NCBI GenBank assembly: GCA_946186275.1
Contig: CAMHMO010000008.1
Coordinates: forward strand, 1-53,035
DNA length: 53,035 bases
Source of the DNA: an uncultured Verrucomicrobiota bacterium
Lineage (GTDB): Bacteria > Verrucomicrobiota > Verrucomicrobiia > Opitutales > UBA9783
Direction of reading: 5' to 3'
Shown one piece after another: positions 1 to 53,035 of this stretch (positions are counted from its first letter, which is position 1; each line of letters opens with the position of its first letter). The position numbers and the translations under genes were made by a program. The notes beneath the pieces were generated by a model. It was not told where the DNA came from. It did not search any database and saw nothing but the letters and a program-made list of their open reading frames with translations.

Positions 1-56
1 GCCTGCTTATGAACGCCTGCTTATGAACGCCTGCTTATGAACGCCTGCTTATGAAG
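1..56. repeat. 14-bp tandem repeat, four copies
   Basis: The unit GCCTGCTTATGAAC is repeated head to tail four times; only the last base of the fourth copy differs. The array touches the window edge, so its true length is unknown. It lies about 245 bases upstream of the bioWF start. The unit is far too short, and has no spacers, to be a CRISPR. It could be a variable-number repeat or the end of an upstream gene; no function can be read from it. Confidence 0.9.
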
Positions 57-211
57 ATTTTGATGTTTCGACACTTTTGTCAAGACTTTTTTATCGAAAT
101 CACACAAATCCGCGGAGTACGCATTCACATTTGCATATATCGTCCGTTTCGTCCGTTTTCAAAAAAAATCAAACAAAAAATGAAGATTTTGAAGTACGGA
201 AGGGGAGAAAC

Positions 212-322
212 GTGAAAAAGCACTCGAAAAATAATGCATTTCCGACATGGACAAAAAGGGGTTTTTCTCTTACAAGTTTGTTGGGAAGTTTCACCGAAAA
301 TGAACGCTTCGGGAACGAATAA
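212..322 (+). CDS. possible 36-residue leader ORF overlapping the bioWF start
   Basis: A GTG start at 212 follows a strong Shine-Dalgarno-like AGGGGAG at 201-207, the best ribosome site in this region. The frame runs 36 codons and stops at 320-322, just inside bioWF, which starts at 300 in another frame. The peptide contains KRGFSLTSLL, reminiscent of a class III prepilin cleavage motif, but lacks the usual Glu at +5 and a hydrophobic stretch. It may be a translated leader coupling ribosomes to bioWF, or chance. No family is recognised. Confidence 0.25.
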   Translation: MKKHSKNNAFPTWTKRGFSLTSLLGSFTENERFGNE

Positions 323-2219
323 ATCTTTTTTATACGCCGTCAAGATGCGCGCTTCGAAGGACGATGCCCATCTTTCGGGTGCGGAACGGTTGGTTGAAAA
401 AGAGCAAATTCTTCCAATATCCCAATCGCTGATCCGACGTGCCTTGAACCATGCCAACGGCAATACGGATGCGGTTCATTTGAAGGTTGAAGCGATTGAA
501 TGTTCGGAGGTTTTAAAGGTACCGTCGTTATCGGTGACCGAGGCAGATGCGTCAAATCCCGCCGAAGCGTTTTCGGTTTTGGGACGCTTGCTCAAAGAAA
601 ACGGTATTGATGATGCCGAGTCGTGCCTTTCATTGTTGAAAAATGCGTCGCCGATGCGCGGAGCAATGCTGGTGAATATTCGAACGTTGCAACGTTGCGA
701 ACCCGATCCCGAGCGCGGAGTGCGTGCCACGTACATGGACGGGGAGCGTGTTTGTTTCGGAACGGAGAAGAATCACTTTCGCGAAGCGTTGATTTTGGCA
801 ACAAAAGTTTCTTCGGCACCGCATATTGTCGGCGAACTGTGTGTTTCGGACGATTGCAATTATACGACAGGATATTTTGCGTCGAAAAAAAGCGGCTATG
901 TACGTATCCCGAATTTAAAAACACTCGGCGATCCGCACGGCGGGCGGATTTTTCTGTACGACGGCACCGATGAAAAGGATTTGGCGGAAACGCTTCATTA
1001 CCTGGAACATCAAGCGGTTATCGTTACAAATTTACCGATGGATGTTTCTTTACTGGTCTTTGACGTTCGTCAGCGCTTGAAAGCATTAAAAGAAAAACAT
1101 CTGTATCGAACGGAAACCGTTATCGAAGCGGTTGAAGGCGATCGTGTGCGTATCGACGGCAAATGGTATGTTTCTTTCACATCGAACGATTACCTGGGTT
1201 TTTCGCAACATCCTGACGTTAAAGCCGCCGCCGTGCGTGCTTTGGCGCAATACGGTATCGGGAGCGGCGGTTCGCGGCTGATGTGCGGTACGCTCGAACT
1301 TCATCAACGGCTGGAACGGTTTATTGCGGAATTTACGGGACACGAGTCGGCAATGGTGTTCAACAGCGGTTTTTCGGCGAACGTTTCAATTTTGCCGGCA
1401 CTCTTCGGTGAAGGGGACGTGATTTTTTCCGATGCCCTCAATCACGCTTCATTGATCGACGGTTGCCGTCTGTGCAAAGCGCAAACCGTCGTCTACCGCC
1501 ACAACGACATGTCGGATTTGGAGGAGAAACTGCGTTCGACGTCCTTCAACCGTGCCGCCATCGTTTCCGATGCGGTGTTCAGCATGGACGGCGACATCGC
1601 CGACGGCACGATTTTGTCAGAACTTGCGGAAAAGTATCATGTCTTGCTCTATATCGACGAAGCGCACGCAACGGGTGTTTTGGGGGAACACGGGCGTGGA
1701 TTGAAGGAGCATTTGCATCTCCGTACGCCGTCGTATCTTTGCATGGGATCGTTGAGCAAGGCGATCGGTTGTGAAGGCGGTTTTGTAGCGGGAAGTATGG
1801 AAATAATCGATTTTTTGCGCAATACCGCCCGCGGGTATATTTTTTCGACGTCCCTGCCGGCACCATCGGTTGCGGCGGCAATCAAAAGCTTTCAACTGTT
1901 GCAACAATCTCCGAAGTATATGGAAGCATTGCGGGGGAACCTTGCTTTTTGGAACACTCTTTGCCGGCAATACAACCTCCCGATGACCGCCGAAACGCCG
2001 ATTGTTTCATGTGAAGTCGGCTCGGAGGAAAGAGCAATTCTGCTTTCGGAACGTTTATTCGAAAAAGGCTTTTTCGTGAAAGCCGTTCGTTACCCGACGG
2101 TTCCGAAAAGTGCCGCGCGGTTAAGAATTACGATTACGGCGTTGCATACGCATGAACATTTGGAGCGGTTCGCACAGACGTTGGCGGAGTGGTTGAAGGG
2201 AACAAAGGCGGCAGGTTGA
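300..2219 (+). CDS. bioWF: fused 6-carboxyhexanoate-CoA ligase / 8-amino-7-oxononanoate synthase (BioW-BioF)
   Basis: This 639-residue protein joins two successive biotin enzymes. Residues about 10-250 are BioW-like, which activates pimelate to pimeloyl-CoA: visible are the YAVKMRAS and SGAERLV start motifs, GVRATYMD, ATKVSSAPHIVGELC, the TGYFAS segment and GGRIFLY. Residues about 265-639 are BioF-like (KAPA synthase), a PLP enzyme condensing pimeloyl-CoA with alanine: SNDYLG, GSGGSRL, the IDEAHATG box and the PLP lysine near 487 in GSLSKAIG. Each half is about the length of the free-standing enzyme, so neither looks truncated. The ATG at 300 is preferred because BioW proteins start just before the YxVKMRAS motif; an in-frame ATG at 234 would add 22 unlike residues. 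No other biotin gene is in the window. Confidence 0.94.
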   Translation: MNASGTNKSFLYAVKMRASKDDAHLSGAERLVEKEQILPISQSLIRRALNHANGNTDAVHLKVEAIECSEVLKVPSLSVTEADASNPAEAFSVLGRLLKENGIDDAESCLSLLKNASPMRGAMLVNIRTLQRCEPDPERGVRATYMDGERVCFGTEKNHFREALILATKVSSAPHIVGELCVSDDCNYTTGYFASKKSGYVRIPNLKTLGDPHGGRIFLYDGTDEKDLAETLHYLEHQAVIVTNLPMDVSLLVFDVRQRLKALKEKHLYRTETVIEAVEGDRVRIDGKWYVSFTSNDYLGFSQHPDVKAAAVRALAQYGIGSGGSRLMCGTLELHQRLERFIAEFTGHESAMVFNSGFSANVSILPALFGEGDVIFSDALNHASLIDGCRLCKAQTVVYRHNDMSDLEEKLRSTSFNRAAIVSDAVFSMDGDIADGTILSELAEKYHVLLYIDEAHATGVLGEHGRGLKEHLHLRTPSYLCMGSLSKAIGCEGGFVAGSMEIIDFLRNTARGYIFSTSLPAPSVAAAIKSFQLLQQSPKYMEALRGNLAFWNTLCRQYNLPMTAETPIVSCEVGSEERAILLSERLFEKGFFVKAVRYPTVPKSAARLRITITALHTHEHLERFAQTLAEWLKGTKAAG

Positions 2220-2238
2220 CGTTCCATCGTCTGCCGCC
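2207..2238 (+). terminator. strong hairpin over the bioWF stop codon
   Basis: GGCGGCAG (2207-2214) pairs with CTGCCGCC (2231-2238), and an inner GACG/CGTC pairs across a TTCCAT loop. The stem includes the last codons and stop of bioWF. No T tract follows, so this is at best an atypical terminator or an mRNA 3'-end stabilising structure. Confidence 0.35.
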
Positions 2239-2489
2239 GACAACGTTCCCTCCTCATGAGGGGCATTTATTCACATCTTCTTTAAACTCTAAAAAACATC
2301 TCTTCTTCCTTTAACACGAACTATTCTTTCCTTCCCTTTTACACACCTTATCCTCATAACTCCGAGCACGTCATCTCCACTCCTCCCCTCAAAACCCCAA
2401 AAATCCCCAAAAAACCTCTTGACACCCTTTAAAAAACCCTCACGCCGATTTTATCGGCCAAAAAAACGGCGGTGAAAATTTGTGAACTT

Positions 2490-3722
2490 ATGAAAAATCA
2501 TATTAAAAACTACATAAAAATAATGGGGCTGGCGGCGGTTCCGTTCGGAACCGCGCAGGCGGAGGACTACGAAATCAGGGTGACGCAGGAAGAAAAGCCT
2601 GACGCTATGCATTTCAAGATTGCGATTGGAGAGGCAGGTAAGGAGCCGCATGTAGCGGATATTGTCTGGCCGAACGACAAAGAGTATCCGAATCCGATAT
2701 TGCAACCCAATGGGTTTTTTCGGAGATATTTACGCAGAGACCAATCTGATATACGTTATCCCTTCGGTGACTGGATGAAGAGTGGTTTATTAAATGTGGG
2801 GTACTGGTTGAAATTTTACGCGCCTCGTCTGCCTGTTGCAAACTTAGAGCATCACCTTAAAGAATTGGGGAAATCATTTGGATTGGAATTATCTCCTTCA
2901 TCCCGTAAGGAATCACTCATAAGATCTGCAGATCTTCTTGAAAAGGTAAGTTTTGATGGTCGTATGGCATATGATGAATGCAATTTTAAGAAAGGCGTGC
3001 GCTATTCTCTCAAAGATATCATGAATTTATATCCCGACGAAGGGTTTAAATTTCAATCCCTGCTTGGAGGACATGAAACCTGGTATGGCGTCTCCTATAC
3101 TTTACCGTTTAAACGTGGTCTTCGTTATGACAGGCGTGATATTTGTTTTCTTCTAATAAGGCAATCCGAGAAAGAATATTCACTCTTTGTGGCAGGTTTC
3201 CGTTTGAGAGGCACGGTTCGCGTGTTTTCTGATATTCCGACGCTATGTAGGTTCTCTGATTCGATCATCGCAATATGTGATCATGGGATGAGTGCCCCTT
3301 TAGTGAAATCCTGTCTCCGGGGTTTTCGCCTCGATTGTCTCGATTCTACTGTTTATATAACGAATCATGCGAATCGATGGTTGCGGGAGGATCTCATGCT
3401 GGTTGAGGCGAATCGATGTGTGGATGGTGATTTTCAGAAGTATCATAGACATGAGTGGGAATATTTCCTGTGGTTGCCGAAAGCAATCGCCAAAATGATT
3501 CGTGCCAGCTCTAGGGATAATAATGGATATGTATCGTTAGATAGTGTGGTTAGTTTGATACGCAACGCTCGGATTAAACGAACGTTGAGGAGTGCTAAAT
3601 GGGACATGGAAAGGGAAAGACGTGCACACCTCGGGAGCGGAAGGTTTGGCTCTGGTGATGGAGAGTTCAAATTTTTAGTTCCTACTCAGGATCTCAGCGA
3701 CGTATTCACATCGGAATACTAG
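2490..3722 (+). CDS. orphan secreted protein
   Basis: The 410-residue product starts with a short basic segment, a hydrophobic stretch (IMGLAAVPFG) and an AQA|ED-like cleavage site, so it is probably exported. I chose the ATG at 2490 because it gives a compact signal peptide; an earlier start at 2472 adds six residues. The mature part is mixed alpha/beta in character, rich in Arg and Tyr, with no motif I recognise. Codon use is more AT-rich than in the neighbouring bioWF and lpxA. It stands alone between a strong terminator downstream and about 270 bases without genes upstream, which suits an acquired or fast-evolving gene. Function unknown. Confidence 0.65.
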   Translation: MKNHIKNYIKIMGLAAVPFGTAQAEDYEIRVTQEEKPDAMHFKIAIGEAGKEPHVADIVWPNDKEYPNPILQPNGFFRRYLRRDQSDIRYPFGDWMKSGLLNVGYWLKFYAPRLPVANLEHHLKELGKSFGLELSPSSRKESLIRSADLLEKVSFDGRMAYDECNFKKGVRYSLKDIMNLYPDEGFKFQSLLGGHETWYGVSYTLPFKRGLRYDRRDICFLLIRQSEKEYSLFVAGFRLRGTVRVFSDIPTLCRFSDSIIAICDHGMSAPLVKSCLRGFRLDCLDSTVYITNHANRWLREDLMLVEANRCVDGDFQKYHRHEWEYFLWLPKAIAKMIRASSRDNNGYVSLDSVVSLIRNARIKRTLRSAKWDMERERRAHLGSGRFGSGDGEFKFLVPTQDLSDVFTSEY

Positions 3723-3748
3723 TCTAACACCCACGTTCTAATACACTT

Positions 3749-3786
3749 CGATGCACGCCCTCAAAGCGTGCATCGTTGCTTTTTTG
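3749..3786 (+). terminator. intrinsic terminator after the orphan secreted gene
   Basis: A perfect 10-bp stem, CGATGCACGC (3749-3758) and GCGTGCATCG (3766-3775), encloses a 7-base loop and is followed by a T-rich run (TTGCTTTTTTG). It isolates the orphan gene from lpxA. Confidence 0.9.
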
Positions 3787-3880
3787 TTTCGATTGTAATT
3801 TCTTCTCTTTCGTTCCCGATAAATTCCCTTTTCTTTAAACGTCCGTCGTGCTACAAACAGTGCAGGCAAGGGAAATTTTC

Positions 3881-4672
3881 ATGATCCACCCGACGGCATT
3901 GATTGACACTTCCGTTGAAGTACCGGACGATTGCGTCATCGGTGCGTTCAGTGTGATCGAACGCGGCGTTCGTTTGGGGCGACGGGTGTGCATCGGAGAG
4001 CACGCTGTGATCAAATCGGGCACCGTGCTCGGGGATGATGTTGAGGTGCATGCGGGCGTTGTTTTGGGGGACGATCCGCAAATCGTCGGGCAGAGGTTTG
4101 ATTTCGAAAGCGGTGTCGTCATCGGCGAGCGAACGGTGTTGCGCGAAGGCGTGACCGTGCATCGGGCGTCGCAACCGCATCAACAGACGCGCGTCGGTCA
4201 GGATTGCCTGCTGATGGCGTATTCGCACGTCGGGCATGATACGGTTGTCGGAAATCACTGTATTTTGACGAATTTGGCACTTTTGGCGGGATGCGTGACC
4301 GTTGAGGATTATGCCTTTCTCAGCGGCAGTTCCATGGTTCATCAATTCGTGCACATCGGCGAAAGCGCCTTCGTTTCCGGAAATGCGGAGATTACGATGC
4401 ACATCCCGCCGTTTGTGACGGTGTTGGGACGAAACGTTGTGTCGAATTTAAATCTTGTCGGATTGCAACGGCGCGGGTTTCCGTCCGCGGAGATTTCCGA
4501 CATAAAGCAGCAATATCGTGCCGTGTACGGCGGGGATTCGTTGTCGTTTAAAAACAAGGCTCAATCGGCATTGGAGAAAGGTGAATTCAAAACCGGGCGC
4601 GGGCGACAATTTTTGGAGTTTTTTTCAAATCAAACGCACGACCGCGGTTTTGTGTATCCGAAAAAAAGGTAG
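3881..4672 (+). CDS. lpxA: UDP-N-acetylglucosamine acyltransferase LpxA
   Basis: LpxA performs the first step of lipid A synthesis, 3-O-acylation of UDP-GlcNAc from acyl-ACP in the cytoplasm. The 263-residue length equals the family norm (262 in E. coli). The N-terminus MIHPTALIDTS is canonical, followed by left-handed beta-helix hexapeptide repeats (I/V-G-x-x repeats through about residue 185) with the catalytic-histidine region AYSHVGHD, then NLVGLQRRGF and the helical C-terminal domain. The frame opens at GTG 3848, but the ATG at 3881 matches the family start and has AAGGGA just upstream. It is not in an lpxD-fabZ cluster here; mnmG follows after about 200 bases. Confidence 0.95.
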   Translation: MIHPTALIDTSVEVPDDCVIGAFSVIERGVRLGRRVCIGEHAVIKSGTVLGDDVEVHAGVVLGDDPQIVGQRFDFESGVVIGERTVLREGVTVHRASQPHQQTRVGQDCLLMAYSHVGHDTVVGNHCILTNLALLAGCVTVEDYAFLSGSSMVHQFVHIGESAFVSGNAEITMHIPPFVTVLGRNVVSNLNLVGLQRRGFPSAEISDIKQQYRAVYGGDSLSFKNKAQSALEKGEFKTGRGRQFLEFFSNQTHDRGFVYPKKR

Positions 4673-4878
4673 GGAAGCTTTCAATATCGATTATCTGACG
4701 GTTGTAAGGTTGGGAGAGGTAACATATAGGCACGGAAAGTTGTCCGATGTCGTCGTTGTATTCTTAAATCGAAGCGTGTTGTTTGTGCGTGTGATTTGTT
4801 CGCTTTTGTCGTAGGATAAGGCGTTGACTCCAATGGTTTCCGTTGAAGGTTCATACGGTTTGTCAGGTTTTTGTAAAT

Positions 4879-6792
4879 ATGGAGACGGATTTTGACGTGA
4901 TTGTGTGCGGCGGAGGGCATGCCGGGTGCGAAGCGGCGGCGATGGCGGCGAAGCGCGGCGTGTCGGTATTGTTGTTAACGTACAATTTGGATACCGTTGC
5001 CCAAATGAGCTGCAACCCCTCCGTCGGCGGGTTGGCGAAGGGACACATGGTGCGCGAAATCGACGCACTCGGCGGATTGATGGCGATCAATGCGGATGCA
5101 ACGGCGATCCAGTTTCGGGTTCTCAATCGTTCGAAGGGCAGTGCCGTGCAGGCGCCGCGCGCGCAGTGCGACAAGAAGTGCTACCAGTTTTCCATGAAAT
5201 ACCGCCTGGAACGGCAACCGAACCTGCGATTATTCCAGGACGAAGTAACGGGTTTGTTGACGAAAGACGGGCGGGTTTGCGGTGTCAAAACTCGGCTCGT
5301 CGGTGAAATTTCCTCCAAAGCGGTCATTTTAACGACCGGCACGTTTTTGGGCGGAACGCTTCATGTGGGTTCAACCTGTTTCCAAGGCGGTCGCATGGGC
5401 GATCACGCAAGTGCCGCGCTGTTGGAACAGTTGCAAACCTTAAATTTTCGCCTCGGTTGGCTCAAAACGGGAACGCCGGCGAGGATTTTGGGAAAGACAA
5501 TCAATTTTTCCGTCTGCGAAGAACAAAAAAGCGACGAAGAGCCGTGTTTGTTCGGGTTTTACGATACAAGAACTGAGGAAGATTGTGCTTCGGAATCTTT
5601 AAATACGCCGTTTGTGTGGCAGCCGAAGATGCGAGCACATTCGTGTTTTGTCACTTACACGACACTCGAAACGCATGAAATTATTCTCAAAAACCTGAAA
5701 CGTTCGGCGCTCTATTGCGGAAACATCCGCGGAACGGGACCGCGCTACTGTCCGAGCATCGAGGACAAATGCGTACGTTTTGCGGAGCGCGAACGCCATC
5801 GGTTGTTCCTGGAGCCGGAGGGTTGCGGTACGGACGAATGGTACATCAACGGGCTTTCGACGAGTTTGCCGATTGACGTGCAGGCGGCAATGCTGAAAAC
5901 CATCCCAGGTTTGGAAAATGCGGTGATGTTGCGCCCGGCGTATGCGGTGGAATATGCGTTCTCCGATCCGACCGATTTGCACCCTTCTCTTGAGAGCAGG
6001 CACTTAAAAAGCTTATTTTTGGCGGGGCAAATCAACGGCACGTCCGGCTACGAAGAGGCGGCGGGGCAGGGATTGGTTGCGGGTATCAATGCCGCCGCGA
6101 GTATTTTGGACGAGGAGCCGTGTGTTCTGTCGCGCCACGAAAGCTACATCGGCGTGTTGATTGATGATTTGGTAACCAAAGGTACGCAGGAGCCGTACCG
6201 AATGTTCACGGGGCGCGCCGAACATCGACTTTTGCTCAATCATCACGGTGCGGAACTGCGCCTTTTGGAAAAGTCGGAACGTTACCGTACCCTGAGCGAC
6301 GGACGTTTGGGAAAGATACGCGCCAAAAAAGAAGCCGTCGAGTCTTGGGTGCACACGCTGGAAGCAACATCGATGCCTGGCGGTTTGACGTTCGGCGATC
6401 ATTTGCGTCGCGAGCAAAGCGAGGAAAATTATCGTTGCCCCGAATTATCGCGGGCGTTTTCGGCATTGAACGAAGCCGTAAAGGAGGAAGTGCTTTATCG
6501 TATCCGTTACCGCGGTTATCTGGAACGCGAACGGCAACAGGTCGAAAAAACGCGTTACCTGGAAGCAATTACCGTACCGAAGGATTTCGATTGGGACGCG
6601 GTGCACGGACTGCGCAACGAAAGCCGTCAAAAACTCGCCTCGGTGCGCCCGATCAATCTCGCGCAGGCATCCCGCATCAGCGGCGTCAATCCGTCGGATA
6701 TTCAGATCTTGATGGTGGCGTTGAAAAAATGGCGGTGCAGGAATGACGTGGAGAGAGCTGGGGATGCGTCAAAGTGTTCCGAAACGGATTGA
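4879..6792 (+). CDS. mnmG: tRNA uridine-5-carboxymethylaminomethyl modification enzyme MnmG (GidA)
   Basis: MnmG, with MnmE, modifies the wobble uridine of certain tRNAs using FAD, NADH and methylene-tetrahydrofolate. The 637-residue product has the full family architecture: FAD-binding [10 protein letters not shown] near the N-terminus, the [12 protein letters not shown] box, [44 protein letters not shown] and the second FAD motif [16 protein letters not shown], then the helical MnmE-binding C-terminus with HRLLL and [11 protein letters not shown]. The ATG at 4879 is preferred to a TTG at 4843 because family members begin a few residues before FDVIV. mnmE is not in the window. Confidence 0.97.
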
Positions 6793-6843
6793 ATGCGAAA
6801 TATCTGCGCTGAAATTTTTTAAGAGAATAACGCAGGCGGTTTT

Positions 6844-7746
6844 TTAGAAAGAGAAAAGATCCGATTGATGAATAACGTTTATCGGTTCATCCAACTTAAA
6901 ATCTTTTGGTTTCGGTTTAATTTCTTTTCCGTCGATTGAATAGACCTCCAAAACAGACCGTTTAATATCGCCTTTCGTTTCTTTTATGCAGATTTTTGCT
7001 TCGATTTCCGTGCCTTCTTTAAAGTTAAATTTTCCTTCTGATGTGTTGCTTTGGAATGCCTCGTCCTGCATCTCACAAGAGAATGCCTGTTCTTCACACG
7101 GGAACTTGAACGACCATTGTTTCTGCGAGTTGCTGTCTACAACGGGACTGATAAGTATCAGTTTTTTATATGCACGAGTTGCTGGTTTTTCCGGCTGGCA
7201 ATCAATGTAATCGGAGATATTGCTTTTGTTGATATGAAATTCATGCTCATCTTTAAAACCGAGACCTTTGAAATTTTCATCTTTTCGAGCATTTTCGTAA
7301 AAAGCGTTTTTTTACTTTATGACTTTTTCGGGAGAAGCATTTGTGAAAATGCAATCGTTAAAAATAGTGCGTATCTCTTTTGCAGGCGCTCCAAGGATCG
7401 CCGTTGCGACATCGGCTATAAGCTCAGGGTACCGTTTTTGTTCGATATACGGTTCCGCTTTTTTGGACGTCAGTTTTTCTAAAAGTTGTATTCCATTGTT
7501 AATCAAGCTGGTCAATTCGGATACAATACACACTATTTCCGCTATTTCTTTTAAACCACCCTCAGAGAACTCTACGGATTGCAATTCCACTCTGCATTCC
7601 TTACCGAAAAGATTTTTTGCTGTGAAATTTGCCGCAGTTTCGACGGCTTTAAGCGAAGAAATGAGTGTGTTGCGGTGCAACCGCATTCCGTAGTGCGTAT
7701 CAAAATGAAACAGGATGTTCCCTGCGGAGGTTATTTGCGAATTCAT
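6844..7746 (-). pseudogene. orphan gene interrupted by an in-frame TAA
   Basis: Reading from ATG 7746, 144 codons run to a TAA at 7314-7312. The same frame then stays open for another 155 codons to a TAA at 6846-6844. The second part begins directly at the internal stop and has no ATG, GTG or TTG for about 80 codons, yet reads as ordinary protein (for example KDEHEFHINKSN). This is best explained as one roughly 300-residue gene broken by a nonsense mutation or a sequencing error; programmed readthrough is possible but unsupported. The region is clearly AT-rich. The first half is helical (TSLINNGIQLLEKL), the second more beta-like and acidic. No family recognised; no signal peptide. Confidence 0.6.
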
Positions 7747-7812
7747 GTATAATTCTTTATCAAGAATGATGATATCGGAAAAACAGAAAAATAAAGAAAA
7801 ATTTTCTGTACA

Positions 7813-7852
7813 AAAGACGGTTTTTGTAAATACGGTAAAAACGCACGTCTTT
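7813..7852. promoter_or_regulatory. inverted repeat in the divergent intergenic region
   Basis: AAAGACG (7813-7819) and CGTCTTT (7846-7852) are perfect inverted arms 26 bases apart, with partly matching outer flanks (TGTAC and TTTACA). They lie between the divergently read interrupted gene and the antiporter gene, so an operator is conceivable; it could equally be chance in AT-rich DNA. Confidence 0.25.
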
Positions 7853-7892
7853 CCTTTACAAACACGCAACACTTTTCCAAACTTTGAAGCAA

Positions 7893-9260
7893 ATGCAGAA
7901 TGGTTCCGATGCACTTTCCAATAAGAAACCAAACGATGCTTTTCCCGAGCCCTGGCGGCAATCGAGCGGAAAGGCGTTAATTCCGTTTGTCGTTTTTGTG
8001 ATCTTTTACTTCGGGTTTGCGTTGGTCACGAGAGATTTTTACAAAGTGCCGATGACGGTGGCGTTTTTGGTTTCGTCCGCGGCGGCGTTGTGTCTGAACC
8101 GAAAGGAGAAGTTAAGCCGAAAGATCGAACTGTTCGCCTTCGGAATGGGGCATCGGGATATCATGATCATGTGCCTGGTGTTTGTGTTGGCGGGGGCGTT
8201 CACGGCAACCGCAAAAGCCGTCGGGGGCGTGGAAGCGGCGGTGGCGGTCGCGCGGGCGTTTATTCCGTCGCAATTTATGCTGTCGGGACTGTTTGTTGTG
8301 TCGTGTCTGATTTCCCTGGCGATGGGAACGTCGTGCGGAACGATTGCGGCGATGATACCGATTGCCGTTTCGTTGTCGCAAAATTTGGGTCTGGATGCGC
8401 ATTTTGCGGCGGGAGCCGTCGTCGGTGGAGCGATGTTCGGCGATAATTTGTCGCTGATTTCGGATACCACCATTGCCGCAACGCGGACACAGGGCGTGGA
8501 AATGCGCGACAAAATGCTGTGTAATTTGAGAATTGTCGCCCTGCCGGCACTCGGTTGTGTGTGTTTATACGCCCTGCCAATGTTTTCAACCGTTGCCGGA
8601 GCCGTTGCCGATGTTCCCGCATTGACGGTTGAGCGATGGATTAAAGTACTGCCGTACGTTTTCCTTTTTACGCTCGGTTTGTTCGGGCAAAACGTTATGG
8701 GGTTGCTGTTTGTCGGGACGATTTTAAATTTGCTTATCGGGTGCGCGTACGGGAATTTTTCGCTTTTGGATGCTTTTGCGTTGATTGGTGACGGGACGAC
8801 GGGAATGGCACCGACGATCATTATTTCGCTGTTGGCGGGCGGCATGTTGGCGTTGGTGCGCTATAACGGCGGGATTGAGTTTGTCATTCGGGCAACGGGG
8901 CGGTGGATTAAGAGCCGCCGTACCTGCGAGTTGGGCATTTGTTTCCTGACGGGATTGATGAATTTATTCACCGCTAACAATACGATTGCGATTATTACCT
9001 CCGGTCAGCTGGCAAAGGAACTGGGGCATCGTTACGGCGTCAACCCGAAACGCATTGCAAGTCTGTTGGATACAACCTCGTGCATCGTCCAGGGGCTTAT
9101 CCCCTACGGTGCTCAAATTCTCATTGCAACGGGCTTATCGACCGCCGTGCAACTGAGTGCGTTTGATATCGTACGCGGCTCGTTTTATCCGTATTTGATG
9201 GCGGTTGGGGTGTTGGTGTCGGTGATGAGGAAGGAACGGGAGAAGACGGAAGGAGTATGA
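7893..9260 (+). CDS. nhaC: NhaC-family Na+/H+ antiporter
   Basis: A polytopic inner-membrane protein of 455 residues with about eleven hydrophobic segments. It carries features of the NhaC/ion-transporter superfamily: MGTSCGTIAAMIPIAV, VVGGAMFGDNLSLISDTTIAAT and the late LFTANNTIAIITSGQLAKEL segment with an internal-repeat feel. Such proteins exchange cytoplasmic Na+ for H+ (some are malate/lactate or Na+/lysine variants), so the substrate is not certain. A TTG at 7884 opens the frame; the ATG at 7893 is the likelier start. It is read away from the interrupted gene and probably forms its own unit. Confidence 0.85.
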   Translation: MQNGSDALSNKKPNDAFPEPWRQSSGKALIPFVVFVIFYFGFALVTRDFYKVPMTVAFLVSSAAALCLNRKEKLSRKIELFAFGMGHRDIMIMCLVFVLAGAFTATAKAVGGVEAAVAVARAFIPSQFMLSGLFVVSCLISLAMGTSCGTIAAMIPIAVSLSQNLGLDAHFAAGAVVGGAMFGDNLSLISDTTIAATRTQGVEMRDKMLCNLRIVALPALGCVCLYALPMFSTVAGAVADVPALTVERWIKVLPYVFLFTLGLFGQNVMGLLFVGTILNLLIGCAYGNFSLLDAFALIGDGTTGMAPTIIISLLAGGMLALVRYNGGIEFVIRATGRWIKSRRTCELGICFLTGLMNLFTANNTIAIITSGQLAKELGHRYGVNPKRIASLLDTTSCIVQGLIPYGAQILIATGLSTAVQLSAFDIVRGSFYPYLMAVGVLVSVMRKEREKTEGV

Positions 9261-9348
9261 ACGTGAAACGCAGGGGCAACCATCTGACTGTCGAAGGTAT
9301 TCCGTGTATAGCGGGGCGGGAGTAATTTTTTTACCCTAAATTCTCCCC

Positions 9349-10467
9349 ATGCCCGCCTACGCCATCTACAACACGCCCCGCAAAGACCTAAACCTCCTTC
9401 ATTGGGGACATTTTGATGCTCCCGATGCGTATTTTGCGCTTAAAATCGGCTGGCAAACGATGGCGTTTATTTCGGAATTGGAATACGACCGTTGCCAGGC
9501 GGTCGGGACGTTTGACAATGTTTTTCTGTGGTCGGATATTCGAAAAGAGTTAAAGAAGCGGTTTCGAAGCGGTTCCTTTTGGCAAAATTTCTTTCAATTT
9601 CTGAAAGATACCTACGCGATCGATCGTTTTGTTGTGCCTGATGATTTCCCGGCGGCGATTTATGCGGAAATTTCGAAACAAGTACCCGTCGTGTTCGACG
9701 CTTCCTTCTTCGAACAACAGCGGGCGATTAAAACGAAGGCTGAAATTGCGGAAATTCGCAAGGCGTGTACCTTAACGGCGGATGTGTTGAAAGAGGCTAT
9801 TCGTATTCTTCACGAAAGTGCCGTTGAGGAAGGCGTTTTATACTTTGAGGACGAAATTTTAACATCCGAACGATTGCGGGCGATGATGGAAGTGTATTGT
9901 CTGGAACGCGGCGGTGTTGCCGACGGAACCATCGTTGCCTGCGGGAAGGATAGTGCATATCCGCATTGTGTCGGCAGCGGTCCGTTGCGCGTCGGCGAGT
10001 TGATTGTCATCGATGTTTTCCCGTACCTGAAAACGTCGCATTTTTACGGGGACATGACGCGCACGGTTGTTAAGGGGCACGCAACGTCGGAACAAAGGAG
10101 AGTTTATCAAACGGTGTTCGATTGCCAAACGGCGCTTTTGGAACAGTTGCGTCCCGGCGTTTTGACGTCGGATTTGCAAACATTTACGTTGCGTTTCTTT
10201 GAAGAGCGTGGGTATGGGTTGAAGCGTACCGAAAGCGGTTACGAAGGTTTTACGCACAGCGTCGGGCACGGCATCGGTCTGGATATTCACGAATATCCGT
10301 CCGTCGGTTCGCAACCGATTGCATTGAAACCCGGTATGGTGATTACCGTTGAACCGGGTTTATATTTCCAAACCGTCGGTGGCGTTCGCATCGAGGATGA
10401 CGTGTTAATTACGAACGACGGTTGCGAGATTTTGACGGCATGCGAAAAAACATTGGGAATCCCGTAA
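9349..10467 (+). CDS. M24-family metallopeptidase (Xaa-Pro aminopeptidase type)
   Basis: The 372-residue protein has a creatinase-like N-terminal domain (about 1-130) and a pita-bread catalytic domain. The five dinuclear-metal ligands are recognisable: Asp in VIDVFPYL, Asp in YGDMTRT eleven residues later, His in HSVGHGIGLDIHE, Glu in TVEPGLYF and Glu in RIEDDVLI. These proteins release N-terminal residues before proline or cleave Xaa-Pro dipeptides. No signal peptide, so cytoplasmic. The ATG at 9349 is the first start and has no clear ribosome site. It lies about 90 bases after the antiporter gene on the same strand. Confidence 0.9.
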   Translation: MPAYAIYNTPRKDLNLLHWGHFDAPDAYFALKIGWQTMAFISELEYDRCQAVGTFDNVFLWSDIRKELKKRFRSGSFWQNFFQFLKDTYAIDRFVVPDDFPAAIYAEISKQVPVVFDASFFEQQRAIKTKAEIAEIRKACTLTADVLKEAIRILHESAVEEGVLYFEDEILTSERLRAMMEVYCLERGGVADGTIVACGKDSAYPHCVGSGPLRVGELIVIDVFPYLKTSHFYGDMTRTVVKGHATSEQRRVYQTVFDCQTALLEQLRPGVLTSDLQTFTLRFFEERGYGLKRTESGYEGFTHSVGHGIGLDIHEYPSVGSQPIALKPGMVITVEPGLYFQTVGGVRIEDDVLITNDGCEILTACEKTLGIP

Positions 10468-10490
10468 GTACGGCGCAATTTTTGTTTTTT
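10462..10490 (+). terminator. weak terminator after the M24 peptidase gene
   Basis: A short CCGT-AAGT-ACGG hairpin over the stop codon is followed by CGCAA and two T runs (TTTTTGTTTTTT). The T tract is convincing, the stem is weak. Confidence 0.35.
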
Positions 10491-10666
10491 CCGTCGATAA
10501 GTCATTAAAGATCAAACAAAAATCATCCGCCTCCGGAAAGTTTCGCCGATGCCGAAAACGGACTTCCGTTAATGTTGTATTCGCCTGATACATCACCCGA
10601 AGGTTAAGCGTTGCGTGTTCCGCCCGTGAAGCATAGTCTTTTCTCAAAGGAAGGGAGTTTTTTTAC

Positions 10667-11980
10667 ATGACCAAAACAAACATGCGAAAGTTTTTCGATC
10701 GGTGGGGTGTCGTTTGCGCGCTGGCGACGAGCGTGATCGTCACATGTATGTTGCGTTGCGCGAATGCAACGGCATTGCCGTGGACGAAAACGTTTGTCGA
10801 AGTTTGCGAATTGATCGGGAAAGTTTTCATGAACGGACTGAAAATGCTGGTGGTGCCGTTGATTGCTTCCTCCTTGATTTGCGGTATGGCGGGCTTCGGT
10901 TCGCAATCCGAATGCAAACGCCTCGGGTTGAAAACATTTTTGTTTTACACTTTAAACTGTGCGGCGGCGGTGCTTATCGGATTGGGCATGGTCAACACGT
11001 TCCGACCGGGTTTGATGAATACGGAGCTGGCTGGAAAAATTCTCGGGCAGGCGAACGTTTTGCCGGAACACTTTGTCGGCATTAACGCCGGCGGCACCGC
11101 GAAATTATCGGATTTTTTTCTGCGCATCATCCCGACCAATGTCATGTCCGCGGCGGCCGACAATACGCAAATTTTGGGTCTTATTACGTTCAGCCTGCTG
11201 TTCGGCTTCTTCATCGGTCGGTTGCCGGATACCCTGCGCGATATTCAACTGCGTTTTTGGGAAGGGTTGCAACACATTATTCGTGACATTACTCGCATTG
11301 TGATTGCATTTTCACCGTTGGGCGTTTTCGGGCTTGTGACACCGATTTTGCTCAACGCCGGATTGGATGTTTTGCGACCGTTGCTCTATTTTGTGCTGAC
11401 GGTATTGACGGGCTTTGCGATCCATACCTTTGGTTTCCTCTGGCTGTTGTTGCGCTTTGTCGGGAAAATACGACCGTGGGCGCACTATAAAGCGATGTTC
11501 CCGGTATCGTTGATGGCGTTTTCGACGTCTTCTTCCGCCGCCGCCCTGCCGCTGGCACTGGACAAAATCGAAACCGTTTCAAAAGTGTCTCCGAAAACGG
11601 CACGTTTTACGTTGCCGCTCGGGAATACGATCAACATGGCCGGAACGGCACTGTACGAGTGCGTGGTCGTGTTGTTCCTGGCGCAGCTTTATCATGTGAC
11701 ACAGGGCATTACGTTCGGTTTTTGGAATCAGCTCACGGTTGTGCTGATGGCGTTACTGACTTCGGTGGGGGTTGCCGGCATTCCCGCTTCCGCACTGGTC
11801 GCGATCACGATGATCGTCGGTTCGGTCGGATTGCCGATTGAATCCGTCGGTATCATTTGGGTGGCGGAACGGTTGTTGGATATGTTTCGGACGGCGGTGA
11901 ACGTTTTCGGCGACACCTGCGGAACGGTGATCATTGCGCGGAGCGAAGGAGAAGCGACGGCGTATGAAAGGGCGGAATGA
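10667..11980 (+). CDS. dicarboxylate/amino acid:cation symporter (DAACS family)
   Basis: A 437-residue member of the SLC1-like GltP/GltT/DctA family, which takes up C4-dicarboxylates, glutamate/aspartate or serine with Na+ or H+. Seen are eight hydrophobic helices and the two family signatures: the serine-rich FSTSSSAAALPLAL hairpin followed by PLGNTINMAGTALYE (the NMxGT cation-site motif), and the C-terminal MFRTAVNVFGDTCGTVIIAR segment. NVFGD rather than NVTGD is a small deviation at a substrate-site position, so the substrate is open. The ATG has a good site, AAGGAAGGGAG, upstream. A diverged copy of its last 63 codons lies at 12829-13018. Confidence 0.95.
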   Translation: MTKTNMRKFFDRWGVVCALATSVIVTCMLRCANATALPWTKTFVEVCELIGKVFMNGLKMLVVPLIASSLICGMAGFGSQSECKRLGLKTFLFYTLNCAAAVLIGLGMVNTFRPGLMNTELAGKILGQANVLPEHFVGINAGGTAKLSDFFLRIIPTNVMSAAADNTQILGLITFSLLFGFFIGRLPDTLRDIQLRFWEGLQHIIRDITRIVIAFSPLGVFGLVTPILLNAGLDVLRPLLYFVLTVLTGFAIHTFGFLWLLLRFVGKIRPWAHYKAMFPVSLMAFSTSSSAAALPLALDKIETVSKVSPKTARFTLPLGNTINMAGTALYECVVVLFLAQLYHVTQGITFGFWNQLTVVLMALLTSVGVAGIPASALVAITMIVGSVGLPIESVGIIWVAERLLDMFRTAVNVFGDTCGTVIIARSEGEATAYERAE

Positions 11981-12555
11981 GGAACACTGTTGGCGAAAAG
12001 TACGATACAACAGAGACGAAGGAATTTGCAAATCCTTGGTTCTTGATGATGTTCGTCGCGGTGATCCTTGCCGAAGCTGAATTTCTTGGAATTACTGATC
12101 TCACGGGTCTCAACCATGCTGCAACCGGTGATCACACATGCGGAAACGAGGCACTGTTATGGTTCATCCCGGCTGTTATAATTGTATTTTGTGGTCCGGT
12201 TACAACAGGCGTGTTGTATATCGCAACATATTTCATCTTTCGTTCGATCATACCCGACAGGCAACGATTACTGTTGCTCCATTATGCGGCAGTGTTCTTT
12301 TATTACGTGATAATGTGGCTCTGTTTTCATTATAACGTTTTTCTTATCATGATTATCAATCCTGCCTGTTTGCTTTATGTTTGGATCCTCCCTTGGATTA
12401 TATCCGTTTGTTTTTCTTTTTTCTTTGTTTCTTTTTTAAAAAAAGACAGTATATGCTCGAACATCAATCGAGTATTTGCGAAAATTGTCCGATTTGCGTG
12501 GTTCTTTACCCCGATCTCCCTGCCTGTTGCAGTCTTTGTTAAATACATGTTATGA
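11977..12555 (+). CDS. small orphan integral membrane protein
   Basis: A 192-residue protein with about five hydrophobic segments (starting at NPWFLMMFVAVILAEAE, then WFIPAVIIVF, LYIATYFIF, HYAAVFFYYVIMW and MIINPACLLYVWILPW). Its ATG overlaps the symporter stop codon (ATGA), implying translational coupling, but codon use is distinctly more AT-rich than the symporter's. No family recognised. It lies between the intact symporter end and the duplicated symporter 3' fragment, so it may have arrived or been captured during that rearrangement. Confidence 0.6.
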   Translation: MRNTVGEKYDTTETKEFANPWFLMMFVAVILAEAEFLGITDLTGLNHAATGDHTCGNEALLWFIPAVIIVFCGPVTTGVLYIATYFIFRSIIPDRQRLLLLHYAAVFFYYVIMWLCFHYNVFLIMIINPACLLYVWILPWIISVCFSFFFVSFLKKDSICSNINRVFAKIVRFAWFFTPISLPVAVFVKYML

Positions 12556-12828
12556 GGTTTGGATAGGTGATAAATTCGATTTTTTGTAAAAAAACGGTTT
12601 TATAAATCAGTGCAATATCAATCTCATACCTGCGATCCCGGCTTTCCCGAATAGTTGTTTCGCCGGCTTGAATTTTGAACATCCTTGCTCTCACGGGATC
12701 TGTTGTAAAATATCAGCGGTGTCGGTTTTTTGACGGGCGGTACAGCTCTCGGTGCCCGGGACGGTACTTGTGCCGCGCCTTTATCGTTTCGTGGTATCTG
12801 TTTGATTGAGCTGTGTTTTGATTGCCGT
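12556..12828. other. gene-free stretch before the symporter fragment
   Basis: No convincing gene here. It starts AT-rich, with an A/T hairpin (CGATTTTTTGTAAAAAAACG near 12577), and becomes GC-rich toward the symporter-derived fragment. It may contain eroded upstream parts of a second symporter copy, but I could not align any with confidence. Confidence 0.5.
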
Positions 12829-13018
12829 TACGGTGATTGCGATTACGATAATTGTCGGATTGGTCGGTTTGTCGATTGAATTCGTCGGTATGATTTGGAT
12901 GGCGGAACACTTGCCGGATATGTTTCGGACGGCGGTCAACGTTTTTAACGACATCTGCGGAACGGTGATTATCGCGCGCACCGAAGGCGAAGCGACGGCG
13001 TATGAAGGGGTGAAATAA
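12829..13018 (+). pseudogene. duplicated 3' end of the symporter gene
   Basis: These roughly 63 codons match the C-terminus of the symporter at 10667-11980 residue for residue without gaps. Shared blocks are MFRTAVNVF, CGTVIIAR and EGEATAYE, ending in a stop at the same place. Many differences are conservative (IIW to MIW, VAER to MAEH), so the copy diverged while in frame. It lacks the rest of the transporter and cannot function alone. It is either the remnant of a tandem paralogue or a 3'-end duplication made when the intervening DNA arrived. Confidence 0.85.
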
Positions 13019-13107
13019 ATTTTTGTGGCGATGAGATATATTGCCGTTTCTCTCTTAAATCAATCCTCGCGATGGCTTCTTCGTCATGTTCGGGTATTAT
13101 ATAATCA

Positions 13108-14001
13108 GTGGAATTTTCGAATCGTCTTGCGGAACTAATTGCCTCCTTCTTGGCTCATCTGGATCTCGAATGCGGTTTGTCCGAACACACGCGGGTGTCC
13201 TACCGTTACGATATCCTGCAGTTTGTGCAACTGACGAAGGTTCAAAAATTCGAAGCGGTAACGGAACGGGACACGGAGGCGTGGCAAAATGCGCTTTTAT
13301 CGCTAAAACCGACGTCGCGCGCACGAAAACTGGTATCGTTGCGTCGTTTTTTTGAGTTTTTAATCAAAAAAAACCTCCTTTCCCGCAATCCGTTGGAACA
13401 TGCGGTCGTCCCGAAATTAAGCCGCACCTTGCCGCACACTTTAACCTTAAACGACATTCAAAACCTGCAGGGAAGCACGGTGTTGTCGACGCCGAACGGT
13501 CTGCGCGATCGCGCGATGATTTCCCTCATGTACGGTTGCGGTCTGCGCGTTTCGGAGGTTTGCAATTTATCCTTGCAGGCAATTTTCCTCAACGAAGGTT
13601 TTTTGAAAATTTTCGGCAAAGGCAGCAAGGAACGTTTGGTACCTTTGGGTTCCGTGGCGCAGGCGCATTTGGAAGCCTGGCTGGTGCACGGACGTCCGAA
13701 ATTTGCCAAAAAAAACAGTAAATCCTTCGTATTTCTCAGCCAACGCGGAGGTGCGATTTCGCGCAAAACCTTCTGGGTGCATTTGAAACGTTACGCGCAC
13801 GATATCGGTTTGGGAACGCCCGTCAAACCTCACCTTCTTCGGCACACGTTCGCAACGCATTTGCTGTGCAACGGAGCGGATTTGCGCAGTATCCAGGCGA
13901 TGTTGGGGCACAGCGATATCTCGACAACGCAAATTTACACTCACCTCAACCCGTCGCAGTTGCAGGAAACGTACAATCGCTGTCATATCCGCGCCAAATG
14001 A
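13108..14001 (+). CDS. xerD: tyrosine site-specific recombinase XerD-like
   Basis: A 297-residue tyrosine recombinase of the Xer type, expected to resolve chromosome dimers at dif with a partner. The core-binding SAM-like domain (about 1-95) is followed by the catalytic domain with Arg in GCGLRVSEV, Lys in GKGSKERLVPLG, HLLRHTFATHL (His and second Arg), GHSDISTTQIYTHL (His and nucleophile Tyr). The pattern VHGRP, RKTFW and STTQIYTH resembles XerD more than XerC. Length is normal. GTG at 13108 is the only good start; a TATAAT sits at 13100-13105, only two bases before it, so the real transcript start is unclear. No mobile-element cargo surrounds it, which favours a housekeeping role. Confidence 0.9.
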   Translation: MEFSNRLAELIASFLAHLDLECGLSEHTRVSYRYDILQFVQLTKVQKFEAVTERDTEAWQNALLSLKPTSRARKLVSLRRFFEFLIKKNLLSRNPLEHAVVPKLSRTLPHTLTLNDIQNLQGSTVLSTPNGLRDRAMISLMYGCGLRVSEVCNLSLQAIFLNEGFLKIFGKGSKERLVPLGSVAQAHLEAWLVHGRPKFAKKNSKSFVFLSQRGGAISRKTFWVHLKRYAHDIGLGTPVKPHLLRHTFATHLLCNGADLRSIQAMLGHSDISTTQIYTHLNPSQLQETYNRCHIRAK

Positions 14002-14024
14002 CGGATATCGGAACGCCCTTTTTT
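13985..14024 (+). terminator. probable terminator of xerD
   Basis: ATATCCG (13985-13991) pairs with CGGATAT (14002-14008) around a 10-base loop containing the stop codon; a T6 run follows at 14019-14024. Confidence 0.45.
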
Positions 14025-14044
14025 ACAAAAATGCCAAAAGTACG

Positions 14045-14072
14045 TTGACAAGCGGCGTGTAACGCCTACGAT
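14045..14072 (+). promoter_or_regulatory. sigma70-type promoter of rpsT
   Basis: A perfect -35 TTGACA (14045-14050), a 16-base spacer and -10 TACGAT (14067-14072) precede the rpsT ATG by 25 bases, fitting a short-leader transcript. Confidence 0.7.
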
Positions 14073-14097
14073 GATAGTGAGTTAGCGGAATTTAATA

Positions 14098-14598
14098 ATG
14101 GCGAACATCAAGTCTTCGAAAAAGTCGATTCGCAAAATCGCAAAGTTGACGATGCGGAACAAGGCGGAAAAGAGCCGCATTAAGACGGCTTCCAAGAAGT
14201 TGGAGGCGTTGAAGGAAAGCGGCGACGCGGAAGCGATTAAAGCGGCGGCGAAGGTCTTAATGTCCGTTGTGGATAAAGCCGGCAAGCACGGCGTTTGGCA
14301 CGAGAATAAAGTCAATCGTATCAAAGGGCGTTTGACGCCGTTGATTTTCGGCGCGGGTTTAAAGAAGTCGGAAGGTGCGGCAAAGACGGCGGAAGGGGGT
14401 TCGCCGGTAGTGGATCATGCCGAAACGACGGAGGCGGTTGAAGAGAAGGAAGTTCTGGAAGCAGAGGTGAAGAAGTCGGTTGCAAAGACGACCGTCAAGG
14501 AGAAAACAGTTGCAAAGAAACCTGCCGCCAAAAAGGCTTCAACCAAAAAGGCAGTGGCGACGAAGGCAAAGAAAAGTTCTTCAAAGAAGGCGGAATAA
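14098..14598 (+). CDS. rpsT: 30S ribosomal protein S20 with long Lys/Ala-rich tail
   Basis: Residues 1-85 are a normal S20 (ANIKSSKKSIRK start, ASKKLEAL, three long helices), which binds 16S rRNA early in 30S assembly. S20 is normally 85-90 residues, but this product has 166. The extra 80 residues form an acidic linker (TTEAVEEKEVLEAEVKK) and then a Lys/Ala/Thr tail (repeats such as AKKPAAKK and STKKAVATK) resembling histone H1-like tails. The tail is in frame and in the same codon style, and the gene ends before a strong terminator, so it is not an assembly join. It has its own promoter and terminator. Confidence 0.95.
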   Translation: MANIKSSKKSIRKIAKLTMRNKAEKSRIKTASKKLEALKESGDAEAIKAAAKVLMSVVDKAGKHGVWHENKVNRIKGRLTPLIFGAGLKKSEGAAKTAEGGSPVVDHAETTEAVEEKEVLEAEVKKSVAKTTVKEKTVAKKPAAKKASTKKAVATKAKKSSSKKAE

Positions 14599-14625
14599 GA
14601 GAGATAATTTCTTCCAATCCATTCG

Positions 14626-14651
14626 GAGGCTCCTTAACGGGAGCCTCTTTT
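14626..14651 (+). terminator. intrinsic terminator of rpsT
   Basis: GAGGCTCC (14626-14633) pairs perfectly with GGAGCCTC (14640-14647) around a 6-base loop, followed by TTTT. Confidence 0.88.
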
Positions 14652-14940
14652 GGTTCTTGTGGACTTGTTTTTCGGAGCCTTTAAATTTGTGTAAATCAGA
14701 TGGTTTTGTCGTTAAAAGAGCAACGGCGCTGTGTTTTTGTCGCCGTTTCATTGCCGGCACGCGATTGAAGTAACGTCCTGTTTCCTTTAAAGGTTCCGTT
14801 GGTTGCGGTATGTTGGCGACATCCGATCAATTTCCACGTCTTTTTAAACACATTTCGGTATGTTTCTTATAAAGCGCAATACGCGCAGGTATTGAAAGAA
14901 TTTCTTTGTCATTTCCTTAAAAGAATGGTTCTTTGAAGGT
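14652..14940. other. gene-free stretch between rpsT and the SurA-like gene
   Basis: No gene seen. It holds a hairpin, AACGGCG (14722-14728) with CGCCGTT (14741-14747) around a T-rich 12-base loop, and a TGCCGGCA palindrome soon after. The promoter of the SurA-like gene must lie here, but no hexamer pair is clear. Confidence 0.5.
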
Positions 14941-15924
14941 ATGTTTCGGAATGGTTTCGGAAGAGGAGCGTTGGCGGTAATGATGCTGTTGCAATTGTCG
15001 GTTGCACAAGCGGCGGAGGAAAGTGCATCTTTGCCGTTGTCGTTCGAACCGAAGGCATCGTTCGAAGCGCGACCGTTCGGTATTGCCGCCTGCGTCAACG
15101 ACGAACCGATTGCCTGCGATGAGGTTCAAAGAGCGGCGGTTGAGTTGAAGGTTGCGTTTCAGGAAGCATTAAATCTGTTGATCGAACAAAAACTGCTTGA
15201 AGCGGATTTTAAGAAAAAAGGCGGAAAAATTTCCGATATGCACGTGGAGGCACAGGTAGAGACAATGGCGAAAGAGCATTTTAACGGCAATCGCGAGTTA
15301 ATGCGGCAAGTGTTGCGGCAACAGGGGCAATCGCTGTACGGTTTGAAGCAGGAACTGCGAAAGTCTATGGTGACAAACGCGTTGCAGTCGGGGCAGATGC
15401 CGTCGCGATTTACAGTCAGCCCGAAGGATATTACGGCGTATTACGAAGCTCATGCGGCGGATTTTCGCGAAGAGGCGCGCTATTGTTTGAAACAGAGCGG
15501 TTTTAAGGCGAACGAAGCCGTCGACGTACCGCGGGAAATCGGTATCGCAGTGCCGAACGCAACCGAAACGTTGACGAAGGAAGCATATTTGGAGCGACTT
15601 TTAGCCGAAAAAACGCCCTTGTCGGATATTCAAAAAAAGCTGGATACGTTCCATACGGAGGCGATTTGGTACCGGGCGTCGGAGTTGGATCCGAAGCTGG
15701 TGCGGGTGTTGGAGCAACTTTCGGACGGTTCGCAAACGGCATACCTGCATATCGGCGATGTTTGGGTAACGTCGGTGCTGGTCGAAAAAAAAAGGGGGCA
15801 CTTAAAACCGTTGGCGGACGTTCAGGGTACAATCGAAGAACGTTTGTTGGTCGGAAGTGCTCAAGAACGGCACCGAGCGTACCTGCAACGGTTGCGCGAA
15901 CGGGCTTCGATTGTGATTTTCTAG
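14941..15924 (+). CDS. SurA-like periplasmic chaperone (SurA_N domain)
   Basis: A 327-residue protein with a signal peptide (positive start, MMLLQLSVAQA|AEE-like site). It then has a SurA N-terminal-like segment: ACVNDEPIACDEVQRA, a helix with LLIEQKLLEADFKKKG, VEAQVETMAKEHF and RQVLRQQGQSLYGLKQELR. SurA proteins escort outer-membrane proteins through the periplasm. The C-terminal third keeps the helix-strand outline of a parvulin domain (ITAYYEAHAADFR, LKPLADVQGTIEERL) but the isomerase core looks short and degenerate, so chaperone rather than proline-isomerase activity is likelier. It is monocistronic by spacing and faces the T2SS operon. Confidence 0.75.
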   Translation: MFRNGFGRGALAVMMLLQLSVAQAAEESASLPLSFEPKASFEARPFGIAACVNDEPIACDEVQRAAVELKVAFQEALNLLIEQKLLEADFKKKGGKISDMHVEAQVETMAKEHFNGNRELMRQVLRQQGQSLYGLKQELRKSMVTNALQSGQMPSRFTVSPKDITAYYEAHAADFREEARYCLKQSGFKANEAVDVPREIGIAVPNATETLTKEAYLERLLAEKTPLSDIQKKLDTFHTEAIWYRASELDPKLVRVLEQLSDGSQTAYLHIGDVWVTSVLVEKKRGHLKPLADVQGTIEERLLVGSAQERHRAYLQRLRERASIVIF

Positions 15925-16085
15925 AGGCTACTCATTGAGTTAACCTTCGAGGTCAAGAAAACCGACCTTAGTAAGTGGCGCTCGGATCGATTGTTTGTTC
16001 TAAAAAACTCAGACGCCCGCAAGTTTCAAACAACGCATCGTGCGGGGTTGCCGATCGCAACGGATGCTTTTATTCGGTTACCCTT

Positions 16086-17192
16086 TTACAGCTTAATCGT
16101 GCTACTGAACTGCATGATACTGGAAACAATACCGAGTGCCAAAATACCGACGAGGAAGAAGGCGAAGCCCAACGCGCCCGAGGTAATCGCCTTTGTCAAT
16201 CGCCCGAGGCGCGTATCCAATTCCGCGTTGTGCAATTTGTAGACTTCCTTGAAGCTGTCTTTTAAATTGCCCGTGCTTTCGCCCACCATCAAAACATCCA
16301 GCGCGAGGTCGGTAAAAAGCGGCGTTTTTTCGGTTTTAAACGCATTGGTCAGCGCCACACCGTCGTTAATTTTTTTGCGCGCTTCCTGGAATTGATTACG
16401 CAGAAAACTGTTGCGGATGGCGCGCTCCGTCAGGCGCATGGATTCGGTTAAATTCACGCCGCTGCCAAGCAATGTCGCCAGGAGATTGGAAACGCGGCAA
16501 ATTTCCGTGTACTGCAAAATGCCGCCGAAAACGGGCAGTTTTAACGCAATGCCGTCGGTTTTGACGCGCGTCGCTTCGGATTTTCGAGCGGTACGCAGAA
16601 AAATTACCCCCGCAATCGCCGCAACAATCGCAATCGGCATGCCGTACAGCATCACGTTCGAACAACCGATGAGAATTCTTGCCGGAAGCGTTAAATGCCC
16701 GCCCATCGCCGTGAGCATGCCCTCGATGCGCGGCAGGAGGAAAAACAGGAAAAAGATCACCAAACACACTGCGGCAATCGTCACAAACAGCGGGTACATC
16801 ATGCCGCCGATGACCTTCTTTTTGAGCTGTTCGCGTTCCGTCAGCAGACGAATGACATCGGCGAGAACGGGCGCGATGTTGCCGGTGCTTTCCGCCGCTT
16901 CCAACGGATAGACGATGTCGCCGCCGAAGATGTTCGGATACATTTTAAGTGCTGTTCCGAGGCTTTTGCCTTCGCTCAAATCACGCCAGAGAACAATCGC
17001 CAGGTCGCGCAGTTTCGGATCCTGCAACCGCGTTTGCAGAATGCGCAAGGTATCGCCGATCGCCAATCCGGCGCCGTGCAACTGCAACAGACGCTTTAAA
17101 AACGGCAATGCGAGTTTGGAATCAAAACTTTTAATACGACCCGCCGCACCGTTCACATCCGACGACGATTTTTTGGAAATCGAAGCACACAT
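16086..17192 (-). CDS. gspF: type II secretion inner-membrane platform protein GspF
   Basis: A 368-residue GspF/PilC family protein, the polytopic inner-membrane platform that couples the GspE ATPase to pseudopilus assembly. Two homologous T2SF domains are visible (about 30-150 and 230-350), each with the PLEAAESTGNIAPVL or VLMVGESTGNLKDSF signature, separated by paired membrane helices (FVTIAAVCLVIFFLFFLLP and MPIAIVAAIAGVIFL) with a final C-terminal membrane helix. The N-terminus is slightly short of the usual 400 residues. It is the last gene of the T2SS block, has its own good promoter and lies 440 bases after gspE, so it is probably a separate transcription unit. Confidence 0.95.
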   Translation of the reverse strand: MCASISKKSSSDVNGAAGRIKSFDSKLALPFLKRLLQLHGAGLAIGDTLRILQTRLQDPKLRDLAIVLWRDLSEGKSLGTALKMYPNIFGGDIVYPLEAAESTGNIAPVLADVIRLLTEREQLKKKVIGGMMYPLFVTIAAVCLVIFFLFFLLPRIEGMLTAMGGHLTLPARILIGCSNVMLYGMPIAIVAAIAGVIFLRTARKSEATRVKTDGIALKLPVFGGILQYTEICRVSNLLATLLGSGVNLTESMRLTERAIRNSFLRNQFQEARKKINDGVALTNAFKTEKTPLFTDLALDVLMVGESTGNLKDSFKEVYKLHNAELDTRLGRLTKAITSGALGFAFFLVGILALGIVSSIMQFSSTIKL

Positions 17193-17215
17193 AAAAATAA
17201 CAAGATACTACTCCT

Positions 17216-17244
17216 AATATACGCTGTTTGCGGCGGGAAGACAA
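17216..17244 (-). promoter_or_regulatory. sigma70-type promoter of gspF
   Basis: On the minus strand TTGTCT (17244-17239), a 17-base spacer and TATATT (17221-17216) lie 23 bases before the gspF ATG, with AGGAG in the short leader. Confidence 0.6.
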
Positions 17245-17632
17245 TGTTTCTTTCAAAGGTCACCGTTTAAGCGACGTAACATCCATCTTTTAAAAATTCC
17301 CGTTGACCAACGAAACGAAGGCTGTTTGTGCCTGACGGTTCCGGACTGTTAAAACATGCTTTAGCGAAAAAATACACGACCGAACAAAATTCGTCCGATC
17401 GGCAACGGGATGCTCCTGCATGTTTCAAATATGCGATCCAACCCGCTATCTTTATGCTTCGGATATTCACATTTTTAATGTGATTTGCGTGACTAAGATG
17501 ACTTGCGGGATGATCGAGACCTTTGAAGCACAATCGTACTTGTCAACCATGATACAACGGACGCCGTTTGCAAGAAACAAGAATTCCTCAAATAAAACGA
17601 TACATTACGCGAACACTTTCGCGCAACACACT
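17245..17632. other. gene-free stretch between gspE and gspF
   Basis: About 390 bases with no convincing gene in either direction, unusual inside an otherwise tightly packed operon. It contains a small CGCGAA-CACT-TTCGCG hairpin (17608-17623) just after the gspE stop, without a T run. An 88-codon minus-strand frame exists but looks random. The gap may be the scar of a lost gene. Confidence 0.5.
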
Positions 17633-19357
17633 CTACGCCGCCGCATCCACGCCTTCGACGCCCGTGCTGGCTTCCGACAGATCGATGGCGGCAAAATGAA
17701 CCAGTGCGCTCCAGCTCGTCAGACCGCGCTTTACCTGCTCCCAACCGTTTTGCAACAGCGTATGCATGCCTTCCGCCACGGCAATTTTCTTAATTTCCAT
17801 CGCGGATTTATTCTTCAACATCGCCTCGCGAACGGGTTCCGTAACGCTCAAAAGTTCAAAAATTCCGACACGTCCCTTGTAACCGGTGTGACGGCAGGCA
17901 TCGCAACCGACCGGCTCCTTAATCAAATTCGCGTACTGCATTTCCGATGCCGGAATACCCAGTTGCCGCATCTGCGATTCAAGCTTCTTCGGATCGATTT
18001 CCGCCGTCTTGCAACAGTGAGGGCACAAACGGCGCACCAAACGTTGTGCCAAAATTAACTCCACCGACGCGGTAATGAGAAAAGGCTCGATGCCCATATC
18101 AACCAAACGCGTCAAACCGCCCGCGGCATCATTGGTATGCAGTGAACTCAGCACCAAGTGTCCCGTCAGCGAGGCGCGAATGGCAATGTCGGCGGTTTCC
18201 TTATCACGGATTTCACCGACCATGATGACGTCCGGATCCTGACGCAGGATACAACGCAACGCACTGGCAAAATCAAAACCGATTTCGCTGTGTACCTGCG
18301 ATTGGTTAATGCCTTCGATTTCGTATTCCACCGGGTCTTCAACGGTGATGATACGGCGATCGGGCGTGCGAATGCGACGCACAAAGGAACTCAGCGACGT
18401 GGATTTACCGGCTCCCGTCGGTCCTGTCACCAAAATGATACCGTAGGGCTTGTGGATGTTTTGATCGATGACCGCAACATCGCGTTCCAACATCCCGAGT
18501 TCCTCAATCGTCACGGGGCGATTGCTGTTGGTCAACAGACGTAAACTGACGCTTTCGCCGTACATCACGGGCAACGTGGACACACGAATATCCAGTTCAA
18601 TCGGACCGGACGAAAAATGAATACGACCGTCCTGCGGGCGACGTTTTTCGGAAATGTTCAATCGCGCCATGATTTTGAGACGCGAAATAACCGCCGCCTG
18701 GACTTTCACTAAATTATCGGGAACCCGCACGGGTACCAACTGCCCGTCGATACGGTAGCGAATTTGAAGCGAGTTTTTCTGCGGCTCAAAGTGAATATCG
18801 GTGGCACGCTCCGTTACCGCCTTGACAATAATTTCATTGACGAAACGGATAATGGCCGCGTTTTCGTCCTCCTCGACCACTTCCTTCGTTTCCTGCGCCT
18901 CCTCCGCCAATTTCGAATCGAGACTGTCGGAACCGACGCCGAAATTGCGAACAATCGCATCGGTCACCTCCTGCGGGTAGGTCAGATACCAAACGGTCTT
19001 TTTGCCGCACGCCATTTCGATCCAGCGAACGGCTTCCGCGCTCGGCGGCCAGACGGTTACCAAATGCAACGCACTTGCATTGCCGCCGTCCGACTGTATC
19101 GGAAGACACTGATAGGTATGGATGAGACGCAACGGAAGCACCTTTGTCGCGTTTTCCAGAACTTTAAACGTCTCGACAAACGGAATGCCGAATTCCTGCG
19201 AAATTTTCTCGGCGACGGATTTCAGCGGGCGATTGGTCAGCTTTGAAAGCTGTTGCATGCGTTCATGCAACGGCGCACGAAGAAGTTCCGCCTGTTGATT
19301 TTCATCCAGGTCGGCAAATGCATTGGGAACGGAAGCGGTACGTTGTGATAAACTCAT
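17633..19357 (-). CDS. gspE: type II secretion ATPase GspE
   Basis: A 574-residue secretion ATPase that powers pseudopilus assembly from the cytoplasmic face. Domains in order: an N-terminal MshEN-like region (about 1-130), a linker, the RYRIDGQ N2 domain, Walker A GPTGAGKST, the Asp box (VEDPVEYEIEG), Walker B-like VIMVGEIRDKETADIA, the His box LVLSSLHTNDAAG, and a zinc-binding CPHCC...CDAC element about 65 residues before the C-terminus. All catalytic parts are intact. It ends with an Ala/Asp-rich tail. It follows the GspC-like gene after a 282-base repeat-bearing gap. Confidence 0.96.
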   Translation of the reverse strand: MSLSQRTASVPNAFADLDENQQAELLRAPLHERMQQLSKLTNRPLKSVAEKISQEFGIPFVETFKVLENATKVLPLRLIHTYQCLPIQSDGGNASALHLVTVWPPSAEAVRWIEMACGKKTVWYLTYPQEVTDAIVRNFGVGSDSLDSKLAEEAQETKEVVEEDENAAIIRFVNEIIVKAVTERATDIHFEPQKNSLQIRYRIDGQLVPVRVPDNLVKVQAAVISRLKIMARLNISEKRRPQDGRIHFSSGPIELDIRVSTLPVMYGESVSLRLLTNSNRPVTIEELGMLERDVAVIDQNIHKPYGIILVTGPTGAGKSTSLSSFVRRIRTPDRRIITVEDPVEYEIEGINQSQVHSEIGFDFASALRCILRQDPDVIMVGEIRDKETADIAIRASLTGHLVLSSLHTNDAAGGLTRLVDMGIEPFLITASVELILAQRLVRRLCPHCCKTAEIDPKKLESQMRQLGIPASEMQYANLIKEPVGCDACRHTGYKGRVGIFELLSVTEPVREAMLKNKSAMEIKKIAVAEGMHTLLQNGWEQVKRGLTSWSALVHFAAIDLSEASTGVEGVDAAA

Positions 19358-19639
19358 CGGTCAAAATTGTTAAACGGTTTAATAAAAAGTCATCGTGACA
19401 GCAGATTTGCGGAAAAATGCTGCTTTCCGCGTAACAACCGATTCCACCTGAGTGGTGCATGCATCACGAAAGTACATTGTTGCAAATCCATCGGTTAAAA
19501 TTGTTCAATAAAAAAATCATTACGGCAGGACAGGCTGAGGAACCTACCGCACCCGTCTGCACGATATTCGACACACCGTCGACGGTATTCAAAACGGCGA
19601 ATGCACCATAAATGAAAGCGATGCACCGCCGGAACTTCA
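19358..19639 (-). repeat. imperfect repeats upstream of gspE
   Basis: This 282-base gap holds two related minus-strand segments, one ending at the gspE ATG (about 19400-19357) and one about 134 bases upstream (about 19531-19490). Both read ATGA-T/C-rich-ATT(A/G)AAC followed by AACAATTTT(G/A)ACCGATG. A weaker third match covers the end of the preceding gene (near 19663-19637). Each ends in GATG, as if the start region of gspE had been copied. A 33-codon frame follows the middle copy but resembles nothing. The pattern may reflect local duplication or a repeated control site. Confidence 0.4.
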
Positions 19640-20374
19640 TCAGTCAAAATCAAAGAAAAGATCATCATCGTAATATGACGAACCGTAATCGTCATAGCCG
19701 CCGTAGGAACCTCCGGAACCGCGTGACGTATCCTTCTTCCTCTCCTGCTGACGAATTTCCATCACGTCGCCGGTAACGGTATTCTTAACCGTTAAGATCT
19801 TCTTCTGTTTGTCGCCTTCGCCTTCCGTGCGATGGCTGACATAGACAAACGGTACTTTGTCGCTCGCACGATCGGAACGAATCCAACAACGCTTTTTGGT
19901 GGAAATCACCTCAACGCTGAACTCGGTGTACGTCGGGTATTCGGTTACGCTTTGAAGATTGAGCTCATCCGCTTTCTTGGAAGCCCAATCGTCGTCGCTT
20001 TTCTTCTCTTTTTCTTCGGTTTTCTTTGCAACCGCACCGAACGGCAGGAAGGGATTGCGTGCCAAAAGAGATGCCGTCCATTGCGCCCTTACATCGCCTC
20101 CCGCGGCATCGGTTGAACTTGCCGCATCCGCTTTCTTGTTGTCCGGACCCGTCGGTGTAAGTGCGGGATCGGAAGCGGAGTTGCCCGAAGGTTTTTGTTC
20201 GTTGTCGGCGGAAGCCGCCGAGCGGTTATCCGCCGTTGTTGTCTCACTCGCCGCTGCCGAGGCAACGCCGCCGTTGTCGTTTTGAACCGCCGCACGGAGC
20301 GAGGGCGCAACCCCCGTTCCCGTACCGTCCCGCATAAGAACGGACAACAACAAAAGAACAACAACCTTTTTCAT
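19640..20374 (-). CDS. exported T2SS-linked protein, possibly GspC/PilP-like
   Basis: A 244-residue protein with a short signal peptide (KKVVVLLLLSVLM), a long low-complexity Ala/Ser/Asp linker (about 20-95), an ARNPFLPFGAV motif similar to the NPF/DPF element of GspC and PilP periplasmic domains, a Lys/Glu stretch, then a small beta-rich domain (TYTEFSVEVISTKKRCWIRS, FVYVSHR, ILTVKNTVTGD). It ends in a Gly/Tyr/Asp-rich tail. Position between gspD and gspE and the absence of any other GspC in the window suggest it links the secretin to the inner membrane. Sequence alone does not prove this. Confidence 0.6.
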   Translation of the reverse strand: MKKVVVLLLLSVLMRDGTGTGVAPSLRAAVQNDNGGVASAAASETTTADNRSAASADNEQKPSGNSASDPALTPTGPDNKKADAASSTDAAGGDVRAQWTASLLARNPFLPFGAVAKKTEEKEKKSDDDWASKKADELNLQSVTEYPTYTEFSVEVISTKKRCWIRSDRASDKVPFVYVSHRTEGEGDKQKKILTVKNTVTGDVMEIRQQERKKDTSRGSGGSYGGYDDYGSSYYDDDLFFDFD

Positions 20375-20410
20375 AACAACTTATAAACTTATGCGGGACA
20401 CAGACCTTTT

Positions 20411-22897
20411 TTACCTGCGACGATGCGCACGAACCCGCGGCTTCTTAACTTCCGATTTTACGGTCTCCGCTCTGCGAACGGTCGAATTCCGTCGGTTCCG
20501 AAGCGCCTGCCGAGCTTGATTCTCACGCGAAGCCGACGTCGGAGAAACGTTTCGAGCGGCAGAAGCCTTTCTCGCATGAGCCCTTCTCAACTTCGAAGCA
20601 CTTTCTTCCCGCGCCTGACGCTCCGCACGTTCGGCACGCGCCTGCATTCGCTTTTCCTTGCGAATTTGACGCGCCTCTTCGGCTTCGGCTTTGCGCTCCG
20701 CCTTCAACTCTTTGATGCGCTGTTTCCGCTTGTCGTCTTCGTCCATCTCGGGCTTGTCGGAGAAACGTCCCGTCTCTTCGTAGGCGTTGATCTCATCGCG
20801 CGTTTTGGACGTCAGATTTTCCTTGTACAATTCCGTATCCGCACGAACGGCATCGTTGTTCTGCAACAGAACCGGACGGATGAAAACGATCATCTCCGTT
20901 GTTTCCTCGGATTTTCCTTTGCCTGTGAACAGCTCGCCGATACCCGGAATGTCGCCTAACAAGAACGTCTTGCGTTTGGTGCGGGTCGTTTCTTTCTTCT
21001 TAAGACCGCCGAGAACAATCATTTCGCCGGATTTCGCCGAAACGAACGATTTGAGCTGACGTTTGTTGATGTACGGAATCGTCACGCGATTGTTCGAAGA
21101 GCCGACCGCCATGGAATTTGCCGTAAAGTTGTCGATCTTTTGATCGATTTCCAGCTGAACCGTACCGTCGGTTCCGATCCACGGCTTGATAGTTAACACG
21201 ATACCGGCATCCACCTGATCGACCGTGCTGTTCGAAACATCCGCATCGGTAGATCCGGAACCGGCTTTCGTCTGCAACGCTTTGATGTACGGACGCGTTT
21301 CAACCACGCTCAACGTCGCTTCGCGCGCATGCGTCGTCAGCAACGTCGGCGACGAAACAATCTTAATGTTTTGTTTCGTCTTTGCGGCATTCAAGATACC
21401 GTCAATGGTCACCCGCGAATGCTTACCCCAATCAACAAAACCGCTGAGGATAGGCGACGTAACGCCCGGAATTGATGCTGCACCCGGAGCAAGCTGATTG
21501 GTGAAACCCGTATAATTCTTCGATTCTTTCCCCTCTGCATTCCAGGTCGGTTTCGTGATAACGCCGTCACCGTGCTTAAACCCGAAGCTTTCCAGACCGC
21601 TTGCCTGACCGTCCGTCAAACGAACTTCCGCAATCACGACCTCGAGACGAATTTGCGGCAACACGACATCCAGCTGATTGAGAAGGTTCTGGATTTGACG
21701 AATGTCGGACGGGGTTCCGTACGCCACAATCGCATTGAGACGCTCGTCGCATTCGATGCTGAGTTTCTCGCTGAAAGCCGCCGTCGAAGCACCGGCTTGC
21801 GTGCCGCTGTTGGTCTCTTTTTGTTGCGACATCAACTTCTTGATTAACTCGGTAATTTCCTTGGAAGAGCCGTGTTGAATGCGGAACACATGATGTTGAA
21901 CCAGCGGATCGACCGTTGCGTCCAGCTTCTCGACAAATTCGCGGATCATCGGTTCGTTGCCTTTCGGTGTCACGACGATGAACGAATTCGTATTCTTATC
22001 CGAGGCGAACGACGTGTTCCCCAACAGGTAGTACTTTAAAGCACCCTTTTGCAGATCCTCGAAACTCGCTTTCAGGCTTTCGACGCTCGCGTTTTTCGGC
22101 TGGAACCACAAAATGGCATCCTGTACGTCGCCGACGCGGTCGATGCGACTGAAAATATTGTCCAACTGCTGCAAATTCGCCAGCGAATCGGTGACAAATA
22201 ACGCATTGGCTTTATCCAAAGCGACCACGGAGGACGTCAACGGGGTTACCCACGGCATGACCGTACGGGCACCTTCACGCGCCGTCAAATTCTCCAAACG
22301 GAACATGCAACAACAAACCTCCTGGCTGCTCGCCATCGTCGACAAAGCTTCGCGGTCGACAATGCGCGGCGCACTGCTTTTCGCCTGATTGATCGGGATC
22401 GCCTTCAATGTATCGTCTCCCATCGGAACCACGGCGACCTTATTGGCGGCCAGCGCGCTCATCAACGTCGCAATCGCCTTTTCGCGCGACAGCGGCTTCT
22501 GAATATCCAGATTGACGGTGCTCTTCGGCAACCCCTCCCCCTGGATGATGATGCGATCCGTCCATTTGCCCAGCAGCGACAGAACCTGCGCGATCGATTC
22601 GTCCACCAACGAGAGCGAATCGATGAAGGTTTCGTCGGCACGCGTACGTGCGGCATTCGCCGAACGCCGCGCGGTGCCGCGCCCCGCGCTCGCAGAACTT
22701 GCCGGTCGTGCAACCGCACCGATATCTGCCGGATTGGAAACTGCGGGATTGTCGTCGCCCGGCGCCGCGATTGCCGGCGATATCGCCGCAAAAACGCCGC
22801 CGAACAACAAACATGCCCGCAACCTGTTGTTATTCATGTTGTTATTCATGTTGTTATTCATGTTGTTATTCATGTTGTTATTCATGTTGTTATTCAT
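20411..22897 (-). CDS. gspD: type II secretion outer-membrane secretin GspD
   Basis: An 828-residue secretin that forms the outer-membrane channel. The product begins with six MNNN repeats, then a signal peptide (RLRACLLFGGVFAAISPAIA), low-complexity linker, N-domains with repeated secretin_N modules (FSRIDRVGDVQDA, FRIQHGSSKEITELIKKL) and the C-terminal beta-barrel domain with VVIAEVRLTDG, VSSPTLLTTHAREA and the conserved SGEMIVLGGL...GDIPGIGELFTGK...MIVFIRPVLL block. It ends in an unusual Arg/Lys/Ala-rich tail of about 120 residues beyond the barrel. The ATG at 22897 is chosen for the excellent GGAAGGGTGA site; a frame start at 22981 lacks any signal sequence. Confidence 0.95.
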   Translation of the reverse strand: MNNNMNNNMNNNMNNNMNNNMNNNRLRACLLFGGVFAAISPAIAAPGDDNPAVSNPADIGAVARPASSASAGRGTARRSANAARTRADETFIDSLSLVDESIAQVLSLLGKWTDRIIIQGEGLPKSTVNLDIQKPLSREKAIATLMSALAANKVAVVPMGDDTLKAIPINQAKSSAPRIVDREALSTMASSQEVCCCMFRLENLTAREGARTVMPWVTPLTSSVVALDKANALFVTDSLANLQQLDNIFSRIDRVGDVQDAILWFQPKNASVESLKASFEDLQKGALKYYLLGNTSFASDKNTNSFIVVTPKGNEPMIREFVEKLDATVDPLVQHHVFRIQHGSSKEITELIKKLMSQQKETNSGTQAGASTAAFSEKLSIECDERLNAIVAYGTPSDIRQIQNLLNQLDVVLPQIRLEVVIAEVRLTDGQASGLESFGFKHGDGVITKPTWNAEGKESKNYTGFTNQLAPGAASIPGVTSPILSGFVDWGKHSRVTIDGILNAAKTKQNIKIVSSPTLLTTHAREATLSVVETRPYIKALQTKAGSGSTDADVSNSTVDQVDAGIVLTIKPWIGTDGTVQLEIDQKIDNFTANSMAVGSSNNRVTIPYINKRQLKSFVSAKSGEMIVLGGLKKKETTRTKRKTFLLGDIPGIGELFTGKGKSEETTEMIVFIRPVLLQNNDAVRADTELYKENLTSKTRDEINAYEETGRFSDKPEMDEDDKRKQRIKELKAERKAEAEEARQIRKEKRMQARAERAERQAREESASKLRRAHARKASAARNVSPTSASRENQARQALRNRRNSTVRRAETVKSEVKKPRVRAHRRR
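22826..22897 (-). repeat. 12-bp coding tandem repeat, six copies, at the gspD start
   Basis: ATGAATAACAAC is repeated six times without error, encoding MNNN six times and offering six in-frame start codons. Only the last copy is adjacent to the hydrophobic signal core. The unit is a multiple of three, so copy changes would lengthen or shorten the signal-peptide n-region rather than break the frame. Confidence 0.95.
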
Positions 22898-22973
22898 GAA
22901 AAAATCACCCTTCCAGAGGCTTTTGTCGCCATCGGAACATTTTTGTCGTCCGAAAAAACACCTTTCTTCTTTA

Positions 22974-23513
22974 TTACTCATGCGAAACCTTTTTCAACTG
23001 CAACGCATTAAACGAACATTCCGCCTCCAATTTTTGCGGATCGAAGGCGTTGGCACGTAATTTTATCTTCTCAAGCGACAGATACGGCTTCCTTCCGTAG
23101 ACGCCTTTCTCGAACGCAATCAAATCCTCCATCGTGATATTTTCGCAGTGCAACTGCAACGTGTGCGCATCAAACATATCCTCTCGACGCGTGCTTGGCG
23201 AATCCATCGAATAGCTCGCTTTGTAGGGACGAATAAGCGTTTCGACCTCGCCCGAGAAAGCCGCCCCCGACAAACTTTTGGCGGGATCAATCGAAGAAAG
23301 CACTTTCTCCAGATTCCCGTGAACGGTTTCCTTGTTCTTGAGCCAAAAAAGCTGCTTTTCGGTTTTTTTGGAAACCGCCTGCCAGTCTTCCAGCAAGCTT
23401 GTCCCCTGTTGAACACAGCTTGAAATCCAGAAGAACGCAACCACGCTCAGAAGCATGAAAATCAAAAACTTCTCGCGCCCGTTGCGCTTCGATAAACAAT
23501 TTAAAAGTTTCAT
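22974..23513 (-). CDS. gspM: GspM/PilO-like T2SS inner-membrane protein
   Basis: A 179-residue bitopic protein: basic N-terminus (SKRNGREK), one membrane helix (FLIFMLLSVVAFFWISS), a coiled-coil-like stretch (KKTEKQLFWLKNKETVHGNLEKVL) and a small ferredoxin-like periplasmic domain, the GspM/PilO plan. Identification rests on topology and its place between the GspL-like gene and gspD. Its ATG overlaps the preceding stop (TAATG), indicating translational coupling. A Cys in the membrane exit (SSCVQQG) slightly resembles a lipobox but lies after a helix with no cleavage context. Confidence 0.7.
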   Translation of the reverse strand: MKLLNCLSKRNGREKFLIFMLLSVVAFFWISSCVQQGTSLLEDWQAVSKKTEKQLFWLKNKETVHGNLEKVLSSIDPAKSLSGAAFSGEVETLIRPYKASYSMDSPSTRREDMFDAHTLQLHCENITMEDLIAFEKGVYGRKPYLSLEKIKLRANAFDPQKLEAECSFNALQLKKVSHE

Positions 23514-24619
23514 TATTGCTCCAATGTTTTGAATGCACTCGGCTTCTGTTCCTTAAAATCGCACGTCAGCTGAAACTTCGTGCCCTGGTCGGACGCGTGA
23601 ACGTTGGCGACCTTCACGGATTCGAAATAACCGCTGTTGCGCAGAACCTTGGTATAATTTTCCACCAGCATCGCGCTCTCCGAAACCGCTTCCACCGTTG
23701 CATTATGTAAATTGTCGATGGTCGCGCTCGTAAAATAAATTTTATCGGGACGAAAAGAATTCAACAGCCCCAGCAATTCAAACGGACGCATCTCCTGCTC
23801 AACGATTGCCCGCATTTTCTGCGCCAAAAACTCCTCACCCTCGATATGCTTCGCGATTTCCGCCTGGCGCTTGCATTCGCGCTGCTTTTGTCCCAACACG
23901 AAACCTCCGACCCACAGGGCAACCTGACAAACAAACGTTACCATAAGCGCCGCAAACGCCCACTTCATGCCTTTGTCGGCTCGGCGCGCCGTCTTTTGCT
24001 GCTTTTTCAGCTTCAAAACCAGCGCCTTGTCGCGAACATCCGCCTGCCAAAGAACTTTTTCGGGAATTGTCACGGTCTTTTGCGCGCTTCCGCCCTGCTC
24101 CGCCAGTGTGCAAACGCAATCGCCGTCGCCGTTCAACACGGCAGACTGCAACATCCAGCGATGCTCCGGGGTGCCGGCCGCCTGATTGAATTTCGGTGCC
24201 GACAGGGCTGCTTCGGACTCGGATAAACAGGATGCCGGTTTTTGATTGACAAGCGTCGAAGAAAGCGAACCGCAGGTCAATATGCAGGTTTCATCCGGCT
24301 GTGCAACAAACACGCCGATCGCGGCACACGGCAAAATATGCACATTGTCGGTCGCTTCGCCGATAAAGCCCTCGATGCGCTCCCGCAGACCCGAAAAATA
24401 CAGCCACTGCGTTTTTTCGGCGTTTAACGGCAAATATCCCCACGCCAACTGTTCGATCGGAAACGGAAAATTCGCGGTTACCTCGTTGGAAATTGCATCG
24501 AAAATCTTCTTCCCGTCCTGTTTTTTGCCGACTTCGATCGTCTTGAAGATAAAACCTTCGTCGGGAACCAAAACAACGCCGTTCCCCAAAAAAACCTCCG
24601 CCGATGTACCGTCAGCCAT
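23513..24619 (-). CDS. gspL: GspL-like T2SS protein (cytoplasmic actin-like plus periplasmic domain)
   Basis: A 368-residue protein with a cytoplasmic part of about 220 residues, one membrane helix (about 223-243, WAFAALMVTFVCQVALWVGG) and a periplasmic C-terminal domain with the PilN/GspL-like fold order (LLGLLNSFRPDKIYFTS, LVENYTKVLRNSGYFESV). GspL recruits the GspE ATPase. The cytoplasmic part is diverged from proteobacterial GspL and I cannot see a clear ATP site. Position after gspK and coupling to the GspM-like gene support the call. Confidence 0.7.
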   Translation of the reverse strand: MADGTSAEVFLGNGVVLVPDEGFIFKTIEVGKKQDGKKIFDAISNEVTANFPFPIEQLAWGYLPLNAEKTQWLYFSGLRERIEGFIGEATDNVHILPCAAIGVFVAQPDETCILTCGSLSSTLVNQKPASCLSESEAALSAPKFNQAAGTPEHRWMLQSAVLNGDGDCVCTLAEQGGSAQKTVTIPEKVLWQADVRDKALVLKLKKQQKTARRADKGMKWAFAALMVTFVCQVALWVGGFVLGQKQRECKRQAEIAKHIEGEEFLAQKMRAIVEQEMRPFELLGLLNSFRPDKIYFTSATIDNLHNATVEAVSESAMLVENYTKVLRNSGYFESVKVANVHASDQGTKFQLTCDFKEQKPSAFKTLEQ

Positions 24620-24623
24620 TCCT

Positions 24624-25754
24624 TTAATACGTGTTCTCCCTTAATTCTACCACAGACAATACCGATGCCGCAACTCCCTTCTTACCTTTGGAACTGCTTT
24701 TCCCTTCACAAACTTTGAACCGTGCCTGCAATGCAAAAGAGATACCCCCATCCTTCAGAGACAACCTTACTGTCAAAAGCGTCGGCTTCGTTGTCAAGAT
24801 TTTTTCGGCACCGCCCTTCTTTTTTTTGTCTTCGGAACCTTCGCCGCCCCCGCCAAGTTGCCCGTGTCCGAGTGCTTCAATCTCCTGCAAGTTTTTATAG
24901 CGATGTTTTTCTTTGGCATTTTTTTGGTCAACGCCCAAATGTTGCAGAACGGCATCCGCATCCAGCGAAACGCGCTTCCCGACCACCGACAATACATCCC
25001 GCGAAGCGGCATTGATATTGATCGGCCAATCGGAATACAGCGACGTGCACGCCGCAAGCCGTTTCAGCTGTTTGTTTGGCTTCCCTTCCTTGTCGAAAAA
25101 CAGCGCGCGGAATTTGTTGATTTCCTTCAACTGCAGATAATCATTGAGCCCTTTCGGAAACGTCGGCTTGCCGGCATCGGCTTTTTTCTTTTCGCCTTCA
25201 CCATCGCTTTTCTCATCCGAAGCATCTTCGTCTTCCTTTTTCTCTTCTTTATCCTTCTTTGATTTCTCTTTCCCGTCGTCGGAAGTCGCCGCTGCCAAAG
25301 GATTTTTGTCAATCAGCGTACACACGACGGGTTTCTCTTTAAGCCATTTTGTGTATTCCTGCGCCAAAGCTTTCGCTTCCCACATGTCGCCGAACAATCG
25401 AAACAGATCGATTAGTTGCTTTTCATCCGAATGATTGAGCGGAATTTTGCCCGATTCGTCGATAATCGTCACCTCCGCCTTTACGGTACTCGGCAACCGC
25501 ATGCGTTGCACCGAAGCGGCTTTTTGCGGATCGTCATTGTTCGCCAGCATCTGTTCCAGCTGGCAACGAACCACCTCCAATGCGTTGTACGCCTCATGGC
25601 GCAGGTCGGGTTTGCCTTCCAGCTGCAACTTCAACTGCATTTCTTGGCTGAGATTTTTCAAAAACGAGGTAACGATGACCGATAAAATCATCAATATCCC
25701 GAGTACCATGACGAGAATGGAGCCCGAAAGACGGTTCTTGCGAAGGATTTTCAT
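24624..25754 (-). CDS. gspK: minor pseudopilin GspK with charged insert
   Basis: A 376-residue GspK-like tip pseudopilin. The N-terminus KNRLSGSILVMVLGILMILSVIV fits a prepilin-like helix with cleavage after Gly; like other GspK proteins it lacks Glu at +5. The alpha-domain feature NINAASRDVLSVV (helix-hairpin-helix-like, typical for GspK) is present. A strongly charged Lys/Glu/Asp insert (about 155-200) and a Gly/Lys segment near 300 are additions not found in typical members. It overlaps gspJ by four bases (ATGA). Confidence 0.85.
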   Translation of the reverse strand: MKILRKNRLSGSILVMVLGILMILSVIVTSFLKNLSQEMQLKLQLEGKPDLRHEAYNALEVVRCQLEQMLANNDDPQKAASVQRMRLPSTVKAEVTIIDESGKIPLNHSDEKQLIDLFRLFGDMWEAKALAQEYTKWLKEKPVVCTLIDKNPLAAATSDDGKEKSKKDKEEKKEDEDASDEKSDGEGEKKKADAGKPTFPKGLNDYLQLKEINKFRALFFDKEGKPNKQLKRLAACTSLYSDWPININAASRDVLSVVGKRVSLDADAVLQHLGVDQKNAKEKHRYKNLQEIEALGHGQLGGGGEGSEDKKKKGGAEKILTTKPTLLTVRLSLKDGGISFALQARFKVCEGKSSSKGKKGVAASVLSVVELRENTY

Positions 25755-26608
25755 CGGCGTCCTTTCTTTTTGGATTTCTTACCGTCGGAGGGTTTAGAAT
25801 CCTTCTTTTTCTCTTTTCCTTCTTCCGAATCGTCCTTTTTATCGTCTTTTTTCTTATCGCTTTCCTTTTTATCCGTCGACGGTTTGCCGGAAGCTTCCGC
25901 CATTTCGGTTACATAGATGTTATTGAGATACAAACAGCGTGTTTCCGAAAAATCGTCTTTGCGGAACGTGAGCCGAACAACATCGGGGCGCACCCAGGTT
26001 TTTTTGTCCTTTTTTTTGGAATTATTCATGAGACGCCGTTCGTAATCGTCGAGATTTTGAACAAACTGCCACTTGCCCAATTGCGGATCGAAAAAGCCGA
26101 ATTCCGTTTTAATGACATACGGGCTGACCAATAAGCGTTGCATCTTGGTTTTCCCAGTCGCTTCAACGCCTTCCGTCAGGCGCTTGGTGGCAATTTCCGG
26201 CTCTTCGCGAACGAGAAACAGACCCGAGGAATTCACCAAAAACGCTTCGCAACACGGTTGCGACGATGTCCCCTGCGTGAACGGCATCGGGTTGTTTTTC
26301 ATGGCACCGATGGTTTTGACATTCTCCTTCGGCAATTTGACGGTCGTCAAAAAAGTCGTTGCGGCACCCTCTTTGTCGACAATAACCGAAAACGTATCCG
26401 CTTCCTGCTGAAGAAAGCGCATGCACTGACTGACATGGTCGCAAAAATGTTCGTAAGGCGTCGGTTCCGTTCGCCATGCCTGCATGAAAAACACCAGCAT
26501 GGACATGGCGGATATAAGCACGACGCTCCCGATGCCGAGCGCCACCACCACCTCGACCAGCGTAAAACCCCGTTGTTTATGACCGTTCATGCCATCGCGA
26601 CCGTCCAT
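25751..26608 (-). CDS. gspJ: minor pseudopilin GspJ
   Basis: A 285-residue pseudopilin with the prepilin peptidase site KQRG|FTLVEVVVALG, Glu at +5 and a long hydrophobic helix. Its length and position between gspI and gspK suggest GspJ. The C-terminal 50 residues are a run of Lys, Asp, Glu and Ser (KKESDKKKDDKKDD style), predicted disordered. The ATG at 26608 lies one base after the gspI stop; an in-frame ATG six codons later is the alternative. Confidence 0.85.
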   Translation of the reverse strand: MDGRDGMNGHKQRGFTLVEVVVALGIGSVVLISAMSMLVFFMQAWRTEPTPYEHFCDHVSQCMRFLQQEADTFSVIVDKEGAATTFLTTVKLPKENVKTIGAMKNNPMPFTQGTSSQPCCEAFLVNSSGLFLVREEPEIATKRLTEGVEATGKTKMQRLLVSPYVIKTEFGFFDPQLGKWQFVQNLDDYERRLMNNSKKKDKKTWVRPDVVRLTFRKDDFSETRCLYLNNIYVTEMAEASGKPSTDKKESDKKKDDKKDDSEEGKEKKKDSKPSDGKKSKKKGRR

Positions 26609-26609
26609 G

Positions 26610-27050
26610 TTACGAACCCTTTTCCGGCATGACCGCCGCTTTCTCTTCGTTTGTCATCCAATCGGGACGATGCACGAAGAAAACCTCGTTTTTGCGATCT
26701 TTGTTATCCCGAATCTGAACGGCAACTCGATACAAACTCATCACCTTGCAAAACGCCGCCTTTCCGCTCCAACCGATTTCGGTTTTGTTGTCGGGCAGGC
26801 AAAACGTGTGAGCTTGCTCAACCTCTTCGCGCTTCAACTGCATCAGTTGCGTGCGAATGAGTTGGAGGCAAAATGCTTCGTCGTTGTTGCCCTTGGGTAA
26901 TTTTGTTTTGCACAGCAGACCGTTGGTAAAACTCTGCGTCAATCCCGTGATGCTGACGGCAAACAACGCCAGTGCGATGATGACTTCAATCAACGTAAAA
27001 CCCCGTTGCTTTTTGTCCGTACGCGCCAAACCTCGCTGCTCCCGTTTCAT
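26610..27050 (-). CDS. gspI: minor pseudopilin GspI
   Basis: A 146-residue pseudopilin with the processing site KKQRG|FTLIEVIIALALFAVSITGL, and LTQSFTNGL after the helix, the usual GspI arrangement. Leader length is 17 residues. The start lies three bases past the gspH stop, so the genes are coupled. The small C-terminal domain has the GspI size. Confidence 0.87.
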   Translation of the reverse strand: MKREQRGLARTDKKQRGFTLIEVIIALALFAVSITGLTQSFTNGLLCKTKLPKGNNDEAFCLQLIRTQLMQLKREEVEQAHTFCLPDNKTEIGWSGKAAFCKVMSLYRVAVQIRDNKDRKNEVFFVHRPDWMTNEEKAAVMPEKGS

Positions 27051-27053
27051 AAC

Positions 27054-27605
27054 TTACCACCGCGACGTTTCGCAGGCACCGGTGAGCGGATCCAATTTGT
27101 ATTGTTCCCGCCCGTCTCCGAGATCCATATCCAGAAAGGTGCTTGCAAAAAAGCCGTGCGCATTCACCGAAACTACGCCGTTGCCTTTCCCGGCGGTATC
27201 GGGGCGAAAGGTTCCGTTCTCGGTCAACGTCCCCGGATAAACATGATACCACGTCGCGAACCGCTCCTGTTGTTGTTTCGGCCACGGGAAATTGCTGACG
27301 ACTTTCCCGCTTTTATCCTTCACATCCAGACCTTTTTGAGAAAAATGCACCTCTGCCGGCTTGTGATTTTTGGCGCACCAGAACCGCGCATAGCGCAACG
27401 CGTTTGTTAAAACCACCAACGGACGCTTCTCTTCCGTCGAAAAGAAATTCTTCAAATTCCCCATGTGCATAATGCCGACGGCGGAAATAATCCCCACCAG
27501 CCCGAACACGAGGAGTACTTCGACGAGCGTGAATCCGGAACGCGGATCAATCGCCGAACGCGTCGGACGACCGTCCCGATTTCCAATTTCCGATATCATC
27601 TTCAT
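27054..27605 (-). CDS. gspH: minor pseudopilin GspH
   Basis: A 183-residue protein with prepilin site RSG|FTLVEVLLVFGLVGIISAV and a beta-rich domain with the ALRYARFWCAKNHKPAEVHF stretch typical of GspH/FimT proteins. The ATG at 27605 gives a 23-residue leader and overlaps the end of gspG by 59 bases in another frame. The frame is open further upstream, but longer leaders would be unusual. Confidence 0.85.
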   Translation of the reverse strand: MKMISEIGNRDGRPTRSAIDPRSGFTLVEVLLVFGLVGIISAVGIMHMGNLKNFFSTEEKRPLVVLTNALRYARFWCAKNHKPAEVHFSQKGLDVKDKSGKVVSNFPWPKQQQERFATWYHVYPGTLTENGTFRPDTAGKGNGVVSVNAHGFFASTFLDMDLGDGREQYKLDPLTGACETSRW

Positions 27606-28017
27606 CGCCGCTCTGCCCGCCCGGTCCCATCGACCAAAGGTCATAACCGTCGGGGTTATGTTGTCCGGGACAACGGTACTGCAACGGATTTTTCCACGGA
27701 TCCATCAACGACTCCTGATCCTTGATGTACGGTCCGTTCCAGCGTCCCCGCTTGCCGGACGGCGCTCTCACCAGTGCCTGTAAGCCCTCCTGGGTCGTCG
27801 GATAACGTCCCATGTCGGACATGTACATCATGAGCGGTGCCTCCATGGTCTTCGTCACCAGCATCTCGGCGACTTTCTTCTTACTGCCGCTGAAGAACTT
27901 TCCGTAGTTGGAAACCATCAGCAACATCAACATACCGAGAATGGCGATGACAACGATCAATTCCACCAGCGAAAAACCGCTTGCCTTATTGAATTTACGC
28001 ACCCGAGACTTCATCAT
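27547..28017 (-). CDS. gspG: major pseudopilin GspG
   Basis: A 156-residue major pseudopilin that forms the T2SS piston. It has the cleavage site KASG|FSLVELIVVIAILGML with Glu at +5, the family motif GRYPTTQEGLQALV, NGPYIK, DPWKNPLQY and YDLWSMGPGGQ. The calcium-binding loop acidic residues (SGDEDDIGNW) are intact. It is the first gene of the T2SS operon and has its own promoter, fitting the need for the highest expression. Confidence 0.96.
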   Translation of the reverse strand: MMKSRVRKFNKASGFSLVELIVVIAILGMLMLLMVSNYGKFFSGSKKKVAEMLVTKTMEAPLMMYMSDMGRYPTTQEGLQALVRAPSGKRGRWNGPYIKDQESLMDPWKNPLQYRCPGQHNPDGYDLWSMGPGGQSGDEDDIGNWKSGRSSDAFGD

Positions 28018-28025
28018 ATGGCTTT

Positions 28026-28053
28026 ATTGTAAGACGTTTGTGAAAAAAAGCAA
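28026..28053 (-). promoter_or_regulatory. promoter of the T2SS operon
   Basis: On the minus strand TTGCTT (28053-28048), a 16-base spacer and TACAAT (28031-28026) end only eight bases before the gspG ATG (28017). A start site at the usual distance would fall on or next to the ATG, predicting a leaderless transcript; no Shine-Dalgarno site fits in between. Confidence 0.6.
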
Positions 28054-28171
28054 CCGCCGTTTTTGTATCGGGATTTGTTTTTCGAACAAATGCGGTATAA
28101 CGGAAGAACTTTTGGCTTTCGGAAAAATGATTTAACTCACGAACGTTCCGATAGTAACGCCGAAGTTTGTG

Positions 28172-28831
28172 CTATTTAAACAGACCGTGCTTCGGTAATT
28201 TCGGATCGGGAACCTTTAACGGTGCGGTTCCGCCTTCTTTGAAATAACCGCCTGCGTTCGCGAAGATGTACTTTAAAATATCTTTGCTTACGGTTTCTCT
28301 GAAGACTCTGACGTGACCATCCGCAAAGACAATCAGTCCGCCTTTGGAGCCGTAAAGACCGTCTTTTGCCCATTGTCCGTTCGGCAACAGCCCGCGGGTA
28401 TAACAGACGGGTGCCGTCGAGGCATTGTCGTTTGCAGGCAACGGATGCACAAGAATGTAATCAAAATCCGACTTTCTTAAATCGGAGGCGAAATAACCGT
28501 CCGAACCGAGTATGTTTTTCCTTTGAACACCGTCTTTTCGCCAGGTTGATTGATATATTCCGACATCGTTCAATGTTTCGTCTGCTTGCGCCAGTGCTTC
28601 CACGCAGGAAGTCAGATCCCGCATGCCTTCACACACGTTTGCGTGTTCGAGTACGCTACATGCCAAAAGCGACATTTTTATCTTATCCGATTCAATATGC
28701 ACCCGATCCAAAACCGCTTTCCCGATCGGGAAAACAATTCCGCCGAGGATGGCAACAACCGTCAGTGCAATCAGAACCTCGATGAGCGCAAAACCAGATT
28801 TTTTAGCTTGTGTTTTGCAGAGACCATCCAT
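28172..28831 (-). CDS. PVC-type prepilin with FADGHV box
   Basis: A 219-residue protein with a class III signal, AKKSG|FALIEVLIALTVVAILGGIVFP, and a C-terminal block YGSKGGLIVFADGHVRVF. This matches the H-X9-DG prepilin-associated element abundant in Planctomycetes, Verrucomicrobia and Lentisphaerae. Cysteines at about 52, 60 and 73 and one in CYTRG may form disulfides. It lies 154 bases upstream of gspG on the same strand, outside the operon promoter, and could be a further minor pseudopilin or an independent surface protein. Its role is unknown. Confidence 0.8.
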   Translation of the reverse strand: MDGLCKTQAKKSGFALIEVLIALTVVAILGGIVFPIGKAVLDRVHIESDKIKMSLLACSVLEHANVCEGMRDLTSCVEALAQADETLNDVGIYQSTWRKDGVQRKNILGSDGYFASDLRKSDFDYILVHPLPANDNASTAPVCYTRGLLPNGQWAKDGLYGSKGGLIVFADGHVRVFRETVSKDILKYIFANAGGYFKEGGTAPLKVPDPKLPKHGLFK

Positions 28832-28926
28832 GGTAACCTCAATTTTCTCCTATCTTTGTTTATTTTTTGCGTAAAGTAAATTTTTCGTAAAATACAAAAA
28901 ATATTGAATAATCGGAAAAAATATCA

Positions 28927-29031
28927 CACATTAAACTTAAACAGCGCAATATCACCCCTCCCCGAAAAAGGTAATCCTCCCCTTCCAGACGCAATTTGCC
29001 ATTTTCGCGCGCCGACGAAGCCGTTCCGCCT
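28927..29031 (-). pseudogene. decayed copy of the ychF 3' end
   Basis: This stretch matches the last roughly 105 bases of ychF (from 30687 upward). The first 27 bases are identical and the rest is about four-fifths identical, with small gaps that break the frame. It lies about 1.65 kb downstream of the true ychF end. The flotillin operon sits between the two copies. It is a non-functional remnant of a duplication. Confidence 0.85.
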
Positions 29032-29058
29032 TTTTTTCAAACAACCGCGGTAAAGCTT

Positions 29059-29550
29059 TCAGCGATTCAAGAAATTTCCGTAATTTTTCCTGAAAGCAGG
29101 GGTTCCCAGTATGACCTGCCCCGTGAGCCATTCACGCAACCTCGTTTTTTTGTCGGCAACATCTCTTTGAACAGGGCTCACGGGTCTGTAAATGACGGGA
29201 GCTTTCACTTCAGGCAAACAAACCGCCGCATCGGGAATGTTTCCCGCGGTTGTTGTTTGCCTGGGTAAATGTTTATAAGCCGAAAAATTTCGTTTAACGG
29301 GCGAAGGCGGGGCATCCGACCGCGACGTGTGCGACGGAGAAATTTGCGGGTTCGTATTGCATTGGCGTCGGGTCGCTTTGACCTGCTTACCGATCGCTTT
29401 GATTGGCTTACGAACCCTGCCGACATCGGGAGCGCCCGAAGGTTTCGATTCCCGGTTTGGTACCGAAATCCGTTTGCTCCTTCCGGAAAGAACGGCAACA
29501 ACAAGAATCACGCCCACCCATAGGGTATGCGCAATGTCCTCAAAATCCAT
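29059..29550 (-). CDS. small membrane-anchored protein next to FloA
   Basis: A 163-residue protein with one N-terminal hydrophobic helix (IAHTLWVGVILVVAVLSG) and a long basic, Pro/Ser/Arg-rich tail without obvious fold. The start lies three bases after the floA stop, so the two are co-transcribed and probably co-translated. In other bacteria flotillin FloA is paired with an NfeD-like membrane protein; this protein is not recognisably NfeD. It may be a local partner of FloA. Its 3' end runs close to the decayed ychF copy. Confidence 0.5.
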   Translation of the reverse strand: MDFEDIAHTLWVGVILVVAVLSGRSKRISVPNRESKPSGAPDVGRVRKPIKAIGKQVKATRRQCNTNPQISPSHTSRSDAPPSPVKRNFSAYKHLPRQTTTAGNIPDAAVCLPEVKAPVIYRPVSPVQRDVADKKTRLREWLTGQVILGTPAFRKNYGNFLNR

Positions 29551-29553
29551 CGT

Positions 29554-30546
29554 TTATCGGTTTTTGGCCAATTCTTCACGCATGGCAGTATCGGCTTTCA
29601 TATTTTCGAACTTGTAATAATCGATAACCCCCAGCTGCCCTTTGCGGAAAGCTTCCGCCAATGCCAACGGAACCGCCGCCTGCGCTTCAACCACTTTCGC
29701 CTGCATTTCTTCCACTTTGGCTTTCATTTCCTGTTCCAGGGCAACGGCACTTGCGCGACGGATTTCAGCCTGCGCCTGCGCCATGTTTTTGTTCGCTTCC
29801 GCCTGGGATACCTGCAGTTTCGCACCGACATTTTCACCGATGTCGATGTCGGCAATATCAATGGAAAGAATTTCGTAAGCCGTCCCGACGTCAAGCCCGC
29901 GATCAAGCACCGTCTTGGAGATTTGATCGGGTGTTTCCAGAACCTGTTTGTAGGTTTCCGCCGAACCGATCGTGGCGACAATCCCTTCGCCGACGCGCGC
30001 AATAATCGTATCTTCCTGAGCTCCGCCGACAAACTGATCCAAATTCGTGCGAACCGTCACGCGCGCACGGACTTTGACCTGAATGCCGTCCTTTGCAACA
30101 CCGTCGATGGTCGTCTTGTCCTGAATTGCTTTCGGACAATCAATCACTTTCGGATTCACCGATGTATGTACCGCTTCAATAACGCTTTTCCCGGTCCCTT
30201 TCGTGGCCAAATCGATGGCACAGGCACGTTCAAACGTCAATTCAATGCCCGCTTTGTCCGCCGCAATCAGAGCCTGAACCGTTTTCGACACGTTGCCTTC
30301 CGCCAGATAATGCGCTTCCAGCTGATCCGTCGAAAGTTTGATGCCCGCCTTTATCGCGGCAATGCGGCAGTCGACAATCAATCCGCAGGGCACTTTTCTT
30401 AAGCGCATCGCTACCAGATTAAGAATGCTGACATGCGCGCCTGCCAGCCAGGCTCTTAACCACACCGTAAAAAACGAGAGCAGCCATCCCGCCGATACGA
30501 TGATCAAAAGGGCAATAATCACGATAACCAAATCCCCGCCGCTCAT
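29554..30546 (-). CDS. floA: flotillin-like membrane-scaffold protein FloA (YqfA family)
   Basis: A 330-residue YqfA/FloA protein: N-terminal membrane hairpin ([30 protein letters not shown]), conserved [11 protein letters not shown], a prohibitin-like domain ([56 protein letters not shown]) and an Ala/Glu/Lys coiled coil (about 250-310). FloA organises ordered membrane microdomains. I use ATG 30546 because the family starts a few residues before the first helix. A near-perfect promoter lies just upstream of this ATG. Closest known partners are in Firmicutes, but it is also widespread in PVC and Bacteroidetes. Confidence 0.93.
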
Positions 30547-30552
30547 GGCAAC

Positions 30553-30582
30553 ATTATATCTCTTATCCGGGAACCAAAGCAA
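30553..30582 (-). promoter_or_regulatory. promoter of floA, predicted leaderless
   Basis: On the minus strand TTGCTT (30582-30577), an 18-base spacer and a perfect TATAAT (30558-30553) end six bases before the floA ATG at 30546, so transcription should start at the A of the ATG. Confidence 0.55.
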
Positions 30583-30680
30583 GGATAAGGAAACGCATTC
30601 AACTTTGCATTCATACGGAGACGAACCGCCAAAATCCGCCGAACCGCGAATACAACGGTCATTCCAAATCAAACGCTCCT

Positions 30681-31814
30681 TTACGTCACATTAAACTTAA
30701 ACAGCGCAATATCGCCTTCTTGAAAAAGGTAATCCTTGCCTTCCAGGCGCAGTTTGCCTTTTTCGCGCGCACCGACAAAGCCGCCGTCGGCAACAAAATC
30801 CTCGTACGAGATGACTTCCGCCTTGATAAAACCGCGCTGAAAGTCGGTGTGGATAATACCCGCGCACTCGGGGGCCTTCATGCCGAGTTTAAATGTCCAG
30901 GCGTGCACTTCCTGGGGCCCGGCGGTAAAGTAGGATGCCAACCCGAGCAATTTATACGCGGAACGAATGAGTGTATCGGCGCCGCTTTCCTTTAAATTCA
31001 AAGATTCCAGATACGCATGTGCGTCTTCGCGGGAGAGTTCGGACAATTCCGCTTCCAAATGTGCCGAAATCACGCAAACGGAGGCATGCGAATTGCTTTT
31101 GGCGGAGGAAACATCGGGAACGGACGCGACTTTTTCCTTTACCGCTCGAACGTACGGATTTTGAGAGGGATTGCTCAAATCGCCCTCCGAGACGTTGCAG
31201 ACGTAAATCACGGGCTTGCGCGTCAACAGACCGAAGGACTTCATCCAAACGGCTTCCTCTTCGTTGACATCAAACGTATTTGCCGGCTTTCCGTCGTTAA
31301 GGTGCGCATATAAACGTTGCAACAGATGATGCGTTGCGACGGCGGTTTTATCGGCGGATTTGGCTTTTTTTGCCCATGTATCGACCTGCTTTTCCACCGA
31401 TTGTACATCGGCAAGGAGCAGTTCGGTGTTAATCACTTCGATATCGCGGATCGAATCGACTTTGCCCATGGTGTGCACGATATCGTCGTCTTCGAAGCAA
31501 CGCACCACCTGAATAATCGCATCCGTCTCGCGAATGTTCGCCAAAAATTGGTTCCCGAGCCCTTCGCCTTTGTAAGCATCCTTGACGATGCCGGCGATGT
31601 CCACGAATTCGATGGCGGCGGGAACGATCTTTTCGGTGCGTACCAGGCGCGCCAAAATCTCCAAACGTTCGTCGGGCACTTCCACGCAACCGACATTGGG
31701 CTCAATCGTGCAGAACGGATAATTCGCCGCCTCGGCTTTGTGCGTGCGCGTAACGGCATTAAAGAGCGTGCTTTTGCCGACGTTCGGCAGTCCGACAATC
31801 CCGACCCTCAACAT
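30681..31814 (-). CDS. ychF: redox-regulated ATPase/GTPase YchF
   Basis: A 377-residue YchF (EngD/OLA1) protein, an Obg-family P-loop NTPase that prefers ATP and binds ribosomes. Seen: G1 [14 protein letters not shown]2 region [11 protein letters not shown]3 FVDIAGIVK, the family-specific [13 protein letters not shown], the NVSEGDL in place of the usual NKxD motif (as in YchF, which recognises ATP), the coiled-coil insert (70 residues after VEK) and the C-terminal TGS-like domain. Length is close to the E. coli protein. Its last about 105 bases are duplicated downstream at 28927-29031. Confidence 0.97.
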
Positions 31815-31934
31815 ACCTTCCTTTTATGACGTTCGGGCGCAAAAGAAAACGTTATTTTCGCAAAAGGAGCGGAATGTTGCCGAACGGCTCGCTTTGCGTT
31901 GCGGACGGATAAAACAAAGGCTTTTGTGTGCATA

Positions 31935-32465
31935 TTACGGCTTTTGAAGTTCCCAAATACACGGTTCTTTGTCTTCCGTTTGTTGCAAAAGATACAAACG
32001 CCCTTCGTACAACATCGGTGTGATGTGCGTTTGTTCATCCAAATGCAGCGGTTGTTCCGAAAAGGGATAGCGTTTATCCCGATAACGCAACGTACCTTCG
32101 AAGCGGTTCGGAAGCATCGTTGCTTTCCCCAATTCCAATGTCAGTACCTGATTGAGGCGATCGTCGCGAACGGTGACGGTTTTGTGTAAAGCATCGGCAT
32201 CCGACAATGTGACGCCGTCGATCGTTTCGCCGAGGTGCAGCGAAAAAAGTCGTCCGTCTTCGGTTTTTAACAGATACCGAATGTTTGAATTCTCCGCCGA
32301 AAAACCTTTGTACATAAAGCGGTAGGGAACGAAGCGAAACTCCTCCAAAACAAAGGGTTGATTTCCTTTGGTCGGCAACGGTTGCAGCCAATCGCGCGCG
32401 AACGCACCATTCGGGACGGTTATGAACAGGGTTACGGGAAGAAAAAGACAAAACCAAGATTTCAT
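31935..32465 (-). CDS. orphan exported protein next to the GspE-family ATPase
   Basis: A 176-residue product with a clear signal peptide (SWFCLFLPVTLFITVPNGAFA|RDW-like). The mature part seems a small beta protein (RFVPYRFMYKGF, YLLKTEDGRLFSLHLGE, LTLELGKATML). The ATG overlaps the stop of the upstream GspE-family ATPase gene (ATGA), so the two are coupled. It may be an exported component of the same assembly system, for instance a pilus-biogenesis lipoprotein-like factor, but no family was recognised. Confidence 0.65.
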   Translation of the reverse strand: MKSWFCLFLPVTLFITVPNGAFARDWLQPLPTKGNQPFVLEEFRFVPYRFMYKGFSAENSNIRYLLKTEDGRLFSLHLGETIDGVTLSDADALHKTVTVRDDRLNQVLTLELGKATMLPNRFEGTLRYRDKRYPFSEQPLHLDEQTHITPMLYEGRLYLLQQTEDKEPCIWELQKP

Positions 32466-33661
32466 GATTTTTGTTCGTTAAAAAACCGACCGTTGCCCTG
32501 CCACGAAAATTGCGGCGATGCTTCGTCCGACCGCCACGTTTGGTGGATTTGCAGCCGGACGTTGTCCTTAAATTCCTCAAAAGCAATTCCCAGTTCTTTA
32601 CAGCGAAACGGTACCAGCGACAGCGTATTGGCATGAATCGTGGTGAGCACCAAAAATCCCGATAAACTCGCGTAAAAAGCGGCTTTTGCGGTTTCGGCAT
32701 CGCGAATTTCGCCGATCATGACGGCATCGGGATCCTGCCGCAACGTCCCCGTCAAAGCTTCTTCGAAGGTTAAATTATTTTTAACATCGATGTCCGTCTG
32801 TACCCAATCGTCGATTTCCGCTTCGACGGGATCCTCCAGAGATATCAGCTTTAATCCCTGTCGCGCAAACAGCCGCCCGAGCGCGTACAAAGTCGTCGTC
32901 TTTCCGCTTCCCGTTGGGCCGGAAATTAAAATCATGCCGGAACGCTGCTTCGAAATTTCCGTTTCCAGAAACGCACGCAGTCGCGGCGGAAAATGAAGCG
33001 CATCGATTTGAAACGGCAACGTTTGTTCGCTCAACAGACGCAGGGTCAGCGATTGCGCGCCGCCGTCGGTAAGGTACGAAATGCGTCCGAAAATCACTTT
33101 GCCGTTTAAATCGTACCGAAAATGTCCCTCTTGGTTTTCGAAGGTTTCGCTGAAATTTAAATTCCCGAGTACGAGAAAACTGCGCAACAGCAACAGACCG
33201 TCTTCGTAGGGCAGTTCCTTCGTATTTTGTACCATGCGCGCGCAACGAAACGATACCGAAGCCGAACGCCCCGTTAACGCAACAAAACAGTCGGACGCTT
33301 TTAACCGAATTGCCTCCTCCAACACCCGTCGTATGTGAAGATTTTCGGAAATCCCGACAACATCCTCATCCCAAAGCGACGGTTCCGTGCAAAGCGTCCA
33401 GGCACGTCCCGTTGCCCGCTCCAAATACGGCAGGCAGGAAACAAACGCAACATCTTCGACGCAAAGCACGCACCGATCGGGCGTTTCGCGAAAACGCAAA
33501 CCGCAGGCGCGCAGAGCCTCAAACGTCGCTTGAGGACGGTGCGGCGGAAGTTTTTTGAGGGCACGCAGTTGTCGGTGACGCTTTATCGCATCCCGAGCAT
33601 GTGCCGCTCTTGTGATCGGAGCACGAACCGCACGAAGCATGCTGCTTGTAATCCGTTTCAT
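32462..33661 (-). CDS. second GspE/PilB/PilT-family ATPase, short form
   Basis: A 399-residue type II/IV secretion ATPase with Walker A GPTGSGKTT, Asp box LEDPVEAEID, Walker B VMIGEIRDAET and His box VLTTIHANTLS. It differs from the operon GspE in lacking the CxxC zinc element and most of the C-terminal domain after the His box (which ends about 50 residues later), and in having a short, Arg-rich N-terminus. No platform or pilin gene is adjacent. The first 47 codons overlap the FmdB gene, an unusually long overlap; no later start is close enough to keep the whole N2 domain except at the cost of about 70 residues. Function likely in another pilus or uptake system. Confidence 0.85.
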   Translation of the reverse strand: MKRITSSMLRAVRAPITRAAHARDAIKRHRQLRALKKLPPHRPQATFEALRACGLRFRETPDRCVLCVEDVAFVSCLPYLERATGRAWTLCTEPSLWDEDVVGISENLHIRRVLEEAIRLKASDCFVALTGRSASVSFRCARMVQNTKELPYEDGLLLLRSFLVLGNLNFSETFENQEGHFRYDLNGKVIFGRISYLTDGGAQSLTLRLLSEQTLPFQIDALHFPPRLRAFLETEISKQRSGMILISGPTGSGKTTTLYALGRLFARQGLKLISLEDPVEAEIDDWVQTDIDVKNNLTFEEALTGTLRQDPDAVMIGEIRDAETAKAAFYASLSGFLVLTTIHANTLSLVPFRCKELGIAFEEFKDNVRLQIHQTWRSDEASPQFSWQGNGRFFNEQKS

Positions 33662-33824
33662 AAAAGCCGCTTCCCTTGAATAAAATGCCGCATCCTTCGC
33701 CGATTTTCCGCTTCAAAGCCGATTTCCCGCACGCCGGACAGATCGTTCGCGCCGGTTCGCTCATGGAATGAAAAATCTCAAACGTTTTCCCGCAGGTTTC
33801 ACACACATAATCGTACGTCGGCAT
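33519..33824 (-). CDS. FmdB-family zinc-ribbon protein
   Basis: A 101-residue protein that begins with the FmdB zinc ribbon (MPTYDYVCETCGKTFEIFHS, CPACGK), followed by the usual GILFKGSGFYETDY, and a Cys/Ser-rich tail (SCGSCSDHKSGTCSGC) that could bind a second metal. Members are small putative regulatory proteins, founder FmdB from a formamidase operon; the molecular function is unknown. It overlaps the ATPase gene by 143 bases, with both frames intact. Confidence 0.85.
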   Translation of the reverse strand: MPTYDYVCETCGKTFEIFHSMSEPARTICPACGKSALKRKIGEGCGILFKGSGFYETDYKQHASCGSCSDHKSGTCSGCDKASPTTACPQKTSAAPSSSDV

Positions 33825-33984
33825 ACGTTTCTCTCCTACGCCGATTGAGGAGGGTTGGCAAGGGAAAAGGGTGATTCGCCACTCAGCCTTTTCTTATCTT
33901 GTCTTCTTCAGGCTTCAGCCACTCTAATCTATACGAACCACCTAAAGATAAAAACCTTATCCAATGTGGATTCTATAGGCACAT

Positions 33985-35025
33985 TCAGCAATGTGAAGAT
34001 TGTTTTCCGAATGTAACCTTGGAGAGCGGAAATTCTTTTGTGCAAAAATACTCCGTCAACTTCTTTACTGCGGGTGTCAAAGTCGCGCCGTCTTTCGGAC
34101 GGATAACCAATTCCCTCATTCTGCCTATAATTTCAATGTAAATAGGAACGACGCTACCATTTTTTTCGATACAATCCAAGCACAATTGATTGCTCAAGCA
34201 ATCTGCAACTGTATGGCAATGCAACATATTTTTACCATCGAAATACGGACGTTTTTTAAGAACATAAGCTGTTATTTCTTGCAACGGTATAAACTTATCC
34301 CACACAATTTTCTTCCCCGTATGTTCCTCTTCCCAAAATGCCCCTGGCAAAGGTTCAACCGAAGCACAAACAGTATTGTATATTTTCTGGATGTCCATAT
34401 CCCAAGTTAAGCGACTGTCTTCCGGATTCCGATGTCGCCATGTCTTCGCAAGCGTTTCATTCTGCTTTAAGACCGTGATTTTTTCGTCGCTTAAAATTTT
34501 AGGGATTAAACGCTTCAGCAAATCGCTTGCGCACTGTTGATCTTTTACAGCTAAATTTCGCCAGGTGTCGGTCAATGAAACAGGAAATTTTTTTACGGCA
34601 ATAATAGGCCCTTCATCGACCTTTGGTGCCATCAGATGCATCGAACACCCCGATTCCTGCTTGTTTTCAATCAAGCTCCATTGGCGCGGGTTGGAACCGC
34701 GGAATTGAGGCAAAATACCGCCGTGCAAATTGATGCACGCTCTCGGTATTTTCAATACCTCCGGAGGTAAAATCATGGAATAATTGTTACTAATGCAAAA
34801 AGAAGGAGCATTTTTTTCAATCGACCTTATCCAATCCGTGTACAAAGAATCTGTTTTTTTCGGTTGAATAAGGAAAGGTACATGAAGCTCATTAGCTAAC
34901 GCATGAAGTTCTTCCCGATATTCGGGATGATTGCCCGCATTTACGATAGCGCAAACTTTCTCTTTGCCAAGGTGCGACAATACTTGTTTTACGCCCTCAA
35001 CGTTACCAAACAAGATAACCTTCAC
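33985..35025 (-). CDS. formyltransferase-family protein, probably sugar N-formyltransferase
   Basis: A 346-residue protein with the 10-formyl-tetrahydrofolate-dependent formyltransferase core: MKVILFGNVEG start, the SFCISNNYSMILPPEVL strand, the catalytic Asn-x-His in INLHGGILPQFRGSNP and the Asp in APKVDEGPIIAV. Met-tRNA formyltransferase would be followed by a distinct C-terminal barrel and sits with def; here the C-terminus and the neighbouring radical SAM gene instead suggest modification of an amino sugar in surface glycan synthesis. The substrate is an inference. The gene is AT-rich relative to its neighbours. It uses a GTG start. Confidence 0.8.
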   Translation of the reverse strand: MKVILFGNVEGVKQVLSHLGKEKVCAIVNAGNHPEYREELHALANELHVPFLIQPKKTDSLYTDWIRSIEKNAPSFCISNNYSMILPPEVLKIPRACINLHGGILPQFRGSNPRQWSLIENKQESGCSMHLMAPKVDEGPIIAVKKFPVSLTDTWRNLAVKDQQCASDLLKRLIPKILSDEKITVLKQNETLAKTWRHRNPEDSRLTWDMDIQKIYNTVCASVEPLPGAFWEEEHTGKKIVWDKFIPLQEITAYVLKKRPYFDGKNMLHCHTVADCLSNQLCLDCIEKNGSVVPIYIEIIGRMRELVIRPKDGATLTPAVKKLTEYFCTKEFPLSKVTFGKQSSHC

Positions 35026-35034
35026 CAGCCTACG

Positions 35035-35063
35035 ATGGTAGCGGCAAAATCCTTTTTCGACAA
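35035..35063 (-). promoter_or_regulatory. promoter of the formyltransferase gene
   Basis: On the minus strand TTGTCG (35063-35058), a 17-base spacer and TACCAT (35040-35035) end nine bases before the GTG start (35025-35023), again leaving almost no leader. Confidence 0.45.
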
Positions 35064-35133
35064 GGCAATTTTATTTAAAATCCGCTCCGTTCGACTTCGG
35101 TGAGAACCGCTCGGGATAACGGCAGTTGTTTAT

Positions 35134-35256
35134 TTAAACGACGGATAAGAAATGCATGTCATCCTGCGGCGGTCGATTCTGTTCGATATGATACACGCGA
35201 GCTTCATCAAAGAACGGCGTACATAGTCCTACCTGTTTATTTATAAAAAGCCACAT
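35134..35256 (-). pseudogene. short protein-like fragment, possibly a glycosyltransferase remnant
   Basis: A 40-codon frame from ATG 35256, just after the radical SAM stop, reads like genuine protein (GLCTPFFDEARVYHIEQNRPPQDDMHFL). The VYHIEQ/VYHIEH string recalls the end of certain glycosyltransferase-like proteins. The surrounding sequence has no longer gene. I read it as a leftover of a surface-glycan gene; the family assignment is from memory and weak. Confidence 0.3.
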
Positions 35257-35275
35257 CCCGTACCGTCGATGGGTT

Positions 35276-36258
35276 TTAACGCGACGCAAACGCCCGCGCC
35301 AACTGCTCCATATCAACCGTCATCGCGTTAAATTCCAGACGCGGGATACCGAGTTGCATGCATTCGCGGCAGGTTGCGCTTTCACTATGCAGCCGTTGCC
35401 ATTTTTCCGGCGTCATTTCAAAGACGTCGCCGAGATCTTCATCAACCAAACAGCACAGAACACAACGACCGTCGGCATCGATGGTTAAATTGGGTGCCAT
35501 GGGACAGCGGGTTGTCGGTTTCAGGTTTCCCATGCCGACGCCCGTCAGTAAATCCCGTGCGACATTGTTCAAATACTCTCTGTCCAAAGTTCCCTGCAAA
35601 AAATCTTTTAACTTTTCCCAATCGTTAATGACCGCAAAAACGGGATGGCAGACGATGTTCAGCGTCTTTGCAAAATCATATGCCGCCTGCAGTTCGTGCA
35701 AATTGAACTGATAGACATGAAAGTAGATATAGAATTCACCAACAAAGCCGTGTTGTCGGAACGTACGAACGATGATTTCGATATTTTTCTTAATGCGATC
35801 GAAATCAAAGCGGTGAATTTTGTCGTATGACGCCTGACTGAAACCGCACATCGAAAACTTTACAAAACCGATGTTCGAAGCGTCGAAACTATCGGGCAGT
35901 TTCGGCAAAACGGCGGCGTTGGTGCTGAGCGCGACAAGACAGTTTTCTTTTTTTGAAATTTCGATGATTTTCGCAAATTCCGGATGCAACATCGGGTCGC
36001 CCCAGTTGTAAAGGTGAATTTTTGTCCCTTCTTCGACAAACCCCTGTGCTTTCAAATAACGCAAAACACGTTCGAACAACGAAATTTCGATAAACTTTGC
36101 GCGCCTGTTACATTGCGGGGGGGGGGGGTCTTGTTGCGGTTACGGAATCCCGTTTGGCAGTAATAACACTGCGCATTGCAAACGTTGCAAATGTCAAACG
36201 CCAAATGTTTTTCGGTATATTGGGAAAAAGTCGAAGACGGTGAGGCGGCGTTTGACAT
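35276..36258 (-). pseudogene. radical SAM/SPASM enzyme gene, frameshifted at a C12 tract (probable phase-OFF allele)
   Basis: From ATG 36258 the frame encodes the radical SAM start with the [4Fe-4S] motif CNAQCYYC, then RNRNK. It enters 12 C residues (36128-36117) and goes out of frame after T-P-P-P, ending at about 68 codons. The remaining enzyme (SAM barrel with GDPMLHPEF, STNAAVLP; SPASM-like CVLCC and CRECMQLG) continues in the -1/+2 frame to a stop at 35276. With 10 or 13 C the two parts fuse to one protein of about 327 residues. Such SPASM proteins modify peptides or small molecules and occur in surface-polysaccharide loci. The role here is unknown; the adjacent formyltransferase suggests a sugar or nucleotide-sugar. 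A sequencing error in the tract cannot be excluded. Confidence 0.85.
36117..36128. repeat. homopolymer G12 (C12 on the coding strand) inside the radical SAM gene
   Basis: Twelve consecutive G on the plus strand lie exactly where the radical SAM frame breaks. This is by far the longest homopolymer I noticed here, and of a type known for slipped-strand variation. Frame restoration needs a number of C equal to 1 modulo 3. Confidence 0.97.
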
Positions 36259-36273
36259 AAAAAACTTTCCCGA

Positions 36274-36302
36274 ATTTTTTCGAAAAATACGGATGTTTTC
36301 AA
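36274..36302 (-). promoter_or_regulatory. candidate promoter of the radical SAM gene
   Basis: On the minus strand TTGAAA (36302-36297), a 17-base spacer and AAAAAT (36279-36274) lie 15 bases before the ATG, with GGGAAAG as a possible ribosome site between them. The -10 is weak. Confidence 0.35.
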
Positions 36303-36355
36303 GGAAAAAAACGCTACATCAAAAGTATATCCGAACGGCTTTGCGAGGCATTGTT

Positions 36356-37402
36356 TCACCGATCCGATTTTGGATTGTTTCTTTCGAGTATCTCTTCAAT
36401 CCACCGTCGATGCGGACCACTCAGAACAACGGTATCCAACCGTTGAAGCGGGAACCATCGGCATCCCTCAAACGGCGGCGTTTTGAAAAATGCTTCCGAA
36501 CGGTTTCCGTTCGTCGATGAGTGCGGTTGATAAACAACTTCCGTGTAAGTTGTATTCGCAACGGTACGTTTGGCGCGAAAAAGTTCCCTTAAATTCGAAA
36601 ATTGCGCTCGTCGGCCGTCGTTCAATTCCGGCAATTCCCACAGGGCCTCCCCGCCACCGATGCGCGACGGTTCCAAAAGTAATTTCCCGTTTATGAAGAG
36701 CCACAGGCGGTTGACGGTTTTTTTAAAGTGCGGTGTCGGTTGAAAGCGTGGGCAGGCTCCGACGGTATGTTCGCGAAAGGCTTTACAAAGCGTTCGGATC
36801 GGACAATGTTCGCAGTCGGGTGCCGTCGGCGTGCATACAACGGCTCCCAATTCCATCATTGCTTCGTTAAAGCTTCCCGCCTGCTCTTTATCCAATAGGA
36901 ATTGTGCATGCGGCGTCGCCCAAACGATCGCGGCGGATTTGGAGGGAAAATTTTCGGAATAATTAAAAACCCGCGCCAATACCCGCACGACATTGCCGTC
37001 AACAACGGCAATCGGTTCGTTCCAAGCGATGCTCGCAATCGCGGCGGCGGTGTAGGAGCCGATGCCGGGGCAATGCAACAATTCACGATACGACCGCGGC
37101 GGATTTTGGGCAAAACGTTTCGCAGTTTGATGCAAATGCCGCGTGCGCGCATAATATCCGAGACCTGACCATGCATGCAGGACGGCTTCTTTGGGTGCGG
37201 ACGCAAGAACTTCAAAGTTCGGGAATACCTCCATCCAACGCTCAAAGTACGGCAGGACGGTTTTTACCTGCGTCTGTTGAAGCATGAATTCCGAGACAAC
37301 GGTTTTGTACAAAGACGACTCGCGTCGCCACGGCAAATCGCGCGCGTTTTGTCGGAACCATTGCAACAACATACGGCAGAAAGAATGTTCAAAATCGGGC
37401 AT
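36356..37402 (-). CDS. mutY: A/G-specific adenine glycosylase MutY
   Basis: A 348-residue base-excision enzyme that removes adenine opposite 8-oxoguanine. Seen: SEFMLQQTQV with the catalytic Glu, helix-hairpin-helix CPGIGSYTAAAIAS, catalytic Asp in VVDGNVVRVLAR, and the iron-sulfur cluster C-x6-C-x2-C-x5-C in CTPTAPDCEHCPIRTLC. The C-terminal part (from about 225) is the NUDIX-like 8-oxoG recognition domain (ALWELPE). Length normal. Stops about 97 bases before the radical SAM gene on the same strand. MutY reduces G:C to T:A changes, so it has no direct bearing on slippage of the nearby G tract. Confidence 0.97.
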   Translation of the reverse strand: MPDFEHSFCRMLLQWFRQNARDLPWRRESSLYKTVVSEFMLQQTQVKTVLPYFERWMEVFPNFEVLASAPKEAVLHAWSGLGYYARTRHLHQTAKRFAQNPPRSYRELLHCPGIGSYTAAAIASIAWNEPIAVVDGNVVRVLARVFNYSENFPSKSAAIVWATPHAQFLLDKEQAGSFNEAMMELGAVVCTPTAPDCEHCPIRTLCKAFREHTVGACPRFQPTPHFKKTVNRLWLFINGKLLLEPSRIGGGEALWELPELNDGRRAQFSNLRELFRAKRTVANTTYTEVVYQPHSSTNGNRSEAFFKTPPFEGCRWFPLQRLDTVVLSGPHRRWIEEILERNNPKSDR

Positions 37403-37413
37403 TTTTCGGTTTC

Positions 37414-37442
37414 AGCGTAGGATGTTTGTGTGTTTTTGCCAA
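37414..37442 (-). promoter_or_regulatory. promoter of mutY
   Basis: On the minus strand TTGGCA (37442-37437), a 17-base spacer and TACGCT (37419-37414) end 11 bases before the ATG, predicting a leader of about four to five bases. Confidence 0.45.
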
Positions 37443-37535
37443 AATTATTTCCTATGAGCAACGTTCCCGTCAACGAATGTGTTTGCGTGTTTGGATTGAT
37501 GCAAAAAGCGGTTGTTCTCTTAATGAAGTAAAACC

Positions 37536-39788
37536 ATGGAAACGGTGCATGTGCTTTCGACAACTTCCGCAGAAGAAAGTTTTGAACAGTTGCAAAATTG
37601 CATTCGCGACGCGTCTTCGTACGGCATCGTTGTACCGCGGACGCATTTTTTGGAACAATTTTTACGATTTTATCCCGAATTTCCGCGCGAACGGCTCTAT
37701 ACGCCGAGTTCGCTGTTAAACGTCTGCGGTTTGAAGCCCGTTCCGCCCGAAATCGCCCTGTTGTCGGAGCATTTCAACGAATTTGACGATCCGTCGTTTG
37801 TGGAATTTGAAGAAAAAGACTTCGATGCGTGGCTGAAACAGCAATCATATGCACTTTGGAATTTCGATTTGGAGGTAAAACCATCGTTTGAACGTTGTAT
37901 TCTGTTTGGATTTTCCAAAAAACAACAACAGTGCCTTGCGAGTGCTTTGAAATGTCTCGAGTTGTTCATTTTTCAACGGACATTTTCTCAAAATACATCC
38001 GCACACGAGTTGAACAATGTTTATCTTTACCCGTATCGAAGCATTGCAGACGGTTATGCATGGGTTGAGCGCATGAAGATGGAACACCCGAATGCCTGCG
38101 GTGTTTTGCTCCCGACCGCCGAGCCGTTGGTGACGTTGTTCCGAAAACCGTCGCCGAAGCGGGCTTTAGCGTGGGTAGATTGGCAGGAAGAAGGAACGAT
38201 CGGAAGTTTTTTGGCGTATGCACAAACACAAACCAATCCCGAAACTTTTCAGACATATCAGAAGGATTGCGATAAAGCGTTTCGGGACTGCCTGACGGAG
38301 AATTTTCATGTTTTGCGCGAATATCTTTTGCAAAACGGAAAAGCATGGATTGAACCGTTTGTGCGTTGCGATTTTCCCGCTTCCGCCGCTGTTGGCAACC
38401 ATATAACTTTGCTTCAAAACGCAAATCCGCCGTCGGAATTTGCAAATCCGTCCGCTTTGAAAAATTGTCCGTTGACGGTCACCAAGCGCGCGTTTTTTGC
38501 GTATCTGCGACGTTTTTTGCAGTATCGTTCGGGCTTTGAAGCGGATGTATTACGGTGGGACGAAGCCGTTTGGTTTCCGATAAGGGATGGTTTTATCCCG
38601 CAGGCGGTTTCAACGGGCAGCGAAACGGATGCAAACGTTTCGGCGTGGATGACGGAAGTCGTTTCCCGCGGCGGTTCGTTGCATTTGGGTGTGCCGTTAC
38701 GGGATCGAAACGGCGAACCGCTGCAACCGCTTTTGGAGAACACGACCGCGTCCGAAGACATTGAAACGGACGATGTATCATCTGATGAGGTTGATTTGCA
38801 GAAAGCATCGATAGAGACAAGGGTTGGCAGTCATTTCGCACAAACGATTGAAACCGATACGGACGGTCGTACGTACATAACGGTCAGCAATGCGTTGTCG
38901 GTTGCGGTGAGTAGTACGTACGAGCAACGTTCAAAAGCGAACATCCTGCGTTTTTCGGAATACGTTCGGGATGAAAAAACGGTTCCTCCCACCGTTCAAA
39001 CAAACCCGCAGGCAAAGGATACTTTGCGCATACCGACGGAGCTGATCCGTTTTTCCTGTAAAAACTGGGAACGTTTTTATCTTTGTCCGCGGAAAACGTG
39101 GCTGGAGAAAATTTTAAGAACCATCTCCGTTCCGTTGTACCCGACGGTATCAAAGGCTCTCTTTTTGGGTGAAAGCATTCACGATAATTTGATTTTTTCT
39201 CACCAACCGCGAGATTGGAACACATGGCGGGCGTCTATACAACAACGTTCCGATGCTCGTTGGCAACGCCTTTGCCAATGTAACGGCTCAGATAATATGT
39301 CCCTTCTGCGGCAACGGCATCAACGGGCATTGGAGTACAGTTTTACGATGGCGGAAGCGTGCGGGGAATTTTTGCACGACGATTGGCGGCTTTATTCCGA
39401 ATATGTCCTGCCGAAAGAGAGTTCATATACGGGGCGCATTGATCTGTTGGCGGTGCATGAGGAACAGCGAAAAATCACCGTCATTGATTACAAATCGGGG
39501 CTAAACGAAACTTTGACGCCAAGAGCGCTGAAAAGCGGTCACGGCTGGCAGCTGTTGCTGTACGGGCAGGCGATGCAAACGCTATATCCGATGTACGAGG
39601 TTGAATTGCGGATGATACTGCGAACGGGAGAGGCGAAAAGTCTGCGTTTGGATGAAGTCAATGATGCTGTTTCGCAAATGAACGCATGGATTGAGGAATT
39701 TCGCCAATCGGGTCTGTACGAAGACCTGCCGGATGAAAATCCCGAAACGCTCCCGTTGGCGTTTTGCGGAGAAACGTGCAGATATTGA
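37536..39788 (+). CDS. RecB-family PD-(D/E)XK exonuclease, AddB-like
   Basis: A 750-residue protein whose C-terminal 250 residues form a RecB-type nuclease: His in GESIHDNL, Asp in TGRIDLLAV and the Asp-x-Lys in TVIDYKSG, then the QLLLYGQAM motif. A conserved LCPRKTWLEK before it and CGETCRY at the extreme C-terminus look like three of the four cysteines of the AddB iron-sulfur staple; the fourth would fall just past the stop codon. The N-terminal 480 residues keep an AddB-like outline (inactive helicase) but no Walker A motif. It probably works in double-strand-break repair with a helicase partner not present here. Convergent with maf, four bases apart. Confidence 0.8.
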   Translation: METVHVLSTTSAEESFEQLQNCIRDASSYGIVVPRTHFLEQFLRFYPEFPRERLYTPSSLLNVCGLKPVPPEIALLSEHFNEFDDPSFVEFEEKDFDAWLKQQSYALWNFDLEVKPSFERCILFGFSKKQQQCLASALKCLELFIFQRTFSQNTSAHELNNVYLYPYRSIADGYAWVERMKMEHPNACGVLLPTAEPLVTLFRKPSPKRALAWVDWQEEGTIGSFLAYAQTQTNPETFQTYQKDCDKAFRDCLTENFHVLREYLLQNGKAWIEPFVRCDFPASAAVGNHITLLQNANPPSEFANPSALKNCPLTVTKRAFFAYLRRFLQYRSGFEADVLRWDEAVWFPIRDGFIPQAVSTGSETDANVSAWMTEVVSRGGSLHLGVPLRDRNGEPLQPLLENTTASEDIETDDVSSDEVDLQKASIETRVGSHFAQTIETDTDGRTYITVSNALSVAVSSTYEQRSKANILRFSEYVRDEKTVPPTVQTNPQAKDTLRIPTELIRFSCKNWERFYLCPRKTWLEKILRTISVPLYPTVSKALFLGESIHDNLIFSHQPRDWNTWRASIQQRSDARWQRLCQCNGSDNMSLLRQRHQRALEYSFTMAEACGEFLHDDWRLYSEYVLPKESSYTGRIDLLAVHEEQRKITVIDYKSGLNETLTPRALKSGHGWQLLLYGQAMQTLYPMYEVELRMILRTGEAKSLRLDEVNDAVSQMNAWIEEFRQSGLYEDLPDENPETLPLAFCGETCRY

Positions 39789-39792
39789 CGTA

Positions 39793-40368
39793 CTATTCCT
39801 GTGGCAGTGCTTTTAAAATCTTCCGAAACGCTTCCGTCGGAAAACCGGATACATTCGATTGCGAACCTTCCAAATGCACAAAGGTTTGCGTCAACGGATG
39901 ACGAATAGTGTAGGAACCGGCGCTTTTTAAAGGCTTCACTTCATCCAAATAACGGTCGATGAAAGTGTCGTTAATCGGGTCAAAGGTAACTTTTGTTTCG
40001 ACGATCGTCGAATAACAAAAATTTGCCGATTTACACATAATCTCCAATCCCGTGACCGCCGAATGCGTCTTCCCCGACAGCAGTTGCAACGTACGTTTGG
40101 CATCGGCAAGATCCTTCGGTTTATTGAAGACAATTGAGCCAAAGATCGCTACCGTATCGGCGCCGATCACCCACGCGTCTGGAAATTGTTCCGCAACAAA
40201 AGACGCTTTCAGATGTGCATTGGTTTGCGGTACCCAAAGGGGCGGATTATTGCCGGGCTCGTGTACTTCGTCAACATCGGGCGAAATGCACCGAAATTCG
40301 GGTATGATTTCTGAAAGAAGTCGTTTCCGCTCGGGAGAGGAGGAGGCTAAAATCCAGGTGCGTTGCAT
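39793..40368 (-). CDS. maf: Maf-family nucleotide pyrophosphatase
   Basis: A 191-residue house-cleaning enzyme that hydrolyses non-canonical or canonical nucleoside triphosphates (dTTP/UTP type). Motifs: ILASSSPERKRLL (N-terminal substrate loop), VIGADTVAIF (catalytic Asp), NKPKDLADAKRTLQLLSGKTHSAVTG, GSYTIRHP and SNVSGFPTE. The ATG at 40368 fits the family start and has AAAGGA six bases upstream; a frame start at 40440 would add 24 unlike residues. IRHP replaces the more common IQG-type motif, a small change at a conserved stretch. Read toward the nuclease gene. Confidence 0.95.
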   Translation of the reverse strand: MQRTWILASSSPERKRLLSEIIPEFRCISPDVDEVHEPGNNPPLWVPQTNAHLKASFVAEQFPDAWVIGADTVAIFGSIVFNKPKDLADAKRTLQLLSGKTHSAVTGLEIMCKSANFCYSTIVETKVTFDPINDTFIDRYLDEVKPLKSAGSYTIRHPLTQTFVHLEGSQSNVSGFPTEAFRKILKALPQE

Positions 40369-40616
40369 AAAAAATCCTTTGTTGTTTTTTAAGTTCGGCA
40401 TTCTCTCTTTAAAGAAAAGAACGCCGCCATCTCCTATCATTTATCTATTCGGATTGCAACATTAAACGTTTTTTATGCGCGCGGATTTTCGGAAATGAAC
40501 GTTCACACAGGATTGAAAACTGCGGATTGCGCGAACTGTTTTGCATACGCCGCTCCTTTGAACGGCACCCGAGGCTTCCGCGTGTATTTTTGCTTCCAAA
40601 ACTGCGTACTTTGCTC

Positions 40617-41144
40617 TTACGAACCGCATCCGCAATTGCCGTTTGAGTGTCCGCCGTCAGACGCGCTTTCGTTGCAACAACAACCGCAGGAGGTGGCGCT
40701 TCCGTTGCTTATATCGGAACCCGTCGGTTGATTTAACGCTTTCAGAAACGCATGCCATGCCAGGGTCGCGCATTTGATGCGCATGGGAAACTTTCGCACC
40801 CCGAGCAAGGCTTCCAGTTCGCCCAAATTTTCGGGTTGTTCCGCCGTCGCGTCGTTAAGCCATTTTAAAATCTTTTGCGCGTCCTTTTCGGCATCCGCGG
40901 TTGTTTGACCTTCCAATCGCAACGTCATCAACGACGCGGAAGCTTTGCAAATCGCGCACCCCTGACCCGTGAAGGAAATTTCCTTTATTTTGCCATCCTC
41001 AATCCGCAGATACACGGTTATTTCGTCGCCGCAGAGCGGATTGTGTCCGTCGGATTGATGCGTCGGATGCGGCAGGGCGTGAAAATTATGCGGTTGCTCG
41101 TTGTGTGCCAGCAACGTTTCTCTGTAAATTTCAAGCGAGTTCAT
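40617..41144 (-). CDS. sufU: SufU-type iron-sulfur sulfurtransferase with Cys-rich tail
   Basis: A 175-residue SufU protein that takes sulfur from SufS for Fe-S cluster assembly (Zn-bound in Gram-positives). The three ligand cysteines are in CGDEI, QGCAICKAS and IKCATLAWH, with Asp next to the first. Family members are about 145-150 residues. Here an additional tail of about 28 residues (SCGCCCNES, NGNCGCGS) contains six cysteines and Gly/Ser, and may bind extra metal or store sulfur. Its ATG overlaps the sufS stop (ATGA). No sufBCD genes in the window. Confidence 0.95.
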   Translation of the reverse strand: MNSLEIYRETLLAHNEQPHNFHALPHPTHQSDGHNPLCGDEITVYLRIEDGKIKEISFTGQGCAICKASASLMTLRLEGQTTADAEKDAQKILKWLNDATAEQPENLGELEALLGVRKFPMRIKCATLAWHAFLKALNQPTGSDISNGSATSCGCCCNESASDGGHSNGNCGCGS

Positions 41145-42394
41145 TTCTTAAAAACATTAACGGCGTATTCCAAAGCTTCCGCGAGACGATCGACATCCTC
41201 GCACGTGTTATACATGCCGAACGAAGCGCGTACCACGCCGCTCGGACAGTTGAGGCGTCTCATCAGCGGCTGACAGCAGTGATAGCCGGCGCGCAAAGCG
41301 ATATTTTTATCGCACACAAGCCCGGCAACGTCATGCGAATGCAACCCGTCGACCAAAAATGACACCACCGCGGTACGTTGCGGAGGATTCCCGACCAAAT
41401 GCACGAACGGAAGTGATGACAGGGTTTTTTCGGCGTATTCAACCACCGCATCTTCCTGCGCCAGCAAATCGCTCCAATCAAATTGTCGTATGTAATCCAG
41501 CGCGGCTCCGAACCCGATAATATCCGCAACGGGCGGTGTCCCGGCTTCAAAACGAAACGGCACTTCGGCGGGCGTAAAAGAGTCAACGGTAACCGTCTCC
41601 ATCATGGTACCTCCGCCGTGATGCGGAGGCAGTTCTTCCAACAAAGCGCGTTTGCCGTAAAAAAATCCCGCACCTCCCGGACCGTATGCCTTGTGAGACG
41701 AACCGACCAGAAAATCACAGTCCAAATCCTTTACGTTGATCGGAACATGCGCCAACGCCTGCGCCGCATCAACGACCACCAAGGTTCCGTTCACATGCGC
41801 GCGATCGACGATTTCCTTAATCGGCGGAACCAGACCCAACACGTTCGATAAATGCGAAACGGATAACAGCTTTGTCTTTTTGGTTAAAAGCGTATCCAGC
41901 TTTTTCAGATCCAAACAGCCGTTTTCGTCCAGCGTCCAGCCCTTGATGCGGATGCCGCGTTTCTTTTGTTGCATTTGCCACGGAATTTGATTGGCGTGAT
42001 GCTCCAACTCGGAAACAATCACCTCATCGCCCGGTTGAAAATAACGCTGCCCGATGATTTCCGCCAATGCATTCAATCCTTCCGTCGCACCGCATGTGAA
42101 AACAATCTCTTCTGGACAGGATGCACCGATGAAAGTTGCCAAACGATCGCGTACGCCTTCATACACTTCCGTCGCACGCTGTCCCCATTCGTAATAACTG
42201 CGATGGACGTTGGTGTTATAGTGCGTGTAGAAATCAACCAGCGCATCAATAACGCACTGCGGCTTCTGTGTCGTCGCCGAACTGTCCAGCCAAACGATCG
42301 AACGCCCCTCGGCGTCGCACTGATTTAATGCCGGAAAATCTTTTCGAACAACATCCGGTTCGAAACGCCTCCCTGTTTGTCGAACGTCACACAT
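41141..42394 (-). CDS. sufS: cysteine desulfurase SufS
   Basis: A 417-residue PLP enzyme of the class II (SufS/CsdA) cysteine desulfurases, releasing sulfane sulfur from cysteine. Recognised: WLDSSATTQKP, CGATEGLNALA, SELEHHANQIPW, VDAAQALAH, the PLP lysine in GSSHKAYGPGG and the active-site Cys in RAGYHCCQPLM. Length and order are standard. Cotranscribed with sufU, its sulfur acceptor, by a four-base overlap. The tRNA-Gln gene lies just upstream. Confidence 0.97.
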   Translation of the reverse strand: MCDVRQTGRRFEPDVVRKDFPALNQCDAEGRSIVWLDSSATTQKPQCVIDALVDFYTHYNTNVHRSYYEWGQRATEVYEGVRDRLATFIGASCPEEIVFTCGATEGLNALAEIIGQRYFQPGDEVIVSELEHHANQIPWQMQQKKRGIRIKGWTLDENGCLDLKKLDTLLTKKTKLLSVSHLSNVLGLVPPIKEIVDRAHVNGTLVVVDAAQALAHVPINVKDLDCDFLVGSSHKAYGPGGAGFFYGKRALLEELPPHHGGGTMMETVTVDSFTPAEVPFRFEAGTPPVADIIGFGAALDYIRQFDWSDLLAQEDAVVEYAEKTLSSLPFVHLVGNPPQRTAVVSFLVDGLHSHDVAGLVCDKNIALRAGYHCCQPLMRRLNCPSGVVRASFGMYNTCEDVDRLAEALEYAVNVFKK

Positions 42395-42410
42395 AATCCA
42401 TTCCCTTTAC

Positions 42411-42484
42411 TGGCTGCCCGACAAGGATTCGAACCTCGACTGAATGGACCAAAACCACGTGTGCTACCGTTACACTATCGGGCA
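42411..42484 (-). tRNA. tRNA-Gln (TTG anticodon)
   Basis: Read on the minus strand, the 74 bases fold as a tRNA: acceptor stem TGCCCGA/TCGGGCA, D arm with AGTGTAACGGTAGC, anticodon loop TTTTGGT giving TTG, T arm with GGTTCGAATCC and an encoded 3' GCCA. The U1-A72 pair is typical of tRNA-Gln. It lies between sufS and the SemiSWEET gene, about 16 bases upstream of sufS. Confidence 0.95.
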
Positions 42485-42500
42485 AACACCTATGTTCAGG

Positions 42501-42527
42501 TTGACGAAACGCGCGTTCGTTCGTCAA
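42501..42527. other. perfect hairpin between tRNA-Gln and the SemiSWEET gene
   Basis: TTGACGAA (42501-42508) pairs with TTCGTCAA (42520-42527) around an 11-base CG-rich loop. It may be an operator for either side or a terminator without a proper T run. Confidence 0.45.
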
Positions 42528-42606
42528 GCGTGTTTTGCGCAATCGGACGTCCGAAACGGCAAAAAACTTGAAAAAACGAATTTTTACGCTTCATACTGAG
42601 AGCGAG

Positions 42607-42858
42607 ATGAAGAATTTTTTCTGGGCGCTGGCGTTTGTAACGACTCTCATCGGTTTTATCCCGCAGATTATCAAAGCGTATCGGACAAAATCCATGAAGG
42701 ACGTTTCGATGTTTATGCTTGTCAACTGCTGGGTTTGTGCGTTCGCATGGCTGGTCTACGGTTTTTGTATTTCCGATTCGGGATTGATTTTGAGTGAAAT
42801 TTTTTGCCTTATCGTCACGACGGTTTCCATCATGCAAAAGATGGCGTATGATCGTTGA
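42607..42858 (+). CDS. SemiSWEET/PQ-loop transporter
   Basis: An 83-residue membrane protein with three helices and the PQ motif (GFIPQIIKAYRTKSMKDVSM), the SemiSWEET architecture; these homodimerise to move small sugars or related solutes. ATG 42607 gives the family length; a frame start at 42535 adds 24 residues of unrelated sequence. The last 11 bases overlap the thiamine pyrophosphokinase gene, so both proteins are made together. This pairing suggests that thiamine or a thiamine-related solute might be the transported compound. Confidence 0.85.
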   Translation: MKNFFWALAFVTTLIGFIPQIIKAYRTKSMKDVSMFMLVNCWVCAFAWLVYGFCISDSGLILSEIFCLIVTTVSIMQKMAYDR

Positions 42859-43474
42859 CGAAAGCCGTTATCGTTCCGTTCTGTGTCTAGACGGGGAACT
42901 GCCGCTTGAATTTTTAAACCAAACGCGTCTGCCGCTGATTGCCGCCGACGGTGCGGCAAACACGCTCACCGCGAATGGTTTGCAACCGTCGGTGATCGTC
43001 GGCGATTGCGACAGCGTACGGACGGAATTGTTGGAACAATATCCGCACGTTTGCGACCGTTCGCAGGATACGACGGATTTCGAAAAAGCGTTTGCGTGCC
43101 TGAAAAAAGAAAATTTACTGCCGACGATTGTGGTCGGTATGAGCGGCGGTTGTTTGGACAGAATTTTGTCGAACGTTTTTATCTTCTCTCAAACCGATGC
43201 ACTTTTCCTGTCGGATACACTGATTGGTTTTGTGCTGACGGGAAAGCAAACCTTCGATTGGGAAGTTGATACCAAAGTTTCCTTGTTCGGTTGTCCGCAC
43301 GCAATCGTGACATCAAAAGGTTTAAAGTGGGAACTGAACCGCACGGAATTATCCTTCGGCGGTTTTCAATCGTGCTCCAATCGCGTTCAAACGTCGCCGT
43401 TGACGTTGGAGGTCGAAGGAAAAATTTTGGTATTTGTGTACCGTTGTGAAATTAAAGATGCGGGGAGTTTGTAA
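42848..43474 (+). CDS. thiN: thiamine pyrophosphokinase
   Basis: A 208-residue TPK that converts thiamine to thiamine pyrophosphate with ATP. Domain order is ALR-like catalytic (LIAADGAANTL, VIVGDCDSV in place of the usual GDLDS, QDTTDFEKA, GMSGGCLDRILSN) and C-terminal thiamine-binding (KVSLFG, GLKWEL, SNRV). The ATG at 42848 overlaps the SemiSWEET stop; a further-upstream frame start would run through that gene. Translationally coupled to the transporter. Confidence 0.9.
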   Translation: MIVDESRYRSVLCLDGELPLEFLNQTRLPLIAADGAANTLTANGLQPSVIVGDCDSVRTELLEQYPHVCDRSQDTTDFEKAFACLKKENLLPTIVVGMSGGCLDRILSNVFIFSQTDALFLSDTLIGFVLTGKQTFDWEVDTKVSLFGCPHAIVTSKGLKWELNRTELSFGGFQSCSNRVQTSPLTLEVEGKILVFVYRCEIKDAGSL

Positions 43475-43666
43475 AAAGACGGTAATGCCTTTGCGGATAC
43501 GACGGCTTTTGTGTTTCGGGAAGCAAAACGTTTGATTGCATTCATTTGGCGATCGATGGTTCTTCGGCAGATGAACGCCGTTTTTGTTGAACCGTCGTTG
43601 CATGGAAAACTTTCCTCCGCTTTTCCGATTGCGATTTTCGCCTCTCCAACCCACCATGGTTGTACG

Positions 43667-44896
43667 GTGGGACATCGTTGGAACTTTCTGTTGGCGTGGC
43701 GTTATTTGTTTCCGAAGAAACGCTTCGGAACGTTTTTTACCTGGATGTCGGTTGTGGGGATTGCGGCGGGCGTGGCGTTATTGATGATTGTGTTGAGCAT
43801 CATGAACGGCTTCGATACACACATCGCAGAGAAGCTTATTCAAATCAACGGCGCAATTAAAATCATCGCAAGGCGTCCGGTTGCAAAGGACGAAGTTTTT
43901 TTGGAAAACATTCGTCGGTTGCCGCACGTAAAGGCGATTACGCCGTATGTTGCGGGTATTTCCATGATGCAGGTCGGCGAGCGCGTCGCATTGCCGAAAT
44001 GCCTCGGGCTGGATGCCGAGACGGCGGGTTCGGTTTTGCCGCTGGAACGGTTTCTTGCAAAGGGTTCCCTTGACGGTTTAAAGGACGGTGCATGGGTGAG
44101 CGAGTCGTTGGCGCACGAATGCGGTCTGGACGTCGGCGATACGTTCGAACTTTATTCTCCGCTGGCGTTGGAAGCCATGAAAAAGGAAGAGCTCCTTTTG
44201 CCGCGGGAAGTAACGGTTGCGGGGTTGTTTAAAACCGGCTGGGCGGAAGCGGATCGTTCGACGGTACTGTTGCCGTTGGAGCTGTCGCAGGAATTATACG
44301 CTCTTTCGGATAACGTACACGGTTTCAGCGTCGAAGCAGACAGAAAGCATTTGGGCGAAGTTTGTCGTGCAATTAACAATCTCCTCCCGCCGGGGTTGGT
44401 TGCCTACACCTGGAATACGCTCAACGCGGACTTTTTGTATATTTTGAAACTCGAAAAAGCCATGTGTTTTTTTGTCTTATTGTTCGTGGTGGCGGTGGCG
44501 GCATTTTCCATGAGCAGCGGTCTGATGTCCGCCGTGGTACGGAAACGGCGCGAATTATCCTTACTGCGTACCTGGGGCGCAACGAGAACGGATCTTTCGC
44601 TGGTATTTGGTCTGCAAAGCCTGCTTTTGGGATTTTTGGGGCTGTTGGCGGGGTTTGTCGCTGCCGCCGTTATTTTGCACGAACGCAACGCCATTGTACG
44701 TGGTTTGACGGGTTGGCTGTTGCCGAAGGACGCGTTGTGGAATTTTTACGATGTCGAAACTCTGCCCGCCGTTTGGAGCCGACAGGATATGCTGTGGATT
44801 GCGCTCCTGACGCTGACGATGACGCTGTTGGCAAGTTTGTTGCCGATCGGACGCATGTATAAACTGCCGTTGGTGCAGAATTTGCGGCGGGGGTAA
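43667..44896 (+). CDS. lolC: lipoprotein-releasing ABC permease LolC/LolE
   Basis: A 409-residue inner-membrane permease of the FtsX-like LolC/E family that releases lipoproteins for transfer to the outer membrane. Topology: one helix at about 25-48 (WMSVVGIAAGVALLMIVLSIMNGFD is the family hallmark), a large periplasmic domain to about 260, then three helices in the last 150 residues with RKRRELSLLRTWGAT. GTG 43667 gives the usual 10-residue lead-in to AWRYLF; in-frame starts at 43511 and 43571 would add 32-52 atypical residues, so this start is a judgement. The ATPase gene lolD follows after 75 bases. A single LolC/E means the transporter is likely a homodimer, as in other non-enteric bacteria. 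Confidence 0.85.
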   Translation: MGHRWNFLLAWRYLFPKKRFGTFFTWMSVVGIAAGVALLMIVLSIMNGFDTHIAEKLIQINGAIKIIARRPVAKDEVFLENIRRLPHVKAITPYVAGISMMQVGERVALPKCLGLDAETAGSVLPLERFLAKGSLDGLKDGAWVSESLAHECGLDVGDTFELYSPLALEAMKKEELLLPREVTVAGLFKTGWAEADRSTVLLPLELSQELYALSDNVHGFSVEADRKHLGEVCRAINNLLPPGLVAYTWNTLNADFLYILKLEKAMCFFVLLFVVAVAAFSMSSGLMSAVVRKRRELSLLRTWGATRTDLSLVFGLQSLLLGFLGLLAGFVAAAVILHERNAIVRGLTGWLLPKDALWNFYDVETLPAVWSRQDMLWIALLTLTMTLLASLLPIGRMYKLPLVQNLRRG

Positions 44897-44971
44897 AGAG
44901 ATCTGGGAAGGCGCCATTTTAAGCAAACGCGGGCTTGAAGATATACACTTTCGGATATAGTTTGAGGGAAA

Positions 44972-45676
44972 GTGGAACCTCAAGACACCGAAGTTGCAAC
45001 GGAAATCGGCGATCAAACCGTTGCAAAACCGTTGTTGGCGGTTGAAAATTTATCCAAAAGCTTCGGGATACAGCCGCTGTGGCGGAATGTTTCTTTTACG
45101 TTGCACGAAGGCGAAAGTTTATCGATTTGCGGTGCTTCGGGATCGGGAAAATCGACGCTTTTGCTGGCGATCGGCGGCTTGGAAACGGTTCAGAGCGGAA
45201 CGGTGATGTTCGACGGGCATCCCGTTATCGGCGGGCGGCAGGCGCATGTCAAAGGCATCGGATACGTATTCCAGCATTATCATCTTGTCGAGGAATTGAC
45301 GGTTCGTGAAAATCTGCTGTTGCCGTTTTCGATACGCTTCGGAAGCAGACAAATGCCCGATATTTGGGATGAAGTTTTGGATTTATTGGGCTTAAAGGAA
45401 CTTTTGGATCGTTTGCCGACGGTATTGTCGGGCGGAGAACAACAGCGTGCGGCGCTGGCACGGGCGGTATTGGCAAAACCGAAACTCCTGCTTGCGGATG
45501 AACCGACCGGCAGTTTGGACGAAGCGACTGGAGCGCGCGTAATGAAATTGCTTTTGCAAGTCTGTCGATGCTTTCGTATGAGTCTGATTTTGGTCACGCA
45601 TTCGCCGATGTTTGCGGAACAAACGGATCGCCGCATGGTGCTCAAAAACGGTTTTTTAAGCGAACAAACACCGTAA
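44972..45676 (+). CDS. lolD: lipoprotein-releasing ABC ATPase LolD
   Basis: A 234-residue ABC ATPase that drives LolC/E. All motifs present: Walker A GASGSGKST, Q loop in YVFQHYHLVEELT, signature LSGGEQQRAALARA, Walker B LLLADEPTGSLD and the H loop LVTHSP. The LolD-type FQHYHLVEELTVRENLL segment is diagnostic. GTG start with GAGGGAAA five bases upstream. A typical terminator lies about 110 bases downstream, ending the lolC-lolD unit. Confidence 0.93.
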   Translation: MEPQDTEVATEIGDQTVAKPLLAVENLSKSFGIQPLWRNVSFTLHEGESLSICGASGSGKSTLLLAIGGLETVQSGTVMFDGHPVIGGRQAHVKGIGYVFQHYHLVEELTVRENLLLPFSIRFGSRQMPDIWDEVLDLLGLKELLDRLPTVLSGGEQQRAALARAVLAKPKLLLADEPTGSLDEATGARVMKLLLQVCRCFRMSLILVTHSPMFAEQTDRRMVLKNGFLSEQTP

Positions 45677-45782
45677 AGCGGAATTGTTATTTCGAAAATA
45701 CGTACGCAGTATGTTAAAAAAACTTCCGAGATCGATGTTTTCCGAAAATACTTGTTTCGGTAAAATGTATGATGTGCGGATG

Positions 45783-45812
45783 TTTTGCGGTTTTCGCAAA
45801 AATTGCGTTTTT
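45783..45812 (+). terminator. terminator downstream of lolD
   Basis: TTTTGCG (45783-45789) pairs with CGCAAAA (45795-45801), loop GTTTT, followed within six bases by TTTTTT. It separates lolD from the oxidoreductase gene. Confidence 0.5.
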
Positions 45813-45833
45813 TCGGCGCTGTATCGGATTTAA

Positions 45834-46790
45834 ATGGAATTGAAAACAAAAGTGAATATGAGCGAACGCGTTACCTGCGGCGTCATTGGCGTCGGTCACC
45901 TGGGAATACACCATGCGCGGTTGTATTCGGAGCTTGAAAATGCGGAACTGGTCGGCGTTTTCGATACGGACACACTGCGCGCAAGAGTGATTGCCGACCA
46001 ATACGGATGCGAAGCGTTCCCGTCCGCAGCGGCATTGGCAAAAAAATGCCGCGCCCTGAGTGTCGTAACCCCGACGACGATGCATGCGGCAACGGCGATT
46101 CCTCTCTTGGAAGCCGGCTGTCACCTGTTGGTCGAGAAGCCGCTTTGTACGAATTTGGCGGAAGCGGAGACGATGATTGCGGCGGCGGAAGCGCATCATT
46201 GCATCCTGCAGGTCGGACACGTGGAGCATTTTAACCCCGTGAACGGTTATTTGGAAAAGCACGTGCGCGCACCGAAGTACATTACCGCCGATCGCCTGTC
46301 GCCGTTCCCGAACCGAGGAACCGATGTCGGCGTTACGTTGGATCTGATGATCCACGATTTGGGGGTTGTGTTGCAACTGGTGAAATCGCCCGTCCGTTCG
46401 ATCGAAGCCATCGGCATCGGCGTTCTGTCGCAAACGGAGGATATTGCCAATGCGCGCCTTCACTTCGAAAACGGTTGCGTCGCCGATTTTAATACCTCGC
46501 GCGTGAGTACCAAAAAAGAGCGTACGTTACGGATTTTTCAGCCGGGCGGTTATTTGTCGATGGATTTTACGGCGCAAAGCGGGCATCGGGTTTGGAAGGA
46601 AGCCGGTTGTATCCGACAAGAGGTCATTCCGTTGCAAAAGACGGAACCTCTGAAAGCGGAATTAAAATCCTTCATTGATTGCGTCCTGCATGCGCATGCA
46701 CCGAAAGTGGACGGTTATGTGGCGCGTTCGGCACTGTCGGTGGCGTTGGAGATTACACGGCAAATTCAAAGCAAGGGTTTGGTGTCGTAA
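45834..46790 (+). CDS. Gfo/Idh/MocA-family oxidoreductase of the lipid A locus
   Basis: A 318-residue NAD(P)-dependent dehydrogenase: GVIGVGHLGIHHAR nucleotide-binding motif near the start, VVTPTTMHA, the EKP motif (LLVEKPL), GHVEHFNP and DLMIHDLGVV (catalytic His and Asp region). In many bacteria this subgroup sits directly before lpxB; the homologue GnnA oxidises UDP-GlcNAc at C3 before transamination to UDP-GlcNAc3N, giving amide-linked lipid A. The partner GnnB aminotransferase is not seen here, so the role is inferred from context only. Separated from lpxB by 135 bases containing a strong hairpin. Confidence 0.85.
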   Translation: MELKTKVNMSERVTCGVIGVGHLGIHHARLYSELENAELVGVFDTDTLRARVIADQYGCEAFPSAAALAKKCRALSVVTPTTMHAATAIPLLEAGCHLLVEKPLCTNLAEAETMIAAAEAHHCILQVGHVEHFNPVNGYLEKHVRAPKYITADRLSPFPNRGTDVGVTLDLMIHDLGVVLQLVKSPVRSIEAIGIGVLSQTEDIANARLHFENGCVADFNTSRVSTKKERTLRIFQPGGYLSMDFTAQSGHRVWKEAGCIRQEVIPLQKTEPLKAELKSFIDCVLHAHAPKVDGYVARSALSVALEITRQIQSKGLVS

Positions 46791-46801
46791 AAAAAGGTTC
46801 G

Positions 46802-46852
46802 CGTCGCATTTAAATCGGTTGCGTTATCGGTTTTATCAAACGAAATGCGACG
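46802..46852. promoter_or_regulatory. 10-bp hairpin between the Gfo/Idh gene and lpxB
   Basis: CGTCGCATTT (46802-46811) and AAATGCGACG (46843-46852) are perfect inverted arms around a 31-base loop that itself holds the direct repeat ATCGGTT twice. No T run follows on the plus strand. It could be a regulatory stem or a paired operator upstream of the lpxB promoter. Confidence 0.5.
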
Positions 46853-46884
46853 TTATTACGATTGTTGCCTGCCTCAACCCCAAA

Positions 46885-46914
46885 TTGTTTTGCGCCATAT
46901 CCGCCGTGTATTAC
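46885..46914 (+). promoter_or_regulatory. candidate promoter of lpxB
   Basis: TTGTTT (46885-46890), an 18-base spacer and TATTAC (46909-46914) end 11 bases before the lpxB ATG, predicting a leader of about five bases and no room for a Shine-Dalgarno site. Confidence 0.4.
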
Positions 46915-46925
46915 TTTAAAATCAA

Positions 46926-48050
46926 ATGGCGGATGTGTTGGTGATTGCCGGAGAACCTTCGGGGGATTTGCACGCGTCCGTGTTGGTTCGCGAGTTGAAG
47001 GCGAGGCACCCGAACCTCTCCGTTTGTGCCGTCGGGGGAGTGAATTTGCAACAAGCCGGCGCGCATTTGCTGTTCGACATGATGCCGTTGTCCGTCGTCG
47101 GATTGGCGGAAACCCTGAAACACTACGGGACGTTTGTACGATTGCTTCAATGGTTGGTGCGTTGGGTGCGCGTTTATCAACCGAAGGTTATTTGTTTGGT
47201 TGATTTCCCGGGCTTTAATTTACGCCTGGCGCGGGCGTTGTATCGGGCGGAATTGAGTAAAAAGGCGGGCGGTTCGACCTCCGTGTACGGTTACATTGCG
47301 CCGCAGATTTGGGCGTGGAAGGCGCAGCGTCGGTTCAAAATCGCGCGTTGGTTTGATGCGTTAGGCGTGATTTTCCCGTTCGAGGTCGATTGTTTCGCCG
47401 ATACAAACCTGCAAGTTTCTTTTGTCGGACATCCGCTGTTGCAACAACCGAATCCGTTCCGTTACAACCCGAACGGTTCGCTGTTGTTGTTGCCCGGGAG
47501 CCGCCTCGGTGCCGTAACGCGCATTTTCCCGCTTTTAAAAGAGGCTTTCGGGTATTTAAAGAAAAATCGTCCGTCTTTGCGAGCGGTTGTTCCGTTTCCG
47601 AACGACAATGTCGGTTCTTATGTTAAAAATAATTTGTCGCCCGACATGAAAACCTGCCCGCTGTCGGAACTTGATACGGGCGTTTGCGGTGCGCTGATGT
47701 CCTCGGGGACGGCTTCGTTGCAGGTCGCGCTTGCCGGCATTCCGGGTGTAGTTGTCTACCGTGCGCATCCGATCACGTTTTTCTTCGGGAAACGTCTTGT
47801 GCGCGTTCCGTACCTGACGATGGCAAATTTACTGCTTAAAGAGGAATTTTATCCGGAAATTTTGCAGGATACGCCTTCGCAAGCCGTTGTTATTGCACAA
47901 CGAATGGAAGCGTTCCTGCATGATCCGAAAGACGCGTGCGTTCGCTTTGGAAACGGAGCGCAACGGCTTAAAGAGATGCTCTCAACGCCTCCGAAACATT
48001 CGGCGGTCGAGGATGTGGAGCGGTTGTTGTTTGGGATTGGGAACGGTTAA
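46926..48050 (+). CDS. lpxB: lipid-A-disaccharide synthase LpxB
   Basis: A 374-residue GT-B glycosyltransferase, family GT19, that joins UDP-diacylglucosamine and lipid X at the inner membrane. Recognised: VIAGEPSGDLH start, GLAETLKHY, ICLVDFPGFNLRLA, YIAPQIWAWK, FPFE, FVGHPL, LLPGSRLGAVTRIFP and SSGTASLQVALAGIP, the full set of family boxes. Length close to the E. coli enzyme (382). It ends 13 bases before the convergent rfaE2 stop. Confidence 0.97.
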   Translation: MADVLVIAGEPSGDLHASVLVRELKARHPNLSVCAVGGVNLQQAGAHLLFDMMPLSVVGLAETLKHYGTFVRLLQWLVRWVRVYQPKVICLVDFPGFNLRLARALYRAELSKKAGGSTSVYGYIAPQIWAWKAQRRFKIARWFDALGVIFPFEVDCFADTNLQVSFVGHPLLQQPNPFRYNPNGSLLLLPGSRLGAVTRIFPLLKEAFGYLKKNRPSLRAVVPFPNDNVGSYVKNNLSPDMKTCPLSELDTGVCGALMSSGTASLQVALAGIPGVVVYRAHPITFFFGKRLVRVPYLTMANLLLKEEFYPEILQDTPSQAVVIAQRMEAFLHDPKDACVRFGNGAQRLKEMLSTPPKHSAVEDVERLLFGIGNG

Positions 48051-48063
48051 AAGTGAGCGGTAT

Positions 48064-48564
48064 TTATGGTTCTTTCTCAAAAAGTTCCAGAATGCGCTCC
48101 AACGTTTTTGTCGTGCTCCAATTTGACAACGGCGGAATAAAACAAATACGTGCGTTACAGGCTTCCAATATGCGACGTTCGTTCGGATTTAAAGTTTCGA
48201 GCGAATAATGACCGCTTTTAACGTACACATCGGGCTGAATTAGTTCCAACTCGCGCGCACAATTGGTGCCATCGAATAAGATGAGACCATCCACGCATTG
48301 CAGAGCATTCAGTAAATACAAGCGCGCTTCCTGAGGATAAATCGGTCGCGTATTGCCTTTCAACGCACGAACGCTTGCGTCCGAATTGACGCCGACCCAC
48401 AGAACATCGCCTTCTTTTTTGGCGGCTTCCAACGCGTACACATGTCCGGCATGCAACAGGTCGAAGCAACCGTTGGTAAAAACCAGGGTTTGATTGTTTT
48501 GGCGCAGTTGCTCGCGACAAACGCGGATATCCGAAAGAATAATTTGTTTGAGGATTGAAAGCAC
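48064..48564 (-). CDS. rfaE2: D-glycero-beta-D-manno-heptose 1-phosphate adenylyltransferase
   Basis: A 166-residue cytidylyltransferase-fold enzyme making ADP-heptose for the LPS core. It carries FTNGCFDLLHAGHVYAL with the HxGH nucleotide site, GVNSDASVRALKG, RPI-YPQEAR and LYVKSGHY-like DVYVKSGHYS. It is the stand-alone RfaE2 form, without the kinase domain fused in E. coli HldE; a kinase partner is not in the window. Gives genetic support for heptose-containing LPS. Confidence 0.93.
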   Translation of the reverse strand: MLSILKQIILSDIRVCREQLRQNNQTLVFTNGCFDLLHAGHVYALEAAKKEGDVLWVGVNSDASVRALKGNTRPIYPQEARLYLLNALQCVDGLILFDGTNCARELELIQPDVYVKSGHYSLETLNPNERRILEACNARICFIPPLSNWSTTKTLERILELFEKEP

Positions 48565-48714
48565 GCTTTAAATATGAAGTTTGTTTTGGGAAAGGCGATG
48601 TTTTTTACCCGATCCGTTGCATATGTATAGAACGAAAAAATCTGGAAACGTAAAAGATTTTAAAGTGTACGATGCATGGAAAAATTCTTTTCGGGAGCCT
48701 CAATCTTCGCGTAT

Positions 48715-49428
48715 TTAATTATCCTGTTGAACGCACGGTTGCGTATTCGAAGCAGAATAAATCGGAAAATTCGTATCCTTCACATATTGAACATTAACGA
48801 TGGGCGTATTTTTCAACCCGACAAAACGAAGCGTATCGTTTCGAGCATCGTAGGCGAAAACAAGCGGTGCATCCAAAAGCGTACTGATGCGTTCGCAATC
48901 AAAGCGCAAATCTTCATACAACACATGTTTAACGCGCAGCGAAAATGCCAAAGTCTCCGACGGATTTTCGAACGGCTCCGCGTTCCACCAAAGAAATGCG
49001 CATTTCTCCCGACAGGAACCAAGACTAAAACGATACCGAACCAGTTCATCGACAACGGCATTACCGAATAACATGCGCAAAAAATTTTCGCTTGTGAGTA
49101 CCGAGATAAATTTTTCCAACTGCTCTTTTACATTCGGATCTTCAAACGAAAAAAACGCTTTCGTTTGACATTTCACATCCTCTGTCGATGTAGCGTTTGC
49201 CCCGAAAAAGCTGAGGTACAGATTACACGGTTGCTGTGTATCCCAAAGATAACGTAATTGTTTTTCGCTCCGAAGCTTCCGATATTCCGCCTGGATGTTT
49301 TCCGTCTTTTGCTTCAAACGTGCCAGCAATTCGGAGGCATTGTAAGGCTCCGCATGCACGAACGGGACAACAATGGGCACAAAAAGCAGAAAAACCAACG
49401 GTTTTACGCGTGTATGTTTGACTTTCAT
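48715..49428 (-). CDS. orphan exported protein
   Basis: A 237-residue product with a signal peptide (VKPLVFLLFVPIVVPFVHA|EPY). The mature part begins with a coiled-coil-like stretch (SELLARLKQKTENIQAEYRKLRSEKQLRYLW) and continues with a mixed domain (FISVLTSENFLRMLFGNAVVDEL; LGSCREKCAFLWW). This outline faintly recalls the LolA/outer-membrane lipoprotein carrier size and an N-terminal helix plus beta-sheet, yet I cannot claim that. ATG 49428 used; an upstream ATG adds three residues. Confidence 0.65.
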   Translation of the reverse strand: MKVKHTRVKPLVFLLFVPIVVPFVHAEPYNASELLARLKQKTENIQAEYRKLRSEKQLRYLWDTQQPCNLYLSFFGANATSTEDVKCQTKAFFSFEDPNVKEQLEKFISVLTSENFLRMLFGNAVVDELVRYRFSLGSCREKCAFLWWNAEPFENPSETLAFSLRVKHVLYEDLRFDCERISTLLDAPLVFAYDARNDTLRFVGLKNTPIVNVQYVKDTNFPIYSASNTQPCVQQDN

Positions 49429-49564
49429 ATATTCCATGAAGAAGAAAGTCCTGCAAAAAATTCAAGAAAAAAGCAAAATCGGCAAAAAATACCGACCGAA
49501 AGTGCCAAAAATTCTCCAATTCTCGGATGTGCGGTTGAGCTGTCAAAACAACGCGTGCCAGCGA

Positions 49565-51244
49565 TTACTTCCCTTCCGTCGCAATCCGATACGCTTCCTC
49601 ATACTGCCGACAGGCGCGTTTCGTAAGTTCCGTTTCCAATTCCATCAGCGCATGCATATCTTTGGATTTCACAAGCGGATTGTAGGTCTTCGAAATCCAA
49701 TCGTATGTCAGTTCTTGGAAATCCTGCATCACCGACAGGGCGCGTTCGGCAACATCGGTGCGACCTTCGTTTTGTGCTTCGAAAATCGCTTTCCGGGCGC
49801 GTGTCAGTTCCGTGTAGGGATGCATGAACAGAACTTTGGATAAAAATCGAATCGCCCCAAATGCCGTTCCCGTCCAATCGGTTCGGTAGATAAACATATT
49901 TTCGGCATCATACGGGTTCATATCGGGTGCTGATTGAAACTTCTTTTTGGACGCGGTGTAAAAATCCTTGCGCACGGGTGTGCGATGCAGTGCGTGGTAA
50001 ATCGGTTGATGTGAACGCAGGAGGTTTGTTTCGTCGGATGTTGCTTCGGCTGACGGATTCGTTTTCGAACGAAGCTTAAATCCCATGCGATCCTGCCCCT
50101 CTTCCGAATGAATATACTCGATAAAGCGTTGTGCGACTTCGCGGTTGGGGGCACCGCGAAGCAACCCGATCGGATCCGGCGACCAACAGGCACCGTTCTT
50201 CGGCACGATGAATCGAACGCGATCCCTTCCGCCGCGCGCCAACGTTTCGGCGCGTTGATGATAACCGTAAAAGTGAACGACAACACCCGCGGTGCAGTTC
50301 CCTTGGTTCACGTCCCAAACGGTCGCAATCGAATTGTCCGTAAAGTAGCGTGCGTTTGCCATGATTTTCTGAATGAGTTGCAACCCGCGCGTCCACCCGA
50401 TGCCGAGCGCTTTTCGCAGTTCCTCTTTTGAAAGTTTGGCGATCGATTTGTCGGGAAATTTTTCGTCGCATGCCTGTTGCATTTGTTGCTGCAATAACAT
50501 CTCGAAACATTTGACGACAACACTGCTTTGTACGGGATCCACCATAGCGATTTGGTGATAAAAATCGGGTTTTGCCAAATCATCCCACCGTTGCGGAGCT
50601 TCGATATTTAAATCCCGCAAACGATCGGTGTTGTACATGATGCCGAACGTCGACAAAACCGCCGGCATCCATTTTCCGTCGGGGTCGTAAAGACTGTCTC
50701 CCGCCAGTTGTTTCGGGATAACGTTCTCGTTAAACCATTCGGGGTGTCGTTGCGACAAATCACACGGCACAAGAAGGCCGGCGGTTGCCATTTTCTTGAA
50801 TTCCGTCACCCCGCCGCCGAAAAAAAGATCCATGCCGCAACCGACATTGGAAGCAAGAAACGCCTCGCGCGCCTCTTTCCCAAGGGCGCTTTTCGGATGC
50901 TCCTGATTGTAATTCGATTTCACCTCGTGCGTCCACGGTCGGTGCAGATCCTGCGTCCAGTGATTTTTGAAAGCGTTTTCGTAGGAAGTATTCAACAAAC
51001 GAATGACATTTCCCGTACTGCCGGGCGCGCGCCAATCGACGTTCACGGTACGTCCCGTTTGTTTTTGATACCACTCGCGAAAACCGACTTCCAGCTCCAG
51101 GCGTATGGCTTCGTTGTGGGGGGTAACGATGACAACGGTATCATCCGTTTGCTCCGTCAGACGAACGCCCGGGCGTCGCAACAGAAACGGCAATACAATC
51201 ACCGCAACGATGGCGAGCAGGATGAGGATAATTTTGCGTTTCAT
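49565..51244 (-). CDS. membrane-anchored ABC solute-binding protein (ferric-iron/extracellular family 1 type)
   Basis: A 559-residue binding protein with an N-terminal anchor helix (KIILILLAIVAVIVLPFLL) not followed by a lipobox Cys. Its core resembles family 1/Fe3+-type binding proteins: VVIVTPHNEAIRLELEVGFREWYQKQTG, DWRAPGSTGNVIRLL, TFGIMYNTDRLRDLN, RWDDLAKPDFYHQIAMVDP and EEGQDRMG. It is longer than typical (about 340), with an added C-terminal region of about 150 residues rich in charged helices (about 405 to the end). The ATG overlaps the ABC ATPase stop (TAATG). Ligand unknown. Confidence 0.85.
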   Translation of the reverse strand: MKRKIILILLAIVAVIVLPFLLRRPGVRLTEQTDDTVVIVTPHNEAIRLELEVGFREWYQKQTGRTVNVDWRAPGSTGNVIRLLNTSYENAFKNHWTQDLHRPWTHEVKSNYNQEHPKSALGKEAREAFLASNVGCGMDLFFGGGVTEFKKMATAGLLVPCDLSQRHPEWFNENVIPKQLAGDSLYDPDGKWMPAVLSTFGIMYNTDRLRDLNIEAPQRWDDLAKPDFYHQIAMVDPVQSSVVVKCFEMLLQQQMQQACDEKFPDKSIAKLSKEELRKALGIGWTRGLQLIQKIMANARYFTDNSIATVWDVNQGNCTAGVVVHFYGYHQRAETLARGGRDRVRFIVPKNGACWSPDPIGLLRGAPNREVAQRFIEYIHSEEGQDRMGFKLRSKTNPSAEATSDETNLLRSHQPIYHALHRTPVRKDFYTASKKKFQSAPDMNPYDAENMFIYRTDWTGTAFGAIRFLSKVLFMHPYTELTRARKAIFEAQNEGRTDVAERALSVMQDFQELTYDWISKTYNPLVKSKDMHALMELETELTKRACRQYEEAYRIATEGK

Positions 51245-52470
51245 TACGGTTGGAGGACGATGACGTCATCCACTTTAACGTTTGCAAACAATCCCTGTCG
51301 CAACGCATGGTCAAGGTGCTTCGGATTGAGTTCGGAAATTTTCAGCGTTATGCCGTTTTTGACGAAATCATAGCGCGCCACTTCGCCGTAGTAGATCATT
51401 TCGCCGATGACGCCGTCGGTGGAATTTTCCGTCATACCGTACGGTTTCAGTTTAATCGCTTCGGGACGAATGGAAAGCGTGACTTTTTCGCCGACCCGGG
51501 GCAACGGGCGGTCAAAATGCCACACACCGCGGTAGGTGCCCAGTTTCGTTTGCACAAGAACCTCGGGAGCCAGTTTGGTTTCCGTCACAGGCGAAGCATC
51601 GGCGAAATCGTCCAACGAAAAATCTTCCTCGTCGACGGTTTTCAAGTTCAACGCTACGCCGTTCCCGTCAAGCGAAACCAGCGTACTTCCCTGACGCAGA
51701 TAAGGCGCCGCATCGGCATCGGGTTTGCGATACGGCAACACCGTTCCGGAGATAAAGTTGGTTTCGCCCAAAAAATGCGCGACGAAGCGATTTTGGGGAT
51801 GCTTATAAACCTCAATCGGCGTTCCGATTTGCTCGATGTGACCCTTGGAAAAAATCGCCATGCGGTCGGCAATGGATAACGCTTCCGTCTGGTCGTGCGT
51901 CACGTAGACGGTGGTCAATTTAAACTCTTTGCAAATGCGACGAATTTCTGTGCGCATTTCGATACGCAGTTTCGCGTCCAGGTTGGATAAAGGTTCATCC
52001 AGAAGTAAGCATTTCGGATGGATTGCAAGTGCACGCGCCAACGCCACCCGTTGTTGTTGTCCGCCCGATAATTCGTTCGGCTTGCGGTCGGCGTACGCGT
52101 CCATCTGAACCGAATGCAGAACTTCTTCGACCTTTGCTTTGATCTCATTTGCCGGCAACTTCTTTTGCTGCAACCCGAAGGCAACATTCTGCGCCACCGT
52201 CATGTGAGGCCACAGCGCATAGTTTTGGAACACCATTCCGGTTCCGCGTTTGTGCGGCGGGCGCGACGAAACCTCTTTGTCACCAAAAAAAATGCACCCT
52301 TCGTCGGGTGCATGAAAGCCGGCCAGCAGTCTCAGTAACGTCGTTTTACCGCATCCGCTCGGTCCCAGGAGAAAGAACAACTCACCGCTTTTGACGGAAA
52401 AACTGATATCATCCAACGCCGTTGCATTTCCGAAGCGCTTTGTGAGATGTTCGACACGAATGTCGATCAT
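51244..52470 (-). CDS. ABC importer ATPase (FbpC/PotA type)
   Basis: A 408-residue import ATPase with Walker A GPSGCGKTT, Q loop VFQNYALWPHMTV, signature LSGGQQQRVALARAL, Walker B CLLLDEPLSNLD, H loop YVTHDQTEALS and a C-terminal TOBE-like domain (about 240 onward: FVAHFLGETNFISG, LSIRPEAIKL). Family members power iron, spermidine or thiamine uptake. It is the first gene of the pair. No permease gene is within the window on either side, so the membrane part must lie elsewhere or be lost. Confidence 0.93.
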   Translation of the reverse strand: MIDIRVEHLTKRFGNATALDDISFSVKSGELFFLLGPSGCGKTTLLRLLAGFHAPDEGCIFFGDKEVSSRPPHKRGTGMVFQNYALWPHMTVAQNVAFGLQQKKLPANEIKAKVEEVLHSVQMDAYADRKPNELSGGQQQRVALARALAIHPKCLLLDEPLSNLDAKLRIEMRTEIRRICKEFKLTTVYVTHDQTEALSIADRMAIFSKGHIEQIGTPIEVYKHPQNRFVAHFLGETNFISGTVLPYRKPDADAAPYLRQGSTLVSLDGNGVALNLKTVDEEDFSLDDFADASPVTETKLAPEVLVQTKLGTYRGVWHFDRPLPRVGEKVTLSIRPEAIKLKPYGMTENSTDGVIGEMIYYGEVARYDFVKNGITLKISELNPKHLDHALRQGLFANVKVDDVIVLQP

Positions 52471-52914
52471 ATTCCTCTTTTCTCGTACCTGAAGAACGGG
52501 GTGCCGTCAAATATTTTTTGAAAAATCGAGTGTGTATAAAGAAAAAATTGCTGGGAAAAAGCAGAGAAAAATCGGAGATTTCATCGGATGTTTTTTTGAC
52601 GAAATCGCATGTATGTATTCTGAATGGCGCGTGTTGAAATTTTTCGGAGCGCGGGAAAAATTTCAGGAGTACCCTATATTGTCTCATGCGTCCGTGACCG
52701 ATTCCGACAATCCCGCGTATGAAGTTTTTTTGAAATGTACATTACAAACCTGTGGGATTTTTATGTGTTGTTGTTAGTTTTCGATTTTTTCCGTACGGAG
52801 TATATTGAGACGACAATGCAGAGGACAAAAAGGATCGTTTTCGGCAGAAAAATACTCGTATTTTCAAAGTTAAAACAACGGTTCTGCAGTGCAACGTTGA
52901 CGGTTGCGGTGTGA
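52471..52914. other. gene-free stretch upstream of the ABC pair
   Basis: No reliable gene. It is AT-rich, with an 81-codon plus-strand frame (52532-52777) that looks random and ends in repeated Cys. TATATT-like sequences occur near 52671 and 52800 and could be -10 elements for the small frame at the window end. Confidence 0.5.
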
Positions 52915-53035
52915 ATGTGCTTCGTATCTTTCTTTATTTCGTCTGTCCTTGGTCTCCCGCCATCTGCCCACGCCTTACTACCTCCTCCCGGGGACCAACC
53001 TCCGACTCCGACGCCTATAGCTACAGCCCCGACTT
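52915..53035 (+). CDS. possible partial exported protein running off the window
   Basis: From ATG 52915 the frame reads a hydrophobic start (CFVSFFISSVLGLPPSAHA) with a plausible signal-peptidase site, followed by a Pro/Thr-rich stretch (PPPGDQPPTPTPIATAPT), and is open to the window edge. A stop codon abuts the ATG. Too short to name; the other two frames are also open for part of this region, so this is tentative. Confidence 0.3.
   Translation, partial: MCFVSFFISSVLGLPPSAHALLPPPGDQPPTPTPIATAPT

Follow-up and report, generated by a model that had tools for sequence, protein, structure and literature searches.

The window, a stretch of 53,035 nucleotides, is contig 8 of the 16-contig genome G000, a metagenome assembly of 1.02 Mb and 92% completeness from a gut or rumen bacterium of the order Opitutales, phylum Verrucomicrobiota. 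Its minus strand carries a radical SAM gene that is divided into two parts. The 5' part (36052..36258, minus strand) starts with an ATG at 36258, matches the N-terminus of intact orthologues and encodes the CxxxCxxC motif in the form CNAQCYYC. It then enters a homopolymer of 12 C (36117..36128, minus strand; G12 on the forward strand), located about 44 codons into the gene, and terminates at a zero-frame stop codon (36052-36054), giving a truncated product of 68 residues. The 3' part (35276..36112, minus strand) is read in another frame, in which the remaining approximately 278 residues (35279-36112) are open, and encodes the rest of the radical SAM domain, the conserved C-terminal cysteines and the stop codon. 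The sequence-only reading had placed the frame break exactly at the C12 tract and an intact CxxxCxxC motif in the upstream part, and both statements were confirmed. Its arithmetic is also correct: a tract of 10 or 13 C would join the two parts into a single frame with 326 or 327 codons. No other G/C run in the window reaches 8 bases. As is typical of contingency loci, the tract is longer than expected by chance and long enough to slip, and its length sets the frame in which a gene intact in other respects is read.

Upstream of the radical SAM gene lies a gene for a mutY-like adenine glycosylase (36356..37402, minus strand), a conserved neighbour in all three genomes of the genus. The gene located directly downstream (33985..35025, minus strand) encodes a formyltransferase (Formyl_trans_N) with a sub-threshold resemblance to ArnA-type sugar formyltransferases; this species alone has it in this position. 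It is followed by a gene for a type II secretion or pilus-type ATPase (32462..33661, minus strand), which in the congeners is the next conserved downstream neighbour; this gene and the mutY-like gene were named by eye. The radical SAM gene had been assumed to belong to a surface structure, an assignment for which these neighbours give no clear support.

Tandem repeats are also present in the window. A perfect 12-bp repeat of 6.2 copies (22825-22898) lies within the 5' end of an 856-residue ORF (20411-22981, minus strand); since the unit is a multiple of three, changes of its length would not shift the frame. The contig itself starts within a perfect 14-bp tandem repeat of 3.9 copies (1-55), probably the point at which assembly stopped.

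The intact orthologue matches the PF04055 profile (E = 5e-12, 46.7 bits against a cut-off of 29.5), which places the protein in the radical SAM superfamily, and the CxxxCxxC motif is present in all 12 family members. The downstream part had been described as supplying the rest of the domain together with SPASM cysteines. The rest of the domain is indeed encoded there, as are five C-terminal cysteines conserved in 11-12 of the 12 family members, while the match to the Pfam SPASM model (PF13186) is below threshold (E = 0.24, 12.1 bits against 21.5). The SPASM label, based on the cysteines and not on a model match passing the threshold, is thus a putative one. A profile search of solved structures for function gave no match, and the sole phmmer match was a weak one to cytosylglucuronate decarboxylase (E = 0.008). 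All matches to NCBIfam models were far below their cut-offs, the best being W_rSAM_matur (65 bits against 380), and no substrate is therefore claimed. A role of the enzyme in the modification of surface glycans or peptides would be only a guess.

The tract site corresponds to the loop that follows the CxxxCxxC motif and precedes the next helix, and the length of this loop differs among the 12 family members. The AlphaFold model of the orthologue, obtained with 5 sequences (pLDDT 54), contains a low-confidence loop at the tract. Owing to this natural variability in length, extra prolines in the loop should be tolerated.

The comparison set comprised one genome per species. The scan of genome contigs for relatives yielded only two congeners plus two genomes from another genus of the family, and no further genome of the species. 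The congeners G001 and G002 are Opitutales metagenome-assembled genomes; by contig, one corresponds to Verrucomicrobia bacterium UBA3222 and the other to Opitutales bacterium RGIG5041 from roe-deer rumen. The members of the other genus are from horse faeces and UBA3869. Both congeners carry an intact orthologue at the same place, adjoining the mutY-like gene: 325 residues with C7 at the tract site in G001 and 324 residues with C6 in G002. The sequences at this site are ACCCCCCCCCCCCGCAATGT in G000, ATCCCCCCCGCATGT in G001 and ATCCCCCCATGT in G002. Among these species, each represented by one genome, tract lengths are thus C12, C7 and C6, and the long tract is known only in the species studied here. 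Alleles with 10 or 13 C had been suggested as something to look for in relatives; intact in-frame alleles do occur in them, with C6 and C7 rather than with either of those lengths.

The broken gene matches the G002 orthologue at 93% downstream of the tract and 86% upstream of it; the corresponding values for G001 are 89% and 87%. Comparison with the intact orthologues of both congeners revealed no second lesion. The situation named in the sequence-only reading as evidence against a switch, relatives sharing the broken gene with further mutations, is consequently not what is seen. The dN/dS values against the congeners are 0.08-0.12 downstream of the tract and 0.04-0.08 upstream, indicating strong purifying selection on both halves, and the lineage-unique changes in the downstream part comprise 23 synonymous and 9 nonsynonymous ones. 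An old pseudogene is rejected by the low dN/dS and the lack of another lesion. A single lesion combined with purifying selection in both halves indicates that the break either arose recently, can be reversed or is an error.

The last of these options would imply that most cells in truth carry a tract of 10 or 13 C and that the gene is simply on. Runs of 12 G or C are error-prone, the genome is assembled from a metagenome, and its contigs end at repeats. However, when about 20 neighbouring genes were checked against the congeners, the radical SAM gene alone was split; spurious frameshifts are absent from the remainder of this region, and a general decay of the assembly there is rejected since the other genes are unbroken. 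Moreover, even a miscounted long tract would still be real and slippery, and a consensus error of 1-2 bases may itself reflect a mixed population. A homopolymer error of assembly or sequencing is thus considered quite unlikely.

Long homopolymer runs permit slippage of polymerases and ribosomes. The purifying selection on both halves is also what would be expected if the C12 allele always yielded full-length enzyme because RNA polymerase or the ribosome slips on the run. The congeners, however, have the gene in frame and hence no conserved programmed site, which makes constant production of this kind very improbable.

Analysis of the whole genome revealed long G/C runs in excess of expectation. 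Three runs of at least 12 bases (12, 12, and 14) were observed in 1.02 Mb, against 0.02 expected under a first-order and 0.0007 under a third-order Markov model; for runs of at least 10 bases, 4 were observed and 0.03-0.46 expected. Loss of mismatch repair as the source of these tracts is not supported, both MutS and MutL being found in the genome. The 14-base run is a C14 followed by A12, located about 50 bases upstream of the start codon of a beta-barrel outer membrane protein (OMP) gene (G000:C2:21712), and a G10 lies in frame within an OMP paralogue. A G9 directly follows a TTGAC sequence about 30 bases before the start of a predicted secreted-protein gene (G000:C3:59939).

The beta-barrel OMP family is also characterized by (CTAC)n repeats, with n of 3-10, which follow an A-tract plus TTG motif and precede the start codon. 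In G000 such sites are located at C1:5357, C3:29461 and C6:75887, upstream of C2:21777, and at the contig ends C2:151781 and C5:99185. One further OMP paralogue has (CT)10 in the corresponding place and another has CTTT-type repeats. The OMP paralogues of the congeners carry the same repeats in other copy numbers, and (CTAC)4 is shared by the three congeneric genomes, while none of 11 other genomes contains it. Similar features are found elsewhere in the family: in G004, from another genus, G12/C11 tracts are located at OMP starts, and in G005, likewise from another genus, a G15 at C22:2242 splits a gene in a sugar-type/glycan-type cluster, the halves being open in different frames. The OMP repeats may act in promoters or leaders.

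Not every long tract need be part of a switch. The second 12-base run (C1:141837) belongs to the 5' part of a gene of the helicase/REase_MTES_1575 type that is similar to candidate defence genes. Besides the run, this gene has a deletion of one base and an in-frame TAA, whereas the copies of both congeners are open. Since it is decayed beyond its tract, long tracts can mark plain gene death. The radical SAM gene could likewise represent a recent fixed loss, in which chance growth of the tract has left the species with a permanent frameshift, other lesions having yet to accrue. Radical SAM paralogues elsewhere adjoin fliQ/fliR-like genes, and in both congeners a second family member is located between fliQ/fliR-like genes and dnaN. 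It is absent from the same locus of G000 (C2:47228 region), leaving the gene at the C12 tract as the family's single copy in G000, and the missing copy makes loss of the family a real rival. Decay is nevertheless expected after a fixed frameshift, while this gene has acquired no other lesion in a lineage still under purifying selection, and a 12-base tract reverts easily. A fixed loss is for these reasons considered unlikely.

Overall, we estimate a probability of roughly two in three that the radical SAM gene is a translational contingency (phase-variable) locus assembled in its off state. This reading appears the most probable because several slippery repeats are present in the genome, many of them at OMP genes, and because repeats occur at OMP and glycan-type genes in the family. 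The switch claimed in the sequence-only reading is consistent with the frame break, the intact alleles of the congeners, the lack of a second lesion, the signature of selection and the repeat background; from these we infer the switching itself.

In the proposed mechanism, slipped-strand mispairing during replication would lengthen or shorten the C tract. Lengths of 10, 13 or 16 C would give one read-through enzyme of about 326-328 residues, with extra prolines in the loop of variable length, and other lengths would give a short product lacking the rest of the enzyme, such as the 68 residues predicted at C12. The C12 assembly would then correspond to the off state, and switching would presumably be reversible and of benefit to the cell. 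The tracts of the congeners (C6 and C7) are short and unlikely to switch often, so that switching would be limited to the species studied here.

A broader proposal, to which we give somewhat less than even odds, is that small-genome gut and rumen Opitutales operate a phasome of several repeat types. The (CTAC)n, (CT)n and poly-G/C repeats between TTG or TTGAC and OMP starts would set promoter spacing or leader length, and intragenic poly-G/C tracts would switch modifying enzymes, represented here by the only radical SAM family copy in the genome. Among the papers searched, none named both Opitutales and phase variation. The present data point to surface variation driven by repeats in Opitutales of gut and rumen that are uncultured, and the tract coordinates given here can be used to count alleles in existing metagenome reads. 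If this is correct, genes that look like pseudogenes at tracts of this kind in the assemblies should not be taken as lost functions.

The Opitutales group would then be the second verrucomicrobial case, beside Akkermansia. In Akkermansia muciniphila, a G9/G10 frameshift in Amuc_1413, a gene of exopolysaccharide export, arose in culture and was accompanied by mixed reads and by loss of mucus binding (PMC13055324); such switching had been proposed earlier in the Akkermansia genome paper (PMC3048395). Both cases belong to the same phylum, and in both a G/C tract lies within the gene close to its 5' end, where a frameshift results in a short truncated product. They differ in that the gene here encodes a radical SAM protein with one assembled allele known, whereas length changes of Amuc_1413 were seen in culture.

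A radical SAM switch is also not without precedent, and less unusual than first supposed, since the core phasome of Campylobacter fetus lists the poly-G radical SAM genes CFT03427_1545 and CFT03427_1558 and the formyltransferase CFT03427_1556 (PMC6321876). In both organisms a radical SAM gene contains a long G/C homopolymer; one formyltransferase is listed in the C. fetus phasome, and a formyltransferase gene adjoins the gene here. C. fetus, however, belongs to another phylum and its tracts are G9-10 in contrast to C12, and the likeness is one of gene class.

The OMP family of G000 resembles porA, opa and nadA of Neisseria and sabA of Helicobacter, surface OMP genes generally known to have simple repeats inside the gene or shortly before it (PMC2791445, PMC2715451), although the G000 family is unrelated to these and its repeat units differ. 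Compared with these systems, the radical SAM locus likely adds to a known type of switch, and the repeat-laden OMP family of Opitutales is likely the less expected feature.
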